Assembly (NCBI RefSeq): GCF_029936995.1
Contig: NZ_JAPYRE010000001.1
Location: 496,001-560,000 of the forward strand
Origin: Henriciella sp.
GTDB taxonomy: Bacteria; Pseudomonadota; Alphaproteobacteria; Caulobacterales; Hyphomonadaceae
Direction of reading: 5' to 3'
DNA length: 64,000 nucleotides
In this document: piece after piece, positions 1 to 64,000 of the stretch
Layout: each line of letters starts with the position of its first letter
How positions within the stretch are numbered: the first letter of the stretch is position 1
Made by a program: the position numbers and the translations under genes
The notes under the pieces: generated by a model
What the model was told of the DNA's origin: nothing
Database searches by the model: none
Seen by the model: only the letters and a program-made list of their open reading frames with translations

Positions 1-434
1 AGATGCAGGTCCCCGCCGATCGGTACGAGGATGGTATCATTCGTGCCCCAGTCATAGGATACGATGCCCTTCCGGCCCGCGATGCGCTTCCGTTCCCGTA
101 GCGCCTTTTCCTCTTCGGAAAGCTCAACCTCTTCCGGTTCCAGCAGGGTGGAGTCGACCAGCATGGATTGTTCGCCTGTTTCCACATCGAACTGCCACAG
201 GTCATAGCGGCTGGAATCGGCTTCGCGGGCCTTCAGGAAGGTGACGCGCTGGCCATCGGGCGAATATTTCACCCCTGTGGGCGAGGGCCCGTTGAGTGAA
301 GGCGAGGCGTAGAGGCGCTCTATGGTGAGCTCTTTCGAAGCCATGGTGTCCTTTTTCGGTTGGGCACTCGCGCTCGAGAAGGCGCAGAGAGCAGCGAAGG
401 CGGTGGCAGCTAGGCCGGTCGTCAGGGAGTTCAT
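1..434 (-). CDS. Dipeptidyl peptidase IV-type S9 prolyl oligopeptidase, N-terminal part (cut by window edge)
   Basis: Only the first 144 codons lie in the window; the gene runs leftward off the start. The reading begins with a typical Sec signal peptide (MNSLTTGLAATAFAALCAFS, then an Ala-Gln cleavage region) followed by the ELTIERLYASPSLNGPSPTG segment and the repeat YSPDGQRVTFLKAR, which are characteristic of the beta-propeller domain of peptidase family S9B. The catalytic alpha/beta-hydrolase domain lies outside the window. The likely role is periplasmic removal of X-Pro dipeptides from peptides. The family assignment is from recognition of the N-terminal propeller pattern; the catalytic triad cannot be seen here. 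Confidence 0.8.
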   Translation of the reverse strand, partial: MNSLTTGLAATAFAALCAFSSASAQPKKDTMASKELTIERLYASPSLNGPSPTGVKYSPDGQRVTFLKAREADSSRYDLWQFDVETGEQSMLVDSTLLEPEEVELSEEEKALRERKRIAGRKGIVSYDWGTNDTILVPIGGDLH

Positions 435-579
435 GAGCGGGAAACTAGCGCCTGGCGCGCGCCTGTCAGCCCCTCCGGCTGTATGTAACATCACGCTTTA
501 CCCCCCATCCGGGGGCGGCGGTTTCAATCGTCATTTGCAATGTTAGGCTCCTTCGTGACGCAAAAAGGGGGACTTTTCC

Positions 580-2016
580 ATGTCCAATCGCGCCATAACC
601 GGATGCAGCCTGCTGGTATTAGCCACAGCCCTTGTAGGTGAGGCCTTCGCTCAGGAGGAAAATCAAGCTTCTTCCTCGGCATCGTATGGTTATCAGTATA
701 CCGCACCGTATCCCAGGATGGATGGAGAGGCAGCCGTCATTACCGTCCGGCAGAACGGCGAAGGGTTGTCCATCGCGCATATCCATGCCGCAGATGCACC
801 GACGCCGCTTCTTGAAGGCGACCCGGAGGATTTCGAGCTGTCGAGCAGTGCGATGTTCCTTGCCGGTCCGGCCACGGACGGGCGTATCGTTTCACCTGAA
901 CCCATTGCCGGTGGCGTGCTGGTCGATGAGGGTGCACCTGCCTTCAAGGCCGGACAACGCTATGCCGATGGTGAAGCCTACAACGACGAGGCCGATGATT
1001 CTGCTCCAAGCTGGGCCGTGGAGGATCTGGAAATTGCCTTTAGCGATGGTAGCGATGACAAGCTGATCGCAGGCCGTGAGACCGACCATCGACAGCTGAG
1101 TGTGAGCTACACTCTCACACGCTATGGCAGTGATGGAGAGGTGCGCAACACAGAAAGCGTGGACGACACGCGTGATTTCTGGTTCGCGAAGGGCCTGCCC
1201 TATTCGCCCCTTCAGACCATCCCGAACAGGTATGATCCGGCTTACTTCACGCCCTCCGGCTATGAGCTTCTGGACGAAGCCATTCAGGAAAGGGTGCGCG
1301 GGGATATGCAGTCTTTCGGGGCCGTGCTTGCCCAGGAGGGCGAAGGGCCTGGCGGAATGTCAGGAGGCTCGCAGGTCTCGAGACTTGAAGACACAGAAAC
1401 CTTCATGCCGGAGGCCCTGTCTGCCATTCCGGTCCTTCCGGGAGACCAGGCTGATACGATGCTAGGTGCTCTATTCGTGACAGAGATGCTGAGAGATGGA
1501 GACCGTATCCCCGAAGGCGGCAGCCTCAACCTGTCCATCGGGGAGGGCCTGTCATCTGAAACCGGTCGCGCCGCCTGGCGCGAAATGCCGAACGGTGATT
1601 TCGGTATCGCACTCCACCCCGGTGAAGGCACGGCTGAGGGCTCTGTCCTGCTGCTCATGCGCCCGGTTAACGGGGTGCCGGCTGCCGGCAGCTATGGCGT
1701 CGCCGGTGTGAAAAGTCGTGAGAGCTTGTCGCAGATGGATGAAGCCGGACTTGAAGATTATGCCGGAAAATTCCAGCCGATGGGCATGGTTCGCCAAAAC
1801 GGGCAGGACTTTGTCGTCACCGGCTTCAGCGATGGTGGCGTCACGATTGATGAAAGCGGTGAGGGGACGGTTTCAGGGTCGCTCGACGCGACGCTTAGCC
1901 TGATCGCGATTGATGGATCGGGCGAGACCGGCGAACTCGATGTGAGCGGCGCGTTCATGGCGGTTGACGGTCTCGAGGCCCGCTTCCAGAGCCCTGTTTC
2001 ACGGGTCAGGCGGTAA
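580..2016 (+). CDS. Secreted acidic protein of unknown function, 478 aa
   Basis: A long reading frame with an N-terminal signal peptide (hydrophobic stretch about residues 5-22, cleavage after GEAFA) and a purine-rich ribosome site (AAAAAGGGGG) 9-10 bases before the ATG. The mature protein is acidic, rich in Gly, Ser, Asp and Glu, and has no transmembrane segment, so it should be periplasmic or exported. The C-terminal 100 residues alternate polar and hydrophobic residues (GTVSGSLDATLSLIAIDGSG), suggesting beta-structure. I do not recognise the family. It stands alone between the divergently read peptidase gene and ettA. A different function cannot be excluded; that it is a real gene is supported by codon usage, signal peptide and lack of a better frame. 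Confidence 0.75.
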   Translation: MSNRAITGCSLLVLATALVGEAFAQEENQASSSASYGYQYTAPYPRMDGEAAVITVRQNGEGLSIAHIHAADAPTPLLEGDPEDFELSSSAMFLAGPATDGRIVSPEPIAGGVLVDEGAPAFKAGQRYADGEAYNDEADDSAPSWAVEDLEIAFSDGSDDKLIAGRETDHRQLSVSYTLTRYGSDGEVRNTESVDDTRDFWFAKGLPYSPLQTIPNRYDPAYFTPSGYELLDEAIQERVRGDMQSFGAVLAQEGEGPGGMSGGSQVSRLEDTETFMPEALSAIPVLPGDQADTMLGALFVTEMLRDGDRIPEGGSLNLSIGEGLSSETGRAAWREMPNGDFGIALHPGEGTAEGSVLLLMRPVNGVPAAGSYGVAGVKSRESLSQMDEAGLEDYAGKFQPMGMVRQNGQDFVVTGFSDGGVTIDESGEGTVSGSLDATLSLIAIDGSGETGELDVSGAFMAVDGLEARFQSPVSRVRR

Positions 2017-2047
2017 TGAACTAGAGGCTGATGACTGGCCTGACGTT

Positions 2048-2080
2048 TCAGCCCGTCCGACGATCTGCCGGGCGGGCTGA
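2048..2080 (+). terminator. Stem-loop after the secreted-protein gene
   Basis: Perfect 8-bp arms TCAGCCCG and CGGGCTGA enclose a 17-base loop, 32 bases past the stop codon of the preceding gene. There is no T-run after it, so it may stabilise the mRNA end or assist Rho-dependent termination rather than act alone. Confidence 0.35.
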
Positions 2081-2200
2081 CTGCGTGCAACCAGTTGTAT
2101 GTACCTGTCAGGCGACTACCTTACGGCTTGATCAAATAGCCATTACGCGTCTACACCGCGAGGCTCCCAGTTCATCCAGAAGACAAGGTACTCATCGCCC

Positions 2201-3868
2201 ATGGCCGGACCGCAATACGTCTATCACATGCAGGGCCTCACCAAGGCTTATCCCGGCGGCAAGAAGGTGTTCGAGAACATCCATCTTTCCTTCCTGCCGG
2301 ATGCCAAGATCGGTGTGGTCGGCGTCAACGGGTCGGGTAAGTCGACCCTGCTGCGCATCATGGCGGGTGAGGACAGCGAGTTTAATGGCGAAGCCTGGGC
2401 CGCCGATGGAACCAAGGTCGGCTACCTCCCGCAGGAGCCGAAGCTCGACGAGAGCAAGACCGTCTTCGAGAACATTGCCGGCCAGTGCCCGGAAAAACAG
2501 CTTTTCGACAAGTTCAACGAGCTCTCGACCAAGCTCGGCGAGGAATACTCCGACGAACTGATGGAAGAGATGACCGCGCTTCAGGAGCAGGTCGACCAGG
2601 CCGATGCCTGGGACATCGATTCCAAGATCGAGATGGCGATGGTCGCCCTTGGTTGTCCGGAAGGCAGCGCCGAGGTCACCAATCTGTCAGGGGGTGAAGT
2701 CCGCCGCGTCGCGATCTGCCGGTTGCTGCTTTCGCGTCCTGACATGATCCTGATGGACGAACCGACCAACCACCTCGATGCCGAGACGGTGGCCTGGCTC
2801 CAGAACTATCTGATCAATTTCCCGGGCTGCGTCATCCTCGTCACGCACGACCGTTATTTCCTCGACAAGATCACCGACTGGATCCTCGAGCTCGATCGTG
2901 GCCGGGGCATTCCCTACAAGGGTAATTATTCCGACTGGGTTGAGCAGAAAGCCAAGCGGATGGCGCAGGAAGCCCGCGAGGATGCCGGCAAGAAGCGCAC
3001 GCTGGCGAAAGAACTCGAATGGGTTCAGGCCGGTGCGAAAGCCCGCCAGACCAAGTCGAAGGCTCGTATCCAGGCTTATGAAGAGCGCGCCGCCGAGGCC
3101 GAGCGCGAGAAGGTTTCACACGCCCAGATCCGCATTCCCCCCGGGCCACGTCTCGGCAATCAGGTCATCGAGGCTGAGAACCTGCGCAAGGCGTTCGGTA
3201 ACAACCTGCTGATCGACGACCTGTCATTCTCCCTGCCGCCCGGCGGCATCGTCGGGGTGATCGGCCCGAACGGGGCCGGTAAGTCGACCCTGTTCAAGAT
3301 GATCCTCGGGCAGGAAGAGCCGGATGCCGGCACCTTGCAGGTAGGGGACTCGGTAGAGCTAGGCTATGTCGACCAGTCCCGCGACAAGCTCGACGACAAG
3401 AAGAATGTCTGGGAAGAAATTTCCGACGGGCTTGATGTGCTCGATATTGGCGGGGTCGACGTGAATTCGCGTGCCTATACAGGTGCGTTCAACTTCAAGG
3501 GCTCCGACCAGCAGAAGAAGGTCGGCATGCTGTCGGGTGGTGAACGCAACCGGGTTCACCTCGCCAAAATGCTGCGCCAGAGCGCCAACCTGCTGCTGCT
3601 GGACGAACCGACCAACGATCTCGATGTTGAGACGCTTCAGGCGCTGGAAGAGGGCCTCGACGGCTTCCCCGGCTGTGCCGTCATCATCTCGCACGACCGC
3701 TGGTTCCTTGACCGTATGGCCACCCACATCCTCGCTTTCGAGGGCGACAGCCATGTCGAGTGGTTCGAGGGCGACTTCTCCTCCTATCTGGAGGACAAGA
3801 AACGCCGTCTCGGCCCCGATGCGGTCGAGCCGAAGCGCCTGAAGTTCAAGAAGTTCACGCGCGACTAA
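2201..3868 (+). CDS. ettA: Energy-dependent translational throttle protein EttA (ABC-F ATPase)
   Basis: The 555-residue length equals that of Escherichia coli EttA. Two ABC cassettes are visible: Walker A GVNGSGKST at residues 41-49, signature LSGGEVRR and Walker B LMDEPTNHLD in the first; Walker A GPNGAGKST, signature LSGGERNR and LLLLDEPTNDLD in the second. Between them (about residues 240-320) lies the charged arm/linker region (KRMAQEAREDAGKKRTLAKE and following) that in EttA contacts the P-site tRNA. There are no transmembrane segments. EttA binds the ribosomal E site and gates entry into elongation according to the ATP/ADP ratio. An AAGGT ribosome site precedes the ATG. The family call is firm; other ABC-F proteins differ in linker pattern. 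Confidence 0.95.
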   Translation: MAGPQYVYHMQGLTKAYPGGKKVFENIHLSFLPDAKIGVVGVNGSGKSTLLRIMAGEDSEFNGEAWAADGTKVGYLPQEPKLDESKTVFENIAGQCPEKQLFDKFNELSTKLGEEYSDELMEEMTALQEQVDQADAWDIDSKIEMAMVALGCPEGSAEVTNLSGGEVRRVAICRLLLSRPDMILMDEPTNHLDAETVAWLQNYLINFPGCVILVTHDRYFLDKITDWILELDRGRGIPYKGNYSDWVEQKAKRMAQEAREDAGKKRTLAKELEWVQAGAKARQTKSKARIQAYEERAAEAEREKVSHAQIRIPPGPRLGNQVIEAENLRKAFGNNLLIDDLSFSLPPGGIVGVIGPNGAGKSTLFKMILGQEEPDAGTLQVGDSVELGYVDQSRDKLDDKKNVWEEISDGLDVLDIGGVDVNSRAYTGAFNFKGSDQQKKVGMLSGGERNRVHLAKMLRQSANLLLLDEPTNDLDVETLQALEEGLDGFPGCAVIISHDRWFLDRMATHILAFEGDSHVEWFEGDFSSYLEDKKRRLGPDAVEPKRLKFKKFTRD

Positions 3869-3877
3869 GGGGGCAGG

Positions 3878-4654
3878 GTGCGCCACACCACCTCTCACAT
3901 CCTGCCCGCTGGTCTTGCCCTGGCCGCGTTGGCGGGGCTCGGATGGCTGGTTTACAGTGAGGCGGCGATCACGGGCCTGGACCAGGCTCTGAGCGATGCG
4001 GTCATTGCGCTCCGCAATTCGCCGACAGACTGGCTTGTGGTGCTCGTCACCCTGTTTGGCGATGCATTGAGCCTGACGCTCATTGCTGTGGCGATGGTGC
4101 TGACGCTGTTGCTCCGGCGGGCCTGGTGGCCCGCTTTGAGCTGTGCGGCGGCTTTCATCCTGACCCCGCTGACCGTCAAGGCCATAAAGTTTCTCGTCGC
4201 GCGTGAAAGGCCGACTGCGGACCTGTATGGCGGTGTCGAGAGCTTCAGCTTTCCATCCGGCCACATGACGAACTCGGCCGTGATCTATGGTGCGCTGGCC
4301 ATTTTTGCCGCCCATGCACTGACCGGCACACGTCAAAGACTGGTGATCGGTGCCTTCATCCTGCTCATCATGCTGATGGGGCTGTCGCGTATCTATCTCG
4401 GGGCGCATTGGCCGAGCGATGTGGTCGGCGCGGTTCTCCTGGCGTCGGTATTCCTGTTCCTGGTCGCGTGGGGCTTTGACCAGATGCCCGGCGAAACCCG
4501 TTTTGCGCGCCCTTTTGCCTTCGTCGTTGCTGTCATGCTCGTGATCTGGGCGGTCTATGCCATCCTGACACTTGAGGCCGCGATGGACCTCTATGCCGTG
4601 GATGTGACTCCTGAAGGCACGATAGAGCTGGAGCCTGCGGTATCGCCTGAATGA
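3878..4654 (+). CDS. PAP2-family membrane phosphatase
   Basis: All three phosphatidic acid phosphatase type 2 motifs are present: KFLVARERP (K-x6-RP), FPSGHMTNS (PSGH) and SRIYLGAHWPSD (SR-x5-H-x3-D). Hydrophobic segments number five to six, placing it in the inner membrane with the active site facing the periplasm. The 258-residue protein should dephosphorylate a lipid phosphate such as undecaprenyl diphosphate, phosphatidate or phosphatidylglycerophosphate; the substrate cannot be told from sequence. The start is a GTG ten bases after the ettA stop, with GGGGGCAGG as ribosome site, so it is probably cotranscribed with ettA. Confidence 0.9.
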   Translation: MRHTTSHILPAGLALAALAGLGWLVYSEAAITGLDQALSDAVIALRNSPTDWLVVLVTLFGDALSLTLIAVAMVLTLLLRRAWWPALSCAAAFILTPLTVKAIKFLVARERPTADLYGGVESFSFPSGHMTNSAVIYGALAIFAAHALTGTRQRLVIGAFILLIMLMGLSRIYLGAHWPSDVVGAVLLASVFLFLVAWGFDQMPGETRFARPFAFVVAVMLVIWAVYAILTLEAAMDLYAVDVTPEGTIELEPAVSPE

Positions 4655-4752
4655 TGCGGGCACCGCCTGAAAGCCCGCTCAAGTCAGCCTCAAAGGAAAA
4701 GTAATCTATCTGTGTTTCATATGGTTCTTGAAGGAACCTATAGAATGAGGTG

Positions 4753-5997
4753 ATGTCCCTCAGGCATTCAGGCAAGGCGATGAAAAAGACCCCGCTCAAT
4801 GTTCAGCCACACTCCGGCAAGGTGACCGAAGTAAACCTCTCATCGCTGGAGGAGAGAGGCGACCTCTCGAAGACATCAGAGGAGCATATGTCTGGGGGCG
4901 AGCAGGAACAGGCTCCCCGTAGAGCAAAACGGTCAGAAGATGCCCCCTATTCACCTGCTGATGCGTTTTTCGAGAATATCGTGGCGACGCTCCGTAACCT
5001 GCTGGCTGTCGAGTCGGCGACGATCTCTGTTACGGATGGCCAGCAAAGATGGCTCAAAGCTTCTTCAGGACTTGAGAGCGAGGACATCTACAGCGACGTT
5101 AAATTCTATGCGGGTGTACCAATACGCACGGATGACGAGGAGATAATCGGCACGCTGTCGGCTCTGGATTCCAGTGAAAAGAAACTCACGCGAAACCAGC
5201 TTGAGGGCATGGAGAATATCGCCAGGGTGGTGACGGATTTCTTCAAGCTCCGGCAGCTGGCATCGAATGACGGACTGACAGGCCTTCTGACCCGCAGGGC
5301 CTTTGAGGAACAAAGCAACAGGGTCACGCAGCTCTGTGCCCGTCACAGGCATAATCTGAACCTGATCTGTTTCGATCTCGATCACTTCAAGTCCATTAAC
5401 GATACGTATGGTCATCAGGCTGGCGACAGCGTCCTCCAGTCCGTGGCGAAGACTTGTACGTCTCATCTGCGTCAAAGCGACATATTCGGTCGGCTCGGCG
5501 GGGAGGAGTTTGCCCTGTTGTTGCCCCAGACAGATGAAAGTGGCGCTGTACTCGTGGCCGAAAAACTGCGCCGGGCCATTGCGGCTTTGCGGTTCGATTT
5601 TTCGGGCAAGACTGTGGGTGTAACAGCGAGTTTTGGCATCGCCGGCCAGAAGGACCGCCAGTACGACCTTCCCACGCTTATAGGGCGTGCCGATGCGTCG
5701 ATGTATGAAGCCAAACAGAACGGTCGGAACAGATGCATTGCCTGGGGACAGGCGGATGTTGTCCAACGGGTGGTTCGCCGGCGTGTGCTGAAGGCCGGCC
5801 AGATTGTCTTCGCGGGTAATGTTGCCTCGATTGATTGTACTGTCCGTTCGCTCGGTCAGGAGGGGGCAGGTCTTGATCTCGTTACGACGACGAATGTGCC
5901 GGATGAATTCCGCCTGCTGATCCGCTCGGATAATCTCAGCGTGTCCTGCAAGGTCTTGTCACGCACGCGAACCCACCTGGAGGTCGAATTTCGCTAG
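4753..5997 (+). CDS. GGDEF diguanylate cyclase-like protein with degenerate GAF and C-terminal PilZ-like domain
   Basis: Three parts are visible: a charged, probably disordered leader (about residues 1-60); a short GAF-like region ending in FYAGVPIRTDDEEIIGTLSALD; a GGDEF domain with DLDHFKSINDTYGHQAGD, active-site motif GGEEF and an RxxD inhibitory site (RQSD) five residues upstream; and a C-terminal PilZ-like barrel from about RRRVLKAGQIVF to the end. It should make cyclic di-GMP and perhaps bind it through PilZ, although the N/DxSxxG motif is degenerate (SLGQEG). Compared with its neighbour at 6182 the GAF has lost its first part (no LDTPRE-type helix). An alternative start at 4780 has an AAGG site; a GTG at 4750 is also possible. 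Confidence 0.88.
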   Translation: MSLRHSGKAMKKTPLNVQPHSGKVTEVNLSSLEERGDLSKTSEEHMSGGEQEQAPRRAKRSEDAPYSPADAFFENIVATLRNLLAVESATISVTDGQQRWLKASSGLESEDIYSDVKFYAGVPIRTDDEEIIGTLSALDSSEKKLTRNQLEGMENIARVVTDFFKLRQLASNDGLTGLLTRRAFEEQSNRVTQLCARHRHNLNLICFDLDHFKSINDTYGHQAGDSVLQSVAKTCTSHLRQSDIFGRLGGEEFALLLPQTDESGAVLVAEKLRRAIAALRFDFSGKTVGVTASFGIAGQKDRQYDLPTLIGRADASMYEAKQNGRNRCIAWGQADVVQRVVRRRVLKAGQIVFAGNVASIDCTVRSLGQEGAGLDLVTTTNVPDEFRLLIRSDNLSVSCKVLSRTRTHLEVEFR

Positions 5998-6181
5998 GCG
6001 CCTTTTCCCGGGATTGGCATTCTGAAAGCCCGACAATACCGGCCAGGTGGGGCTGTTGCACCCAATGCCTACAATTTCCACGATCTGGTAACCCGGCCCT
6101 AACGTCGGTACGTAATAATCAAATAGAGCTATACTGTGCAGGAAAGTCCCGTTTTTCTTCCAAGCGCAGGAAAGGAATGAC

Positions 6182-7435
6182 ATGACCATGGACCCCGCCA
6201 GAACGGACGGAGGGCCGCGCAAGGAAACCCGCTACGAAGCGCGACGGCTTGAAGCCGTCCAGTCCATGGGGATACTCGATACCCCGCGTGAAGACAGCTA
6301 CGACCGGATTGTCCGGCTTGTTAGAGCGAGCTTCAACGTGGACATGGCACTCATTTCCATCATCGATGCTCACCGCCAGTGGTATAAGGCGAGTGAGGGG
6401 ATGGACCTGGATGAGGTGCCTGTGCAGGAGACTTTCTGCCGCCGGACGATCAACATGAACGGGCCGCTTGTCGTAAACGATGCGACCAGGCACCCCCTGT
6501 TCAAGGATAATCCCTATGTCACCGGCGAAGCGAATATCCGTTTCTATGCCGGCATCCCTCTCAAGACGAAGAAGGGTTATTCCATCGGCACGATCTGCGC
6601 AGTGGATTCAGAACCACGCGAGTTCAACGCGTCTGACATGCAGATCCTGGATGACCTGGCCTGTATCGTGATCGAGCAGATGGAGCTGCGTGAACGGGCC
6701 ATGACGGACGAGATGACAGGGGCTCTGTCGCGCCGGGCTCTCCGTGACGAGGGCGGGCGGCTTGCGGCCCTTGCGAGCCGGCACAGGCACAACCTCACCG
6801 CGATATGCTTCGATCTCGATCATTTCAAATCAATCAACGACACCTATGGGCACGCCGCTGGCGATGAGGTTCTCATAAGGGTGGCCGAAACGGTAAAGCA
6901 GAGGATGCGCAAGAGTGACATCTTCGCCCGTGTCGGCGGGGAGGAGTTCGCCATTCTCCTGCCAGAGACGGACCGCAAAGGGGCGATGGAAGTCGCTGAG
7001 AAACTGCGCAGGGATATTTCCGGCTTGCGCTTCGAATTCAAGGAAAAGACCATCGGCGTGACGGCGAGTTTCGGTGTCGCGGCTTTCGATATCGAGACCA
7101 AGGATCTCGACATGCTGCTCGTCAGGGCAGATGCGGCACTCTACCAGTCGAAGAATGATGGCCGGAACCGGTGTACAGGCTGGGGCACAGGCGACGTCTC
7201 GGTAAAGTCGGCCCGGCGGCGTGTCCTCAAGGCAGGCAAGATCAGCTTCATGAATGGTGGCGCCTCTATAGACTGTACCGTGCGCACACTCGGTCAGGAG
7301 GGTGCAGGGATGGACCTGATCTCGACAGCGAACGTGCCGGACGAGTTCCGTCTCATCATTCGTTCCGACGGGCTGGATGCCTCATGCCGTGTCACCCAGC
7401 GCACACGCACGCACCTTGAGGTGGACTTCCGCTAG
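6182..7435 (+). CDS. GAF-GGDEF-PilZ diguanylate cyclase-like protein
   Basis: A 417-residue paralogue of the preceding gene. Residues about 20-170 form a complete GAF sensor beginning with RRLEAVQSMGILDTPRE; residues about 175-335 form the GGDEF domain with DLDHFKSINDTYGHAAGDE, GGEEF at 252-256 and an intact inhibitory RxxD (RKSD, 243-246); the last 75 residues are a PilZ-like barrel (RRRVLKAGKISF...THLEVDFR) nearly identical in pattern to that of the neighbour. It should synthesise cyclic di-GMP under control of a small ligand or redox state sensed by GAF, with product feedback. The 184-base gap before it suggests its own promoter. The stop overlaps the convergent gene by three bases. Confidence 0.9.
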   Translation: MTMDPARTDGGPRKETRYEARRLEAVQSMGILDTPREDSYDRIVRLVRASFNVDMALISIIDAHRQWYKASEGMDLDEVPVQETFCRRTINMNGPLVVNDATRHPLFKDNPYVTGEANIRFYAGIPLKTKKGYSIGTICAVDSEPREFNASDMQILDDLACIVIEQMELRERAMTDEMTGALSRRALRDEGGRLAALASRHRHNLTAICFDLDHFKSINDTYGHAAGDEVLIRVAETVKQRMRKSDIFARVGGEEFAILLPETDRKGAMEVAEKLRRDISGLRFEFKEKTIGVTASFGVAAFDIETKDLDMLLVRADAALYQSKNDGRNRCTGWGTGDVSVKSARRRVLKAGKISFMNGGASIDCTVRTLGQEGAGMDLISTANVPDEFRLIIRSDGLDASCRVTQRTRTHLEVDFR

Positions 7436-7788
7436 CCGCCGCGCCGGAATGGCGAATCTATGACGATGCGGCGCGGGCTTTCGTCAGTTTCGCGGGACGC
7501 GCCTGCCAGCTCGTCCTGGCTGTCCTGTGCCACGAAGCCTTGCATGCTACTGGTGGCCGCCATGCCGCCTGCCGCGGCGTCGTCCCTGGGCACGATTTCA
7601 AAACCGAGAAAGCCGAGCAGAAAATAGAAGCCGATCCCGGTCAGTATGGCTGTCAGCAGGGTGCGCAGGATGAAGCGGATGATTGCGCCGCGCACCATCC
7701 AGGCGACAATCGCGGCCCCGCCGCTTCCTGCCAGCCCGGCCCCGGAGGCCACAGCGGCCAGGTCAAATACCTCATTGAACCAGTCCAT
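7432..7788 (-). CDS. Small inner-membrane protein of unknown function, 118 aa
   Basis: Residues about 12-32 and 38-64 are strongly hydrophobic (AAVASGAGLAGSGGAAIVAW; FILRTLLTAILTGIGFYFLL), then a polar, charged tail of about 50 residues follows. The pattern indicates two membrane spans with a soluble C-terminus. No family is recognised. It converges on the GAF-GGDEF-PilZ gene, overlapping it at the stop codons, and has an AGGGAAGGTC-type ribosome site before its ATG. It is probably real because the hydrophobic segments are coherent and no other frame explains this interval. Confidence 0.65.
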   Translation of the reverse strand: MDWFNEVFDLAAVASGAGLAGSGGAAIVAWMVRGAIIRFILRTLLTAILTGIGFYFLLGFLGFEIVPRDDAAAGGMAATSSMQGFVAQDSQDELAGASRETDESPRRIVIDSPFRRGG

Positions 7789-7834
7789 CGAGACCTTCCC
7801 TTAATTATTGGCGCGTTATAGGCACGATTGCGGC

Positions 7835-8572
7835 TCAGCAATTGTTGAGGACAAGCCTCACTCCGCCAATGCGCACGCCATCGCCATTGCTTTGCAGGTT
7901 CATCCGGTCTGCACGCTCCAGTGCGTCCATGGCGTTTCGCGTGCTTATGCAGAAAGCTTCGAGCCGTGTCTGACTGCCGGTCTGGAAGACAAGCGTCTGA
8001 TCATCCATGAGCCCGATTTTCGTGGCGTCCGGCTGTGTCGAGGCAGGCACACCCAGAGCGGCGGCCCAGCGTGAGGCCAGGCTGTTGGCGTCCGGGCTCT
8101 CCAGGATGGCCCCGCTGAGCTCACCTTCAATCGTCTCTTTTTCCCACTTCGGCCCGGCCCAGCGCCAGCTGTCCCAGGGATGGGCTTCATCGAGCGAGAC
8201 AATCGCCGCCCCGACATCGGAAGGGTGGATATGGCTTGCGGCGATATCCTCCAGGTCGATGTCCCAGACCCGGCGAATACCGGCGCCGTCGAGGCGGGCA
8301 CGTGCGCTCTTGAGGTCATCGGTCTGGAAGATGGCCATGTACCCGCCGGGGCCCTGCCGGTCGAGGAAGCGCTGGACGGGTGCATCCTTCTGCGTCGGCG
8401 CAACGATTTCTATGAACTGCTTGCCGATGGCGAAGACGGCATTCTCCAGCCCGAACTCGGCCACGCCGGGATCGGCATAGGGCTCGCCAAGATCGAGAAC
8501 TTCACGCAGCTGGTCAGCGGTTTTGAGGCTTTCAGCAGCAATGACGAGTTGTCTGAGGCGGAGAGCGGTCAT
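7835..8572 (-). CDS. Glyoxalase/VOC-fold protein, 245 aa
   Basis: The protein starts MTALRLRQLVIAAESLKTAD, a typical first beta strand and helix of a vicinal-oxygen-chelate module, and contains NAVFAIGKQFIEIVAPTQ and GPGGYMAIFQTDDLKSARAR, matching the glyoxalase-like domain family in which two modules are joined. I chose the ATG at 8572 because the first 11 codons of the longer frame precede the conserved first strand. The chemistry is unknown; members of the fold include lactoylglutathione lyases and dioxygenases, and the metal-binding residues are not clear enough to tell whether it is an enzyme. It stands alone on the minus strand. Confidence 0.75.
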   Translation of the reverse strand: MTALRLRQLVIAAESLKTADQLREVLDLGEPYADPGVAEFGLENAVFAIGKQFIEIVAPTQKDAPVQRFLDRQGPGGYMAIFQTDDLKSARARLDGAGIRRVWDIDLEDIAASHIHPSDVGAAIVSLDEAHPWDSWRWAGPKWEKETIEGELSGAILESPDANSLASRWAAALGVPASTQPDATKIGLMDDQTLVFQTGSQTRLEAFCISTRNAMDALERADRMNLQSNGDGVRIGGVRLVLNNC

Positions 8573-8685
8573 GAAGTTGCCTAGTATAGATGACGTAACG
8601 GACACAAAGAAATAAGTTTATATCAGTCTTGTCGCGCCACCGGAGCCCTGCGTCAACTCAAGTCACCGTTATGCGGACGCCGCGT

Positions 8686-9513
8686 TCACGCACGTATCTG
8701 TCGCAAGTCTTGCCTCCATGCGTACCCGCCACGAGAAAGCGGCCTCTCTGGCGGTCCTGCCATGGAGGCGTATGCGGTTACAGGGAGCCAGGCCGCCAGA
8801 CCAGGCGGCCCGCGCCGGATCTCCGAGGTGAGATGGGCAAGCGCGTCCTTCAGCCAGGGCGGTGTGTGGGGTGAGCGATAGCCCGGCGGCCAGCCGGGGC
8901 GAACGGGCGAGGTGCGCCCCCGTTCCAGCGGCGGCAGGGCGGCTTTCCGGGCAAGGAAGCGGGCATGACGCCGGGCCAGCTTTTCCGGGTTTTCGAGAAT
9001 GGCCTGAAGCCCGCGCAGCCGCGCGATGAGCGGCGCGGCGGACGCGTCGTCTTCTGCTGTATCTGTGACAGGGGCCGCCGGGTAGGGCGCATCGAGGCAG
9101 AGGATGCGCGGCCCGATGCCGGGCACGTAAACCGGGCGCGGCCTGCGCCGGCGCGTATAGAGTGTTTCGAAGAGCTGGAAATGTGTGGTGGTGGCGCCGT
9201 CATCCCGGACACGCGAGGCGTGATCCGGGACCTGCTTCCGGGTGGCACTGGGTCCCGGCACGCCCTCCGGGCGGCCGGGATGACGGCCCACCTCCACCTC
9301 CCGCGCCATCAGGACGATGAGGCGGCGGGTCAGCGCTTCGGCAGGGCGCAGCAGGCGCAATATGTAGCGGCGCAGGGCATGCGGGATACGCTCCGGCCCG
9401 GCACCGTCGACCACACCGGCAAGCAGCATCAGCCGGGCGAGCAGCGCTTCAAGCTGCGGCCGGATACGCGCCATCGCGCCCTGAAGATGCCGGTCTGTCT
9501 GCGGTCTCGTCAT
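8686..9513 (-). CDS. Conserved hypothetical protein interrupted in frame by a palindromic repeat element
   Basis: The 275-residue, strongly basic frame has two amphipathic helical blocks (LQGAMARIRPQLEALLARLM; HALRRYILRLLRPAEALTRR) near the N-terminus and a later conserved-looking part (YVPGIGPRILCLDAPYP; LIARLRGLQAILENPEKLAR). Residues about 76-106 are encoded by a 92-bp palindromic element whose translation (GRHPGRPEGVPGPSATRKQV) is a repeat-derived peptide, not ordinary protein. The frame stays open through the element, so the gene product probably tolerates it as a linker. I set the start at the ATG at 9513; the longer frame begins inside another repeat. No function is recognised and no signal peptide or membrane span is visible. 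Confidence 0.65.
   Translation of the reverse strand: MTRPQTDRHLQGAMARIRPQLEALLARLMLLAGVVDGAGPERIPHALRRYILRLLRPAEALTRRLIVLMAREVEVGRHPGRPEGVPGPSATRKQVPDHASRVRDDGATTTHFQLFETLYTRRRRPRPVYVPGIGPRILCLDAPYPAAPVTDTAEDDASAAPLIARLRGLQAILENPEKLARRHARFLARKAALPPLERGRTSPVRPGWPPGYRSPHTPPWLKDALAHLTSEIRRGPPGLAAWLPVTAYASMAGPPERPLSRGGYAWRQDLRQIRA
9196..9287. repeat. Palindromic repeat element lying inside a coding sequence
   Basis: Perfect 13-bp terminal arms GCCGTCATCCCGG and CCGGGATGACGGC bound a 92-bp unit; a second inner stem pairs CCGGGACC (about 9226) with GGTCCCGG (about 9251). The same architecture, outer GTCATCCCGG arms with inner CCGGGACC stem, occurs at 58637-58741. This matches the intergenic palindromic units common in alphaproteobacterial genomes, but here it sits within the gene at 8686-9513 and is translated. 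Confidence 0.85.
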
Positions 9514-9619
9514 GGTGTGAGGACGGTACACCAGGAGTCCGGCTGTAGGACGTATTGGTGTAGCGGCACCCGTGCTTACACGCGTAGGCGGGAATCTCAT
9601 GCAGCGCGCGCCGGACCTT

Positions 9620-9665
9620 CCTGTCAGAGGTTCCCGCTTCCGCGGGAATAAGCCGGGAAGACAGG
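9620..9665. repeat. Short nested inverted repeat (GTTCCCGC family)
   Basis: Outer arms CCTGTC and GACAGG enclose an inner hairpin TTCCCGC-TTCC-GCGGGAA at 9631-9648. A related GCGGGAAT sequence lies 40 bases upstream at 9588-9596. The unit occupies the gap between the interrupted gene and the small ORF at 9733 and resembles dispersed repetitive palindromes rather than a terminator (no T-run). Confidence 0.6.
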
Positions 9666-9732
9666 CCCAAAAGGAAAGCCCCTCTCCAGGGGATGACGGA
9701 GAGGGGCTCGCGGTCAGGTCCGGAGCGCAGGA

Positions 9733-9849
9733 TTATTTCTTGCGCTGGTCCTGGTCTTTCGACGCGCCGGGCCTGTTCGGCTGGTTCTGGTCGTTCTTCG
9801 GCTTGTCGTTTTGCGGCTTGCCAGGTTTCGGTTTCTGTTGGTTGGGCAT
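9733..9849 (-). CDS. Small hydrophilic Lys/Pro/Gln/Asn-rich protein, 38 aa
   Basis: The frame reads MPNQQKPKPGKPQNDKPKND and continues in the same composition to a KDQDQRKK end: no hydrophobic core, about one quarter Lys/Arg, with proline throughout, so it is probably disordered. A GGAGAG ribosome site lies about 11 bases upstream of the ATG. I chose this short start because the longer frame upstream has unrelated composition. No function is known; the biased yet non-repetitive composition and the ribosome site are the only evidence that it is a gene. Confidence 0.5.
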   Translation of the reverse strand: MPNQQKPKPGKPQNDKPKNDQNQPNRPGASKDQDQRKK

Positions 9850-10457
9850 TGTACTACTCACTCTCCAAGTGCCATCGCCCGGGCCGTTCTGGCGCCGGGG
9901 ATGATAGCACGATTTGCCTCTGGAGACTGCCGGACGCCATGTCCGTGCAGGCAGGAGCAGCGCCTGTCTCGCGGGTGAGGGCTCGCCCCATGCGCGAGTC
10001 GCGCAACTGAAATATCGCTTCATGCGCGAATAAACGCAACGGGCTTTCGCGCGAGGCTTGGGTGAAATTTTGGAGAGGATTGGGGCACTATCTGCTGGAT
10101 CGTGTCACGCGCCCCCGCGGTTTACGCGGTCTGAGTGCCCGGCTTTTAAGTCTCTGGTTTTTACGCGCTTTGTAAGGATCAGGAGATGGGCTCTCAGAGC
10201 GTTGTCCTGTCGAGGGAGACGCCTGCCTTGGATATGGGGCGAGCCAGTTTTTGCCGCGGATACCTGCGCAGGCAGGTATCCATGGCGCTGTGTCGCTAAG
10301 GATGTCCCATGGGTCCCTGCCTGCGCAGGGACCGGCGGAGAGAGTGGGTTCTGGAAAAGATTTTGGGCGGTGTCCGATCCGTGTCAGGCGGTCAAGGGCG
10401 CATGCCCGCTGCGCTCTGTACCTGTCTAGACACAGCACTTTCTATGGCCTTGAACTC
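9850..10457. other. Non-coding, repeat-rich gap of about 600 bases
   Basis: No frame here has convincing composition; the open frames present are short and overlap one another on both strands. The interval holds the paired inverted hairpins at 10256-10335. It separates the short Lys/Pro-rich ORF from the lower-GC gene at 10458 and may be a site where repeats and foreign DNA accumulate. Confidence 0.6.
10256..10335. repeat. Pair of inverted hairpins (CCTGCGCAGGCAGG family)
   Basis: The hairpin GGATACCTGC-GCAG-GCAGGTATCC (10258-10281) is followed 30 bases later by GGTCCCTG...CAGGGACC (10312-10333). The second unit is an inverted copy of the first: read on the other strand it gives CCTGCGCAGGCAGG flanked by GTCCC/GGGAC in place of ATACC/GGTAT. 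The arms have changed together so that base-pairing is kept, which suggests that structure is what is conserved. Confidence 0.75.
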
Positions 10458-11285
10458 CTAGGGCAAGGCCGCCGCGCCATAAGCAGATTCAGCACGAAGC
10501 CTTTCGCCTGTGTCACCTTCCATCGCTATCAGCGTCTTATTGATAGAAATGGCGATATCGCAAATCTCAGGCGTGTCAGGTGAGGACTTTTGCATAAGCG
10601 CGAGATCGTCTCCGGTTGCACCGGTGGCATACCACTCAGAGAAAAATTTCTGCCAGTCAGATTCAATTGCATGCTTGGGTTCCGCAGAAGAATTGCGCCC
10701 TTCGGCAATGGCAGAAAACAATGCCGTTCCTTTGTCTCTTATGATCTCTTCTAGTTTAGGATAGGCATTTTCGGGGAGTGCAGCAGGCCCGCCAGCTACA
10801 AATCTGGCGCATACATCTATACCGAAATCGTCTCGTATGGAGCGAGTTAGTTGCAATTCTTTCGTAAGAATTTTGGATATCTGCTCGTCAGACGCTTGGC
10901 GTATATTACCGGCATATTTCATGCGTAGATTTGAAGTAAATTCAAAGCCCATTTGCTCGGCTTCTTCAGGATTCAGCGAAGGTGCCTTGCGGGCAAGTTC
11001 ATTTAGATAAGCTCCATATTCATCTGGAAACTCAGCTTGAAGCTGCCTAAAGAGTGGGTCTGTCCGAAGCTCAGTATCAAGCTGGTCACGCAATTCCCCT
11101 GACGCACTTATTGCGGAAGGATCGACAAAGCGACTAAGGGTAATGCCGATAATTACACCGATCACTATAAAAGGGGCTGCGTTCGACGCCTTAAATAGTT
11201 TGGCCGCCGCGAGTCCTAATGCAGCACCGAGCCCACTTCCAACTGCTCCAGCTATTGCGGCGAAAATAATAGCCTGAAAGTCCAT
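10458..11285 (-). CDS. Membrane-anchored protein of unknown function, lower GC than neighbours
   Basis: The 275-residue frame has two N-terminal hydrophobic segments (about residues 5-30, a Gly/Ala-rich span; and 37-52, PFIVIGVIIGITLS), then a soluble, mainly helical region containing two cysteines (DVCARF; EICDIAI). It is probably anchored in the inner membrane. The DNA is visibly richer in A and T than the surrounding genes and uses codons such as AAA, ATA and TTA more often, and it lies beside a repeat-rich gap, so recent acquisition is plausible. No family is recognised. Confidence 0.7.
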   Translation of the reverse strand: MDFQAIIFAAIAGAVGSGLGAALGLAAAKLFKASNAAPFIVIGVIIGITLSRFVDPSAISASGELRDQLDTELRTDPLFRQLQAEFPDEYGAYLNELARKAPSLNPEEAEQMGFEFTSNLRMKYAGNIRQASDEQISKILTKELQLTRSIRDDFGIDVCARFVAGGPAALPENAYPKLEEIIRDKGTALFSAIAEGRNSSAEPKHAIESDWQKFFSEWYATGATGDDLALMQKSSPDTPEICDIAISINKTLIAMEGDTGERLRAESAYGAAALP

Positions 11286-11379
11286 TTGCCCCTCGCGTGA
11301 TATCTATTCCTAGTATTGGCACTGACGCTAAAGGCAAGTGGTCTGAGTGGCGGATATTGCGCGGTCATCTCATCCGCCA

Positions 11380-14172
11380 TCAATGCGCTTCGGCCCAGCT
11401 GCTTGCGGCGCGGGCCTCGACGTCGAGTGGGACGGAGAGGTCGAGGGCGGGTTTCGGGGCGGCCTGCATGACTTTCTGGACGACCGCGATCGTGTCCTCG
11501 GCCTGGTCCTTCGGGCATTCGAAGATCAGTTCGTCGTGGACCTGTAGCAGCATCTTCGCGTCGAGCTTTTTCTTGGCGAGCGCGTCGGGCATGCTGATCA
11601 TGGCGCGCTTGATGATGTCGGCGGCCGAGCCCTGGATGGGGGCATTGATGGCCTGGCGTTCGGCAAAGGCGCGTTGCGCGCCGTTCTTCGAGCCCATCTC
11701 TTTCAGGTGGAGCTTCCGGCCGAAGGCGGTCTTCACATAGAGGTTTTCCTTCGCGAAGGCCTTGGTCTCGTCCATGTATTTGCGGATGCCGGGGAACTTC
11801 TCGAAATAGGCCTTGATATAGTCCGACGCCTCGCCGCGCTCGATGCCGAGCTGGTTGGCAAGGCCGAAGGCGGAAATGCCGTATATGATGCCGAAATTGA
11901 TCGCCTTGGCGCGACGGCGCACCATCGGGTCCATACCGTCGATGGGGGTGTCGAACATCTCGCTGGCCGTCATGGCGTGGATGTCCAGGCCCTCTTTGAA
12001 CGCGTTCTTGAGCGCGTCGATGTTGGCGATATGGGCGAGCAGCCTGAGTTCGATCTGGCTGTAGTCGGCGCTGATCAGGACATTGCCCTCTTCGGCGATG
12101 AAGGCTTCGCGGATCTTGCGGCCTTCCTCGGTGCGGATCGGAATGTTCTGGAGGTTCGGGTCCGTCGAGGAGAGGCGGCCTGTCTGCGCGCCGGCCATCG
12201 AGTAAGAGGTGTGGACGCGTTTCGTCTGCGGATTGATCGCGTCCTGGAGGGCTTCGGTATAGGTCGAGCGCAGTTTTGAGAGCATCCGCCAGTCGAGGAT
12301 GATCTGCGGCAGTTCGTGGCCCTGCGCGGCGAGGTATTCCAGTTGTGAGGCGTCGGTCGACCACTGGCCGGACTTGGTCTTCTTGCCGCCGGGCAGGTCC
12401 ATCTCGCCGAACAGGATTTCGCCGAGCTGTTTGGGCGAGCCCATGTTGAACTCGGTGCCGGCGGCCTTGTAGGCGGCGTCCTCAAGGCCCGCCATGCGCT
12501 GCTGGAAATCCGCCGACATGCGAGAGAGATGATCACGGTCGACCTTGATGCCGGCGCGCTCCATGTCGGCCAGCACCGGGATCAGCGGGCGGTCGAGCGT
12601 CTCGTAGACGGAGGTGACCTTTTCGCGGAAGAGGCGTGGCTTGAACGCCTGCCAGAGGCGCAGTGTCACGTCGGCATCCTCAGCGGCGTAACGAGTGGCT
12701 GGTTCCAGCGCCACACGGTCGAAGCTGACCTGCGATTTGCCTGAGCCGGCGACTTCCTTGAACGGGATCGGCGTGTGATGGAAATAGCGCTCCGACAGCT
12801 CGTCCATGCCGTGGCCGTGCATTCCGGCATGAAGGGCAAAGGAGAGCAGCATCGTGTCGTCGACGGGGCTGACCTCGATGCCGTAGCGGGCAAGGACGGT
12901 GAGGTCATACTTGAAATTCTGGCCGACCTTGAGGACGGACGGGTCTTCCAGCAGCGGTTTCAGCGCGGCGATCACGTCTTCCATACGCAGCTGGCGCGGC
13001 GGGTCTGCGTCGAACATGTCGTCGCCGCCGGAATGGTCCGGGTCGATATGGCCGAGCGGGATATAGGCTGCCTCATTGGGCGCGACGGCGAGCGAGATGC
13101 CGATCAGGTCGCAGGTCTGGCAGTCGAGGCTGTTGGTCTCGGTGTCCAGCCCGATGACGCCGGCCGTATGCGCGCGGGCGATCCAGTCTTCCAGCTCCTT
13201 GAAGTCCCGGATGCAGACATAGCTGTCCGTGTCGAAGCCGATGTCGCCGGGCGAACTTTCCTCGATGACGCCCTCGGCCTCGAAGGTTTCGCGCACGCGC
13301 CGGGTGATGGTGCGGAATTCCATCTTTTCCAGAAAGTCGATCAGGGTCTTCGGGTCCGGCTCGGAGACGGCGAGGTCTTCCAGCGCAACCTCGACGGGGA
13401 CGTCATCCTTCAGCGTGACGAGCGTTTTCGAGATGCGCACGGCATCGGCATGGTCGATCAGGGTCTGGCGGCGCTTGGGCTGCTTGATTTCTTTCGCGCG
13501 CGCCAGAAGGGTTTCGACATCGCCATACTCGTTGAGAAGGGTGGCGGCGGTCTTCACGCCGATGCCGGGTGCGCCGGGGACGTTGTCGACACTGTCACCG
13601 GCCAGTGCCTGCACATCGACAACCCTGTCCGGGGTGACGCCGAACTTGTCGAAGACGGCGTCGATGTCGAGCGTCTTGTTCTTCATCGTGTCGAGCATCA
13701 CCACGCGGTCGGTGACAAGCTGCATCAGATCCTTGTCGGAAGACACAATGGTGACCCGCGCCCCCTTGGCGGCGGCCTGGCGGGCATAGGTGGCGATCAG
13801 GTCGTCGGCTTCGTAGCCTTCCAGCTCGAGGGCGTGGGTGTGGAAGGCGACGGCGGCCTCGCGCACCAGCGGGAATTGCGGGCGCAGGTCTTCCGGCGGG
13901 GCGTCACGATTGGCCTTGTACTCGGCATAGAGGTCGTTGCGGAAGGAGTAGGAGGAATGGTCGAAGATGCAGGCGAAATGGGTTGGCTGGTCGCCGCCTT
14001 TCAGTTCTTCGAGCAGCTTCCAGAGCATGTTGCAGAAGCCTGAGACCGCGCCGACCGGCGTGCCGTCCGAAGCGCGCGTCAGGGGCGGCAGGGCATGATA
14101 GGCGCGGAAGATATAGGCGCTCGCATCAATGAGGTAGAGATGGCTGTCTTCGGTGATCGGCGCTGACGGCAT
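11380..14172 (-). CDS. polA: DNA polymerase I
   Basis: The 930-residue protein has all three domains. The 5' nuclease occupies about residues 1-290 (YLIDASAYIFRAYHALPPLT; IVSSDKDLMQLV). The 3'-5' exonuclease follows with an intact GLDTETNSLD motif near residue 340, so proofreading is probably active. The polymerase domain carries motif A DYSQIELR near 700, motif B RRRAKAINFGIIYG near 750 and motif C QVHDELIFE near 875. It fills gaps in repair and removes RNA primers. It is read alone on the minus strand; start chosen at the ATG before the conserved nuclease strand. Very long open frames on the opposite strand are shadows. Confidence 0.97.
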   Translation of the reverse strand: MPSAPITEDSHLYLIDASAYIFRAYHALPPLTRASDGTPVGAVSGFCNMLWKLLEELKGGDQPTHFACIFDHSSYSFRNDLYAEYKANRDAPPEDLRPQFPLVREAAVAFHTHALELEGYEADDLIATYARQAAAKGARVTIVSSDKDLMQLVTDRVVMLDTMKNKTLDIDAVFDKFGVTPDRVVDVQALAGDSVDNVPGAPGIGVKTAATLLNEYGDVETLLARAKEIKQPKRRQTLIDHADAVRISKTLVTLKDDVPVEVALEDLAVSEPDPKTLIDFLEKMEFRTITRRVRETFEAEGVIEESSPGDIGFDTDSYVCIRDFKELEDWIARAHTAGVIGLDTETNSLDCQTCDLIGISLAVAPNEAAYIPLGHIDPDHSGGDDMFDADPPRQLRMEDVIAALKPLLEDPSVLKVGQNFKYDLTVLARYGIEVSPVDDTMLLSFALHAGMHGHGMDELSERYFHHTPIPFKEVAGSGKSQVSFDRVALEPATRYAAEDADVTLRLWQAFKPRLFREKVTSVYETLDRPLIPVLADMERAGIKVDRDHLSRMSADFQQRMAGLEDAAYKAAGTEFNMGSPKQLGEILFGEMDLPGGKKTKSGQWSTDASQLEYLAAQGHELPQIILDWRMLSKLRSTYTEALQDAINPQTKRVHTSYSMAGAQTGRLSSTDPNLQNIPIRTEEGRKIREAFIAEEGNVLISADYSQIELRLLAHIANIDALKNAFKEGLDIHAMTASEMFDTPIDGMDPMVRRRAKAINFGIIYGISAFGLANQLGIERGEASDYIKAYFEKFPGIRKYMDETKAFAKENLYVKTAFGRKLHLKEMGSKNGAQRAFAERQAINAPIQGSAADIIKRAMISMPDALAKKKLDAKMLLQVHDELIFECPKDQAEDTIAVVQKVMQAAPKPALDLSVPLDVEARAASSWAEAH

Positions 14173-14405
14173 GGACGTGATTCCTCGCTGGCTGCAGCCT
14201 GTTTAGCCGGGAGGGGCGCTGAGGGACAGAGGCGAGACAGTGTCAGAATGCAGTTCCGGCATCACGGCGTGACAAGACAGTCAGTCTGATAGGGGCCCCG
14301 TGTACATTCAATGCTGCTGGACAGTCGCTAAGGCGTTGATAAAAGAACATTAGGCAATACCTAAGCTCGACCGGGCATCACTCCTCTCAGAACGAGGTCT
14401 GCTAT
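14173..14405. promoter_or_regulatory. Divergent promoter region between polA and the GAF kinase
   Basis: This 233-base gap must contain the promoters of both genes since they are transcribed away from each other. A small hairpin TTAGG-CAATA-CCTAA lies near 14349-14363. I see no tRNA or other RNA and no clear -35/-10 pair. Confidence 0.4.
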
Positions 14406-15518
14406 ATGAGAGCGCAGGCACACCCCCTTCAGGCACAAAGACTGGCGGCTTTACGGCGTTACGACATTCTCGATACCCCGCGCGAGTCCGACTTCGATGA
14501 AATCGTCGAGCTTGCCGCCGCAATCTGTGAAACCCCGATTTCTGTCGTCAACCTGATCGACGATGAGCGTCAGTGGTTCAAGGCGGAGACCGGCCTCGGT
14601 GCACGCGAGACCCCGCTGGAAACCTCGATCTGTTCGCATGTGATCCTGGAAGCCGACTTCGTGGAAATTCCAGATACGCATGAAGACCCGCGGACCTGTG
14701 ACAATGAACTTTGCACGCCGGAAGACGGGCTGAGGTTCTATGCCGGTGCGCTGCTGAAGACGAGCAATGGGATGCCGATCGGGACGCTCTGCGTGCTCGA
14801 TAACAAACCCCGGACCCTGACGCCTTATCAGAAGCGGTCACTGGAAATCCTGGCGCGCCGTGTGATGCGGGAACTCGATCTCAGGCTGTCCCTGAAGACA
14901 CAGGCGACGCTGCGAGATGAAATGGACCACAGGGTCAAGAATTCGTTGCAGACCATCGCCTCCTATGTGCGGGTCTATCAGGGGCAGCTGCAAAAGAACG
15001 AGGAACCATCAGCGGTTCTGGACGCCGTGGCACGTCGTGTTGAGGCGGTCTCGGCCCTGCATGAAGCCCTGCACAATACAGCAGACACCCAGCATGTGCA
15101 GCTCGGCGACTTCCTGGAACGGATTACGGGCTACCTGGCCGAATCCGCGCCGCCAAGAATAACGGTTTCCTGCCGGACGCAGCCGCTTGAAGTTGAAGCC
15201 AGGCTTGCAGGAAACATTGGCGTGATCGTCAGCGAATTCGTTGCGAATGCGATCAAGCACGGATTTCCCGAAGGAGAAGCCGGGCATGTCACGCTCGCCA
15301 TGAGTGTGACAGACAATGCGCTTTCCATCAGCTGCACTGATGACGGAGTCGGGTCCGATGCAGCAGGTTCAGGCAAGGGCGAAGCAAAGGTCAGCCTGGG
15401 GACACGCCTGCTCAAGGCGGCAGCTTCCCAGATCGGCGCGCAGATCAACCGCATTCCACTGGACAAGGGCTACAAGGTCGAACTTGCGGTTCCGGTGGAC
15501 GAGCACGTGGTGGGCTAG
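14406..15518 (+). CDS. GAF-domain sensor histidine kinase of the HisKA_2 (HWE-like) type
   Basis: Residues about 10-160 form a GAF domain opening with RRYDILDTPRESDFDEIVEL, closely related to the sensor of the cyclase at 6182. The dimerisation block DEMDHRVKNSLQTIASYVRV with phospho-acceptor His175 is the HisKA_2 signature seen in general-stress kinases of alphaproteobacteria; the ATPase domain shows EFVANAIKHGFPEG and the loop DDGVGSD. There are no membrane spans, so it acts in the cytoplasm. Related kinases feed PhyR or other response regulators, but no partner lies next to it. The gene is preceded by a 230-base gap and stands as a single unit. Confidence 0.9.
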   Translation: MRAQAHPLQAQRLAALRRYDILDTPRESDFDEIVELAAAICETPISVVNLIDDERQWFKAETGLGARETPLETSICSHVILEADFVEIPDTHEDPRTCDNELCTPEDGLRFYAGALLKTSNGMPIGTLCVLDNKPRTLTPYQKRSLEILARRVMRELDLRLSLKTQATLRDEMDHRVKNSLQTIASYVRVYQGQLQKNEEPSAVLDAVARRVEAVSALHEALHNTADTQHVQLGDFLERITGYLAESAPPRITVSCRTQPLEVEARLAGNIGVIVSEFVANAIKHGFPEGEAGHVTLAMSVTDNALSISCTDDGVGSDAAGSGKGEAKVSLGTRLLKAAASQIGAQINRIPLDKGYKVELAVPVDEHVVG

Positions 15519-15527
15519 CCCGGTCCG

Positions 15528-15545
15528 GCGGGTCTGCTGACCCGC
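15528..15545. terminator. Hairpin between convergent genes
   Basis: GCGGGT-CTGCTG-ACCCGC lies just between the stop codons of the GAF kinase and the EF-hand gene. It has no T-run, so a shared terminator role is only tentative. Confidence 0.35.
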
Positions 15546-15547
15546 TG

Positions 15548-16135
15548 TCAGCGGATGGAAGACGGATCTGACGGCTCTTCGCCCGGCAGCCGGCCCGGAA
15601 TTTCCCCCGGACGGCCTATGCCTTCATAGATGCGGCGTCTTTCCTTCTCTTTTTTGGGCGCCTTGAGGGCTGCCACGCGGAGTTCCTGCTGGTCTTCCTC
15701 GCGATAGTCGCGGGCAAGATCCATGATGACATTGCTGAATTCGGCAAAGCTCACACGCCGGTCGAGATTCGGATCGAAGCGCACGGGATTGGCAAGCGAG
15801 TCATCGCGTGTCGGCAGGCTGGCGGCCCATTGCTGCTGCTCGATGGCAGTCAGCCGGTTGTCATTATTGGCATCAGCCTCTGCGAAGGCAGCCTTGATAC
15901 CGGCTTCCATTTCCGCCTGTGAAATACGTCCGTCATCATCGGTGTCGAAGGAGGCCAGCAGGCCGCCGCCGGGTTTCAGCCGGTCCATATTGAGTTTTGA
16001 ACGGTCTTCCTCGGACTTGACCTGACCGGAGCCGGGCAGACGCACGAGGTTATCATCCTCAGCTGCCGACGCGCTGACGGGCAGGGCGCAGGCAAGCATT
16101 GTCACGAGCGCGGATGTGAAAAACAGACGTGTCAT
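15548..16135 (-). CDS. Secreted EF-hand calcium-binding protein
   Basis: The ATG at 16135 follows a strong GGAGGT ribosome site, and the first 25 residues form a signal peptide (LFFTSALVTMLACALPVSASA). Two clear EF-hand loops are present: DTDDDGRISQAE and DANNDNRLTAIE, with a third partial one DPNLDRRVSFAEF. The C-terminus is basic and proline-rich. The protein should bind calcium in the periplasm; the family is widespread and its role here is unknown. It converges on the GAF kinase gene with a GCGGGT/ACCCGC hairpin between them. Confidence 0.88.
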   Translation of the reverse strand: MTRLFFTSALVTMLACALPVSASAAEDDNLVRLPGSGQVKSEEDRSKLNMDRLKPGGGLLASFDTDDDGRISQAEMEAGIKAAFAEADANNDNRLTAIEQQQWAASLPTRDDSLANPVRFDPNLDRRVSFAEFSNVIMDLARDYREEDQQELRVAALKAPKKEKERRRIYEGIGRPGEIPGRLPGEEPSDPSSIR

Positions 16136-16238
16136 GTGACCTCCACTCGTCACCATACAGTCATAACATACTGCACGGTTGCAGAATTACCACATGAGGA
16201 ATGCGTAAGAAGGCGCTTCGCTCCTGTTGATCCTCAGC

Positions 16239-16259
16239 GAGCCTTCGTTTAGGAGGCTC
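16239..16259 (+). promoter_or_regulatory. Leader hairpin before ahcY
   Basis: GAGCCT-TCGTTTAGG-AGGCTC lies 27 bases before the ahcY start codon, directly ahead of an AAGGA ribosome site. Because ahcY leaders in some proteobacteria carry S-adenosylhomocysteine or S-adenosylmethionine riboswitches I looked for their conserved elements and did not find them. It may be a simple mRNA stem. Confidence 0.35.
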
Positions 16260-16285
16260 ATATAAACGTATAAAGGATCATTGAT

Positions 16286-17680
16286 ATGTCTAACGACTAC
16301 TCAGTAGCGGATATCTCCCAGGCCGAGTATGGCCGTAAGGAAATTGCAATCGCAGAAACCGAAATGCCGGGCCTCATGGCTGCGCGCGAAGAGTATGGCT
16401 CAGACAAGCCGCTCAAGGGTGCCCGCATTGCCGGTTCGCTCCACATGACGATCCAGACCGCTGTGCTTATCCAGACGCTGGAAGCTCTTGGCGCGGAAGT
16501 TCGCTGGGCGAGCTGCAACATCTACTCCACGCAGGACCACGCGGCCGCGGCAATCGCCGACAATGGCACGCCGGTCTTTGCCCACAAGGGCGAGACGCTG
16601 GATGAATACTGGCAGTTCTGCGACAAGATCTTCCAGTGGCCGGACGGCAAGATGATCAACCTCATCCTGGATGATGGTGGCGATGCGACCATGTACATCC
16701 TGCTTGGCGAAAAAGCCGAGAAGGATCCGTCCCTGCTCGAGAATCCGGGCGCGGAAGAAGAAGTTGCCCTGTTCAAGCAGATCAAGAAGCGGATCGCCGA
16801 GACCCCGGGCTGGTTTGCCAAGGTCAAGGAAGAGATCCTCGGCGTTTCCGAAGAAACGACGACCGGCGTGAACCGCCTCTACCAACTCGCCAAGAAGGGC
16901 GAGCTGCCGTTCCCGGCGATCAACGTCAACGACTCCGTCACCAAGTCGAAGTTCGACAACAAGTATGGCTGCCGTGAAAGCCTCGTCGATGCGATCCGCC
17001 GCGGCACCGACCTGATGATGGCCGGCAAGACGGCTTTCGTCGCTGGCTATGGCGACGTCGGCAAGGGTTCGGCTGCTTCGCTCGACGGTGCAGGCGCCCG
17101 CGTGACGGTTTCGGAAGTCGACCCGATCTGCGCCCTGCAGGCCTCGATGGACGGCTTCGATGTCCAGACCCTCGACGACACGGTCGGCACCGCCGACATC
17201 TTTGTCACCGCGACAGGCAACAAGGACATCATCACCGTCGATCACATGCGCCAGATGAAGGACATGGCGATCGTCTGTAACATCGGCCACTTCGATAACG
17301 AGATCCAGGTCGAGGCGCTCAAGAATTTCGAGTGGACGAACATCAAGCCGCAGGTCGACATGATCACCTTCCCGGATGGCAAGCGGATCATCCTGCTGTC
17401 GGAAGGCCGTCTGGTGAACCTCGGCAATGCGACGGGCCACCCGTCCTTCGTGATGTCGGCCTCCTTCACCAACCAGGTGCTGGCCCAGATCGCGCTCTAC
17501 CACAACAAGGGTGAGTACAAGAACGAGGTGTACACGCTGCCGAAGCACCTCGACGAGAAGGTTGCACGCCTTCACCTGAAGAAGCTGAGCGTCGGCCTCA
17601 CCGAGCTTCAGCCGGACCAGGCCGAGTATATCGGTGTGACGCCGGAAGGCCCGTACAAGCCGGAGCATTATCGCTACTAG
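16286..17680 (+). CDS. ahcY: Adenosylhomocysteinase (S-adenosylhomocysteine hydrolase)
   Basis: The 464-residue protein shows the family's blocks: [20 protein letters not shown] near the start, a CESL-like [20 protein letters not shown], the NAD-binding [13 protein letters not shown], the [11 protein letters not shown] segment and the C-terminal [20 protein letters not shown] ending in PYKPEHYRY. The length, about 30 residues above the archaeal and eukaryotic average, includes the insertion typical of proteobacterial enzymes. It splits S-adenosylhomocysteine into adenosine and homocysteine, keeping methyltransferases free of product inhibition. It uses NAD+ and is a cytoplasmic tetramer in the family. 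It stands alone with a strong terminator downstream. Confidence 0.98.
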
Positions 17681-17708
17681 GCTTGCGGCTGCACGCTGCC
17701 AATCAAGG

Positions 17709-17737
17709 AAACCCCTGTCCGGCCGGGCAGGGGTTTT
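17709..17737 (+). terminator. Rho-independent terminator of ahcY
   Basis: AAACCCCTG and CAGGGGTTTT form a GC-rich stem around a loop containing GGCC, with four T residues at the end, about 30 bases after the ahcY stop codon. Confidence 0.85.
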
Positions 17738-17826
17738 CTGCGTCTGGGGGCTGTTAATGGCGGGGGCTGTTCCTAGCTTTGCAGGATACTGCACAACCGT
17801 GCAGGGCAGTGAAACAGGAGGTTTCC

Positions 17827-18096
17827 ATGGCCGGAGGCTGGTCGAAAGACGGCGCGGTGCATGAGCAGATCGAGGACTCGATCCGGGATGAGCTGAAGCG
17901 CATACAGGCGCATCAGCGCCCGAAAGGCGAGAGCCTGACGCATTGCATGGAATGTGGCGAAGCGATCCCGCCAAAGCGGCGCGAGCTGGTCGCTGGCGTT
18001 ACCCATTGTGTTGCCTGCCAGCAGGCCCTCGATGCCGAAACAGCCCAGCGCGGCTGGATCAACCGGCGCGGCTCGAAGGACAGCCAGTTGAAATAG
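17827..18096 (+). CDS. DksA/TraR-family C4 zinc-finger protein (YbiI-like)
   Basis: The 89-residue protein has a Cys4 zinc finger: C40 and C43 in HCMECGEAIPP, C61 and C64 in HCVACQQ. Start MAGGWSKDGAVHEQ and the C-terminal NRRGSKDSQLK match the short YbiI-like branch of the DksA/TraR superfamily, which lacks the long coiled coil of DksA. An AGGAGG site six bases before the ATG fixes the start. Members of this branch are thought to interact with RNA polymerase, but the role of short versions is not established. Confidence 0.9.
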   Translation: MAGGWSKDGAVHEQIEDSIRDELKRIQAHQRPKGESLTHCMECGEAIPPKRRELVAGVTHCVACQQALDAETAQRGWINRRGSKDSQLK

Positions 18097-18112
18097 GGCT
18101 GGTGCGGGGGCG

Positions 18113-18508
18113 TCAGTAAACCTTCATCACATCAACGGTCGTCACCGGCGCACCGGCGCAACGTATCTCGACGCGCTCCGGCGAGAGCCCTTTACTGCGA
18201 TAGGTGATCTTGTTCAGTCCGGCATCTGGCCCCCATTCCACGACATCAAGAAGCAGCGTGCCGTCGCCGCGCATTCCACGCGACTCGAAACGGCGTGAAG
18301 TCCCGTCATTTTCGACCTCGACCATGACAACGAGATTGCCGCTCGGCCCGCCGGGGCCGGGCATACGGTCGATCCAGGCGGAAGCGTCGGTCATCGTGAA
18401 GTTGCAGAGCTGGCGGTGCGTATCAGGCACGGGCGTGCCAGGTGTCGGGGCAGGGGCGGCGCAGGCTGTCAGTGCGCCTGCGGCGAGAAGCCCGGTCAGG
18501 TATCGCAT
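18113..18508 (-). CDS. Small lipoprotein of unknown function, 131 aa
   Basis: The N-terminus MRYLTGLLAAGALTAC is a lipoprotein signal with the modified cysteine at residue 16. The remainder has beta-strand-like alternation (GNLVVMVEVENDGTSRRFES; DGTLLLDVVEWGPD) and a cysteine pair position (LCNF...IRCAGAP). It converges on the zinc-finger gene and lies just downstream, on the same strand, of the subtilisin-like gene with only a short gap, so it may be cotranscribed with it. No function is recognised. Confidence 0.75.
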   Translation of the reverse strand: MRYLTGLLAAGALTACAAPAPTPGTPVPDTHRQLCNFTMTDASAWIDRMPGPGGPSGNLVVMVEVENDGTSRRFESRGMRGDGTLLLDVVEWGPDAGLNKITYRSKGLSPERVEIRCAGAPVTTVDVMKVY

Positions 18509-18535
18509 GGCGTATCTCCTGTCTCTTCGGTCCCG

Positions 18536-20884
18536 CTACCATGACTTCGACAGCGAGACCCAGTAAACGCTTGCCGGATCAGCGGATTCAACGTGGTTGG
18601 GTTCCGTTGAGAGGGCAGCCGTCAGGCCCGCGTCAATGCCGCCGGGCAGGGCAAAGCCCCAGCGGGCCTCATAATTGATCTCGCGCCCGCTGGGGGTGAG
18701 CGGCGCGTGTATGGTTTCGGAGACGAAGTTGAAGTCCGCATCGAGGCCGGTCACGCCATTGAAGCTGAGCGTGCCGGTTTCGGCGCGGCGTGGCTGGGCG
18801 ATGGTGAGCCCGAGCGTGCCAATGGGGCTGACCGTATCGGCACCGATGGACCAGCGGCTGGTCCAGACCCCGTCTGCGTCGACGCCAGGCAGTGCGACAG
18901 ACGCGGCTTCGATGCCGGCCGAGAGGCGCAGGTTGCCAAGCGGGCGGTAGGCGCTCTCAAGAGCATAGGCGGTCAGGACCGAGCGGTCCTCGCCGCCGAA
19001 ACGGCCCTGTATGACGCCGCCAAGGGCGGTGCGCCCGTCACGTATTGTGCTGACCTGTCCGCGAAGCCCCCATGTTTCCTCCAGACGCGAAAGCCCGATG
19101 CCCGAGACCGAGAGGTCCTCGTCATCGGAGGAGAAGACCTCGAAGGACATCTCCCCGATGTCATGGCTGAAACGGGCCCAGCCACCTTCGGAGAAACCTG
19201 TGCGGGCGCCAGGCTCGTTGATCAGGCTGACCTGCGGGGCAAGCGACTTTGCGCCATAGCCGCGCCCGAACTCGACCGAGCCGCCATTGAAGGCAAATTC
19301 GGCTGTGAACTGCGGGGTCGGGGCCTCGTCATAGGGCACGGCGCGGTCATCGCGGAAGGCGGGCTGGTGATAGGAGAACGTCACCGGGCCCTGCCTGAAA
19401 GCGTGCGACTGACCGGCGGCAGCGTCCGCGCGGTAGTCGAAGTCCGCGATACGGGCGGTGCCGGCAGGCATCACGCGGGCGGCGTTGAAGCGATAGGCGC
19501 GATTATACCGGTCAGTGAAGACAAGCTGGCTGAAGGCGCCCGGCTGGCTGGCCCAGTCGCCAAAAGCACCAGATGCTGGCGCGATGGTCTGGCCGAGCGG
19601 CATGGTCTCACCATTGATCGACATGCTGGTGGCGCCCTGCGGCGCGAAAGCGGCCTCAAGATCAAGCGTGCCGACGCCGGACACTGCATCCGTGCCGACG
19701 CCGGCTGGCTCTTCGCGGATGGGATCGGGATTTTCGTCGACATAGTCCCGGGCGCTGTCGAGAAGTGCGGAGAGAGCATCCTCCGGCGTGATGTTGGGAA
19801 AGAGGTCGAGCATCAGCGCAAGCGCGCCGGAGACATGTGGAGCCGCGAAGGAGGTGCCGCTGACACGATAGAAGTCACCCTCGTCATCGGCATCATTGTC
19901 CGGGTCATCCGGCAGCACGAGGTCATCGTCCGGACCGGGCGCGACAACGCCTTCGCCGGGCGCGAGGATGTAGAAGTCCTGCGTGGCCCCGGCACGGTTC
20001 GAGAAATCGGAGATGACACCGTTCAGGTCGACAGAGCCGACCGCGACGACGCGGCCAAGCGTGCCCTGTGTGCCTGCAATGTTGGCGGGTTCATTGGGCG
20101 AGGTGCCTTCAGCCGGGGCGACGGTACTGGGGTCATCCTCGACCGGGCCGGACGGCGCGGCATCATTGCCGGCCGAGACCACGACGAGGACTCCCGCAGC
20201 GGTTGCCCGCCGGATCGCGTTTTCAAGCGTCGGGTCTGAATCCGGCGCACCGCCCAGTGACAGGTTGATGATGCGTGCGCCCTGCGCGACAGCAGCATCA
20301 ATGCCCCGCGCTACGTCGGGATCGCGGAACCGGCAGCCTTCATCCTCGCCGGTGTCTTGGCAACTCCCCGGCCGGTCGGCGCGGATGGCGAGAATGTCAG
20401 ACTCGAAGGCGACACCATGTCCGCCAAGGTCATTCTTGCTGGCCGCGACCACGCCTGCGACCAGCGAGCCGTGTCCCTGGGGGTCGACGTCGTCAGCTGT
20501 GCGCTCACTGGCATTCACATCAAAGCTGGCTGTGAGGATCTGGCCCATAAGGTCCGGGTGTTCAGGATTGAACGAGGTGTCGATGACCGCGACCGTGATG
20601 CCAGCGCCGGTCGCGCCTTCGGCATAGGCGGTCGATGCGCCGATCAGGCCAAGCCCGCCGCTGGTATTGTACTCGGATGTCTCGAAATCCGCCGGATTAC
20701 CCGCCGGGGGTGGCGGAGGCGGCGGCGGTGGGGGAGGAGGTGGAGGTGGAGACACTGGCGCAGCATTGCCGCCGCCTCCACCACCGCCGCTTGCGCACCC
20801 GGCTGCGCCGAGCAGGAGCGGCAGCGCGAGCGATGCGCCAAGCAGAAGCCTTGAGATATGTGGACGTGACGGTGTGGCGGGCAT
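18536..20884 (-). CDS. Subtilisin-like serine protease autotransporter with a lipobox
   Basis: From the ATG at 20884 the protein has a lipoprotein signal with lipobox LLLGAAGC (Cys30), a Gly run, 15 consecutive prolines (46-60) and then a peptidase S8 domain with catalytic Asp102 (VAVIDTSFN), His138 (DPQGHGSLVAGVVAA) and Ser about 343 (SGTSFAAPHVSGALALML). The last 270 residues have beta-strand periodicity and end in aromatic YWVSLSKSW, as expected of an outer-membrane autotransporter barrel. The arrangement parallels the lipidated subtilisin autotransporters SphB1 and NalP. It would be displayed at the cell surface and may process other surface proteins. The longer frame to 20998 has no signal-like start. 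Confidence 0.88.
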   Translation of the reverse strand: MPATPSRPHISRLLLGASLALPLLLGAAGCASGGGGGGGNAAPVSPPPPPPPPPPPPPPPAGNPADFETSEYNTSGGLGLIGASTAYAEGATGAGITVAVIDTSFNPEHPDLMGQILTASFDVNASERTADDVDPQGHGSLVAGVVAASKNDLGGHGVAFESDILAIRADRPGSCQDTGEDEGCRFRDPDVARGIDAAVAQGARIINLSLGGAPDSDPTLENAIRRATAAGVLVVVSAGNDAAPSGPVEDDPSTVAPAEGTSPNEPANIAGTQGTLGRVVAVGSVDLNGVISDFSNRAGATQDFYILAPGEGVVAPGPDDDLVLPDDPDNDADDEGDFYRVSGTSFAAPHVSGALALMLDLFPNITPEDALSALLDSARDYVDENPDPIREEPAGVGTDAVSGVGTLDLEAAFAPQGATSMSINGETMPLGQTIAPASGAFGDWASQPGAFSQLVFTDRYNRAYRFNAARVMPAGTARIADFDYRADAAAGQSHAFRQGPVTFSYHQPAFRDDRAVPYDEAPTPQFTAEFAFNGGSVEFGRGYGAKSLAPQVSLINEPGARTGFSEGGWARFSHDIGEMSFEVFSSDDEDLSVSGIGLSRLEETWGLRGQVSTIRDGRTALGGVIQGRFGGEDRSVLTAYALESAYRPLGNLRLSAGIEAASVALPGVDADGVWTSRWSIGADTVSPIGTLGLTIAQPRRAETGTLSFNGVTGLDADFNFVSETIHAPLTPSGREINYEARWGFALPGGIDAGLTAALSTEPNHVESADPASVYWVSLSKSW

Positions 20885-21207
20885 GACGTTGCCTTGAAGT
20901 TTGCACCCGTAGGAGCTCTGTTGACCCCACCCTATCCGGGCATGAAGAATGACATTCTCAAGCTGAAGGATGAATGAACGGTTGGTAACATCCGTCAACT
21001 TCGACGGCGTTGTCCTGTCCGGCAGGCAGACTTCAGCCTCCAGTCAGATACGCTGACTGCAGGGCTTATGGGTCCGCAGACTGGCAGGGCTGCACAAGAA
21101 TTCCACGAAGTGTTACTGGCCGATTAAGAGGGCCTTAACGCGAAGCACCCATTCGGTTAACCAATACGCTTGGCCCGCGTCCGAGAAATCCGTACCGGAG
21201 GGATGAG
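20885..21207. promoter_or_regulatory. Divergent intergenic region between the subtilisin-like gene and divL
   Basis: The 323-base gap contains no coding frame of note. It must hold the promoters of both genes, and the candidate CtrA sites at 21124-21162 lie close to the divL start. Confidence 0.5.
21124..21139 (+). promoter_or_regulatory. Candidate CtrA-binding box upstream of divL
   Basis: The sequence TTAAGAGGGCCTTAAC fits the full CtrA consensus TTAA-N7-TTAAC exactly. A half-site GGTTAACC follows at 21155-21162. The boxes are 46-84 bases before the divL start codon, a usual position for CtrA-controlled promoters. Confidence 0.65.
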
Positions 21208-23652
21208 ATGATTGCTGAACAGGTCCCGATCATTATTGCCGCCGGGGCGCTTGCGCTTGGCCTGGCTTTCATCCTCTGGGCACTGCGAACGTCTGAAGGT
21301 GCGCGCGGGGCAGCGAAAAAGTATCGTGAACGTGCGGGGCAGGCCGAAACCGGCCTGGCCGAACTCAAATCCGTCCTGGGCGCCCATCCCGGTGTCATCC
21401 TCGTCTGGCAGGGCGATACGCTGGAAGACGAGCACGACATGATTGCCCGGCCGGAGATCCACGGCTCGCCCATCGCGCTGGCCGGCCTGCTCAGGTTTAC
21501 CGATGACGCCATTTCGCCGGACCCGGCGATCCGCATTATCGAGGGACTGGCCGATCTGGAGGCGCGTGACGGGGCCGGGCAGGACACGACGCTACGCAGC
21601 CGCCTGAGGGAATTGCGTGAGAATGGCCAGCCCTTCTCACTGACCCTGATTGGCCCGTCCGGACGCTTCCTGGAGGCCGACGGGCGCACGGCCGGTGCCC
21701 GTGCTGTTGTCTGGGTAACTGACTCGACCATCAAGGGGCTGGAGGAAAGCTCCGCACGTGGCAAGCTCGAAGAGGCCCGGCAGGTTATCGCCCGTGACCC
21801 GACAGCCTTTCTCGACATGCTGGGCAAGGCCCCGTTCCCGGCCTGGCGTGTCTCGGGTGCGGGCCGGCTGCAATGGGCGAACCCGGCCTATATCGAGGCC
21901 GTCGACGGTGGCTCGCTCGACCGCACACTGGACCGCCAGATCACGCTTGACGACAAGGCCGTCGACCAGATGCGGCGGACCATCTCCGAGGGCAATGACA
22001 TTGATGCCACGCGCCATATCGTGATCGGGGAAGAACGACGGGCAATGCGCGTGCTGACTTTCCCGCTCTCGGGCGGGGCCGGTGCGATGGCATTCGACGT
22101 GACCGAGGAAGAAACCGCGCGAGAGGAATTGAACCGCCACGTCAAGGCACATGACGAAACACTCAACCATGTTGCGGACGGGGTGGCGATTTTCGGGCCG
22201 GACCGCAAGCTGGTCTTCTACAACCGCGCCTTTGCGGCAATGTGGGAGCTGGATGACGGCTTCCTGCTCGACAGCCCGTCGCATGGCGAGCTTCTGGATC
22301 GGCTGCGCAGCTATCGCCGCCTGCCTGCGCGTGCTGACTATGCTGCCTGGCGTGCCGAGGAGCTGTCGCATTATCTCGATATTTCCGGCATCGAGGAAGA
22401 CAAATGGTCCCTGCCGGATGGGCGCACACTCCAGGTCACGCGCCAGCGCCACCCGATGGGCGGGCTGCTTCTGCTGTTCAAGGACATTACCGGCGAACTG
22501 GATCTCCAGACGCGCTTCAATGCCCTGATAAAGACGCAGACCTCGACGCTGGACAGCCTGCACGAGGCGGTTGCGGTGTTCGGCTCCGACGGGCGGCTGA
22601 AACTCTGGAACCGGGCCTTCACCTCTCTCTGGTCGCTTGATCCGCAGCTTGTGAAGGAACAGCCCGACTATGACGACATCATCGAGTCGTGCGTGCCGCT
22701 GTTCCATGACCGCGAGACGTGGACGCAGATCAAGGGCCATATCACCGACCCGTCGGCCAATGCGCGCCGGCCCACTACGGGGGAGATGAAGCGCTCCGAC
22801 GGGACTGTGCTGACCTATGTCACCCAGCCGCTGCCGGACGGGAATACGCTGATCGCCTTTGCCGACGTGACCGCCCAACGTGCCGTGGAAGGGGCGTTGC
22901 GGGGACGGGCCGAAGCCTTCGAGGCGGCCGACCGGCTGAAGACCGAATTCGTGCGGAATGTCAGCTACCAGCTGCGGTCCCCGCTGACGACAATTCTCGG
23001 CTATGCGGAGTTTCTCGAGTCCGGACGAAATGGCGAGTTGAATGAGCGCCAGCTGGACAATGTGAAGGCGATCCTGACGGCTTCCGACCAGCTCAACAAG
23101 CTGATTGAGAACATTCTCGATCTTGCCCTGATCGAGGCGGGCCGGATGGATCTCGACCTGGAGGACTTCAAGCTGGCCGATGTGGTGCGTGAAAGCGTGG
23201 AGCTGACCGTCGGCAAGGCGAGCGATACCCAGATCAGCGTACATTCCGACGTCGCAGACGATGTTGGCAGCGTGTATGCCGACAAGCGGCGTATCCGGCA
23301 GGTGCTGTTCAACCTCCTGTCGAATGCCATGCGGTTTACCGAGCCGGGCGGTGAAGTGACGGTCTCTGCCAGCCGGGTGGAGAACATGGCGATCCTGTCG
23401 GTCAAGGATACCGGCAAGGGGATCGAAGCCGACCGCCAGGCGTCGAGTTTTGACAGCTTCACCTCATCAGACCAGCGCGGTGCCGGGCTGGGGCTGGCGC
23501 TGGTAAAGAACTTCGTCGACCTGCATGGCGGCAATGTCGGTATCAAGTCCTCGCCCGAGGGCGGTACGGAAGTCGTTGTCTGGTTGCCGGTCAAGGCGGT
23601 CACGACGAAGCGCACGCCGTTGGAGAATGCCGCCCTGGAGGCACGCGCCTGA
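21208..23652 (+). CDS. divL: DivL-type pseudo-histidine kinase (tyrosine in place of the phospho-histidine)
   Basis: One N-terminal membrane span (residues about 7-26) is followed by several PAS-like domains (HVADGVAIFGPDRKLVFYNR; LHEAVAVFGSDGRLKLWNRA) and a kinase core. In the H-box FVRNVSYQLRSPLTTILGYA the residue at the phospho-acceptor position is Tyr587, as in Caulobacter DivL (Tyr550). N-box VLFNLLSNAMRF, G1 DTGKGIEAD and G2 GAGLGLALVKNF are present, so ATP binding may be kept. In Caulobacter DivL is a polar scaffold that reads DivK phosphorylation and switches the CckA kinase/phosphatase that controls CtrA. The 814-residue length is close to the family's. A CtrA box sits upstream. Confidence 0.92.
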   Translation: MIAEQVPIIIAAGALALGLAFILWALRTSEGARGAAKKYRERAGQAETGLAELKSVLGAHPGVILVWQGDTLEDEHDMIARPEIHGSPIALAGLLRFTDDAISPDPAIRIIEGLADLEARDGAGQDTTLRSRLRELRENGQPFSLTLIGPSGRFLEADGRTAGARAVVWVTDSTIKGLEESSARGKLEEARQVIARDPTAFLDMLGKAPFPAWRVSGAGRLQWANPAYIEAVDGGSLDRTLDRQITLDDKAVDQMRRTISEGNDIDATRHIVIGEERRAMRVLTFPLSGGAGAMAFDVTEEETAREELNRHVKAHDETLNHVADGVAIFGPDRKLVFYNRAFAAMWELDDGFLLDSPSHGELLDRLRSYRRLPARADYAAWRAEELSHYLDISGIEEDKWSLPDGRTLQVTRQRHPMGGLLLLFKDITGELDLQTRFNALIKTQTSTLDSLHEAVAVFGSDGRLKLWNRAFTSLWSLDPQLVKEQPDYDDIIESCVPLFHDRETWTQIKGHITDPSANARRPTTGEMKRSDGTVLTYVTQPLPDGNTLIAFADVTAQRAVEGALRGRAEAFEAADRLKTEFVRNVSYQLRSPLTTILGYAEFLESGRNGELNERQLDNVKAILTASDQLNKLIENILDLALIEAGRMDLDLEDFKLADVVRESVELTVGKASDTQISVHSDVADDVGSVYADKRRIRQVLFNLLSNAMRFTEPGGEVTVSASRVENMAILSVKDTGKGIEADRQASSFDSFTSSDQRGAGLGLALVKNFVDLHGGNVGIKSSPEGGTEVVVWLPVKAVTTKRTPLENAALEARA

Positions 23653-23712
23653 GCAGGTGTGCCTGGTGCACAACATATCGCTACGGCAGGCGCGGATATA
23701 GCGGAGACAGGG

Positions 23713-23742
23713 CTTGAACCGGGCGGCAATTCCCGCTTCAAG
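23713..23742 (+). promoter_or_regulatory. First of two hairpins between divL and bioB
   Basis: CTTGAACCGGG and CCCGCTTCAAG pair over 11 positions with one mismatch, separated by an 8-base loop. It lies about 75 bases before the bioB start codon. Confidence 0.45.
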
Positions 23743-23752
23743 GTGAAACGTG

Positions 23753-23787
23753 GAGGGGCCAGACGATCGGATGTTCGTCTGGCCCTC
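23753..23787 (+). terminator. Second, stronger hairpin before bioB
   Basis: GAGGGGCCAGACGA and TCGTCTGGCCCTC pair over 13 positions with one bulged G. The T-run expected of a complete terminator is absent. It may end the divL transcript or act as a leader structure of bioB. Confidence 0.5.
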
Positions 23788-23817
23788 TCAGTTTGAGGGA
23801 TCAGGAAAGGATTTGCC

Positions 23818-24864
23818 ATGACGCAGACAGAGGCCCGCCATGACTGGAGCCGTGAGGAGATTGCCGCGCTGTATGAAGCGCCGCTCGACACGCTGATCGG
23901 CAAGGCGCTTGCGGTCAAAACGGCCAACTGGGCAGACGGCAAGGTGCAGAAAAGCCAGCTCCTGTCGATCAAGACGGGCGGCTGTGCGGAAGATTGCGGC
24001 TATTGCAACCAGTCTGCGCACTTTGAAACGGGCCTCGACGCCAGCAAGCTGATGCCGCTGGATGAGGTCGTCTCCGCGGCAAAGGAAGCCAAGGCGTGTG
24101 GCGCCGACCGTTTCTGCATGGGCGCGGCCTGGCGCAACCTGAAAGACCGGGACCTGCCGAAGGTCGCCGACATGATTTCTGCGGTGAAGGCGGAAGGCCT
24201 CGAGACCTGCGTGACGCTCGGCATGCTCGAGCAGCATCAGGCCAAGGTGCTGCGCGAGGCCGGGCTCGACTATTACAACCACAACCTCGATACCTCGCCG
24301 GAATACTATGAGAAAGTCGTCTCGACGCGGACCTATCAGGACCGTCTGGACACGCTGGCGCATTGCCGCGAGGCAGGCATCAATCTCTGTGTCGGCGGTA
24401 TTCTTGGCATGGGCGAGGGCCGTGAGGACCGTATCGGGCTGATCCATGAGCTCTCGAAGCTCAACCCGCATCCCGAAAGTGTGCCGGTCAACATGCTTGT
24501 GCCGATCGAAGGCACGCCGCTTGGTCAGAGCAAGCCGGTCAGTATTGTCGAGATGGCCCGCGCGCTGGCGGTCTGCCGCATCGTCTTCCCGAAAAGCTGG
24601 GTGCGTCTGGCCGCGGGCCGTGAAGCCATGAGCGAAGAGGGCCAAGCGCTCTGCCTGCTGGCGGGCGCGAACTCCGTCTTTGTCGGCGAACGCCTGCTGA
24701 CCACGGACAATCCGGGCGAGACGCGCGACGAAGCCCTGCTCAAAGCGATGGGCTTCGAACATGCCTCGAAAGAGGAGACCGCAACGCCTGCCATTGAAGA
24801 GCCGGCCGTCGAGGAACCGGTGGTCGCCGCGCGCAAGACGACGCTGATCGGTGCGGCAAGCTAG
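23818..24864 (+). CDS. bioB: Biotin synthase
   Basis: The radical-SAM cluster motif CAEDCGYC (Cys56, Cys60, Cys63) and the BioB blocks [33 protein letters not shown] and [14 protein letters not shown] are all present; the auxiliary cluster region includes RFCMGAAWR and NLCVGG. The enzyme inserts sulphur into dethiobiotin to complete biotin. After about residue 315 there is an extra acidic, Pro/Glu-rich tail ([20 protein letters not shown]) not needed for catalysis. Other biotin genes are absent nearby and I saw no BioR-type operator. An AGGAAAGGA site precedes the ATG. Confidence 0.97.
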
Positions 24865-24868
24865 CTCA

Positions 24869-25354
24869 ATGCATATCCGGCCGGCTACGGAATCCGACGC
24901 AGATGCGATCTGGTCGATTCTGGAGTCGGTCCTGCGGGCGGGAGAGACCTACACGCTTGCGCCCGATATCCCACGCGAGGCGGCGCTTGCTTACTGGATG
25001 TCTGCCGAAAAGCAGACATTCGTATGCGAGGACGACGGCCGCATTCTCGGTACCTATTACCTGAAAGCCAATCAGGACGGGGGCGGGGCGCATGTCTGCA
25101 ATTGCGGCTATATGACGTCTCCACAAGCCCGTGGACGCGGTGTGGCAGGCAGCATGTGCGAGCACTCGCAGGAAATTGCGCGGCAGGCCGGCTTTCGCGC
25201 CATGCAGTTCAACTTTGTCGTCTCGACCAATGAAGGGGCCATCCGGCTCTGGAAGAAGCTCGGATACGAGATCGCCGGCAGGCTCCCCGGTGCGTTCCTG
25301 CACCCCCGCGAGGGCTATGTGGATGCCTGCATCATGTACAAGACACTTGTCTGA
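24869..25354 (+). CDS. GNAT-family N-acetyltransferase
   Basis: The 161-residue protein begins MHIRPATESDADAIWSILES, the usual first strand and helix of the GNAT fold, and carries the acetyl-CoA loop SPQARGRGVAGSM followed by FNFVVSTNEGAIRLWKKLGY, the late family block. The substrate cannot be deduced; relatives acetylate amines, antibiotics or protein N-termini. The start lies four bases after the bioB stop codon, so the two genes are probably cotranscribed. Confidence 0.88.
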   Translation: MHIRPATESDADAIWSILESVLRAGETYTLAPDIPREAALAYWMSAEKQTFVCEDDGRILGTYYLKANQDGGGAHVCNCGYMTSPQARGRGVAGSMCEHSQEIARQAGFRAMQFNFVVSTNEGAIRLWKKLGYEIAGRLPGAFLHPREGYVDACIMYKTLV

Positions 25355-25418
25355 TTTTACCCGCCAAGCTTGAACCCGACGGGTCGAAAGCTTTGCCAAG
25401 AGGAGATAGAACACAGCC

Positions 25419-26072
25419 ATGGCAGAAGATATCCAAGCCGTGATCTGGGACTTTGGCGGGGTGCTCACCTCGTCCCCCTTCGAGGCTTTCAACCGTTACG
25501 AGGCCGATAATGGCCTGCCGAAGGATTTCATCCGCGGCGTTAATGCCCGCAATGGCGAGACCAATGCCTGGGCAAAGCTCGAACAGTCCAAGGTGACGGC
25601 CGAGGAGTTCGACAAGCTGTTCCGCGAGGAAAGCCGTGAACTGGGTCATGAAGTGCCGGGGCAGGACATTCTCGGGCTGCTGTCAGGCGAATTGCGCCCG
25701 CGCGTCGTAGAGGCGCTGAAGGCCTGCAAGTCGAAGGTCACGGTCGGCTGCATTACCAATAATGCCCCGGTCGGCAAGGGCGCAGGGATGCAGAGCGATG
25801 AAAGCCGCGCCGGGGAAATCGCAAAGGTTTTCGACCTGTTCGATGAGGTGATCGAAAGCTCCAAGCTGGGTATTCGCAAGCCGGACCCACGCATCTATTC
25901 GCTGATGTGCGAGGCGCTTGATGTCGATCCGAAAAAGTGTGTCTATCTCGATGATCTGGGTATCAACCTGAAACCGGCACGCGCGATGGGAATGACGACG
26001 ATCAAGGTTCTCGACGAGGATCAGCTGCTCCGGGATCTCGCAGAGGCGACGGGATGGTCCTTGACGGCGTGA
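25419..26072 (+). CDS. HAD-superfamily hydrolase
   Basis: The nucleophile motif I is VIWDFGGVLT with Asp11; motif II is likely CITNNAP, motif III Lys lies in GIRKPDPRIY and motif IV is VYLDDLGINL. This order and the DFGGV form match the subgroup related to YihX phosphatase and the N-terminal domain of epoxide hydrolases and ACAD10. It is a soluble 217-residue enzyme probably acting on a small phosphorylated compound. It heads a three-gene run with the lipoprotein gene that overlaps its end and phhB. Confidence 0.85.
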   Translation: MAEDIQAVIWDFGGVLTSSPFEAFNRYEADNGLPKDFIRGVNARNGETNAWAKLEQSKVTAEEFDKLFREESRELGHEVPGQDILGLLSGELRPRVVEALKACKSKVTVGCITNNAPVGKGAGMQSDESRAGEIAKVFDLFDEVIESSKLGIRKPDPRIYSLMCEALDVDPKKCVYLDDLGINLKPARAMGMTTIKVLDEDQLLRDLAEATGWSLTA

Positions 26073-26671
26073 CCCGTGCGGCCGCGGCAGGCGGCCTTGT
26101 CCTGGCCGCTTTGCTGACCGGTGCCTGTGGCGGCGAGAAACCGCGTGACACTGTACGTCTCAAGGTTGAGGCGGCTCCGGACTATATGAGGCCGTCCACG
26201 CAAGCTGGTCCGGAGACCGAGGCACTGAGCGAGGATGCAAGGGCGACGATTGCCGAGTTGCGTGACATCATCGACTCCAACTCGCTGACCCGGCTGACGC
26301 GCTTTGCAGACCGTCAGCCGAGCTTCATCTCGAATTTCGCCGGGGCCTCCCATCGTGAACACTGGGACCTGCTGCGGCGTACGGGCTTTGATCCCATCCT
26401 GCGCATGGAGGGGCTTCTGGACGGTCCGTATGGTACACGTATCGTGGGCGGAGAGACCTGGTATGTCTGGCCCGAACTGGCCGCACTGGATGCCGAGGAG
26501 CTGCGCCCGGAGCGGCTGAACTTCCGCCAGCGGGCACGGCTTGAGGAACTTGTCGGCGAAGCCGGCATTGCAGAGATCAGGAAAGGCAGCGGTTATCCCG
26601 GTGTCCGCATGGCGATCGCATCGGATGGCCGATGGCTCTACTACGTACACGAACGGCAAAACGAGGAGTAA
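26054..26671 (+). CDS. Lipoprotein of unknown function, 205 aa
   Basis: The frame starts inside the end of the HAD gene (19-base overlap) at an ATG preceded by GAGG, and encodes a lipoprotein signal with lipobox LLTGAC (Cys25). The mature part contains repeated Glu/Arg-rich helices (LSEDARATIAELRDIIDSNS; LNFRQRARLEELVGEAG) and a region GPYGTRIVGGETWYVWPELA that looks like a conserved beta domain. It should sit in the periplasm, attached to the outer membrane or inner membrane. No family is recognised. Translational coupling to the HAD gene is likely. Confidence 0.75.
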   Translation: MVLDGVTRAAAAGGLVLAALLTGACGGEKPRDTVRLKVEAAPDYMRPSTQAGPETEALSEDARATIAELRDIIDSNSLTRLTRFADRQPSFISNFAGASHREHWDLLRRTGFDPILRMEGLLDGPYGTRIVGGETWYVWPELAALDAEELRPERLNFRQRARLEELVGEAGIAEIRKGSGYPGVRMAIASDGRWLYYVHERQNEE

Positions 26672-26676
26672 GGGAC

Positions 26677-26970
26677 ATGGCAGACAAACTCGATCTCGAC
26701 ACCGCGCTCGGCAAGCTTCAGGGCTGGTCGAAGGCAGATGATGGCAAGCACGCCATTTCCAAGACGTTCAAGTTTGCCGATTTCTCCACGGCATTCGGTT
26801 TCATGAGCGCAATGGCGACGCAGGCCGAGAAAGCCGATCACCATCCTGAGTGGTTCAATGTCTACAATACGGTGGAAGTAACGCTCACCACTCACGACGC
26901 AGGCGGTGTGACCGAAAAGGACATTTCGCTTGGCCAGAAAATGGATTCCCTGGCTGCGAAGCTGGCCTGA
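26677..26970 (+). CDS. phhB: 4a-hydroxytetrahydrobiopterin dehydratase (pterin-4a-carbinolamine dehydratase)
   Basis: The 97-residue protein carries the family signature: FKFADFSTAFGFMSAMATQA followed by EKADHHPEWFNVYNTVEVTL, in which the paired histidines and the trailing His of the TTHDAGGVT block form the active site. It recycles the 4a-hydroxy pterin made by aromatic amino acid hydroxylases. Start at 26677 chosen from the GTAAGGG site and homologous length. It lies five bases after the lipoprotein stop codon, so these genes form an operon, but no hydroxylase gene is adjacent. Confidence 0.93.
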   Translation: MADKLDLDTALGKLQGWSKADDGKHAISKTFKFADFSTAFGFMSAMATQAEKADHHPEWFNVYNTVEVTLTTHDAGGVTEKDISLGQKMDSLAAKLA

Positions 26971-26984
26971 CGATGAAGTGAAGT

Positions 26985-28676
26985 TCAGGCGCTCATGCGT
27001 TCGATCATGGCGTCGAGGTCATTCATGGCGGCCTGATCCTTCATGGATGTATCTGCCGCCTGATTCTGGTTCTGGCTCGCGCCTGACAGGCAACTCGTCA
27101 GAACCGTCAGGAGCTGACGCTCGTCAATCGGTTTGGACACATAGTCGGCCATGCCGATGGCAAGGTAACGTTCGCGGTCACCGGCCATCGCATCGGCTGT
27201 CAGGGCAATGACAGGAATGTCTGCCCAGGGCTCGCCACTTGCGCGGATATGCTCAAGCGTCGTCGGCCCGTCCATCTCCGGCATGTGAATGTCGAGCATG
27301 ACGATGTCGGTCTTGTTTTTCTTGAGCTGTTGCAGCGCTTCCTTGCCACCGCCCGCCTCGATAACTTTAAGGCCGAGCGGTTCCACGAACAGCCGGGCGA
27401 CACGCCGGTTGATGCGGTTATCATCCACGATGAGCGCGGTTTTCCCGCGCAGGCTACCCTCTTCGGAAGGCTGTTCCTGATGCTGTGGCTGCTTGACCGG
27501 CTCGGGCTTGAAGCTGACCGGCTGTGGTTCTTCCGGCTGTTCCTCGACGTGCGTTGCTTCTAGCGTGAGCGTGAAAATCGAGCCTTTTCCGGGCTTCGAG
27601 ACAACACTTATGTCACCGCCCATGAGACGGGCGAGTTTGCGGGAAATGGCCAGGCCAAGGCCCGTGCCACCATAATTGCGGGTCGTGGAGCGGTCAGCCT
27701 GCTGGAAGTTTTCAAACAGCTTGTTGACCTGTTCCTCGCTCATGCCGATGCCCGTGTCGGAGACATGAATTTTGATGCGCGCCTTCTGGGGGTCAGGATT
27801 GTCATCAAGCGTCGCGGCTACGATCACACCGCCTTCGCTGGTGAACTTGAGCGCGTTGGAGAGAAGGTTGTCGACACATTGGCGCAAGCGCACAGGGTCG
27901 AACTCCATGACAGAAGGGATACTCTTGTCGATGATGAAGCGCAGCGACAGGCCCTTCTCTTCCGCCTTCGTGCGATAGAAGCGTTCACTCCGCTTCATCT
28001 TGTGACGGAAATCGTCGACGATGGGGGCGACTTCCAGCTTCCCGGCCTCGATCTTGGAGAGGTCGAGAATGTCGTTGAGCAGGGTCATCAGGGACTTCGA
28101 GCAGTCCAGAATGGCGTCGACCATCTCGCGTTCATCTGTCTGCAGCTCCCGGTGGCCGAGGGCCTGGGCCATACCGAGAATGCCATTGAGCGGCGTGCGG
28201 ATCTCGTGGCTCATCGCGGCGAGGAATTCGGACTTGGCCTGGCTGGCCGCCTGGGCTTCCCGCTTGGCGTGGCGCAGTTCGCGCTCACGCTCGCGCATGT
28301 CGGTCACATCGGAACTGATGCACAGGACATTGCTATCGGCGAGCTTGGAGAATGTCGCCTTTACATGGGTCCCTTCGCGGTTCTCGACATTGATCGTACC
28401 GCTACCGCGGACCATGCCGACAAGCTTGTTCGAATATCTCTCGACATCGAAACCGTCATGGCCGTCGGCAATGTATTTCGTGCTGTTATACATCGCATCG
28501 TCGAGCGACTCGCCCATTTCCAGGCGGCGATAGAATTCGGGGAAGTGGCGGCGGGCTGTTTCGTTGACGAATACAAGGCTGTAATCTTCGCGGTGCAGCG
28601 CGAAGCCATTCTCGATCTTCTCGACAGCCTGCAGGAGCTGTTCGAGCGTCAGATTGATCTGTTCCTTCTGCGGCAT
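26985..28676 (-). CDS. Hybrid sensor histidine kinase with receiver domain
   Basis: From the ATG at 28676 (AAAGGGGG upstream) the 563-residue protein has a PAS sensor (about residues 10-130), a coiled coil ([20 protein letters not shown]), a HisKA domain with His157 in [11 protein letters not shown], an ATPase domain with [14 protein letters not shown] and [10 protein letters not shown], a Pro/Glu/Gln-rich linker and a receiver domain with Asp462 ([13 protein letters not shown]). There are no membrane spans, so it is a cytoplasmic phosphorelay kinase. The signal and downstream partner are unknown. It converges on phhB and its promoter faces the SDR gene. Confidence 0.93.
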
Positions 28677-28839
28677 TTGTTGCCGTTCCCCCTTTATTAT
28701 TGCCGGGAACCTCTTCGAAAATCCTTTCAAAATTCTTCATTTATTCCGTCACGGAAGGCTTGTCGCGCCGCTTGACCTTTTTCAGGCAAACTGGAACTGA
28801 CACTACAGGATAGAGAAAACAGGAATGAGGGAGGTCCGG

Positions 28840-29613
28840 ATGGGACGCGTAGCAGGCAAGATGGCTCTGGTGACAGGCGGTGCGCAGGGGCTCGGCGAGG
28901 CGACGGCGAGAATGCTGGCGCGAGAGGGTGCGAAGGTCGCCATTACCGATGTGAACGGCGAGGGCGCGACGAAAGTCGCCGCCGCGATCAACGCCGAACA
29001 TGGCGACGGAACCGCCTTTGCCTGGCAGCATGACGTGACCGATGCAGAGCGCTGGCAGGTCGTGTTGAAGGAAGCCCATGACGCGATGGGCGGACTGAAC
29101 GTGCTGATTAACAATGCCGGTATCGGCTCGCACGGCACGGTCGAGGACGAGGATTACGAGACGTTCCGCAAGGTTCAGGAAGTTGATGTCGATTCCATCT
29201 TCCACGGCTGCAAGTACGCCATCCCGCTGATGCGCGACCACGGGCTCGGTTCGATCGTGAACATTTCCTCCATTGCGGGCATCATCGCGAGCGGCAACTA
29301 TATTTCCTACAACACCGCCAAGGCGGCGGTGCGGCACATGTCGAAGTCGATCGCGCTGCATTGCGCCAAGACAGGCGGGCAGATCCGTTGTAACTCGGTG
29401 CACCCGGTTTTCATCAACACCCCGATCCTCGACTACACCAAGTCGCAGTTCGGGGAAGAGGAAGCGCTTGCCAAGCTCGGCCGCCAGATTCCGCTCGGCA
29501 AGGTCGGCGAGCCGGACGATATCGCCTATGCCGTACTCTATCTCGCCTCCGACGAGAGCAAGCTGGTCACCGGCATCGAGCTCAAGGTCGATGGCGGAAT
29601 CTCGGCGATGTAG
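28840..29613 (+). CDS. Short-chain dehydrogenase/reductase
   Basis: The classical SDR pattern is complete: cofactor loop TGGAQGLGEA (Thr12 to Gly19), NNAG near residue 92, catalytic Ser in VNISSIAGI and the YxxxK pair in ISYNTAKAA, with the late block PLGKVGEPDDIAYAVLYLAS and the C-terminal VDGGISAM. An acidic residue after the second strand (ITDVNGEG) suggests NAD(H) over NADP(H). The substrate is unknown; closest behaviour is that of 3-alpha/20-beta-hydroxysteroid or cyclic alcohol dehydrogenases. The start is at 28840 with a GGGAGG site. Confidence 0.92.
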   Translation: MGRVAGKMALVTGGAQGLGEATARMLAREGAKVAITDVNGEGATKVAAAINAEHGDGTAFAWQHDVTDAERWQVVLKEAHDAMGGLNVLINNAGIGSHGTVEDEDYETFRKVQEVDVDSIFHGCKYAIPLMRDHGLGSIVNISSIAGIIASGNYISYNTAKAAVRHMSKSIALHCAKTGGQIRCNSVHPVFINTPILDYTKSQFGEEEALAKLGRQIPLGKVGEPDDIAYAVLYLASDESKLVTGIELKVDGGISAM

Positions 29614-29684
29614 GCCTAAATACTGCTTGTCGAACGCCATTTGTTCATGTAATGTTCCGGCCTCTCAAGCAAGGAGGCTGGGAT

Positions 29685-30056
29685 ATGATTGGTTATGTGA
29701 CATTGGGGACGAATGATCTGGCACGGGCGGCGACATTCTATGACGCCATCGCCGCTGAGCTGGGCAGCGGGCGGATGATGGAGTTCGACACCTTCATCGC
29801 CTGGGGCACGCCTGACGGGCCGGCCGGGTTTGCCGCGACGAAGCCGTTTGACGGCAAGCCGGCGAGCGTCGGCAATGGCATGATGGTGGCCCTTCAGGCG
29901 AAAGACAAAGACCAGGTCCACAAGCTTTACGAGATCGCGCTCGCCAATGGCGGAAGCGATGAAGGTGCGCCCGGTCCGCGTGGCGATGACGGCTTCTATG
30001 CCGCCTATTTCCGGGATCCGGACGGCAACAAGCTGAATGCTTTCACCATGGGGTGA
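29685..30056 (+). CDS. VOC-family protein (glyoxalase/bleomycin-resistance fold)
   Basis: The 123-residue protein begins MIGYVTLGTNDLARAATFYD and ends YAAYFRDPDGNKLNAFTMG, the first and last halves of a single VOC module. The late Asp-Pro-Asp-Gly-Asn turn is typical. The enzyme activity is unknown. It follows the SDR gene by 70 bases on the same strand and may be expressed with it. Start at 29685 is set by a GGAGG site and the conserved first strand. Confidence 0.88.
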   Translation: MIGYVTLGTNDLARAATFYDAIAAELGSGRMMEFDTFIAWGTPDGPAGFAATKPFDGKPASVGNGMMVALQAKDKDQVHKLYEIALANGGSDEGAPGPRGDDGFYAAYFRDPDGNKLNAFTMG

Positions 30057-30079
30057 GGTCGGTGCGCCGATGCCTGCGG

Positions 30080-31309
30080 TCAGCCGGGCCTGGGTGTGCG
30101 CAGGTTGAAGTAGACCCGGTAGGCCAACAGGGCGGCCATCATGGCTGCACTCACGAAAAGCGGCAGGCGGTCCCCGGCTGAGTAGAGCATTGCGCCGAGC
30201 AGGGGGCCGAAGATGAAGCCTGAGGGCGGGGCGGCCGAGAGCAGGGCGGCGGCGCTGCCCTGTTCGTGACGCTCCACCGAGAGGCTGCCGAGCGCATTGG
30301 CGGAGGGGACTGACAGGGCCGACCCGATGCCGACAAGGACGAAGGCGAGGCAGAAAGCCGTGAAGGGGCCTGCCAGGGCAGCCCAGACATAGCCCGCCAC
30401 GATGCAGGCCAGCCCGACGGGCAGGATGCGTTTCGGGTCCGGTTTCAGGGGCTGCACATAGCCGAACTGGACCACGATCATCGCGATCGACATGCAGGCG
30501 AAGGCGATACCGGTCGCCTGCACGCTCGCCGCCTTGGCGAGATCATACCGGTCCTCGATCAGCCAGGCGAGCGTCTGCTGGATCGCGCCAACGGCGACGA
30601 AATAGGCAAACAGGAAAGCAAGATGCGGGAAGACGCGCGGGTCTCTCATGCGCAGCGGGTCCGGCCGGGCAGAATCACGGTTGCCCCGTGACTTTGGCAG
30701 GCTGAAACCAATGACAGATCCGGCGATGGCGCAGAAGACGATGGAGCCCCAGAGCGGGGCAAGGGCGCCAAACTCGGCAAGGATGCTCGCGCCGGCCGGG
30801 CCAAGGATCGAACCGAGCCCCATGGCGGCGGCCAGCATGCCCAGCCCGCCGGCGCGGGTAAGCGGCGTCGTCGCATCCGTCATGGCCGCCATCGAAGCAG
30901 GCTGGAGGCCGGGAGAAAGCAGGCCGAAGAAGAGCCTTGTGAACACCAGCAGGAAAAAGGTCGACAGCCCGGTCACCATGCCGATGAGGGCGGCCTTCAG
31001 GGCGAACAGGAACATCATGTTGGTGGTGGCCATGGCGAACAGGGAGAAGACCATGATGCGCTTGCGGCCAAACCGGTCTGCCCAATGGCCCCATTGCGGG
31101 ATCATCAGGGCGTAGATGGCAGCTGACAGGGTGAGGATTCCAGCAACCTGGATTTCGGTGAGGCCGGCTTCACGGGCGAGCGGGGCGACGACCACGAAAT
31201 TGATCGTCATGCCCGCGCCCATGGCGACGCTGCCAAAGGCGATGGCGAGTTTCTGTAGTCCTGAAAGCGGCCTGAGCGGCGCGTCCATCGCAGGCGGCTG
31301 GGCCGTCAT
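30080..31309 (-). CDS. Major facilitator superfamily transporter
   Basis: Twelve hydrophobic spans can be counted over 409 residues. The A-like motif between spans 2 and 3, GHWADRFGRKRIMVFS, is the MFS signature, and the first half carries the drug-transporter type PGLQPASMAAMTD. Length and motifs fit a 12-span proton-driven effluxer such as the TetA-like group, but substrate is unknown. I placed the start at the ATG at 31309 because a GGAGG site precedes it; the longer frame adds an implausible Arg-rich leader. Confidence 0.88.
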   Translation of the reverse strand: MTAQPPAMDAPLRPLSGLQKLAIAFGSVAMGAGMTINFVVVAPLAREAGLTEIQVAGILTLSAAIYALMIPQWGHWADRFGRKRIMVFSLFAMATTNMMFLFALKAALIGMVTGLSTFFLLVFTRLFFGLLSPGLQPASMAAMTDATTPLTRAGGLGMLAAAMGLGSILGPAGASILAEFGALAPLWGSIVFCAIAGSVIGFSLPKSRGNRDSARPDPLRMRDPRVFPHLAFLFAYFVAVGAIQQTLAWLIEDRYDLAKAASVQATGIAFACMSIAMIVVQFGYVQPLKPDPKRILPVGLACIVAGYVWAALAGPFTAFCLAFVLVGIGSALSVPSANALGSLSVERHEQGSAAALLSAAPPSGFIFGPLLGAMLYSAGDRLPLFVSAAMMAALLAYRVYFNLRTPRPG

Positions 31310-31491
31310 GTCGTATCCTCCGGTGATGAAGGTGGTGTGCGCCGCCGGATCGGGCAAGGTGAACGTCGCGGAAGGCCTCGAAGCTGCCCCTCCCGACCGC
31401 TTTCGGGGCCTGGCGAAACGGATGTCGGTTCCCATATTGCGAAAGCTTTGCGAAATGGACTAGTCAGGCCGAAAGATATTGGAGACCTACA

Positions 31492-31782
31492 TTGCGTGCG
31501 CTTCTCGACATCGTTCTAATCATTCTTCAACTCGGCATCTGGGTGCTGATCGCGCAGGCCATCCTGTCCTGGCTGATCGCCTTCAATGTCGTGAACCTGC
31601 GTAACCAGTTCGTCGAGGGCCTATGGCGTATCCTGCACCAGATCACGGAGCCATTCTGCCGGCCAATCCGCAACGCGCTGCCGCGTATGAGCGGGATCGA
31701 CCTGTCACCGCTTATCCTGATCCTGATCATCATCTTCCTCGAACGGGTGATCATGTATTACGTCTATCCGAACGTGATCTGA
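31492..31782 (+). CDS. YggT-family membrane protein
   Basis: The 96-residue protein has two strongly hydrophobic spans (LLDIVLIILQLGIWVLIAQA; LSPLILILIIIFLERVIMY) and the conserved LHQITEPFCRPIRNALPR segment of YggT between them. The start codon is TTG with a GGAG site six bases ahead. YggT proteins are linked with osmotic-stress tolerance and cell-division septum placement but their chemistry is unknown. It heads a run with the DUF167 gene and folD, an order often seen in proteobacteria. Confidence 0.92.
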   Translation: MRALLDIVLIILQLGIWVLIAQAILSWLIAFNVVNLRNQFVEGLWRILHQITEPFCRPIRNALPRMSGIDLSPLILILIIIFLERVIMYYVYPNVI

Positions 31783-31792
31783 CGAGCCGCTC

Positions 31793-32080
31793 ATGCGTCT
31801 TACCGCCCGTGTCATGCCGAACGCTTCCTCCGACGCGATACAGGGCCGGATGGTGGATGATGCAGGCCGGGAATTCCTGAAACTTCGTGTCTCTGCTGTG
31901 CCGGAGAATGGCAAGGCGAACTGCGCAGTCGAGAAACTGCTCGCAAAGGTGCTGAAGCTCCCGAAATCTGCCGTCAGGGTGGTGACCGGCGAGACGAGCC
32001 GGATTAAGGGCGTGGACATCGACACGGAACCGGGCAGCGCCGCGGCGCGCCAGATCGAGGAGTGGATGGGTCATGGCTGA
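31793..32080 (+). CDS. DUF167 (YggU-like) protein
   Basis: The 95-residue protein contains the family's core [20 protein letters not shown] followed by [20 protein letters not shown]. It is soluble and its function is unknown. The DUF167 gene is typically paired with yggT, as here, ten bases downstream. Its last 8 bases overlap folD, indicating translational coupling. Confidence 0.9.
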
Positions 32081-32957
32081 ACGGATCGAGGGCAAACAGG
32101 TCGCCGCGGATGTCAGGGCGAAGGTCGCAGAGGCCGTATCGGCGCTTCCCGGACAGCCGGCGCTTGCCGTTGTGCTGGTCGGCGAAGACCCGGCCAGCCA
32201 CGTCTATGTCCGCAACAAGGTACGCCAGACCGAAGAAGCGGGCATGCGCTCGCTGCATCATCATCTTTCCGCTGATGCCAGCCAGGCGGACGTCGAAGAC
32301 CTGATCTCGACATTGAATGATGATCCGGAAGTTGACGGCATCCTGCTGCAACTGCCGCTGCCCAAGGGTCTCGACGAGCAAAGGGCCATCGAGTGCATCA
32401 ACCCGGCCAAGGATGTCGACGGGCTGACGGAAGCGAGCGCCGGGCGGCTGCTGCTTGGCAAGGCGGGCTTGCGGCCATGCACGCCGACGGGGTGCGTGAT
32501 CCTCGCCAAGAGCGCGCTGGGCGAGGATCTCTCCGGTAAGAATGTCGTCGTGATCGGGCGCTCCATTCTCGTGGGCAAGCCGGCGGCGATGCTGTTCCTG
32601 GCAGAGAACTGTACCGTCACGGTTTCGCATTCGCGCACGCAGGACCTGGAAGGGCTTTGCCGCACGGCAGATATTCTCGTGCCCGCCGTGGGCCGGGCGA
32701 AGATGGTAAAGGGCGACTGGGTGAAACCCGGGGCGGTGGTCATAGATGTCGGCATCAACCGGATTGATGCGCCGGAAAAAGGCGAAGGCAAGACGCGGCT
32801 GGTGGGCGATGCGGACTTTGCCGACTGCGAGCCGGTCGCCGGGCATATCACGCCGGTGCCGGGCGGGGTCGGCCCGATGACGATTGCCTGCCTGCTCCGC
32901 AACACTGTCATCGCGGCCTGCTACCGGCGCGGCTGGGATATTCCGGCGGAGCTGTGA
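32073..32957 (+). CDS. folD: Bifunctional methylenetetrahydrofolate dehydrogenase/methenyltetrahydrofolate cyclohydrolase
   Basis: The 294-residue protein shows [20 protein letters not shown] with the catalytic Lys of the YVRNK block, [38 protein letters not shown], the NADP-binding [17 protein letters not shown] and the final DVGINR...[10 protein letters not shown]. It interconverts 5,10-methylene- and 10-formyl-tetrahydrofolate through methenyl, supplying one-carbon units for purine and formyl-Met synthesis. It shares overlap with the preceding gene and is followed after 6 bases by a methyltransferase gene. It complements the gcv operon later in the window. Confidence 0.97.
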
Positions 32958-32963
32958 GCCGGA

Positions 32964-33581
32964 ATGTCGGATCATGTTCGCGGAACAAGGGGATATGCCG
33001 AAGCGGCCGATCACCTCTTTGCCTGCTATGAATCCTATTCTTTCGAGGCAACACATGGTCCATTGACGGACTTCATACCGAGGGCCCCCGGACGGGTTCT
33101 CGATATCGGTGCAGGCACCGGGCGCGATGCCGCATGGTACGCCGAAGCCGGCTTTGAAACGCTTGCGGTTGAACCGTGCGACGCGCTGCGTATGCGGGCG
33201 ATGGCGCACCACACCTCCCCGAATATTACGTGGTGTGATGACAGCCTGCCGGGGCTGGAGAGCTTCGGTGAGCTCACAGGCGAGTTCGATCTGATCCAGC
33301 TTTCAGCCGTCTGGATGCATCTCGACAGGGAGGAACGCGCCGCGGCGATGCCAAGGATCTCAGGGCTCCTGAAACCCGGCGGGCGTCTCATCATGCTGGT
33401 GCGCCTTGGCCCAGTTCCGGAAGGGCGCTGCATGTTCGATGTTCCGTCGGAAGAGACGGTGGCGCTGGCAGATGCTGCCGGGCTTATGAGCCTGTTCCGT
33501 GAGCAACGCCAGTCCGCCGGCGAAGCGAACCGCAAAGCTGGTGTTACATGGATGAATCACGTCTTCGAGAAAGAACGGTAG
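32964..33581 (+). CDS. Class I S-adenosylmethionine-dependent methyltransferase
   Basis: The 205-residue protein has motif I RVLDIGAGTGRDAAWYAEAG, an acidic motif II (LAVEPCDALR), an IQLSAVWMHL motif IV region and LKPGGRLIMLVRLG, all typical of Rossmann-fold methyltransferases. The substrate is unknown; the WMHLDREER stretch and size suggest a small molecule. It follows folD with a 6-base gap and precedes the HNH gene, so the run is a likely operon. Confidence 0.87.
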   Translation: MSDHVRGTRGYAEAADHLFACYESYSFEATHGPLTDFIPRAPGRVLDIGAGTGRDAAWYAEAGFETLAVEPCDALRMRAMAHHTSPNITWCDDSLPGLESFGELTGEFDLIQLSAVWMHLDREERAAAMPRISGLLKPGGRLIMLVRLGPVPEGRCMFDVPSEETVALADAAGLMSLFREQRQSAGEANRKAGVTWMNHVFEKER

Positions 33582-33585
33582 CGGC

Positions 33586-33864
33586 ATGTCACAGAGTTAT
33601 AGCCCACCTGACACCGCGTTCTTCCATCAGCTATGGGAGGCTCAGTCGGGGTGCTGTGCCCTGTGTGGCAGGCCGATGCCGCGGTCACGGTTCGAGGTCG
33701 CGCACGCCACGATCTGGAAGAAGCAGCGCCCGACGTTTGATCATATCATCCCGCGTGCGGCAGGCGGGCCGGACATGGCCGACAATCTCCAGCTCGCCCA
33801 TGCCATCTGCAATAAACGCAAGGGCAAGTCTCAGGCGGCGTCGGTGGGCCGTGACAGGACATAG
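33586..33864 (+). CDS. Small HNH endonuclease-like protein
   Basis: In 92 residues it holds CCALCGRPMPRS (zinc-ligand pair), the HNH metal-site block FDHIIPRAAGGPDMADNLQL and the end AHAICNKRKGKS. The Asp-His pair, the Asn of DNLQL and the Cys/Lys tail match McrA-like HNH nucleases that bind a structural zinc. It has no restriction or prophage partner nearby, so a housekeeping or repair role is as likely as defence. It starts four bases after the methyltransferase stop codon. Confidence 0.85.
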   Translation: MSQSYSPPDTAFFHQLWEAQSGCCALCGRPMPRSRFEVAHATIWKKQRPTFDHIIPRAAGGPDMADNLQLAHAICNKRKGKSQAASVGRDRT

Positions 33865-34187
33865 GCTGCGCCGGTCACGACGAGGCCGAGCGCGATGGCA
33901 AGCCATGCCCAGCGTCCCCAGAGCAGGAACCCGCTGATTCCGCTGGCGATTGCCATACCGGCGAGCGCACCGCTCTTGGAGCTGCGCGAAAGCGTGCCCT
34001 GTTCGATGAAGTCCCGGATCGGCGGGCCAAGGCCGGGGCGGGCATAGATCCAGTCGCGCATGGCCGGGCTAGAGCGGGTGAAACAGAGCGCTGCGACGAT
34101 CCAGAAAATGGTTGTCGGCCAGACCGGCAGGAAGATACCGATCGCGCCAAGCGCGAGAAAGAGGAAACCGAGCAGGCGGGCAATCAT
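33831..34187 (-). CDS. DUF454 (YbaN-like) membrane protein
   Basis: The frame contains LLGFLFLALGAIGIFLPVWP TTIFWIVAALCFTRSSPAMR-type blocks: the Pro-Thr-Thr-Pro-like turn and WIVAALCFTRSSP match the DUF454 inner-membrane family, with further spans at the C-terminal half. The start at 34187 (MIARLLGF) is the best fit to the family; a weak ribosome site leaves the first residues uncertain. The 3' end overlaps the HNH gene on the other strand by 34 bases. The family's function is unknown. Confidence 0.82.
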   Translation of the reverse strand: MIARLLGFLFLALGAIGIFLPVWPTTIFWIVAALCFTRSSPAMRDWIYARPGLGPPIRDFIEQGTLSRSSKSGALAGMAIASGISGFLLWGRWAWLAIALGLVVTGAAYVLSRPTDAA

Positions 34188-34240
34188 GTCTGGTCTGCTC
34201 ACTTCCTTGTGGCGTGTTGCGAAGGCTTCTCGCATAAAAG

Positions 34241-34285
34241 GGGCGGGCGGACCATCCGGCAAGTGCCTCATGGTGGCGCCCGCCC
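34241..34285 (-). terminator. Terminator-like stem-loop after katA
   Basis: GGGCGGGCG and CGCCCGCCC pair outside, ACCAT and ATGGT pair inside. On the minus strand the stem is followed by CCTTTTATG, a weak T-run, and it starts just after the katA stop codon. Confidence 0.65.
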
Positions 34286-34313
34286 TCTCCAGGCGTTTGA
34301 CTGCCAGCCGCGA

Positions 34314-35825
34314 TCAGACGGTTTGCGGGGTCTTCTCCGTAACCGGTGCGGCGTTGGGCTTATAGTCGCCATCGGCACGGACTTTCTCCCACGCCTTTCG
34401 GACACCTGCCTCATAGTCTGGATGGACCTTCTTGAATTCGGCCAGCTGGCGTTCGCAGATCTCATCGGGCACGGCGCCCCACGTGCCGGCGATGTTCATG
34501 AAAAGGCGTTCCTTTTCGTCATCCTCGAGCACTTTCTCGAAGAGGGTGCGGACCTGGCTGTAATCATCTTCCTTGCGATGGTTGTAGCGGTCGGCATCGC
34601 CGGAGATTTTCAAGGGCGGTTCCTGGGCTTCCGGCACCTCGGCCGGCCCCTTGAAGGAGTTTGGTTCGTAATAGGCATTCGGATCGCCCGTTGCGATGCC
34701 ACCATAGACGTTCATCTCGCCATCCTTGTGATAGTGATGAACCGGGCATTTCGGACGGTTGACCGGAATTTGCTCATAATGCGTGCCGAGACGATAGCGG
34801 TGGGCGTCGGCATAGGAGAAGATGCGCGACTGGAGCATCTTGTCCGGTGACCATGAAATACCGGGCACGATGTTCGACGGCGCGAAGGCGGCGTTCTCGA
34901 TCTCGGCGAAATAGTTTTCCGGGTTCCGGTTGAGCTCGAAATAGCCCACATCAATTGGCGGGAAATCGGCGTGTGGCCAGACCTTGGTCAGGTCGAAGGG
35001 GTTGAAGTCGCATTTTTCCGCGTCTTCCTCGGCCATCACCTGGATCTGGAATTTCCAGCGCGGGAACTGGCCATTCTCGATCGCATTGAAGAGCCGCTCC
35101 TGATAGCCTTCGCGGGTCTTGCCGACGATCTCTTCCGCCTCGTCATTGGTGTAGTGTTCATGACCCTGTTCGGTCTTGAAGTGGAACTTCACCCAGTAGC
35201 GCTCGCCCTTCTCGTTCCAGAGTGAATAAGTGTGAGAGCCATAGCCGTTCATGTGCATGGGGCTGACAGGCAGGCCACGGTCAGACATGAGGATTGTGAC
35301 CTGGTGGAGGCTTTCGGGGCTGTGTGACCAGAAGTCCCACATCGCGGTAGGCGAGCGCATGTTCGTCTTTGGGTGGCGTTTCTGGGTATGGATGAAGTCC
35401 GGAAACTTGTACGGGTCACGGACAAAAAAGACTGGCGTGTTATTGCCGACCAGATCCCAGTTGCCTTCCTCGGTGTAGAATTTCAGCGCAAATCCGCGCA
35501 CGTCACGTTCATGGTCCGCCGCACCGCGTTCGCCTGCGACCGTGGAGAAACGGGAAATCATCGGCGTCTTTGCGCCGGGCTGAAGGCATTTGGCCTTGGT
35601 ATACTTTGAAATATCGCCCGTGATGACAAGTTCACCATGTGCGCCCCAGCCCTTGGCGTGAACGGTGCGCTCGGGGATACGTTCGCGGTTCTGGTGGGCC
35701 AGCTTTTCCAGAAGCTGATAATCCTGCATGAGAAGCGGGCCGCGCTCGCCGGCCGTGATTGAGTCCTGATTGTTCGGCCACGGTGCACCGGCCGTTGTTG
35801 TCAGTTTCTTGTTCTCGTCAGTCAT
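34314..35825 (-). CDS. katA: Clade 3 (small-subunit) haem catalase
   Basis: The 503-residue length fits small-subunit catalases. Catalytic His56 lies in [16 protein letters not shown]; the Asn follows in [20 protein letters not shown]; the proximal Tyr haem ligand is in [20 protein letters not shown]. These blocks and the [16 protein letters not shown] segment leave no doubt about the family. It decomposes hydrogen peroxide in the cytoplasm. The start at 35825 follows an AAGGAG site. Fifty bases upstream is a perfect inverted repeat that may be an operator for a peroxide or iron-responsive regulator. Confidence 0.97.
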
Positions 35826-35873
35826 GGGGGCAGCTCCTTCTTGTTCGGAAACTGGGAAACGCCCAACGCGTCT

Positions 35874-35893
35874 TATTCTTTCCATTAAGAATA
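35874..35893. promoter_or_regulatory. Palindrome upstream of katA
   Basis: TATTCTT and AAGAATA are perfect 7-bp arms 6 bases apart, about 49 bases before the katA start codon and near the end of the flavoprotein gene. It has the shape of a dimeric repressor or OxyR/PerR-type site, but does not match an OxyR ATAG-N7-CTAT consensus well. Confidence 0.5.
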
Positions 35894-35912
35894 GATAAGC
35901 GCGCCATAGCTT

Positions 35913-37115
35913 TTATTGATGGGTGGCAAGTGCCTCACCCGCTGCTGCCGCGCTCGCCCAGGCCCACTGGAAATTGTAGCCGCCGAGCCAGCCGGTGACG
36001 TCGACGCATTCGCCGATGAAGTAGAGCCCCGGCTGGTTCCTGCTTTCCATCGTGCGCGACGACAGGCCATCAGTGTTTATGCCGCCAGCCGTAACCTCTG
36101 CTGTGCGCCAGCCTTCGGTGCCGGTCGGCGTGACCTTCCAGTGCTTGAGAGCGAGATTGATGGTTTCGATGTCATTGTTTGAGAGGTTGGCGAGTTGTTT
36201 GCTGCCGGGAATGCCGGGCCAGCCGGCCACGAGATCGGCGAGCCGGGCGGGCAGCCATGTGGCCAGCCATGTGCGTAGAGTGGTTTTCGGGGAGGCGTCT
36301 CTCGCTTCGCCCAGGACGTCAGGCACGTGCCAGCCGGGGGCAAGGTCGATCTGTACGGGCTCGGTCTCGCGCCAGTATGAAGAGACTTGCAGCATGGCCG
36401 GCCCGGAGAGACCGCGATGGGTAAACAGCATCGCCTCATGGAAATCAGGGCCGCGGTCTGCATGGGCATCGACAGGGGTGGAGACGCCGGACAGCGACGA
36501 GAAGGTGTCCTTGAGCTGCCCGCTGAAGGTGAAAGGCACGAGGGCAGGCCGGGGCGTTATGACTTCATGGCCAAACTGGCGGGCCAGCTCATAGGCAAGA
36601 CCGCTGGCCCCCATTTTCGGGATGGAAAGACCGCCCGTGGCGACGACTAGCTTCTGCGCGCTGACGTCCCCTGCGCTGGTGCGGAGATGATAACGGCCAT
36701 TCCTGTGGCCGACTTCTGAAACTTCGGTCTCCAGCCAGAGCTCGCCGTTTGCCGCGTCCAGTTCGTCGAGCAGCATCCGGATGATGGCGCCGCTCTTCTG
36801 GTCGCAGAAAAGCTGGCCGAGCGTTTTCTCGTGCCAGGTCAGGTCGTGGCGGGCGACGAGGTCGCAGAAATCCCAGGGGGTGTAGCGCGCAAGCGCCGAC
36901 TTGGCGAAGTGCGGATTGCCGGAAATGAAGTTGGCCGGTTCGGTGTGGATATTGGTGAAGTTGCATCGCCCGCCGCCGGAGATGCGGACTTTCTCGGCCG
37001 GCTTTTTCGCATGGTCGATGACCAGTACGGACCGGCCGTGCACGCCCGCCCGCGCCCCACAAAAAAGGCCGGCGGCTCCGGCCCCCAGAATTACGGTGTG
37101 GTATTCATGTGCCAG
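35913..37115 (-). CDS. NAD(P)/FAD-dependent oxidoreductase of the HI0933 (BaiN/RdsA) family; start codon non-canonical or frame shifted
   Basis: The conserved FAD-binding strand TVILGAGAAGLFCGARAGVH precedes a core of KVRISGGGRCNFTNIH and GGLSIPKMGASGLAYELARQ and ends with the family's block YFIGECVDVTGWLGGYNFQWAWASA. The frame is open from this Rossmann motif to the end, but no ATG, GTG or TTG occurs between the upstream in-frame stop and the motif; only ATT (37118) and CTG (37115) fit the GAGGGA ribosome site by spacing. Starting at the GTG at 37043 would delete the FAD loop. The family reduces quinone or carotenoid-like substrates with unknown specificity. A one-base deletion that separates an ATG at 37108 from the frame is the alternative explanation. 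Confidence 0.85.
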   Translation of the reverse strand: MAHEYHTVILGAGAAGLFCGARAGVHGRSVLVIDHAKKPAEKVRISGGGRCNFTNIHTEPANFISGNPHFAKSALARYTPWDFCDLVARHDLTWHEKTLGQLFCDQKSGAIIRMLLDELDAANGELWLETEVSEVGHRNGRYHLRTSAGDVSAQKLVVATGGLSIPKMGASGLAYELARQFGHEVITPRPALVPFTFSGQLKDTFSSLSGVSTPVDAHADRGPDFHEAMLFTHRGLSGPAMLQVSSYWRETEPVQIDLAPGWHVPDVLGEARDASPKTTLRTWLATWLPARLADLVAGWPGIPGSKQLANLSNNDIETINLALKHWKVTPTGTEGWRTAEVTAGGINTDGLSSRTMESRNQPGLYFIGECVDVTGWLGGYNFQWAWASAAAAGEALATHQ

Positions 37116-37209
37116 AATTAAATTCCCTCAAAAAGTCCAATTCCCGCCCTGTTGGCGGCACGCAATCTTCCTGTAAAGATAATAGCGTGGAGAGGGAGGA
37201 GAGTCGCAC

Positions 37210-40200
37210 ATGGCTGGCAACACTTACAGGGCACGGGGGCTAATTCTTGCAGGTTTGCTGAGCGCGCTTGCCGCATGTGGCGGAAATGACGATCCACCGA
37301 CGACGATTCCGGAAGAAGCCGGCGGCCAGGTTGTCGAGCGTTCGCGCGCCGACCGTGTGGCGGCTGAGCAGCGCCAGGAGGAACGCCAGCGCCTCGCGGC
37401 ACAGGAAACCAACGCGTTTGCCTATTTCCGCTATGCCCCGGATACAAGCGGCGACCAGCCGCGGGCCTGTCTGGTTTTCTCCAAACCGCTGGACCCCGGC
37501 ACTGACTACTCCACCTATATCGAGATGCGTCCCGCCGTGCGCCCGGCCTATAGCGTCGAGGGCCGGGAGCTCTGCCTTGAGGGGCTCGATTTCGCACGCT
37601 CCTATACCGCGACAATCCTTGAGGGCCTGCCCTCCGATGGCGGCGAGGAGATTTCGCGGGAAGAAGACGTCCAGATCAGCTTCGAGGATCGCCCGCCCTA
37701 TGTCGGATTCCAGGGCTCCGGGGTTATCCTGCCGCGCGAGAATGCCGATGGCCTGGCCATCGAGACGGTGAATGTCGAGAATGTCGAGGTCACGGTTTAT
37801 CGCGTGAATGATCGTGCGCTGGCCTTTAAGGAGATCAGCCAGGGCGAATCCGCGCCGCAGGGGCGCTATTCGTATCTGTATGGCGATGACGATCCGCGCG
37901 ATGTGTCGTCGGAAGTCTGGTCGGGGACGATGGCGGTGGACAATGTTACCAATGCGCCCGTGACGACGGTGTTTCCGCTGCCGGATGTCATCGGCCAGCT
38001 GAAGCCCGGTTCCTATTTCGTCGAGCTTCAGGACGCGCGCGATATCAGCGACCGGGATGGCCCGGCAGCTTCTGCGCGGCGCTGGATCATGCTGACCGAT
38101 CTGGCCCTGACCGGCTATCGCGGCGAGAACGGTCTCGATGTGACCCTGCGGTCGCTTCAGGATGGGGAGATCCTGGCGAATACGCGCGTGCAGCTGATCG
38201 CTTTCAACAATGAGATCCTCGCCGAGGCGGACACCGATGAGAGTGGCCGCGTGCGCTTTGGTGCGCCGCTGCTGGAAGGCGAGGGGAATCTCGCCCCGCG
38301 CATGGTCATGGCTTTCGGGGCCAAGGGCGATCTTGCCGTGCTGGACCTCAGCCGGGCGCCGATCGACCTGTCGGAGCAGAATACGGGGGGGCGGACCACA
38401 CCCGGCCCGGTGGATGGCTATGTCTATGCCGAGCGTGGCATCTTCCGGCCCGGCGAGACGGTGCATCTGACAACGCTTATGCGCGACCGGGCAGGCAAGG
38501 CCATCGAGAACCGTGCGGGCAGCCTTATCGTCTATCGCCCCAACGGGCTTGAGGCCGACCGTTACCGCTTCCCGAATGCGGAAGGCGGGGCTGTGCAATG
38601 GGATTACAAACTTTCAGACAGTGCCTCGCGCGGTATGTGGCGCGCCGTGCTCGACATTGACGGGGCAGGCGAGGCCGGCAGCTTGCGTTTTGCGGTCGAG
38701 GACTTTGTGCCCCAGCGCATTGCTGTCGAACTGGAGACCGATGAAGAGACCCCTGTCCGTGCAGGTGGAACGCGCGAGATCGCCGTCGATTCCCGTTTCC
38801 TCTATGGCGCGCCGGGCGCGGGCCTGACCGTCAAGGCGCAGGCGCGTATCGAGCGGGATCCGAGTCCGTTCGAGGCATTCGAAGGTTTCGAGTTCGGGCG
38901 TCACGATGAGAGTTTCAGTGAAGAGATTCTCGAACTCGACGACCAGACAACGGACGGGGCTGGCAAGGCCACACTGCGCCTGTCGCCTGGAAGCAAGGCC
39001 CGCGACGCCGAGCGGCCTTTGCGGTTGAACGCCAATGTGAGCGTGCTGGAGCCGGGCGGACGCGCGGTGACGGAGAGTGTGCGTATCCCGTACCGCCCGC
39101 GCGACCTCTATGTCGGCATAAGCGAGGATTTCGATGGCCGCGCCGAACACGGCAAGCCGGTGAGTTTCGAGATCGCCGCCGTCGATGCAGCAGGCAGCGT
39201 CACAGAGACCGGGTTGAACTGGAAAGTGCTGGCGATCGACTACCACTATGACTGGTACCGTGAAGATGGCCGCTGGCGCTGGCGCCGGTCGCGTACGGTG
39301 AGCACGGTCAATGAAGGCGTCGTCGAGACTGGCGGCACGACCCAGTCCATCAGTGTGAACGGGCTTGATTATGGCGAGCATGAGCTGATCGTCACAGCAG
39401 AGGGTAGCCCTGCTGCAGCGAGTACGGATTTCCGTGTCGGTTGGGGCGGCTCTGTCTCCGATGAGGGGGTCGAGGCGCCTGACCGTGTGCAGGTCATGGT
39501 GGAAAAGCAGAAAGTGGTGCCCGGCCGTCCCGCGGCGATCACCGTGGTCCCGCCCTATGATGGCGAGGCCCAGATTGTCGTGGCAACAGACGAGATCTTG
39601 TCTGTGGAGACGCGGGATGTTTCCGCTGAGGGCACGCAGTTCACCCTGCCTGTAACGGAAGAGTGGGGCGAGGGCGCGTATGTGATGGTCAATGTCTATA
39701 CCCCGCGCGACCCGGTCGTGCAGTCCAGACCGCGCCGGGCCGTCGGGGTCGGCTATGTGCCGGTCGATATGGAAGACCGCACCTTCGAGCTTGAGATCGA
39801 CGCGCCGGAGATCGTGCGTCCGCGCCGGGAGCAGACGGTCGAGGTGGATATCTCCGGCGGGCCGCGTGAGGGTGTCTATCTCACGCTGGCGGCCGTCGAT
39901 GAAGGCATCCTGCGCCTGACCAAGTATGACAGCCCTGATCCGGTGTCGCACTATTTCGGGAAGAAGGCGCTCGGCGTTGATATCTTTGATGATTATGGCC
40001 GCCTGCTTGATCCGAATATGGGCCTGCCGGCGGAAGTGCGCACGGGCGGTGACCAGCTTGGCGGGGAAGGTCTGACCGTCGTGCCGACGAAGACAGTCGC
40101 GCTATTCTCAGGGCTGGTCGATGTCGGCCGGTCGGGCAAGGCCGAGGTCACGTTCGATATTCCCGAGTTCAACGGCGAGCTGCGTCTCATGGCGGTCGCC

Positions 40201-42168
40201 TGGTCGCAGACCGGACTTGGCGCGGCGAGCCAGCCCATGACAGTGCGCGATGAGGCACCTTCCGAGCTGATCCTGCCGCGTTTCCTCGCGCCGGGTGATG
40301 AGGCGCTGGCCACCGTCTCCATCGACAATATCGAGCTTCAGGATGGCACATTCACCGCCGCTCTCGATGTCTCGCAACCGCTGGACGTGCCGGCGACGGA
40401 AGTGTCGCGTACCATTCCCAATGGGCAGCGTGCCGATGAAGGCGTCCTGATTACCTCAGACGGGCTGGGCGTGTCGGATGTGCGCCTGAGCGTCGATGGG
40501 CCTGAAGGCTATTCGGTCTCGCGCGATTACAGGATACAGTCCCGTTCGCCCTGGCTGCCGGCGACCAGCATTTCGACGGCCCTGATGGAACCGGGTGACA
40601 GCTGGTCGATCCCGGATAACATACTGGCGGATTATGTTGCTGACAGCGCCGAGGTGACGGTCACTTTCTCGTCGCTGCCGCTGGATGCGAACGCGCTCTA
40701 CGCCTCGCTTTCGAGCTATCCCTATGGTTGCACCGAGCAGACGGTCAGCCGGGCCATGCCGCTTCTCTACTCTGACGAGCTTGTGGCCATGGGCGCCGAT
40801 ACAGACGCGCGCGAGCCTGCGCGCAATCAGGTGCAGGCGGCGGTGACACGTGTGCTGAACCGCCAGTCCAATGATGGTGCTTTCGGGCTGTGGCGCGAGG
40901 GCGACCGCAATGCTTCGCCCTGGCTCGGTGCCTATACGGCCGACTTCCTCTACCGGGCCGATGCGGAAGGATATGAAGTGCCGCAGGAAGCGCTCGAGCG
41001 GGCCTATCAGTCGCTGCGCCAGACCGCGCAGGGCGATGCCTGGCGGGTCTATGGCTATGAAACGAATGTCTGGGAAGGCGAAGGCCATGTCGATACCGAA
41101 GACAGGCTGATGCGCCGCTCTGCGGCCTATGCGCTTTATGTGCTGGCCAAGGCGGGCAAGGCGGATATGAGCCGCCTGCGCTATCTCCATGACCGTGAAC
41201 TGGACGAGATGGAAAGCCCGCTGGCGCGGGCGCACCTGGCCGCGGCGCTCTCCTATATGGGCGACCGCTCACGTGCGTTCAGCGCATTCGATGCTGCTGA
41301 GGAGGCACTTGGCTACACCAATAATGGCGACTACTATCAGACACCGCTTCGGGACCTGACGGGTGTTCTGGCACTGGCGGCCGAAACCGGGTTCAATGAG
41401 CATGTGTCGCGTCTGGCCCGGCGTCTCGGGGAGGATACCCCGGACCCGAGCGAGCTGTCGACACAGGAGAAAGCCTTCGCGCTGCTGGCGGTCGACGGGA
41501 TGACCAGTGATGAGGCTGATGGTCTTCGTATCAGTGTCGACGGGCTTGGGCGCGGCAATGACAATGACCGGCGCTACATGCTGAATGCGGCGCAGGCGAC
41601 CAGCGATGTGAGCTTTACGCTTGGCGGCAATTCCGCAGCCATGTTCCGCACCGTGATGGTGCGCGGCCAGCCCTCGAGCGCGCCGCCGGCTGTCTCCTCG
41701 AAGCTGAAGGTGGCGAAGAAACTGCGCACCATGACAGGCAGTCAGGTAGATACAGGCCGCGTGCGGCAGGGCGACCAGATTATTGTCGCGGTGGAGCTGA
41801 CACCCGAGCAGCGCCGGACGAACCCGGTCATCATCGCAGACCTCCTGCCAGCCGGCTTCGAGATCGAGACAGTGTTGAAACCCGCGGATGGCGCGCGTGA
41901 AGATGGGCCTGACGGGGCATTTTCATGGCTTGGTGAAATCGACCAGGCGAATACGGCCGAAGCCCGCGATGACCGCTTCGTGGCGGCGGTCGATGTGCGG
42001 GACGACCCGGTGCGGCTTGCCTATGTCGCGCGGGCCGTGACGCCGGGGGCCTACGTCATGCCGGGCGTCAATGCCGAGGACATGTACCGGCCAGATGTCT
42101 TTGCCCGCTCCGCGCCGGGCCGGCTGACGATCGAGACGCAGAGCGCAGGCACTGGCGGACAGAGATGA
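37210..42168 (+). CDS. Bacterial alpha-2-macroglobulin-type lipoprotein (YfhM-like)
   Basis: The 1652-residue protein has a lipoprotein signal with Cys23 (LLSALAAC), then long beta-rich macroglobulin domains, and the thioester motif GCTEQ with Cys about residue 1174 (SSYPYGCTEQTVSRAMPLL), followed by the helical alpha/alpha-barrel thioester domain (AVTRVLNRQSNDGAFGLWRE). In this family the thioester captures attacking proteases. It should be tethered in the periplasm. The neighbour pbpC, 8 bases downstream, repairs peptidoglycan, a pairing seen widely. The ATG at 37210 follows a GGAGAG site. Confidence 0.95.
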   Translation: MAGNTYRARGLILAGLLSALAACGGNDDPPTTIPEEAGGQVVERSRADRVAAEQRQEERQRLAAQETNAFAYFRYAPDTSGDQPRACLVFSKPLDPGTDYSTYIEMRPAVRPAYSVEGRELCLEGLDFARSYTATILEGLPSDGGEEISREEDVQISFEDRPPYVGFQGSGVILPRENADGLAIETVNVENVEVTVYRVNDRALAFKEISQGESAPQGRYSYLYGDDDPRDVSSEVWSGTMAVDNVTNAPVTTVFPLPDVIGQLKPGSYFVELQDARDISDRDGPAASARRWIMLTDLALTGYRGENGLDVTLRSLQDGEILANTRVQLIAFNNEILAEADTDESGRVRFGAPLLEGEGNLAPRMVMAFGAKGDLAVLDLSRAPIDLSEQNTGGRTTPGPVDGYVYAERGIFRPGETVHLTTLMRDRAGKAIENRAGSLIVYRPNGLEADRYRFPNAEGGAVQWDYKLSDSASRGMWRAVLDIDGAGEAGSLRFAVEDFVPQRIAVELETDEETPVRAGGTREIAVDSRFLYGAPGAGLTVKAQARIERDPSPFEAFEGFEFGRHDESFSEEILELDDQTTDGAGKATLRLSPGSKARDAERPLRLNANVSVLEPGGRAVTESVRIPYRPRDLYVGISEDFDGRAEHGKPVSFEIAAVDAAGSVTETGLNWKVLAIDYHYDWYREDGRWRWRRSRTVSTVNEGVVETGGTTQSISVNGLDYGEHELIVTAEGSPAAASTDFRVGWGGSVSDEGVEAPDRVQVMVEKQKVVPGRPAAITVVPPYDGEAQIVVATDEILSVETRDVSAEGTQFTLPVTEEWGEGAYVMVNVYTPRDPVVQSRPRRAVGVGYVPVDMEDRTFELEIDAPEIVRPRREQTVEVDISGGPREGVYLTLAAVDEGILRLTKYDSPDPVSHYFGKKALGVDIFDDYGRLLDPNMGLPAEVRTGGDQLGGEGLTVVPTKTVALFSGLVDVGRSGKAEVTFDIPEFNGELRLMAVAWSQTGLGAASQPMTVRDEAPSELILPRFLAPGDEALATVSIDNIELQDGTFTAALDVSQPLDVPATEVSRTIPNGQRADEGVLITSDGLGVSDVRLSVDGPEGYSVSRDYRIQSRSPWLPATSISTALMEPGDSWSIPDNILADYVADSAEVTVTFSSLPLDANALYASLSSYPYGCTEQTVSRAMPLLYSDELVAMGADTDAREPARNQVQAAVTRVLNRQSNDGAFGLWREGDRNASPWLGAYTADFLYRADAEGYEVPQEALERAYQSLRQTAQGDAWRVYGYETNVWEGEGHVDTEDRLMRRSAAYALYVLAKAGKADMSRLRYLHDRELDEMESPLARAHLAAALSYMGDRSRAFSAFDAAEEALGYTNNGDYYQTPLRDLTGVLALAAETGFNEHVSRLARRLGEDTPDPSELSTQEKAFALLAVDGMTSDEADGLRISVDGLGRGNDNDRRYMLNAAQATSDVSFTLGGNSAAMFRTVMVRGQPSSAPPAVSSKLKVAKKLRTMTGSQVDTGRVRQGDQIIVAVELTPEQRRTNPVIIADLLPAGFEIETVLKPADGAREDGPDGAFSWLGEIDQANTAEARDDRFVAAVDVRDDPVRLAYVARAVTPGAYVMPGVNAEDMYRPDVFARSAPGRLTIETQSAGTGGQR

Positions 42169-42178
42169 GGCGAGTGTG

Positions 42179-44242
42179 ATGAGATGGGTGAAGTGGCTCG
42201 CGATTGCCTTTGCGGCATTGCTGGCTGCCACCCTTGCGCTCGACCGGATCTTTCCGCCACCGCTTGAGAGAGGAGCGGTTGTCTCGAGCCTTGTGACCGA
42301 CAGGGACGGGCGGCCTTTGCGGGCAATCTCCACACCGGATCACTACTGGCGGTTCAGGGCCGAGCTTGACGAGATTGACCCGGTTTTCATCGAGGCCCTG
42401 CTGGAGGTTGAGGACCAGCGCTTCTGGGGCCATCACGGGGTAGACAGGATTGGCATGGTCCGCGCGGTCTGGAGTTCGGCAAAAGCAGGCCGCATCGTCT
42501 CGGGTGGTTCGACCATAACCATGCAGACCGCCCGCCTGCTGGAGCCGCGCCCGCGCACGATCCCGTCCAAACTGATCGAGATGTTCCGCGCCCACCAGAT
42601 CGAGGCACGACTGTCGAAGGAGGAAATCCTTGAGCTCTATCTGACGCTGACGCCCTATGGCGGCAATATCGAGGGGCTTCGTGCGGCGAGCTGGCACTAT
42701 TTTGGCCGCGGGCCGGACCGGCTGTCGGACGACCAGATCGCTCTGTTGATCGCGTTGCCGCAGAGCCCAGAGGTACGCCGCCCGGACCTTCGCCCCAAGG
42801 GCGCGGATGCCGGCCGCAAGGCGATTGTCTCCAAGCTGGAACGGCTCGGCTATCTGGATGCGGCCCGCGCCGAGGAGGCGCGCACCTCACATATGCCGAC
42901 GGGGGAACATGCTTTTCCATCCCGCGCCTGGCATGCCACATCGCAGGCGGCTGAAGGCGTGTCCGGCGACGTGCGTTCGACCCTCGACTCGCGGTTGCAG
43001 GCAGAGCTTGAAGGGCTTGCACGCGAGCATGCGAGGACCTTCGGAGATGAAACGCAGGTCGCCATGCTGGTCGTCGATATTCCGACACGCGCGGTGCGGG
43101 CGGCTGTCGGGTCGGCCTCGCGGGATATTCCGGGCGGCTGGCTGGACCTTACCGCGCAGGCGCGTTCTCCCGGCTCGACACTGAAGCCCTTCATCTATGC
43201 CATGACCTTCGATGACGGGTCGGCTGCGCCGGATACACGGATTGCTGACCTGCCAAAGCGCTTCGATTCCTACCAGCCGGACAATTTCGACCGGATGTTC
43301 CGCGGTGATGTGCGCGTTTCCGATGCGCTCCAGCATTCCCTGAATGTCCCGGCTGTCCTGGCGCTGGACCGGATCGGGCCGGAGCGGTTTGCCGCGACAC
43401 TGGCGCTGGCCGGTGCACCGCCGCGTATCTCGCGCGGGGCAGACAGGGAGCCAGGGCTCGCCCTGGCACTTGGCGGGGCCGGGATGACGGCGCGGGAACT
43501 GGCTGTGCTCTACGCCGCGCTGGGCGATGATGGTCATGCCAAGCCGCTGGTCTGGCGTGCAGACCAGGAGGCACGGATGCGAGCCGCACGTGGTTACCGC
43601 CTGATGAGTCCGGACAGTGCAGAAAAGATCCTGCGTATCCTGCGGAATGCACCCGCACCGGCTGGGCGCATGCCGGGACGGCTGACGGCGAATGCGCCTC
43701 AGATCGCCTTCAAGACAGGCACGTCCTATGGCTTCCGGGATGCCTGGGCGGCAGGCGTTTCCGGCGATCATGCCATCGTGGTCTGGGTGGGCCGGGCCGA
43801 TGGCGCACCGCGTCCAGGGGTCACGGGACGCAAGGCGGCCCTGCCAGTCCTGTTCGAAGCAGCCGACCGGGCCGCCTATCATCTCGGCAAGGGCGGAGGT
43901 GCCAGGACACGGCTGATGAGCGAACAGCCCGCAGAGGCGAAGGGAGCGCTGGCCCGTTTTGAACGTGGCAGCCATGCGCCAGAAATCCTGTTTCCGCCCA
44001 AGGACGCCGAGCTCTGGTCCGGCGCGATCAATGGCAAGCCCTCGCCGCCTTTCGTGCTGGCCGGACGCGGGGAGGGCAGGCTGGACTGGTATGTCGACGG
44101 GAAGCCGTGTGAGACAGATGATGCAGGCCTGCCTGTCTGGCAGCCGGAACGCTCCGGTTTCTATCGTGTGAGTGCTGTCGACGCCGCAGGGCGTGAGTCG
44201 AGCGTGAAGGTCCGCGTCATTGGCGCAGGATCAGCAGGCTAG
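42179..44242 (+). CDS. pbpC: Penicillin-binding protein 1C
   Basis: One N-terminal membrane span (residues about 5-22) precedes a glycosyltransferase domain with catalytic EVEDQRFWGHHGVDRIGMVR and GGSTITMQTARLL, then the transpeptidase domain with SPGSTLKPFI (Ser-x-x-Lys), SLNVPA (Ser-x-Asn) and FKTGTSYGFRD (Lys-Thr-Gly). The last 90 residues form the C-terminal beta domain of PBP1C (EILFPPKDAELWS). It polymerises and may cross-link peptidoglycan, and with the alpha-2-macroglobulin protein makes an envelope-repair pair. ATG at 42179 preferred (GAGG six bases ahead); a GTG three bases earlier is possible. Confidence 0.94.
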   Translation: MRWVKWLAIAFAALLAATLALDRIFPPPLERGAVVSSLVTDRDGRPLRAISTPDHYWRFRAELDEIDPVFIEALLEVEDQRFWGHHGVDRIGMVRAVWSSAKAGRIVSGGSTITMQTARLLEPRPRTIPSKLIEMFRAHQIEARLSKEEILELYLTLTPYGGNIEGLRAASWHYFGRGPDRLSDDQIALLIALPQSPEVRRPDLRPKGADAGRKAIVSKLERLGYLDAARAEEARTSHMPTGEHAFPSRAWHATSQAAEGVSGDVRSTLDSRLQAELEGLAREHARTFGDETQVAMLVVDIPTRAVRAAVGSASRDIPGGWLDLTAQARSPGSTLKPFIYAMTFDDGSAAPDTRIADLPKRFDSYQPDNFDRMFRGDVRVSDALQHSLNVPAVLALDRIGPERFAATLALAGAPPRISRGADREPGLALALGGAGMTARELAVLYAALGDDGHAKPLVWRADQEARMRAARGYRLMSPDSAEKILRILRNAPAPAGRMPGRLTANAPQIAFKTGTSYGFRDAWAAGVSGDHAIVVWVGRADGAPRPGVTGRKAALPVLFEAADRAAYHLGKGGGARTRLMSEQPAEAKGALARFERGSHAPEILFPPKDAELWSGAINGKPSPPFVLAGRGEGRLDWYVDGKPCETDDAGLPVWQPERSGFYRVSAVDAAGRESSVKVRVIGAGSAG

Positions 44243-44264
44243 AGGGCGGGACTGCCCGACGAAA

Positions 44265-45665
44265 TCAGGTCCAGGGATTGAACCGTGTTTTCGGGCGCGG
44301 TCGTTCACTTCCTGATGCAGACGTATCGTCTTCGTCGTCCCCGGCCTCTTCGTTTTTGGAGGATGCAGACGCAGCGTTCGGCGACACTTCATCACTTGGA
44401 TTCTGGGGGAGCTGTGTTCCGACATAGGAGTGCACATCCTCATTCAGTGCGTCGGCCTTGAGGTTGGTGATGTCAGGGACGGATACGGTGGGAGCCTCAC
44501 GGGCTTCCCGGGATGTGTCTGTGGTCGCATCGATGAAGGCGGATGCCTTACTAACGCTTTCAGCCGGCCGGTAGCCGCCGGCAGGACTGCCAAAGCCGTG
44601 CCCGGCACCGAGCTGGCTCAGGCTGACGCCGTCTGCGTCTGGCCCAGCCTCTTTTTCTTCTGCTTCCGTATCCGGCAGGGTCATCATGGTCGCGGCTGCG
44701 CCGAGCTGCGACTCATCAGATGACGATGCAGGCGCATCGGCGGACTCTTCTGCGGAGGCTTCAGCTCCAGCCGTTTCCAGCCCGCCTGCACCGAAAGGCA
44801 CATAGCGCGGCGCTGGTGCGGTATCGGCAGCCAGCGGGGCTTGCGTTTCCGGCGTTTCCTTCGGGCGGGACGCAGCTTCGGCCGGTTCCGGTGCCTTGCC
44901 ATAGGGGAAGGGAACGTACTGGAACGTATCGGCCTCATCCGCCTGGGCTTCGGCCTCTTCGTCGGGCAGGGGCGCAGCAGCCTCCGGTGCGGTTGCGTCT
45001 GGCGCTTCGGGGAGCGTCGCAGAGTCTCCAGGAGCAACCGTGTAGGCCGGTTGCGGCATCTCCATATCGTCCAGTGTGTTCCCGGATGTTCCGGTCTCGG
45101 AAAGCGTGTCTGCACCGCGCTGGGGTGCATCATCTGTATCCGCGTCAAGTGCGTCTTCAATGTCGCCTTCTACCGGCGCATCATAGAACATCGCCGCATC
45201 AGCCTCATCCTCATCTTCGGTGTCGTCAGCTTCATCAGCAATGTCGCTGTCGTCCTCATCATAGGAAAAGCCTGCATGCGTTGACTTGCGGTCAGGGATG
45301 CCCGTTTTCGGCGGGGTGGGCGCCGGGGCGTCGGCCAGGCCGGCCAGAAGCGTGCTGATTGCTTCTTCCGTTCCCCGGGCCGTGCGGCGTGCATTGCGGA
45401 TCAGCGTGGAGACAAGGTCTGCATAATTCGATCCGCCATCCTTTTGCGGGGTCGCGCGGAGCATGTCGGGGGTGGCATCCTCGAGAACCTTCCCGCCTTC
45501 GGTCCCGAGTACCATCTGCGGCGGCTCTTCCGACACACGAACGATATAGCCCTCGGTGGCGAAAATGACGTCGCCATTCTCGTTTTCCGTCCATTCGATC
45601 TTGTTCTGCGCCGACATGGTGGCGAGACGGTCGATCAGCTTTTGCGTCGATGGATGAAGCATCAT
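44265..45665 (-). CDS. Acidic low-complexity protein with conserved N-terminal domain
   Basis: Residues 1-110 form a compact domain (NKIEWTENENGDVIFATEGY; NYADLVSTLIRNARRTARGT) that looks conserved. After residue about 125 the chain is dominated by Asp, Glu, Ala and Pro (YDEDDSDIADEADDTEDEDE), with short hydrophobic patches such as YVPFPYGK repeated twice, and so is likely disordered. No signal peptide or span is visible. I do not recognise the family. It converges on pbpC with only 22 bases between the stop codons. It may be a cytoplasmic scaffold or regulator, but this is inference from composition alone. Confidence 0.7.
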   Translation of the reverse strand: MMLHPSTQKLIDRLATMSAQNKIEWTENENGDVIFATEGYIVRVSEEPPQMVLGTEGGKVLEDATPDMLRATPQKDGGSNYADLVSTLIRNARRTARGTEEAISTLLAGLADAPAPTPPKTGIPDRKSTHAGFSYDEDDSDIADEADDTEDEDEADAAMFYDAPVEGDIEDALDADTDDAPQRGADTLSETGTSGNTLDDMEMPQPAYTVAPGDSATLPEAPDATAPEAAAPLPDEEAEAQADEADTFQYVPFPYGKAPEPAEAASRPKETPETQAPLAADTAPAPRYVPFGAGGLETAGAEASAEESADAPASSSDESQLGAAATMMTLPDTEAEEKEAGPDADGVSLSQLGAGHGFGSPAGGYRPAESVSKASAFIDATTDTSREAREAPTVSVPDITNLKADALNEDVHSYVGTQLPQNPSDEVSPNAASASSKNEEAGDDEDDTSASGSERPRPKTRFNPWT

Positions 45666-45893
45666 GCGGGTCCAGGATCCGTGAAAGTTGCCGGTAACCC
45701 GGCACGTTAACGCCAGGCATCGGAATTATCAAAGCCCGCTATCCGTGAGTTTTCATGAAAATGCGGTCAGGTCCCGGTAAGCCTGCTGCCATGGAAGACA
45801 GCGCGCAGAGCCGATTACAGGGCCATGACTTTCTCCCCGGCAGCGTCATACTACCTGTAGAAGACCGCCAGTGGCAGAGGAGGCCGAAGCCGG
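45666..45893. promoter_or_regulatory. Divergent intergenic region between acidic protein and hydroxylase genes
   Basis: This 228-base gap holds no plausible gene. It must contain the divergent promoters. A small hairpin TGCCGGTAACCCGGCA lies near 45688-45703. A GAGGAGG ribosome site lies just before the hydroxylase ATG. Confidence 0.4.
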
Positions 45894-46688
45894 ATGAATA
45901 CAGAACTCCTGATCCGGGCGGGCGTCTTTCTCGGCGTGTTTGTCATGCTGGCCATACTGGAGTGGCGCTATCCCCGCAGGAGGCCAACCCTGTCCCGGCG
46001 CCAGCGCTGGCCCGGAGCAGCGGTGCTTTTTGTGACGGGGGCCGTCCTGGGGCGTCTTGCCGTCCCGGCAGGACTGGCTGGTCTGGCGATCTGGGCCGAC
46101 GGGCAGGGGCTTGGCCTGTTCAATATCGTGGACCTGCCGCTGGTCGCAGTCGGTATCCTGTCTTTCCTGATCCTCGATCTCGGGGTCTGGGCGCAGCATT
46201 TCGCCATGCATCACGTGCCTGTCCTGTGGCGCATGCACCGGGTGCATCATGCCGACCCGCATATTGATGTTGTCACGGCGCTGCGTTTCCACCCGGCCGA
46301 AATCATCGTTTCTCTCGCCTGGAAGGCGGGGGTGGTGCTTGTCTTCGGTATTCCGGCCTGGGCGGCGTTCATCTTCGAAGTGGCGCTGAACGCATTCGCG
46401 CAGTTCAACCATGCCAACTGGGCCCTGCCGCAACCGGCTGACAGGCTGTTGCGTCTGCTTGTCGTCACACCGGACATGCACCGCGTGCACCATTCCACGA
46501 CACGTATGGAAGCAAACCGCAATTTCGGGTTTTGCCTGTCGGTGTGGGACCGGCTGTTCCGGCTCTACAAGGCACAGCCGGATGCTGGCCATGACGCTAT
46601 GACGATCGGGCAGGAAGACTGGCGCAGCGCAGAAGACCAGGGGCCGTTGCCACTGCTTGTACAGCCGCTGCGCACGGGTCGGCGCTAG
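45894..46688 (+). CDS. Fatty acid hydroxylase/sterol desaturase family membrane protein
   Basis: Three histidine clusters of the di-iron family are present: HFAMHHVP, HRVHHADPH and HRVHHSTT, spaced over about 130 residues, with four hydrophobic spans around them (VFLGVFVMLAILEW; VLFVTGAVLGRLAVPAGLAG). The enzyme should be in the inner membrane and oxidise a lipid C-H bond with O2. The bacterial group includes enzymes of unknown substrate. It overlaps by four bases the thioredoxin-like gene that converges on it. Confidence 0.9.
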   Translation: MNTELLIRAGVFLGVFVMLAILEWRYPRRRPTLSRRQRWPGAAVLFVTGAVLGRLAVPAGLAGLAIWADGQGLGLFNIVDLPLVAVGILSFLILDLGVWAQHFAMHHVPVLWRMHRVHHADPHIDVVTALRFHPAEIIVSLAWKAGVVLVFGIPAWAAFIFEVALNAFAQFNHANWALPQPADRLLRLLVVTPDMHRVHHSTTRMEANRNFGFCLSVWDRLFRLYKAQPDAGHDAMTIGQEDWRSAEDQGPLPLLVQPLRTGRR

Positions 46689-47377
46689 TCCTCGACAGGC
46701 CGGGGCGCGTCCGTATCGTAACTGGCGCGGACCTCGGCGATATCTTCAAGGAAGGCAGCGACGGGGTCATCTGCCTCCACTGCGGAGAGGTCTGAGCGGA
46801 AGCCCTGAACGGTCAGGTCCGGCGCAACAAGCAGATAGCTCGGCGTCCATTCGATGGCGAGCGTCTCGCGGATCGAGGCATCCTCATCGACGAGCGTGGG
46901 GTAATTGTAGCCTTTCTCCTCGAAATAGGCTTCGACCGAGCCGTAACGGCCATACGCTTCATCGACCCGCTTGGCATTTGGCGGCGTGTGGATCGACAGG
47001 AAGCTGAGATCTTCCATGCCTTTCACTTCTTCCCAGAGTTCAGCCACATAGGGGGCATCGCGCATGCAGTCGCCGCACCAGATTCCCCAGACATCGATGA
47101 TTGTCCACTGGTTTTCCAGCTCTCGTGTCGAGAAGAGTGGGCCAGCTTCCATGGTGCCGTCGAAGGCCGGTATCTCGCGGCCGAGATACATATAGTCGTA
47201 GGGACGGCCATAATCGTCGCGCGGGACGCCATTTTCATCGCGTTCGGCGGTTTCGGGCACGCTGGCACCAGGTGTGATGAAGCCTGTTGCGCTCTCGCCG
47301 GCGCCCTCGCCGGGCGCGCTTCCACTGCTGCAGGCGGCGGTGAGAGCAAATGTGGCAGCGGCGATCAGTGTGCGCAT
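46685..47377 (-). CDS. Thioredoxin-like (TlpA/ResA type) lipoprotein
   Basis: A lipoprotein signal with lipobox ALTAAC (Cys16) precedes a redoxin domain with the active motif VWGIWCGDCMRDAPYVAELW (Cys-Gly-Asp-Cys) and a cis-Pro-like block IEWTPSYLLV. It should be a membrane-tethered periplasmic disulphide reductase. The CGDC active site is less usual than CGPC or CxPC and may give a different redox potential. It converges on the hydroxylase gene. Confidence 0.88.
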   Translation of the reverse strand: MRTLIAAATFALTAACSSGSAPGEGAGESATGFITPGASVPETAERDENGVPRDDYGRPYDYMYLGREIPAFDGTMEAGPLFSTRELENQWTIIDVWGIWCGDCMRDAPYVAELWEEVKGMEDLSFLSIHTPPNAKRVDEAYGRYGSVEAYFEEKGYNYPTLVDEDASIRETLAIEWTPSYLLVAPDLTVQGFRSDLSAVEADDPVAAFLEDIAEVRASYDTDAPRPVED

Positions 47378-47436
47378 TATGATTATTCCTCCGAGAACAT
47401 GTTCTCAGAGGCAGGTAAGGTGATGCTGGCAAGAAA

Positions 47437-47464
47437 AAAGCCCCGGCGCAAAGACCGGGGCTTT
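47437..47464 (-). terminator. Rho-independent terminator of the small lipoprotein gene
   Basis: AAAGCCCCGG and CCGGGGCTTT form a strong hairpin; on the minus strand it is followed by TTTTTTC. It lies 25 bases after the stop codon at 47490. Confidence 0.9.
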
Positions 47465-47489
47465 CCTGCTCTAAGGCACGGAGTGCAAA

Positions 47490-47819
47490 TCAGCCGCCTG
47501 CGCGGGGATCGCGTGTGCGAAGGGCATTGTTCTGGATGTCGCGGGTGCCTTCCTGGCTCGCGCGGGTCTTGGCGGCCCACATGGCGCGCGTCGCGCATGT
47601 ATTCTTGGGGATCACGGAACCCATCTGCTCGACCCGCTTGCAGACTTCCTCGTCGGGGTCGAGGCCTTGCTGGATCAGGTCCTGACGCACTTCCTCCCTG
47701 ATCTGGGCCACTTTCTGACCATTGGAGAGCGTAGCGGTGCTGCCGGTCTGTCCTGTGGTGCAGGCAGATGCCATCAGGCCAAGCGCAAGGACCCCCGTCG
47801 TGCCAAAAATCAGTTTCAT
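47490..47819 (-). CDS. Small lipoprotein, 109 aa
   Basis: The N-terminus MKLIFGTTGVLALGLMASAC is a lipoprotein signal with Cys20. The rest is polar, with a cysteine pair (EEVCKRVEQ and NTCATRAM) and an ATRAMWAAKTRASQEGTRDI segment; it is not a known family. The gene lies alone between two strong terminators and has its own promoter region with a palindrome about 110 bases upstream. Confidence 0.78.
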   Translation of the reverse strand: MKLIFGTTGVLALGLMASACTTGQTGSTATLSNGQKVAQIREEVRQDLIQQGLDPDEEVCKRVEQMGSVIPKNTCATRAMWAAKTRASQEGTRDIQNNALRTRDPRAGG

Positions 47820-47929
47820 GAAAGTTTCCCCTTGTGGTTCAGAATAGTTGCTTATGAAAAAGTCTACATGGTCTCACTGAAAATCTCAAACATCAGGTAG
47901 ATTTATTTTCGATGAGAGGTCTTCGCGCC

Positions 47930-47948
47930 GTAACGCGCCGCGCGTTAC
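47930..47948. promoter_or_regulatory. Perfect palindrome GTAACGCG-CCG-CGCGTTAC
   Basis: Two perfect 8-bp arms with a 3-base centre lie 111-129 bases ahead of the lipoprotein start codon, past the thiolase terminator. The shape is typical of a TetR- or GntR-class operator. No adjacent regulator gene is visible. Confidence 0.5.
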
Positions 47949-47970
47949 TCATATCCATGCAAATAAAAAA

Positions 47971-47994
47971 CCCCCGTTCGGGCAGGAACGGGGG
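47971..47994 (-). terminator. Rho-independent terminator of the thiolase gene
   Basis: CCCCCGTT and AACGGGGG form the stem around an 8-base loop; on the minus strand it is followed by TTTTTTATTTG. It lies 25 bases after the stop codon at 48019. Confidence 0.92.
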
Positions 47995-48018
47995 CTTCAT
48001 ATTCAGGTGTGGGTGAGC

Positions 48019-49227
48019 CTAGCTGTAAATCTCGAAAAGGCCTGCTGCGCCCATGCCGCCACCGACGCACATGGTCACGACGCCCCACTTTGCACCGCGG
48101 CGCTGGCCTTCCAGCAGGATGGAGCCGGTGCAGCGGGCACCTGTCATGCCGAAGGGGTGACCGATGGAGATGGAGCCGCCATTGACGTTGTACTTCTCCG
48201 GATCGATGCCGAGACGGTCACGCGAGTACAGGCACTGCGAAGCGAAGGCTTCGTTCAGTTCCCAAAGGTCGATGTCGTCGACCTTCAGGCCGTGACGCTC
48301 GAGCAGGCGCGGAACGGCAAAGACCGGGCCGATACCCATTTCGTCCGGGTCGCAGCCGGCAACATTGAAGCCGACGAAGCGGCCGAGCGGCTCGATATTA
48401 CGCTTCTTGGCTTCTTCGGCCTCCATGACGACAACGGCGGCTGCGCCGTCGGAGAGCTGGGAGGCGTTGCCAGCGGTGACATACTTGCCTTCCTTGACCT
48501 GCTGGCCACCGGAGAAGACCGGCTTCAGGCCAGCCAGTGTCTCATAGGTCGTGCCGGGGCGGTTACAGTCGTCACGGTCGGCGGTGACATCCTGATAGGT
48601 CTCTTCGCCGGTTTCCTTGTTGACCAGCTTCATGCGGGTCTTGAGCGGCACGATCTCCTCGGCCATCCAGCCCTTTTCCTGGAAGTTGGCCGTGCGCTTC
48701 TGGCTTTCGGCGGAGTACATGTCCTGGGCTTCGCGGGTGACGCCATAACGGTCGGCCACGATTTCTGCCGTCTCGATCATGGTCATCCAGATCGCCGGCC
48801 ATTCGGCCATCAGCTTGTCTTCGGTGTAGCGGTGGGTGTTCATGTGGCCCGAGCGTGAAACCAGTGACAGGCTTTCAACGCCGCCACCGATGGCGATGGG
48901 GGCACCTTCATTGGTCACGGTGTGGGCGGCATTGGCAATGGCCTGAAGACCGGATGAGCAGAAGCGGTTGATGGTTGCGCCAGCCGTGGAGGACGGGCAG
49001 CCGGCCCAGAGCGCGGCGTTGCGGGCAACGTTGTGACCGGTTGCACCTTCAGGCTGTGCTGCGCCGAGAAACACGTCCTCGACCTCTTTCGGGTCGACGC
49101 CTGCGCGCTCCATGGCGCCCTTGATGGCATGGCCGGCCATGGTGATGCCGTGCGTGTCGTTCATTGCGCCCCGGCCGGCCTTTGTCAGCGGCGTGCGCGC
49201 GGTGGATACGATGACTGCTTCTCTCAT
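48019..49227 (-). CDS. Acetyl-CoA acetyltransferase (thiolase)
   Basis: The 402-residue protein has the acyl-enzyme nucleophile Cys90 in [16 protein letters not shown], the His of [13 protein letters not shown] and the C-terminal Cys in [18 protein letters not shown]. The block [10 protein letters not shown] is also present. It should catalyse reversible condensation or cleavage of 3-ketoacyl-CoA; degradation or synthesis cannot be told apart. Start set at 49227 because it matches the usual [13 protein letters not shown] opening. It stands as a single gene with a strong terminator. Confidence 0.95.
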
Positions 49228-49386
49228 TTCAGGTCTCCTCCAAGAGTGTTTGATCTTGTTGCAGCGCACCCTAATCGCGGTAAAGCGAATGCGCTAGCCC
49301 CATATCTGCGGCGTTTCGTACAATCCCGCGTGAGCGGAACCGACAGGCCCGCCAGGCTTTGTTTTCGAGGCAACAGGGAGCTGGAC

Positions 49387-49758
49387 ATGCAGGAAAGACA
49401 ACCCGCAGATATCGACCGCCTGGCGAAGTTCCTGGATTCGGAATTCCGCCTGCCGGGCACGCAGTTGCGGTTCGGGATGGACGGGGTGATCGGTCTCATT
49501 CCGGGGATTGGCGACGCCATCACGGGCGGACTGGGGCTTTACATTGTTGCCCGCGCCCACAGGGAAGGTGCCCCCAAGCTCATGTTGTTGAAGATGTTAT
49601 GGAATCTGGCGGTCGATACGGTGCTCGGCGCGATACCGCTGGTCGGCGATATCTTCGACTTTGCGCACAGGGCCAATCTCAAGAACGCGCAGCTGCTCCA
49701 GAAGCATCTCGACAAAAGTCATCTACGTCAAAACGAGGCTGGTCCGGACGGTACCTGA
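49387..49758 (+). CDS. DUF4112 membrane-associated protein
   Basis: The 123-residue protein has the DUF4112 core: RFGMDGVIGLIPGIGDAITG followed by GLGLYIVARAHREGAPKLML and NLAVDTVLGAIPLVGDIFDF, with two membrane-prone helices and the repeated I/LPxxGD motif. The function is unknown. It precedes a DinB-fold gene by 38 bases on the same strand. Confidence 0.9.
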   Translation: MQERQPADIDRLAKFLDSEFRLPGTQLRFGMDGVIGLIPGIGDAITGGLGLYIVARAHREGAPKLMLLKMLWNLAVDTVLGAIPLVGDIFDFAHRANLKNAQLLQKHLDKSHLRQNEAGPDGT

Positions 49759-49795
49759 TGCATAGAATACCGATGCGGAAATAAGGAGTGGGGCC

Positions 49796-50302
49796 ATGAT
49801 TTCGCCGGAGCATGCGCGCCTCATGGCGCGGTACAATCGCTGGCAGAACAGCAGTATTTTCAAGGCTGCAGATGCTTTGACCGATGCTGAACGACGTGAA
49901 GACAAGGGGGCATACTTCAGCTCGGTCCACGAGACGCTGTCCCACATCCTGTGGGCTGACCGTATCTGGCTGTCGCGCTTCGGGGCCTGCGAAGCGCCGG
50001 GTGGGGGGATCAAGACTTCTGTGCGGCTCTACCCCGACTGGTTGCCCATGATGGAGGCGCGCCAGAAGATGGACCGGACCATCATCGAATGGGCGCAGAG
50101 CCTTGATCGAAAGGCCTTATCGGCTGATCTGAAATGGTTTTCCGGCGCGGCACAGGCCGAAGTGAGCAAACCGGTCTGGCTGCTGGTTACGCACATCTTC
50201 AATCACCAGACCCATCATAGGGGGCAGGTTCATGCCATGCTGACATCTGCCGGAGTTTCGCCCGAGGATACCGATCTTTTCCTCATGACGGACGACGCCT
50301 GA
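49796..50302 (+). CDS. DinB-fold protein
   Basis: The 168-residue protein shows the conserved Tyr/Trp opening MARYNRWQNSSIFKAADALT, a first metal-ligand His in YFSSVHETLSHILWADRIWL, and a C-terminal pair in THIFNHQTHHRGQVHAMLTS, which form the three-His site of the DinB/YfiT superfamily. Members transfer thiol groups or act on small metabolites under stress. It may be translationally independent of the DUF4112 gene; an AAGGAGTGGGG site precedes the ATG. Confidence 0.9.
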   Translation: MISPEHARLMARYNRWQNSSIFKAADALTDAERREDKGAYFSSVHETLSHILWADRIWLSRFGACEAPGGGIKTSVRLYPDWLPMMEARQKMDRTIIEWAQSLDRKALSADLKWFSGAAQAEVSKPVWLLVTHIFNHQTHHRGQVHAMLTSAGVSPEDTDLFLMTDDA

Positions 50303-50418
50303 AGCGGTCTGAGGGCGGTGCAGACATGGTGTGGTGGTGGTCTCGATTATACCGGTGAAATTGCAGAATCGCTTTCTGAAACCTATCTGCGGGTAACGTT
50401 TCAAGACCTGACAAGCTC

Positions 50419-51066
50419 ATGACCTGTTGTTCTGACGATACCTGTAGCCCAAAGACGCCCGTTAGCGGGCGATATCGTCTCGTTTTATGGACGGTTCTGG
50501 TCATCAACACGGTGATGTTCGGTGTCGAGCTGGTCGCGGGTCTGACCGCCGGATCGGTGGCCCTTCAAGCCGACGCGCTTGATTTCTTCGCCGATGCTGC
50601 AAACTACGGCATCAGTCTCTTCGTTCTGGGCATGGCGTTGCGTTGGCGTGCCGTCGCGGCGCTTATCAAGGGGGCATCGATGGGCCTGTTCGGCCTGTTC
50701 GTGACTGGAAGTGTGGTCTGGCATGCGCTCAACGGCACAGTGCCCGCGTGGGGCACGATGAGTGCGATCGGTGCGCTTGCGCTGATTGCAAATGTGGCCT
50801 GTCTCGGCCTCCTGTTCGCCTGGCGCGAGGGGGACGCAAACATGCGCTCTGTCTGGATATGTTCACGCAATGACGTGCTCGCCAACATGGCTGTCGTGGC
50901 GGCGGCCTTCGGTGTATTCGGCTCCGGCACCGGCTGGCCGGACATCATCGTCGCCACGATAATGGCGGGACTTGCCCTTCAGGGGGCATGGGCGATCATC
51001 CGCGATGCGCGCCGGGAGCTTCGTGAAGTGCCGGAAGAAAATATGACGCCGGTGCAGGCGGAGTAG
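50419..51066 (+). CDS. Cation diffusion facilitator-like transporter
   Basis: The first span carries VLVINTVMFGVELVAGLTAG followed by SVALQADALDFFADAANYGI, the conserved Asp-rich CDF block on span 2, with six spans over 215 residues and no C-terminal cytoplasmic domain (short for the family). The start MTCCSDDTCSPK is Cys-rich and may bind metal. Substrate is presumably Zn2+, Co2+ or Fe2+. The missing C-terminal domain makes it an unusually short version. Confidence 0.85.
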   Translation: MTCCSDDTCSPKTPVSGRYRLVLWTVLVINTVMFGVELVAGLTAGSVALQADALDFFADAANYGISLFVLGMALRWRAVAALIKGASMGLFGLFVTGSVVWHALNGTVPAWGTMSAIGALALIANVACLGLLFAWREGDANMRSVWICSRNDVLANMAVVAAAFGVFGSGTGWPDIIVATIMAGLALQGAWAIIRDARRELREVPEENMTPVQAE

Positions 51067-51072
51067 GGCTTA

Positions 51073-51465
51073 TTAGCCCCGTTCGCCCAGCAGCCAGCGG
51101 ATTGTGTCTGTATAGTCGAAGCCGAGCGATATGATCAGCACGAGCGTGCAGAGCGCGACCCATGTGCCAGAGAGAGGTGCTCCCGCGAACCAGTGTTGTC
51201 GACGCGACAGGAGCCAGACGACGAGGGGTGTCCAGAGAATGACATGCGACAGCCCGAGAATCCGCGAATAGCCGAAGATGGTGTACATCCAGAGCACGAC
51301 CGGGATTGTAACGGCCATGACGAGAGCGACGGCGAGCGCTTCTCGCCGGACCAGGGCGAAAGGCACCGACAAGGCGAGGACGGCGACCATGAAGCTCATC
51401 CATGTCACGACCCAGTCCGGTTGGGCCCCGGCATCGGCCATGAAGCTGGAAAAGACGCCGTTCAT
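51073..51465 (-). CDS. Small inner-membrane protein, 130 aa
   Basis: Four hydrophobic spans are visible (VVTWMSFMVAVLALSVPFAL; VALVMAVTIPVVLWMYTIFG; LSHVILWTPLVVWLLS; VALCTLVLIISLGFDYT). The start at 51465 has a strong GGGGGA site. It follows the DUF6644 gene by a single base and is therefore its downstream operon partner. No function is recognised. Confidence 0.75.
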   Translation of the reverse strand: MNGVFSSFMADAGAQPDWVVTWMSFMVAVLALSVPFALVRREALAVALVMAVTIPVVLWMYTIFGYSRILGLSHVILWTPLVVWLLSRRQHWFAGAPLSGTWVALCTLVLIISLGFDYTDTIRWLLGERG

Positions 51466-51466
51466 G

Positions 51467-51931
51467 TCAGTCCCCCGTAAAAGCAATCAGGCGGCCGCAA
51501 ATCAGCGCTGAAACCCAGCAGCCGAGCGACATGGCACCCAGAGCTTTCTGCGCGCCGGCGCTGCCGCGATGAAGCACGCCAAGCCCATGCGCACAGAGCG
51601 CCACCAGTGTGCCGATACAGACAAGTATGATCTTCACCCTGAAAGCGGCATTGGCCGCATAGTCGGCAGGGCGGATGGAAAACAGGAGAAAACCGGTCAA
51701 CACGGCGAGTGCAAGCCCGGCCATTGCCACCTGCGGAAGTATGCGCGTCAGCGGGGCGAGCGGGACATCTTTCCAGACCCCGATCAGCCGCAGATCAAGA
51801 GCTGTAATAGTGCCAACGAGCAGGCTGATGCCCAGGACATGGGCTGTGTTGACCGCTGCATAGCCCCATCGGGCATCACGTAGATACTCCGCGAAAGAGG
51901 CCTGAGAGATCAGTTCGAAAAGCTCGTTCAA
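51467..51931 (-). CDS. DUF6644-like membrane protein, 154 aa
   Basis: The AVNTAHVLGISLLVGTITAL DLRLIGVW-type opening and LAVLTGFLLFSIRPADYAAN are conserved in this family, with about four membrane spans. It may bind haem or a metal because of its membrane His in NTAHVLG, but this is unproved. It sits between a DUF6152 gene upstream and another membrane gene downstream in one strand-coherent run. Confidence 0.82.
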   Translation of the reverse strand: MNELFELISQASFAEYLRDARWGYAAVNTAHVLGISLLVGTITALDLRLIGVWKDVPLAPLTRILPQVAMAGLALAVLTGFLLFSIRPADYAANAAFRVKIILVCIGTLVALCAHGLGVLHRGSAGAQKALGAMSLGCWVSALICGRLIAFTGD

Positions 51932-51943
51932 GGTGAAGAGCGA

Positions 51944-52327
51944 TCAGTCGCGGTCCGGGTAGAGGGCGTGTTCCTCATCACCGATAAATACCCGCTCAGC
52001 CTTCATCAGGCGTTCATCTTCCTTGTCGGAGGGTTCCCCGATGAAACGGAGCTCATTGCCAGGTGCATAGTCGGCATCGCTCAGGCCAGCGCGCTCATTA
52101 CGCCAAGGCTGGCCGACTTCGACGGTCCAGGTCTCGCCGTCGACATCAACCTTGAGAACCCCATGCGGATTGCCAAGGTCGGCTTCTTTCACGGTGCCGG
52201 TAAGGTCGATGTTCCCACCTGTTGTCCATGACCAGCCGTGATGGGCGAGCGCTGTGCCGGCAGTTGCGGCGGCGAGCAGTGTGGCAGCGCCAAGGGCGCG
52301 GAAACGGGCGGAATTGAAACGGGCCAT
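51944..52327 (-). CDS. DUF6152 secreted protein
   Basis: After a signal peptide (GAATLLAAATAGTALA) the mature protein opens HHGWSWTTGGNIDLTGTVKE and continues with NPHGVLKVDVDGETWTVEVG, characteristic of DUF6152. The paired His at the new N-terminus could bind copper, as in other mature N-terminal His proteins, but nothing here proves it. It precedes the DUF6644 gene by 12 bases, so the two are cotranscribed. Confidence 0.85.
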   Translation of the reverse strand: MARFNSARFRALGAATLLAAATAGTALAHHGWSWTTGGNIDLTGTVKEADLGNPHGVLKVDVDGETWTVEVGQPWRNERAGLSDADYAPGNELRFIGEPSDKEDERLMKAERVFIGDEEHALYPDRD

Positions 52328-52397
52328 CGGATAATTTCCCTTGATTGCGTTCTGGATAGAACGCGGTGCCGGACGGCGCGGTTCCCGTGTTGCGATC

Positions 52398-53294
52398 CTA
52401 CAGATCACCCCAGTGCTTCAGGGCGGCACGGGCGATGTCATCTCCCCATTCCTGAACGAAATGGCCGCCATCCTCGACTTTCATCGGCTGAGGGCAGTTC
52501 CGGATGGTCTGGCGCAGGCCGTCCATCACGGGCGGGCCGAGCACGGGGTCCTGCATGCCGATGGCCATGAAGCTCTTGCCTTCCCAGCGCTGCGACCAGA
52601 AGCGCATGGCGCGTTCGGACACATCAACACCCTCCATGTCAGGTGATGTCATGACCAGCTCAGGGAAGCGGCGCACACCGGCCTTGTAGGACTGGTCTGG
52701 GAAAGGGGCGCTGTAGGCTTGCGCTTCAGCCTCGCTCAGAACCGGGCTTGCGCGTTTCATCAGGCCGGCCACATCGAGATCGGGCTGCGACCTGTTGAAG
52801 GCGCGCCAGTTATCAAAACCCTCGCCGGGGCTTTCGCCTGTCGCGATGGTCGTGTTCATGACAAGCAGGCGGGGAAACCGGTCCGGCATGTCGGGCGCGA
52901 TGGTCAGGCCCAGAAGGCCGCCCCAGTCCTGACAGACCAGTGTGATGTTCCTGAGGTCGAGCCGGATGATGAGCTCGATCATCATGTCTCGGTGGAAATT
53001 GAAGGTATAGACGCTGTCCTCGACCGGCTTGTCGGAACGGCCGAACCCCAGCCAGTCCGGTGCGATGACGCGGGCTCCGCACTCCAGGAAGACCGGGATC
53101 ATCTTGCGGTAGAGATAGGCCCATGTCGGCTGGCCGTGCAGGCAGAGGAAGACACGGTCTGCGTCTTTCGGGCCTTCGTCGATATAGTGGACGCGCAGGC
53201 CCTCATAGCCGTTCAGGTTGTCGACGTAATGCGGGGCGAAGTCATAGCCAGGCAGGTTCTCAAACCGTTCATCGGGGGTGCGCAGGGCGTCCAT
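52398..53294 (-). CDS. Haloalkane dehalogenase, HLD-I (DhlA-like)
   Basis: From the ATG at 53294 (GGAGG five bases ahead) the 298-residue protein has the catalytic set of subfamily HLD-I: nucleophile Asp123 with following halide-binding Trp124 in LVCQDWGGLLGL, oxyanion HGQPTW at 53-58, cap Trp163, acid Asp249 in AIGMQDPVLG and His278 in GGHFVQEW. The spacing follows that of Xanthobacter DhlA. It should hydrolyse short chlorinated or brominated alkanes to alcohol plus halide, though natural substrates of marine members are unknown. It stands alone. Confidence 0.92.
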   Translation of the reverse strand: MDALRTPDERFENLPGYDFAPHYVDNLNGYEGLRVHYIDEGPKDADRVFLCLHGQPTWAYLYRKMIPVFLECGARVIAPDWLGFGRSDKPVEDSVYTFNFHRDMMIELIIRLDLRNITLVCQDWGGLLGLTIAPDMPDRFPRLLVMNTTIATGESPGEGFDNWRAFNRSQPDLDVAGLMKRASPVLSEAEAQAYSAPFPDQSYKAGVRRFPELVMTSPDMEGVDVSERAMRFWSQRWEGKSFMAIGMQDPVLGPPVMDGLRQTIRNCPQPMKVEDGGHFVQEWGDDIARAALKHWGDL

Positions 53295-53383
53295 AAGGGC
53301 CTCCATGTCCTGAAGCCATAATGCTGTCTGTGACTGTTCGCGGCAATCATAATCGGGCAATGCGCGCGGCCTGGACAAAAAAA

Positions 53384-53408
53384 GCCGCCCTTAATGATAA
53401 AGGACGGC
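53384..53408 (-). terminator. Rho-independent terminator after the small secreted-protein gene
   Basis: GCCGCCCTT and AAGGACGGC form a 9-bp stem with one G-T pair, followed on the minus strand by TTTTTTTG, 33 bases past the stop at 53441. Confidence 0.88.
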
Positions 53409-53440
53409 CAAAGTGTTCAGAGAGTGAGATGAAAGTTCAT

Positions 53441-53743
53441 TTAGTCCTTGGCAGCCTCGTTGCATTTGGCCAGGTCATCCTCTGAGAGGCTTTCCCGGTC
53501 ATTGCTGAAGGCTGCGAGTACGCCAACTTCCGAGGCGACTTTCTTGCATGTACGGACGGTCACCGTGCGACGGCCGAGCTCAGCGACGCAGGTGGTTTCA
53601 TTGCAGTTCCAGATGGCTTTTGCAGCCACTACGCTTTCGTTCGCGGCGACGGGCCTGGTCAGCTCGGCGGTAAACATTGTCCCGGCAGCGGCGGGCATTG
53701 CGATCGCGGTGAACGCGGCAGTAAGTGAGAGGGTACGAAGCAT
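53441..53743 (-). CDS. Small secreted Cys-containing protein, 100 aa
   Basis: An N-terminal signal peptide (TLSLTAAFTAIAMPAAAG) precedes a mature chain with four cysteines in WNCNETTCVAEL, RTCKKVASE and AKCNEAAKD, likely two disulphides. This resembles the small CC_3515-like proteins found in Caulobacterales, function unknown. It has its own strong terminator and promoter gap. Confidence 0.8.
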   Translation of the reverse strand: MLRTLSLTAAFTAIAMPAAAGTMFTAELTRPVAANESVVAAKAIWNCNETTCVAELGRRTVTVRTCKKVASEVGVLAAFSNDRESLSEDDLAKCNEAAKD

Positions 53744-53855
53744 GGGAGGAATCCTTCAAGCAGCAAATCAGTGAGCAGCGGTATCTGTTTTGGGCTGCTC
53801 CAGGGACTTTATGAAAGCTGAATAATTTGTCAACCGTTCACTAAAAGAATTTCGT

Positions 53856-53890
53856 CCGCCTGGCGCAAACCCTGAGTAGGGGCCAGGCGG
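53856..53890. repeat. Long stem-loop before the acyl-CoA dehydrogenase gene
   Basis: CCGCCTGGC and GCCAGGCGG make a perfect 9-bp stem and CCCT/AGGG a second inner one with loop GAGT; a 5-base bulge separates them. It lies about 110 bases upstream of the start and could be a transcript leader structure or a repeat. Confidence 0.55.
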
Positions 53891-53996
53891 CGCTTGAAAA
53901 AAGACGGCTGGCTTGACGCAACGGCGCTGATTGATGCGACGCTCTGGCCCGGTATCCTGCCCCTCAAAGACCCAGAAAAGGACCGGGAGGCCGCTC

Positions 53997-55307
53997 ATGG
54001 ATTTCAATATTCCGCAGGAACTTGCCGATTATCTCGACGTGCTCGACAAGTTTATCGAGGACAAGATCAAGCCGCTTGAAGAGGCCGATGACAATATCCG
54101 CTTCTTCGATCACCGCCGCGAATGGGCACGGACAGATTTCGATAATGACGGTCTGCCGCGCCCTGAATGGGAAGCGTTGCTTGGCAAGGCCAGGAAGCTC
54201 GCCGATGAGGCCGGGCATTTGCGTTATGCGCTGCCAAAGGAGTTTGGCGGGCAGGATGGCACCAATCTCGGCATGGCTGTCATTCGCGAGCATTTCGCGC
54301 GCAAGGGGCTGGGCTTGCACAATGACCTGCAGAACGAGCATTCCATCGTTGGCAATTTCCCGCAGATCCTGATGCTGCGGGACTTTGCGCGCGACGATCA
54401 GAAGCATCTCGCGGATGCGGCGCTGAAAGGCGAGTTCAAGGCCTGCTTCGGCCTCACCGAGCCGGATCACGGGTCAGATGCGACGCACATGGAAACCCGT
54501 GCTGTCAGGCACAAGAAAGACGGCAGGGATGGCTGGCTGATCAACGGGTCCAAGATGTGGATCACCGGCATGCACGCGGCCACGCACATCATGATGTTCT
54601 GTCGCACATCCGGCGAGGACGGGGACGCGAAAGGGATTACCTGCCTGATCACGCCCGCACAGGACCCGGCGATCGAGATCGACGAGTATATGTGGACGTT
54701 CAACATGCCGACCGACCATGCCCGGTTCTACATCAAGGACCTGTGGGTGCCGGAGGACGCCGTGTTCGGCCCGCCGGAAGGCGGACTGGCGCTTGCTCAG
54801 CACTTCGTTCACGAGAACCGTATCCGCCAGGCGGCAAGTTCGTGCGGGGCGGCGATGTACTGCATCACCGAAGCGATCAATTACGCCAATGAACGCCGCC
54901 CGTTCGGCAAGGCGCTGGCCCACAACCAGGCGATACAGTTCCCGCTGGTGGAGCTGGCTACGCAGGCTGAAATGCTGCGCCTGCTGATCTTCAAGACGGC
55001 TTGGGAAATTGACCAGATGTCAAAACCGGATGTCGCGATCTATCTCTCAGACAAGGTTTCCATGTGTAACTATTACGCCAACCGGCTTTGCTGCGATGCC
55101 GCCGACCGGGCGATGCAGGTGCATGGCGGGATGGGGTATTCGCGCCACAAGCCGTTCGAGCATATCTACCGTCACCACCGCCGTTACCGGATTACGGAAG
55201 GCTCCGAAGAAATCCAGATGCGCAAGGTGGCAGGTCACCTGTTCGGCTTCATGGGCCCCAACAAGGGCAAGAACAGGTTCGAGCCATTCGACTTCGCGGT
55301 GCGTTAA
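53997..55307 (+). CDS. Acyl-CoA dehydrogenase
   Basis: The 436-residue flavoprotein contains FGLTEPDHGSDATHMETRAV (FAD/substrate block), YMWTFNMPTDHARFYIKDLW, RRPFGKALAHNQAIQFPLVE and the C-terminal MQVHGGMGYSRHKPFEHIYR with RYRITEGSEEIQMRKVAG, in which the glutamate of TEGSEEIQ is the catalytic position of the family. It oxidises an acyl-CoA at C2-C3 and passes electrons to ETF. Its substrate length is unknown. Start at 53997 has a GGGAGG site. Confidence 0.94.
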   Translation: MDFNIPQELADYLDVLDKFIEDKIKPLEEADDNIRFFDHRREWARTDFDNDGLPRPEWEALLGKARKLADEAGHLRYALPKEFGGQDGTNLGMAVIREHFARKGLGLHNDLQNEHSIVGNFPQILMLRDFARDDQKHLADAALKGEFKACFGLTEPDHGSDATHMETRAVRHKKDGRDGWLINGSKMWITGMHAATHIMMFCRTSGEDGDAKGITCLITPAQDPAIEIDEYMWTFNMPTDHARFYIKDLWVPEDAVFGPPEGGLALAQHFVHENRIRQAASSCGAAMYCITEAINYANERRPFGKALAHNQAIQFPLVELATQAEMLRLLIFKTAWEIDQMSKPDVAIYLSDKVSMCNYYANRLCCDAADRAMQVHGGMGYSRHKPFEHIYRHHRRYRITEGSEEIQMRKVAGHLFGFMGPNKGKNRFEPFDFAVR

Positions 55308-55413
55308 ATTTCATCCTTGTCTATAATTCGCCCTTTACGCGAATTTGGCACATAGCTTGCTCCCATCCCGCGAAAGAGCCGGGTATGGCTCGTTGCGGGA
55401 CACGGGACAGGTT

Positions 55414-56694
55414 ATGCGAAACAGTTTTGGGCAGCTTCGGGACAGCGAAGGCGGCACGGTTGCCGTTATATTCGCAATCATGGTGGTCGCCATTCTCATC
55501 GTGGCAGGTATCGCGATCGACATGCAGCGGACTGTGTCCAATGACCATCGCCTCCAGGCGGCGCTCGATGCTGCCGCCCTTGCGGGCGCCAAGACGCTTG
55601 AAAATGCTGGCGCGACCGATGCGGAAATCACGGAAGTGGCGCGCGATGCCTTTACCGCAAACCTGCTGACAGGCCACAAGGATGTCAGCTGCGACGCCGC
55701 CAAGATAACCATCCTGCGTGATGACGGGCGGGTGAATGCCGCTGCGGACTGCGCCTTCGAGACGACGTTCGCAGGCCTTATGAAGATCGACAGCGTGACC
55801 ATCAGTGAGCAGGCAACGGCGCGTGCGGCAATCACCAGGCTGGATGTTGCCTTCATGCTGGATGTGTCCGGTTCGATGGGCGGCAGCAAGCTCAAGGACC
55901 TGCAGGATGCCGCGCGCGATGCAATCGACATTCTTATTACGGATTCGACGGGTGACCGTGTGCGCATCGCCCTCAACACTTACGCGACGTCTCTGAATGC
56001 AGGTGACTATGCCGCCCGTGTAACCGGCCGCACCGAAGAAGACGACGATGATGACGATGACGACGACGATGATGACGACGACAAGAAGGGCAAGAAGGGT
56101 AAAAAGGACAAGAAGGGAAAGAAGTCTGCCAATACCTGTGTTTCCGAGCGCAGCGGCTATGAAAAATGGACAGATGCAGCGCCCGGTGACGATGCCTGGG
56201 TTGGTGAGAAGGCAGGGGCTTGTCCAAATACGTCTGTCACGCCCCTGACGTCCCATCGTGGCACGCTGAAATCCAGTATCGCCAAGCTCAAGGCGGAAGG
56301 AAACACGGCCGGCCATCTCGGTGTCGCCTGGGCCTGGTACCTTATCTCGCCGGAATGGGATGATATCTGGCCGACCGAATCCAGACCGCTCGCTTATGAT
56401 GAGGCGAATACCAAGAAAGCCGTCGTGCTGATGACGGATGGCCGGTTCAATACGCAGTATGAATGGCTGCAGGGCACCAGCGACATGCAGGCAAAGCAGC
56501 TGTGCCAGGAGATGCGCGACAAGGGCATACTGGTCTACTCCGTTGCATTCGAGGCCCCCTGGAGCGCGAAGAAGACGCTCGAGAACTGTGCGGGCAGTAC
56601 GGAGCGCTATTTCGAGGCGGAGAATGGCGAGGAACTGGCCGATGCCTATAAGGCGATTGCCAGCCAGCTGACCAACCTCTCCCTAACGAAATAG
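55414..56694 (+). CDS. TadG-like pilus protein with von Willebrand domain and an Asp/Lys charge-block insertion
   Basis: The 426-residue protein has an N-terminal hydrophobic anchor (VAVIFAIMVVAILIVAGIA) of the TadE/TadG type followed by DMQRTVSNDHRLQAALDAAA, then a von Willebrand A domain with MIDAS DVSGSMGGS (Asp150, Ser152, Ser154) and a late VVLMTDGRFNTQYEW. Between them, after the beta-strand NTYATSLNAGDYA, come Glu-Glu and 14 consecutive aspartates (210-223) and then a Lys/Gly block KKGKKGKKDKKGKK before a Cys. The domain may bind a divalent cation and a partner. No tad operon lies next to it. The 106-base gap before it holds its own promoter. The charge block is unusual for TadG. Confidence 0.88.
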   Translation: MRNSFGQLRDSEGGTVAVIFAIMVVAILIVAGIAIDMQRTVSNDHRLQAALDAAALAGAKTLENAGATDAEITEVARDAFTANLLTGHKDVSCDAAKITILRDDGRVNAAADCAFETTFAGLMKIDSVTISEQATARAAITRLDVAFMLDVSGSMGGSKLKDLQDAARDAIDILITDSTGDRVRIALNTYATSLNAGDYAARVTGRTEEDDDDDDDDDDDDDDKKGKKGKKDKKGKKSANTCVSERSGYEKWTDAAPGDDAWVGEKAGACPNTSVTPLTSHRGTLKSSIAKLKAEGNTAGHLGVAWAWYLISPEWDDIWPTESRPLAYDEANTKKAVVLMTDGRFNTQYEWLQGTSDMQAKQLCQEMRDKGILVYSVAFEAPWSAKKTLENCAGSTERYFEAENGEELADAYKAIASQLTNLSLTK

Positions 56695-56763
56695 AAAGAC
56701 GGAAGACCGCGATTCTCGCAGCCATATGCCAGACTCCGGCTTGCCGGGAAGGTGATTCCGGAA

Positions 56764-56787
56764 TAGGTGTTGTGCCAGAAACACCTC
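56764..56787 (+). promoter_or_regulatory. Leader hairpin before the glycine riboswitch
   Basis: AGGTGTT and AACACCT pair around an 8-base loop just ahead of the first aptamer. It may form part of the transcript start structure. Confidence 0.4.
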
Positions 56788-56789
56788 CT

Positions 56790-57003
56790 CCCCGGGAGAG
56801 AGCGGGCTGACTTGTCCCGCCGCCGAAGGCGCAACCGCCCCGGAAACGCTCAGGCAAAAGGACCGGGAGAGAGACCACACGCTGGAAAGAGGCGGATGCA
56901 GGGTCAAACCGGTATCTGGCCTCGCCGAAGGAGCAAGTCCTGCCTTTCCCTCCGAGGGATGATGCAGGGACGGAATCTCTCAGGCGCCGAGACAGCGGGG
57001 GCG
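56790..57003 (+). ncRNA. Tandem glycine riboswitch (gcvT RNA motif)
   Basis: Two aptamers follow each other. The first runs from CCGGGAGAGAGCGGG to GCTCAGGCAAAAGGAC and contains CGCCGAAGGCGCAACCG. The second starts at GGGAGAGAGACC, contains CGCCGAAGGAGCAA (56922 on) and ends in TCTCAGGCG and GACAGCGGGGG. The GCCGAAGG-GCAA and CTCAGGC elements are diagnostic. Each aptamer binds glycine, and in tandem form they act cooperatively. It lies immediately ahead of gcvT and should turn on the cleavage operon when glycine is abundant. Confidence 0.93.
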
Positions 57004-57038
57004 GCCATTTCCTCGATTTTATCGAGGGTTCGTGGCCG
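57002..57038 (+). promoter_or_regulatory. Candidate expression platform of the glycine riboswitch
   Basis: CCTCGAT-TTT-ATCGAGG is nested in outer CGGCCA/TGGCCG arms and ends 20 bases before the gcvT start codon. It could compete with the aptamer's 3' side or affect access to the AAAAAGGG ribosome site at 57046-57053. There is no T-run after it. Confidence 0.5.
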
Positions 57039-57058
57039 TCAACCGTAAAAAGGGCGCC

Positions 57059-58216
57059 ATGGCAGACCAGACTTCAGACGATCTCAAAAAGACAGCCCTT
57101 CACGGACTGCATGTTTCGCTTGGCGGCAAGATGGTGCCGTTTGCGGGCTATGAAATGCCGGTCCAGTTCGAGGGCGTAAAGCCTGAACATCTCTGGACGC
57201 GCGAACATGCCGGGCTGTTCGATGTCTCGCATATGGGGCCGTGCTTCCTGACGCTCGCCGAAGGTGTGAGTGAGGACGAGGAGGCCCACAAGAAGATTGC
57301 TTCATTGATTGAGGACCTGGTGCCGAGCGCCATTTCCACGCTGAAGCCCGGCCAGGCCCGGCTGACGGTTCTGCTGAACGGGCAGGGGGGCATCATGGAT
57401 GACCTCATCATTACCCGCCTGCCGGACGCGCGCCAGAACGGGCGGCTCTATATCGTCGTCAATGGTGCAGTGAAGGACCAGGACTGGGCCGTCTTCGAGG
57501 AAAAGCTAGCTGGACGTGCCGTGCTGGAACGCGCCGATGAAGGCCATGTCCTGATGGCACTGCAGGGACCGGAAGCGGTTGATGTGCTGAAGAGCGAAAT
57601 TCCGGGATGTGATGACCTTGGCTTTATGCGCTGCATGCAGGCCGAATGGCAGGGCACTGCCTGTACGGTCAGCCGCTGCGGTTACACTGGCGAAGACGGG
57701 TTCGAGATTCACATTCCGGCTGCCGCTGGAGAGGAGCTTGCCGCCAAGCTGATCAGGGATGAGCGTGTGAAGCCCATCGGCCTTGGCGCGCGTGACAGTT
57801 TGCGCCTGGAAGCCGGGCTTTGTCTCTATGGCCATGACATGGACCAGTCCCGCAATCCGGTCGAGGCGGACCTGCAATGGGTCATCCAGAAGTCCCGCCG
57901 CGAACGCGCCGATTTCCCGGGGGCAGACGCCATTCTCAAAGCGCTGGCCGATGGCCCGGCGGAGAAGCGTGTCGGCATCCGCCCGCTGGAGCGCGCCCCG
58001 GCCCGCGAGGGCACTGAAATTCACGTGAATGGCGAGAAGGTGGGCGTGATCACCTCGGGCGGTTTCGGCCCGACGGTCGAGGGGCCTGTCGCGATGGGAT
58101 ATGTCCGCGCCGATCTCGCCAAGCCGGGCACACAAGTTGAACTCATGGTGAGGGGCAAGCCGCGCGCCGGCGAAGTCGCCGCGCTTCCTTTTGTCGAACA
58201 GAACTACAAACGTTGA
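57059..58216 (+). CDS. gcvT: Glycine cleavage system T protein (aminomethyltransferase)
   Basis: The 385-residue protein carries FAGYEMPVQFEGVKPEHLWT, LFDVSHMGPC, the aminomethyl-handling GQARLTVLLNGQGGIMDDLI, the RCGYTGEDGFEIHIP block and GLGARDSLRLEAGLCLYGHD, all GcvT signatures. It transfers the methylene group of glycine to tetrahydrofolate and releases ammonia. Start at 57059 follows an AAGGG site and the riboswitch leader. It heads the operon gcvT-gcvH-gcvPA-gcvPB. Confidence 0.97.
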   Translation: MADQTSDDLKKTALHGLHVSLGGKMVPFAGYEMPVQFEGVKPEHLWTREHAGLFDVSHMGPCFLTLAEGVSEDEEAHKKIASLIEDLVPSAISTLKPGQARLTVLLNGQGGIMDDLIITRLPDARQNGRLYIVVNGAVKDQDWAVFEEKLAGRAVLERADEGHVLMALQGPEAVDVLKSEIPGCDDLGFMRCMQAEWQGTACTVSRCGYTGEDGFEIHIPAAAGEELAAKLIRDERVKPIGLGARDSLRLEAGLCLYGHDMDQSRNPVEADLQWVIQKSRRERADFPGADAILKALADGPAEKRVGIRPLERAPAREGTEIHVNGEKVGVITSGGFGPTVEGPVAMGYVRADLAKPGTQVELMVRGKPRAGEVAALPFVEQNYKR

Positions 58217-58228
58217 GGATCTAGCCAG

Positions 58229-58624
58229 ATGACCGAACAATTTACCCAGCAAGTCACATTCTACACCGAAGACCATGAGTGGGTCACTGTCCATGGCGAT
58301 ATGGCTACGGTCGGCATCACGAAATATGCTGCCGAGCAGCTTGGCGATGTTGTTTTCGTCGAGACCCCGGAAGTCGGCAAGACTGTGAAGAAGGGCGATG
58401 ATCTCGCCGTGGTCGAAAGCGTGAAGGCGGCTTCCGACGTCTATGCGCCAATGAGCGGCGAAGTCGTCGATACGAATGGCGAGCTCGCCGACGCACCGGA
58501 AAAGGTCAATGAGCATCCCGAAAGCGAAGGCTGGTTCTGTGTCATCAAGTTCTCCGATGGCGCGGAGACCGAAGGCCTGATGGACAAGGATGCCTACTTC
58601 GAATTCTGCAAGGGCGAGGCGTAG
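58229..58624 (+). CDS. gcvH: Glycine cleavage system H protein
   Basis: The 131-residue protein includes the lipoyl lysine in [14 protein letters not shown] and the HEWV block near the start ([10 protein letters not shown]), typical of GcvH. It shuttles the aminomethyl group between the P and T proteins on a lipoyl arm. It starts 12 bases after the gcvT stop. It is followed by a 145-base gap with a palindromic element rather than directly by gcvPA. Confidence 0.97.
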
Positions 58625-58636
58625 AGGCGAAAGTCT

Positions 58637-58741
58637 CGTCATCCCGTACGGCCCGCAGAGACGGTCCGGGACCCATGATGAAGAAGGGGCGCCAGACAGA
58701 TCTGGGTCCCGGTTCTCCGCTTCGCGGCGGCCGGGATGACG
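58637..58741. repeat. Palindromic repeat element within the gcv operon
   Basis: Terminal arms CGTCATCCCG and CGGGATGACG (10 bp, perfect) bound the unit; an inner perfect stem pairs CCGGGACCCA (58666-58675) with TGGGTCCCGG (58703-58712), giving a branched fold. It is the same family as the element at 9196-9287. It lies between gcvH and gcvPA, so its RNA form is inside the operon transcript. Confidence 0.82.
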
Positions 58742-58769
58742 CCCGAAAGAGCGCACAGGAGCGTGAGAG

Positions 58770-60113
58770 ATGAGATACCTGCCGCTGACACCTGAAGACC
58801 GCAAGGCCATGCTGGCCACGATCGGGGCGAAATCGGTCGACGAGTTCTATACCGACGTACCTGAGGCTGCGCGCCTGGACGGGACGATCGAGGGCCTGCC
58901 AGATCATCAGGGCGAACTGGCTGTCGAGCGCCACATGGCGGCGCTGGCGGGCAAGAACCGTACCGCATCCGAGGGCCGTTTCTTTGCCGGGTGCGGGGCA
59001 TACAAGCACCACGTCCCGGCCACTGTGGACCACATTATCCAGCGGTCTGAATTCCTGACGACCTATACACCCTACCAGCCGGAAATCGCGCAGGGCACGC
59101 TGCAGTCGCTTTTCGAATTCCAGAGCCAGGTCGCCGCGCTGACGGCGATGGATGTGGCGAATGCGTCCATGTATGATGGCTCGACCGCCTGTGCGGAAGC
59201 CGCGATCATGGCCTGCCGCGTGACCAAGCGGCGCCGGGTTGTGCTGTCGGGTGGTCTACACCCGCATTATGCCGCCGCCACGCGCACCGTCTGCGAGGCG
59301 CAGGGCATCGAGGTGGTGCAGCTGAAACCCGGTATCGATGACGAACTCGCTCTCAAGGATGCCGTCGACGACAAGACGTCCTGCGTGATCGGGCAGAGTC
59401 CGAACGTGTTCGGCACGGTTACGGATCTTTCGCCGGTCTCCGAAGCCGCCCATGAGCAAGGCGCGCTGATGGTGTCGGTCTTCACCGAGACCGTCTCGCT
59501 CGGCATGGTCACCCCGCCCGGCGAGATGGGCGCGGACATCGCGGTCGGCGAAGGCCAGTCCATCGGCAATCCGCTGAACTTTGGCGGGCCGTATGTCGGC
59601 CTGTTTGCGACGACAAAGAAGAATATGCGCCAGATGCCGGGTCGTCTCTGTGGTGAGACCGAGGATGCCGATGGCCAGCGTGGTTTCGTGCTGACGCTAT
59701 CGACACGCGAGCAGCATATTCGCCGCGACAAGGCGACCTCGAATATCTGCACGAATGCCGGGCTCTGTACGCTTGCTTTCACCGCGCACATGACACTGCT
59801 CGGCGACAAGGGGCTGACCCAGCTTGCCGAACTCAACCATGAAGCGGCCTGCCAGCTTGCCGATGCGCTGGAAGGCGTCGATGGCGTGGAAATTCTCAGC
59901 CCGCGTTTCTTCAATGAGTTTGCGTTCCGCGTACCCGGCAATGCCGAGGCGGTGCTCGCCCAGCTCGACGAAAAGGACGTGATCGGCGGTGTGCGCGCCT
60001 CGCGGCTGTTCCCCGGCAAGGGCATGGATGACGTGATCATCGCGTGTGCGACCGAGTGCACGACCGAGGACGACATCGCCGCCTACGCGCAAGCGCTGAA
60101 GGAGGTTCTCTAA
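58770..60113 (+). CDS. gcvPA: Glycine dehydrogenase (decarboxylating) subunit 1
   Basis: The 447-residue protein opens [20 protein letters not shown] and carries [39 protein letters not shown] and [24 protein letters not shown], which are the N-terminal-half P-protein blocks. The split into two subunits occurs in many alphaproteobacteria. With GcvPB it decarboxylates glycine and loads the aminomethyl group onto GcvH. A GGAG site nine bases ahead gives the start. Confidence 0.96.
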
Positions 60114-60114
60114 G

Positions 60115-61686
60115 ATGACCATGAACTCCACCGGACGCCCCACCACACCTTCAGGAGGTGAGACCATGAGCGACATCCAGACTGTTTCCGGATCGCGCGG
60201 GCTGATGCAGCACGAAGACCTGATCTTCGAGACAGGCTGCACCAACAAGACTGGCGTTGACCTGCCTGCCCCGAAGGGCCTCAAGAACCGGCTTGGCGGG
60301 GTGGCGCGCAAGCGTTCCACTGAACTGCCGGGCCTCTCCGAGCCCGAGACGATGCGCCACTATGTGCGCCTGTCGCAGAAGAACTATGCCATCGACCTTG
60401 GCCTGTTCCCGCTCGGCAGCTGCACGATGAAGCACAATCCGCGGCTGAATGAGAAGGTCGCGCGGATGCCGGGCTTTGCCGACATTCACCCGCTTCAGCC
60501 GCAATACACCGTGCAGGGCGCGCTTGAGCTGATCGATCAGCTGGCCGGCTGGCTGAAGAAACTGACCGGTATGCCAGCCGTCGCGATGAGCCCGAAAGCC
60601 GGGGCACATGGCGAGTTTTGCGGCATGATGGCGATCCGCCGGGCGATCATCGCCCGCGGCGAGATCGAAACGCGCACGCGCGTCCTGGTCCCGGCTTCGG
60701 CCCACGGCACGAACCCGGCAACGGCAGTGCAGTGCGGCTTCAAGGTCGACGAGATCAAGGCTGACAAGCGTGGCCGGGTCGACATGGAGGATTTCAAGGC
60801 GAAGCTGGAAACCTCTGACGACATTGCCGGCATCATGCTGACCAACCCGAATACATGCGGGCTGTTTGAAACCGACATCCGCGAGATTGCCGAGCTGATC
60901 CATCAGGCAGGCGGCTATTTCTATTGTGACGGGGCGAACTTCAACGCCATCATGGGCCGTGTGCGTCCGGGCGACCTCGGCATTGATGCCATGCACATCA
61001 ACCTGCACAAGACCTTCTCGACCCCGCATGGCGGTGGCGGACCGGGCGCTGGCCCGACCGTGCTTTCGGATGCGCTGGCCGATTATGCGCCGGTGCCGTT
61101 CGTGATCCATGACGAGGACGGCTACAAGCTGGTCGAGGAAGCTGAGGGTGAAGGCGAGGAAGCGTTTGGCCGCCTCTGCGCCTTCCATGGCCAGATGGGC
61201 ATGTTCACCCGTGCGCTGACCTACATGCTGAGCCACGGTGCGGATGGCCTGAAGCAGGCCGCCGAGGATGCCGTTCTGAACGCCAACTATATCCAGGCGC
61301 GCATGAAGACGGTGATGACGCCGGCCTTTGATGGCTATTGCATGCACGAGGCGCTGTTCTCGGACGCCTTCACGGCAGACAATGTTGGCACGCTCGATAT
61401 CTCCAAGGCGCTGATCGATGAGGGCTATCATCCGATGACCATGTACTTCCCGCTGGTCGTGCATGGCGCCATGCTGATCGAACCGACGGAAACGGAGAGC
61501 CGGGCGGAGCTGGACCGTTTCTGCGATTCGCTGGAAGCCATTGCAGAGCGCGCAAAAGCAGGCGACGAAAGCCTGAAGGGGGCGCCTTATCTGGCCCCGA
61601 TGCGCCGGCTGGATGAGACGCAGGCAGCCCGTAAACCGGTGCTGCGCTGGTACAAGCCAGAGCCGGAGAAAATCGCGGCCGAATAG
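60115..61686 (+). CDS. gcvPB: Glycine dehydrogenase (decarboxylating) subunit 2
   Basis: The 523-residue protein has the P-protein C-terminal half blocks: YAIDLGLFPLGSCTMKHNPR, the AHGEFCGMMAIRRAIIARGE region, GVCGLFETDIREI-type ITNPN(T)CG, and the PLP lysine in MHINLHKTFSTPHGGGGPGA. The ATG at 60115 lies one base after the gcvPA stop; an internal AGGAGGTGAG site at 60153-60162 before a second ATG at 60166 offers a shorter start. Both subunits form the active P protein. A strong terminator follows. Confidence 0.96.
   Translation: MTMNSTGRPTTPSGGETMSDIQTVSGSRGLMQHEDLIFETGCTNKTGVDLPAPKGLKNRLGGVARKRSTELPGLSEPETMRHYVRLSQKNYAIDLGLFPLGSCTMKHNPRLNEKVARMPGFADIHPLQPQYTVQGALELIDQLAGWLKKLTGMPAVAMSPKAGAHGEFCGMMAIRRAIIARGEIETRTRVLVPASAHGTNPATAVQCGFKVDEIKADKRGRVDMEDFKAKLETSDDIAGIMLTNPNTCGLFETDIREIAELIHQAGGYFYCDGANFNAIMGRVRPGDLGIDAMHINLHKTFSTPHGGGGPGAGPTVLSDALADYAPVPFVIHDEDGYKLVEEAEGEGEEAFGRLCAFHGQMGMFTRALTYMLSHGADGLKQAAEDAVLNANYIQARMKTVMTPAFDGYCMHEALFSDAFTADNVGTLDISKALIDEGYHPMTMYFPLVVHGAMLIEPTETESRAELDRFCDSLEAIAERAKAGDESLKGAPYLAPMRRLDETQAARKPVLRWYKPEPEKIAAE
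60153..60162 (+). promoter_or_regulatory. Strong ribosome-binding site inside the gcvPB start region
   Basis: AGGAGGTGAG lies 3-4 bases before the ATG at 60166 and 38 bases inside the longer reading frame that starts at 60115. It could set the true start at 60166 or give a second start. Confidence 0.55.
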
Positions 61687-61715
61687 GGCAGCTGTAGATT
61701 ACGGATAATAAATTA

Positions 61716-61743
61716 CGTCCCGGTCTTTTATAGCGCCGGGACG
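61716..61743 (+). terminator. Rho-independent terminator of the gcv operon
   Basis: CGTCCCGG and CCGGGACG form the stem around a 12-base loop, followed by TTTTTATTTA, 30 bases past the gcvPB stop codon. Confidence 0.9.
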
Positions 61744-61877
61744 TTTTTATTTATGGTGCCTGTCCAGTGCTCCGCAACCCGGACAGGTCATGCCCGTTAT
61801 TTACCAGAGACCGCCTGGACCAGTCCTATTCGGGCATTTCACCCCTAAGACTTTCAAGACGCCACCAAGTACCCGGA

Positions 61878-62225
61878 ATGCTGACTCCTCCAGATATAGA
61901 GCGCTACGAGCGCGAGCCCCATACAGAGAGTGCGAGACCGCGCCGGGTTCCCCTGACGCGTGTGACGACAGGGCTGCGTGCATTCATCCGGCTTTGCCTG
62001 GCTATACTTGGTATTATCCTGATTGCGGTCGCCATTCCGATTGCCTTCGTGACGCCGATCCTGCCGATTGGCCTGCCGCTGGCCATTGTCGGTGTCATCC
62101 TGCTCGGACGGAATGCGATATGGGGCAAGCGCTGGATGGAAGGGATGCTGGCGCGTAACCCGCGGCTCGAAAGGTTCGCGCCCAACTGGCTCATGCGGCT
62201 CGTTTTTGGTCGGGAGAAAGACTAG
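61878..62225 (+). CDS. Small membrane protein of unknown function, 115 aa
   Basis: After a polar basic leader (about 35 residues, rich in Arg and Glu) come two adjacent hydrophobic segments (LRAFIRLCLAILGIILIAVA; FVTPILPIGLPLAIVGVILL) and a basic tail WGKRWMEGMLARNPRLERFA. The Pro-Ile-Leu-Pro-Ile-Gly-Leu pair turn between the spans suggests a hairpin membrane protein. The start at 61878 follows weak signals; an upstream frame to 61767 has no leader-like composition. Unrecognised family. Confidence 0.65.
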   Translation: MLTPPDIERYEREPHTESARPRRVPLTRVTTGLRAFIRLCLAILGIILIAVAIPIAFVTPILPIGLPLAIVGVILLGRNAIWGKRWMEGMLARNPRLERFAPNWLMRLVFGREKD

Positions 62226-62253
62226 GCGAGGAGGCAGCTCACGAGAGAGCTGC

Positions 62254-62583
62254 TCAGTAAGACGTGACCTTGGAAAAGAGATTGATCACGAGCACGCCGG
62301 CCAGAATAAGCGCCATACCGGCGAAGGCACCTGCATCAAGCCTCTGGCCAAGAAACAGCCAGGCTATCACGGAGATCAGGACAATGCCGAGCCCGGACCA
62401 GACCGCATAGGCAATCCCTGTCGGTATCGCCTGAAGCGTCAGCGAAAGAAAGTAGAACGAGACTGCATATCCAACGGCAGTCGCAATAGATGGCCCGGGT
62501 TTCGTGAAGCCGTCCGATAGTTTCAGAAATGTCGTACCAATGACTTCCGCCAAGATGGCAACCGTCAGATAAACGTAAGGCAT
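62254..62583 (-). CDS. Small multidrug resistance (SMR) family transporter
   Basis: The 109-residue, four-span protein has the family's buried glutamate in YLTVAILAEVIGTTFLKLSD (position 13 here, E14 in EmrE) and the block AYAVWSGLGIVLISVIAWLF in span 3, with LLxLxGVLVINL-like end LAGVLVINLFS. It should be a dimeric proton-driven exporter of cationic compounds or guanidinium. The exact subgroup is not certain. Confidence 0.92.
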   Translation of the reverse strand: MPYVYLTVAILAEVIGTTFLKLSDGFTKPGPSIATAVGYAVSFYFLSLTLQAIPTGIAYAVWSGLGIVLISVIAWLFLGQRLDAGAFAGMALILAGVLVINLFSKVTSY

Positions 62584-62627
62584 CACCCTAAAACCTGTAT
62601 CCTGCGATCCGACTTGGGCCAGACGGT

Positions 62628-63215
62628 CTAGTTCAGCGACTTCTCGATCTCGTCGAGGGCGTTGGTGAACAGTTCGCCCTTCTTGCCAGAGCCTGCGATG
62701 ATGCTCTTGCTGGCGCGCGTGGCTGCATCGGCAGCGGCCCGGCGGACGTCCTCGGCAGCCTCGTCCTCGGCACGGGCGATACGAGCCTCGGCCTGGGCTT
62801 CGCGGCGGGCGACCTTTTCCTGAAGATCCTTGCGGGCCTGCTCAACCATCAGCTTGGCATCGGCCTTGGCCTGCTTGATCATGTTGTCGGCTGTCTGGTC
62901 GGCTTCTTTCTGCTTGCGTTCGGCCTCGGCCAGCATGGCAGCAGCTTCCTCACGCAGGGCGCGGGATTCGTCGAGCTGCTTCTGGATATCCTCGGCACGG
63001 TTGTCGAGAGACTTACCGACGAACTTGAAGCCGCCCATGAAGAAGACGATCGCCAGGAAGACGACGAGCGCCAGGAAAGCGACATTGGTTGTCGTGTCCA
63101 CGAAGGGCGCAATGATGTTGTAGAAGCCGGTGCCGCCTTCGTGGCCTGCTTCGGCAGCAAACGCAGCCGGGGCAGCGACAAGTGCAGTGGCAAGCGGAAG
63201 AGATTGCTTGATCAT
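62628..63215 (-). CDS. atpF: F0F1 ATP synthase subunit b
   Basis: The 195-residue protein has one membrane span near residues 45-65 (LALVVFLAIVFFMGGFKFVG) and then a long Ala/Glu/Lys-rich coiled coil (EEAAAMLAEAERKQKEADQT and onward), the peripheral stalk structure. The signal-like N-terminus (LATALVAAPAAFA) also occurs in alphaproteobacterial b subunits. It is read after atpF', 12 bases apart, in the minus-strand operon. Confidence 0.93.
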   Translation of the reverse strand: MIKQSLPLATALVAAPAAFAAEAGHEGGTGFYNIIAPFVDTTTNVAFLALVVFLAIVFFMGGFKFVGKSLDNRAEDIQKQLDESRALREEAAAMLAEAERKQKEADQTADNMIKQAKADAKLMVEQARKDLQEKVARREAQAEARIARAEDEAAEDVRRAAADAATRASKSIIAGSGKKGELFTNALDEIEKSLN

Positions 63216-63227
63216 GATCGTGCTCTC

Positions 63228-63770
63228 CTAGCCTTTCGTAGCCTGCTCGACGGCTTTCTTGGCCTCGGCATCGCTGACGCTGACACCAAACCGGGCGAGC
63301 ATGACCTGCGTCGTGTCCGCGGCAATGGAGTCGACATTGGACAGGGCTTCGGCGCGAACCTTCTGGATCCGGGCCTCGGCTTCATCGAGACGCGTGGAAA
63401 GGTCGGCATCGACCTTCTGTGTTTCTTCAGCGATCTCCGCCTCGACCTTGGCGCGGGCCTTGTCTGCGGTTTCGCGAGCCTTGGCGCGCGCTTCAGCGAG
63501 GTGTTGTTCCTGCTGTTTCTTGGCTTCCTTGGCCTGCTCGTCGAGACGGGCCGCATCGTCGAGGGCGTCGGCGATGGTATCGCCACGTTTCTCGATGACA
63601 CCACCGAGTTTCGGAAGCACGAAACGCGACAGGGCGATATAGAGCCCGCCGAAAAGGATCACCAGCCAGAAGAGCTGGGACGGGAAATGCCACGGATCGA
63701 AGGGCGGGAAGGCGGCGCTTCCGGCAGCTTCGCCGTTTGCAGCCGGAGCAGCTAGCGACAGGAACGTCAT
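63228..63770 (-). CDS. atpF': F0F1 ATP synthase subunit b'
   Basis: A single span near residues 30-50 (FWLVILFGGLYIALSRFVLP) is preceded by a Pro-rich FPPFDPWHFPSQL and followed by a coiled coil (KEAKKQQEQHLAEARAKARE). This is the b'-type second stalk subunit of alphaproteobacteria and cyanobacteria. It follows atpE across a hairpin gap of 93 bases and overlaps none of its neighbours. Confidence 0.9.
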   Translation of the reverse strand: MTFLSLAAPAANGEAAGSAAFPPFDPWHFPSQLFWLVILFGGLYIALSRFVLPKLGGVIEKRGDTIADALDDAARLDEQAKEAKKQQEQHLAEARAKARETADKARAKVEAEIAEETQKVDADLSTRLDEAEARIQKVRAEALSNVDSIAADTTQVMLARFGVSVSDAEAKKAVEQATKG

Positions 63771-63806
63771 GGTGTGACCTTGTTCAGCCGGGATCGAAAA
63801 AATAGG

Positions 63807-63844
63807 GGCTGGCCCGTCAGCCCTCGCAAGGGCGCGGGCCAGCC
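63807..63844 (-). terminator. Terminator-like hairpin between atpE and atpF'
   Basis: Outer perfect arms GGCTGGCCCG and CGGGCCAGCC (10 bp) hold an inner GCCCT/AGGGC stem; on the minus strand it is followed by CCTATTTTTTC. It lies 20 bases past the atpE stop codon and before atpF', inside the operon. Confidence 0.75.
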
Positions 63845-63863
63845 ATATTGCGGTTCGTGCGTG

Positions 63864-64000
63864 CTAGACGACGAACAGAATCAGGATGGAGACCAGGAAC
63901 GCCAGGATGCCGAGCGCTTCCGAAAGGGCCATACCGATGAAGAGGTTGCCGGTCTGCTGCGGGGCAGCGGACGGGTTACGCATGGCAGCGTCGAGGAATG
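63864..64000 (-). CDS. atpE: F0F1 ATP synthase subunit c (3' end; cut by window edge)
   Basis: The last 45 codons read FLDAAMRNPSAAPQQTGNLF followed by the second transmembrane helix IGMALSEALGILAFLVSILI and a short LFVV end. The Glu in ALSEALG is the proton-carrying carboxylate of the c-ring helix. The first helix lies beyond the window. The order c, b', b fits alphaproteobacterial F0 operons. Confidence 0.94.
   Translation of the reverse strand, partial: FLDAAMRNPSAAPQQTGNLFIGMALSEALGILAFLVSILILFVV

Follow-up and report, generated by a model that had tools for sequence, protein, structure and literature searches.

The idea that selfish palindromes can supply usable protein has been argued largely from Rickettsia, which are obligate intracellular bacteria, and a locus in Henriciella raises the question of whether dispersed repeat DNA has been turned into protein there as well. 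The window, i.e., the whole stretch of 64,000 nucleotides that was analysed, carries a 92-bp palindrome with perfect 13-bp arms (GCCGTCATCCCGG/CCGGGATGACGGC) at positions 9196-9287. This palindrome lies within the open minus-strand frame 8686-9513, where it codes for residues 76-106 (peptide GRHPGRPEGVPGPSATRKQVPDHASRVRDDG, rich in Arg, Pro and Gly). Both the palindrome and its in-frame placement had been put forward in a preliminary description of this DNA and were borne out. When mismatches are allowed, the arms reach 37 nt and are 76% complementary, and the folding energy of the element is -63.6 kcal/mol on the plus strand and -64.0 kcal/mol on the minus strand (z of -4.4 and -6.2, respectively). 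The element is GC-rich (76% GC), as might be expected of a chance palindrome within a low-complexity linker, but such an origin is excluded by the fold, for which 0 of 200 shuffles per strand was equally stable, and by the presence of the same element at no fewer than 12 genomic loci. Four of its six frames are open, so that most landings would run into no stop. A search of Rfam with positions 9100-9400 gave five weak matches, none of them close to the gathering score.

The element at 9196-9287, taken as a whole without a strand, is a head-to-head dimer of two CGTC-tagged REP-like repeats. Unit 1 (9198-9234, plus strand) has the tag CGTC, the stem TCCCGGA/TCCGGGA and the end CCTG; unit 2 (9249-9285), in inverted orientation on the minus strand, has the tag CGTC, the stem TCCCGGC/GCCGGGA and the end CCCA. 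Both units start with CGTCAT and share a TCCCGG/CCGGGA stem, which is followed by CC and two further bases.

The dispersal of the element was followed with two models, a dimer model (R1; 105 positions, built from six genomic copies) and a unit model (R2; 39 positions, built from 15 units of eight copies), the window copy being included in the training sets of both. Using R2, at least 12 loci were found at E <= 1e-4 in the 3.4-Mb Henriciella genome (21 rows, merged by hand into 13 loci, one of them at E 0.01), and 11 of these 12 were also recovered by R1, including the one on contig C10 with its deletion. It should be noted that R1 and R2 scores were obtained for the best 150 candidates only (of 5238 first-look candidates for R2), the counts being lower bounds, and that three of the at least 12 loci are copies of one insertion, in copies of one gene. 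Both units were detected by R2 at 8 of the 12 loci, and a single one at C9:122300.

All 15 aligned units start with CGTCAT, as does a sixteenth outside the alignment (the right half of L060), a result that is partly selection given that the units were located via this string. By eye, the tail is CCA in 9 of the 15 aligned units and CTG, CTA, CCG or CCAG in the remainder. The conserved stem measures 7 bp, with 95.2% of 105 cells paired, and the arms are separated by 10-17 nt, partly paired in some units. Two-sided changes are confined to the innermost pair, which is changed on both sides in 7 of the 15 units and unpaired in 2, and four of the seven stem pairs are invariant.

Within the genus, matches at E <= 1e-4 were observed in at least 21 of 29 genomes, with a maximum of at least 73 in one of them (G012). 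In the Henriciella genome studied here, the repeat lies mostly outside known genes. Nineteen open frames cover the nine other loci, and a Pfam scan of 10 frames over eight of these loci revealed one domain, located wholly downstream of the element, bearing in mind that frames without a domain may still be genes. The element was found in frame in copies of one gene family only. PF01797 (Y1_Tnp, RAYT-type) had no match in the own genome (the control matched in 5 of 14 genomes, and the search covers the Y1 family alone), and no consistent target-site duplication was seen among the own-genome copies inspected by eye. A second CGTC-type REP dimer is present in the window at 58636-58742, where the covering frame that was scanned has no Pfam domain. 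CGTC-type REP units also adjoin other members of the host gene family upstream (L027, 738-1132; L032, 2265-2298).

REPs with a CGTC tag were described by Di Nocera, De Gregorio and Rocco (2013; PMC3733652), mainly in alphaproteobacteria and with no linked transposase. According to the parts of that paper on which we draw, head-to-head dimers predominate, the CGTC tag is followed by AT and the tails are mostly CCA. These REPs are mostly intergenic, some of them lie within genes in several species, and the majority of the intragenic inserts consist of dimers or groups that code for 20-30 residues. The Henriciella element resembles them in its CGTCAT start, its hairpin stem, its tail (often CCA), its head-to-head dimers and its alphaproteobacterial host, and its in-frame dimer codes for ~30 residues. 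In contrast, its stem of 7 bp and loop of 10-17 nt differ from those of CGTC-1 to CGTC-4, which are 8-9 bp and 4-5 nt long in Table 1 of the paper; the text gives other loop lengths in Bradyrhizobium, K. olearia and M. prima. Since both sizes fall outside Table 1, the element is best treated as a variant of the CGTC-tagged REP superfamily and not as a member of CGTC-1 to CGTC-4. The same source equates RPE-4 and RPE-6 with CGTC repeats, and the parts of it used here contain no mention of Hyphomonas.

The view that coding insertions of this kind are known chiefly from Rickettsia, from which the preliminary description started, was incomplete, given the REPs within genes of several species in the 2013 account (PMC3733652). 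The Rickettsia palindromic elements (Ogata 2000, 2002, as presented in the portion of the review PMC10969869 used here) measure ~150 bp and occur in many unrelated genes. The likeness lies in palindromic selfish DNA that is in frame in alphaproteobacterial protein-coding genes, whereas one insertion in one gene family was found here. In-frame REPs as protein sequence are already known, and the Henriciella element is a further clear case of this rare route.

The host gene (8686-9513, minus strand) encodes an uncharacterised protein of 275 residues, which belongs to a multi-copy alphaproteobacterial family with homologues in many genomes. Although its open frame continues upstream as far as an ATG at 9600, comparison with homologues speaks for a start at the ATG at 9513; the stop is at 8686. 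The stretch directly upstream (9514-9563, same strand) is common to copy 3 of the gene, on C10, and has no counterpart in copy 2; promoter-like motifs were seen by eye before several family members, this stretch included. At the other end, positions 8686-8796 (minus strand) form a C-terminal extension of 36 codons and the stop, past the end of the DNA homology with copy 2, and this extension may likewise come from repeat DNA.

The window protein matched nothing in Pfam, NCBIfam or PHROG, and a Foldseek search of its AlphaFold model against the PDB gave no match (E <= 10). Among 27 members, single other ones had stray matches in Pfam and NCBIfam (E 0.013-0.082). Homologues were found in 17 of 61 genomes searched (E <= 0.001) and in 15 of 105 family genomes (E <= 1e-12), the own genome included in both cases, and the M. 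alhagi protein used as a query had a match in 10 of 11 chosen genomes (E <= 1e-10). A scan with two conserved peptide patterns over one genome per species (84,980 species) returned at least 80 stretches; among the matches listed, 58 relatives belong to Henriciella and to Rhizobiales (such as Mesorhizobium, Oricola and Chelativorans). The nearest homologues, within Henriciella, are ~50% identical and have unrelated linkers, and a fourth, distant family member (39%) lies on C11 of the own genome.

The gene family is real, homology being aligned on both sides of the repeat. This also bears on whether the palindrome might be extragenic, i.e., an ordinary intergenic REP between two short genes or one lying in a spurious frame. 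Such a view would agree with the mostly intergenic position of REPs in the cited parts of PMC3733652 and with the four open frames of the element, but it is nearly excluded by the repeat-free homologous proteins of many genomes, which align in one frame across both sides.

The family is amplified in Rhizobiales, where merging of rows by hand gave 16 places in M. ephedrae (from 23 rows) and 23 in Oricola nitratireducens (from 36 rows), and DTS or DSS forms the C-terminal end of most Rhizobiales copies read. A dense repeat mosaic is found directly upstream of one member (L095, 1500-2750), and pieces of it are common to other copies in the same genome.

AlphaFold places helices at residues 6-31, 45-77, 160-192 and 219-234, and the mean pLDDT is 43-59 in blocks of residues 81 to 150. 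The repeat falls in this low-confidence linker behind helix 2, which is probably disordered in view of the model, whose alignment comprises 27 rows and whose low confidence is no proof of disorder. Measured between the end of helix 2 and the following motif, the linker comprises 38 residues in the window copies and 26-48 in the 25 other Hyphomonadaceae rows, and its length in 35 Rhizobiales rows ranges from 27 to 69 residues. In 8 of 10 pairs, a higher share of differences changed the amino acid in the linker than in the sequence outside it; the share was lower in the two Henriciella copies and in L008/L025. Comparing the window gene with copy 2 gave a dN of 0.033 and a dS of 0.064; with L008, the linker being left out, the values were 0.51 and 0.82. 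Judging from these sequence comparisons, constraint on the window lineage looks weak.

The preliminary description had proposed an insertion that created a tolerated linker, and had looked to a precise absence of the 92-bp unit between conserved flanks as support. One part of this holds, in that a dispersed palindromic element lies in frame in a real gene, in a low-confidence linker. Moreover, homologues lack the peptide and have conserved protein on both sides, which argues for a gain. The precise absence, however, was not found: among the homologues aligned there is no exact empty site, the 25 other Hyphomonadaceae rows all carrying their 26-48 residues there. Without the repeat, 7-8 residues of the window linker are left, fewer than in every other row, which makes replacement or reshaping of an older linker seem likelier than a clean insertion. 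In addition, the repeat measures 88 bp from CGTC to GACG, which is not divisible by 3, so that a pure insertion would require 2 further bases to keep the frame. Two other candidates were rejected. L083, a member of the family in M. alhagi, cannot be taken as a clean insertion relative to its sister L081, as both linkers differ. In L008/L025, a small hairpin in the linker had raised the suspicion of a decayed REP, but R2 has no match there, the only L008 match of this model (E 0.19) being upstream of the gene.

Repeats were also observed in the same linker of two relatives. L013, a member from another Hyphomonadaceae genus (G036), has linker DNA that consists of a repeat found at 18 further places in that genome (20 rows, several partial). 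To the eye, this repeat is a dimer that shares its broad type with that of the window; it matches R1 weakly (E 0.02-0.04) and has no match to R2 at E <= 1. A different palindromic repeat, which recurs at 23 further places in M. alhagi (44 rows, several partial), forms the linker DNA of L083. All three repeats, including that of the window, start just behind helix 2. In a tree built without the linker columns from 34 of 62 family rows, the three repeat carriers are placed separately; L083 and L081 are sisters (99/94), L013 forms a long branch, and the split of the window group from the rest is drawn open (83/97). Three independent gains would be the best reading of this tree, short of a proof, and the repeats of L013 and the window may share an older origin.

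Inverted repeats with arms of at least 12 nt were then counted in the 62 family genes (27 from Hyphomonadaceae and 35 from Rhizobiales), which are not independent of one another. Linkers contain 13 cases vs. 0.30 expected from shuffles (7 in linker 1 and 6 in linker 2, vs. 0.03 and 0.27, respectively), and 1 case lies outside linkers vs. about 1.1 expected. Six of the seven linker-1 cases are M. ephedrae copies, and the linker-2 cases comprise two Henriciella copies, two Oricola copies with simple GT-rich arms, L083 and L016; the 13 cases represent about six independent groups (two for linker 1 and four for linker 2). The count excludes five Rhizobiales loci with cut, short or run-on frames (L080, L094, L096, L097 and L120) and four Hyphomonadaceae loci whose frames were unclear (L023, L028, L030 and L036). 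Among the 58 scan loci, 11 never entered (L082, L086, L087, L100, L109, L115, L117-L119, L121 and L122), and seven Henriciella loci of the same scan (L065-L071) were unused. The linker-1 palindrome of L107 was considered as a dispersed repeat and not supported: it has three M. alhagi matches, one of which is itself and another a further family copy.

These observations lead us to suggest, tentatively and with somewhat less than even confidence, that different dispersed palindromes have landed repeatedly at the junction that follows helix 2, and that they became protein there independently in no fewer than three lineages, spanning Hyphomonadaceae and Rhizobiales. Independent recurrence is weighed down by the L013 repeat, which may share the broad type of the window repeat. 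If this is true, the family would offer a natural series in which the conversion of repeat DNA into protein could be followed outside Rickettsia. A comparable situation is given in the cited parts of PMC3733652 for recB of X. campestris and X. oryzae, where different REPs occupy about the same gene site in different species; the present case differs in that it involves Hyphomonadaceae and Rhizobiales lineages and an uncharacterised multi-copy family. The new element is this recurrence, i.e., other dispersed repeats in the same linker of another Hyphomonadaceae genus and of Mesorhizobium alhagi. Apart from PMC3733652 and the Rickettsia papers, nothing on coding repeats of this type, either for Henriciella or for the present linker, came up in the literature searched, which covers few subscription papers.

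That three lineages have dispersed repeats at one and the same place could also be due to a true insertion hotspot, in which a feature of the DNA attracts palindromic repeats, rather than to tolerance by the protein. The outer flanks of the window element, GGTGGAGGTGG and CCACCACCAC, are roughly complementary with a one-base offset, and certain published REP families sit within palindromes, as stated in the portion of PMC3733652 used here. However, the lineages were not shown to share a flank motif, palindromes are also found in linker 1, and tolerance alone accounts for the clustering in linkers. We therefore consider a hotspot quite improbable and favour a tolerant linker.

In the own genome, the sole other full and identical copy of the repeat lies in the near-identical second copy of the host gene, and hence represents no independent insertion. 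This copy 2, on C9, is a 98% match to window positions 8797-9491. The upstream stretch and the first 7 codons are missing from it, and its ATG at that end comes from a different palindrome. Copies 1 and 2 are identical over 9014-9402, repeat included, vs. 14 differences in the remaining 306 bp, a pattern that suggests recent gene conversion. Copy 3 lies in two parts, one at the end of C9 and the other at the start of C10. Its repeat, seen at a contig end, lacks 29 bp between two TCCGGG motifs, and the frame then reaches a stop. A frameshift had been named beforehand as a sign of a pseudogene; it occurs in this other copy (C9/C10) and leaves the window copy unaffected. The broken copy suggests a built-in hazard, namely that the palindrome is able to delete part of itself out of frame. 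At the assembly break inside copy 3, 119 bp (equivalent to window 9069-9187) are absent between the two contigs.

The state of these copies could mean that the gene was already decaying in this species, the repeat being a neutral insertion that happens to leave the frame open. One copy of the three has a frameshift within the repeat, copy 2 is truncated at its 5' end with another palindrome in its place, dN/dS on the window lineage is only moderately below 1, and the window copy bears the C-terminal extension. Against this, the window copy has full-length homology, a start, upstream motifs and an open frame, and the sister pair L008/L025 is under clear constraint (dN 0.052, dS 0.231). Decay of the gene thus appears rather unlikely, while deserving to be taken seriously.

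The scheme that we prefer, and that we regard as likely when taken as a whole, is entry of the repeat into a tolerant linker. A non-autonomous head-to-head dimer of CGTC-tagged REPs would have moved into the gene of an uncharacterised helical protein, at the variable linker that follows helix 2, where it probably took the place of some of the earlier linker sequence. The ribosome would read through the repeat, producing ~30 Arg/Pro/Gly-rich disordered residues between two conserved helical parts of a protein that would still be made and work. Selection would tolerate the repeat, perhaps as a neutral change, the linker accepting many sequences and lengths. Duplication and gene conversion would have carried the repeat-containing version into three copies within this genome, and the palindrome of one copy would then have lost its 29 bp between short direct repeats, shifting the frame. 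A family with filled, differently filled and broken versions, together with one repeatedly used linker, would allow the cost and fate of insertions to be measured.

Some further features of the window were observed. A short inverted repeat, GCCTCCATG/CATGGAGGC, was seen by eye at 8714-8772, within the C-terminal extension that is absent from copy 2. A different palindrome lies at 10254-10338, with arms of 32 nt that are 84% complementary, and a relative of it, ~80% identical, is located at the 5' end of copy 2 on C9, where it supplies the ATG. Finally, positions 5340-7368 contain two similar stretches, 1438 bp apart, the translation of which resembles GGDEF domains.
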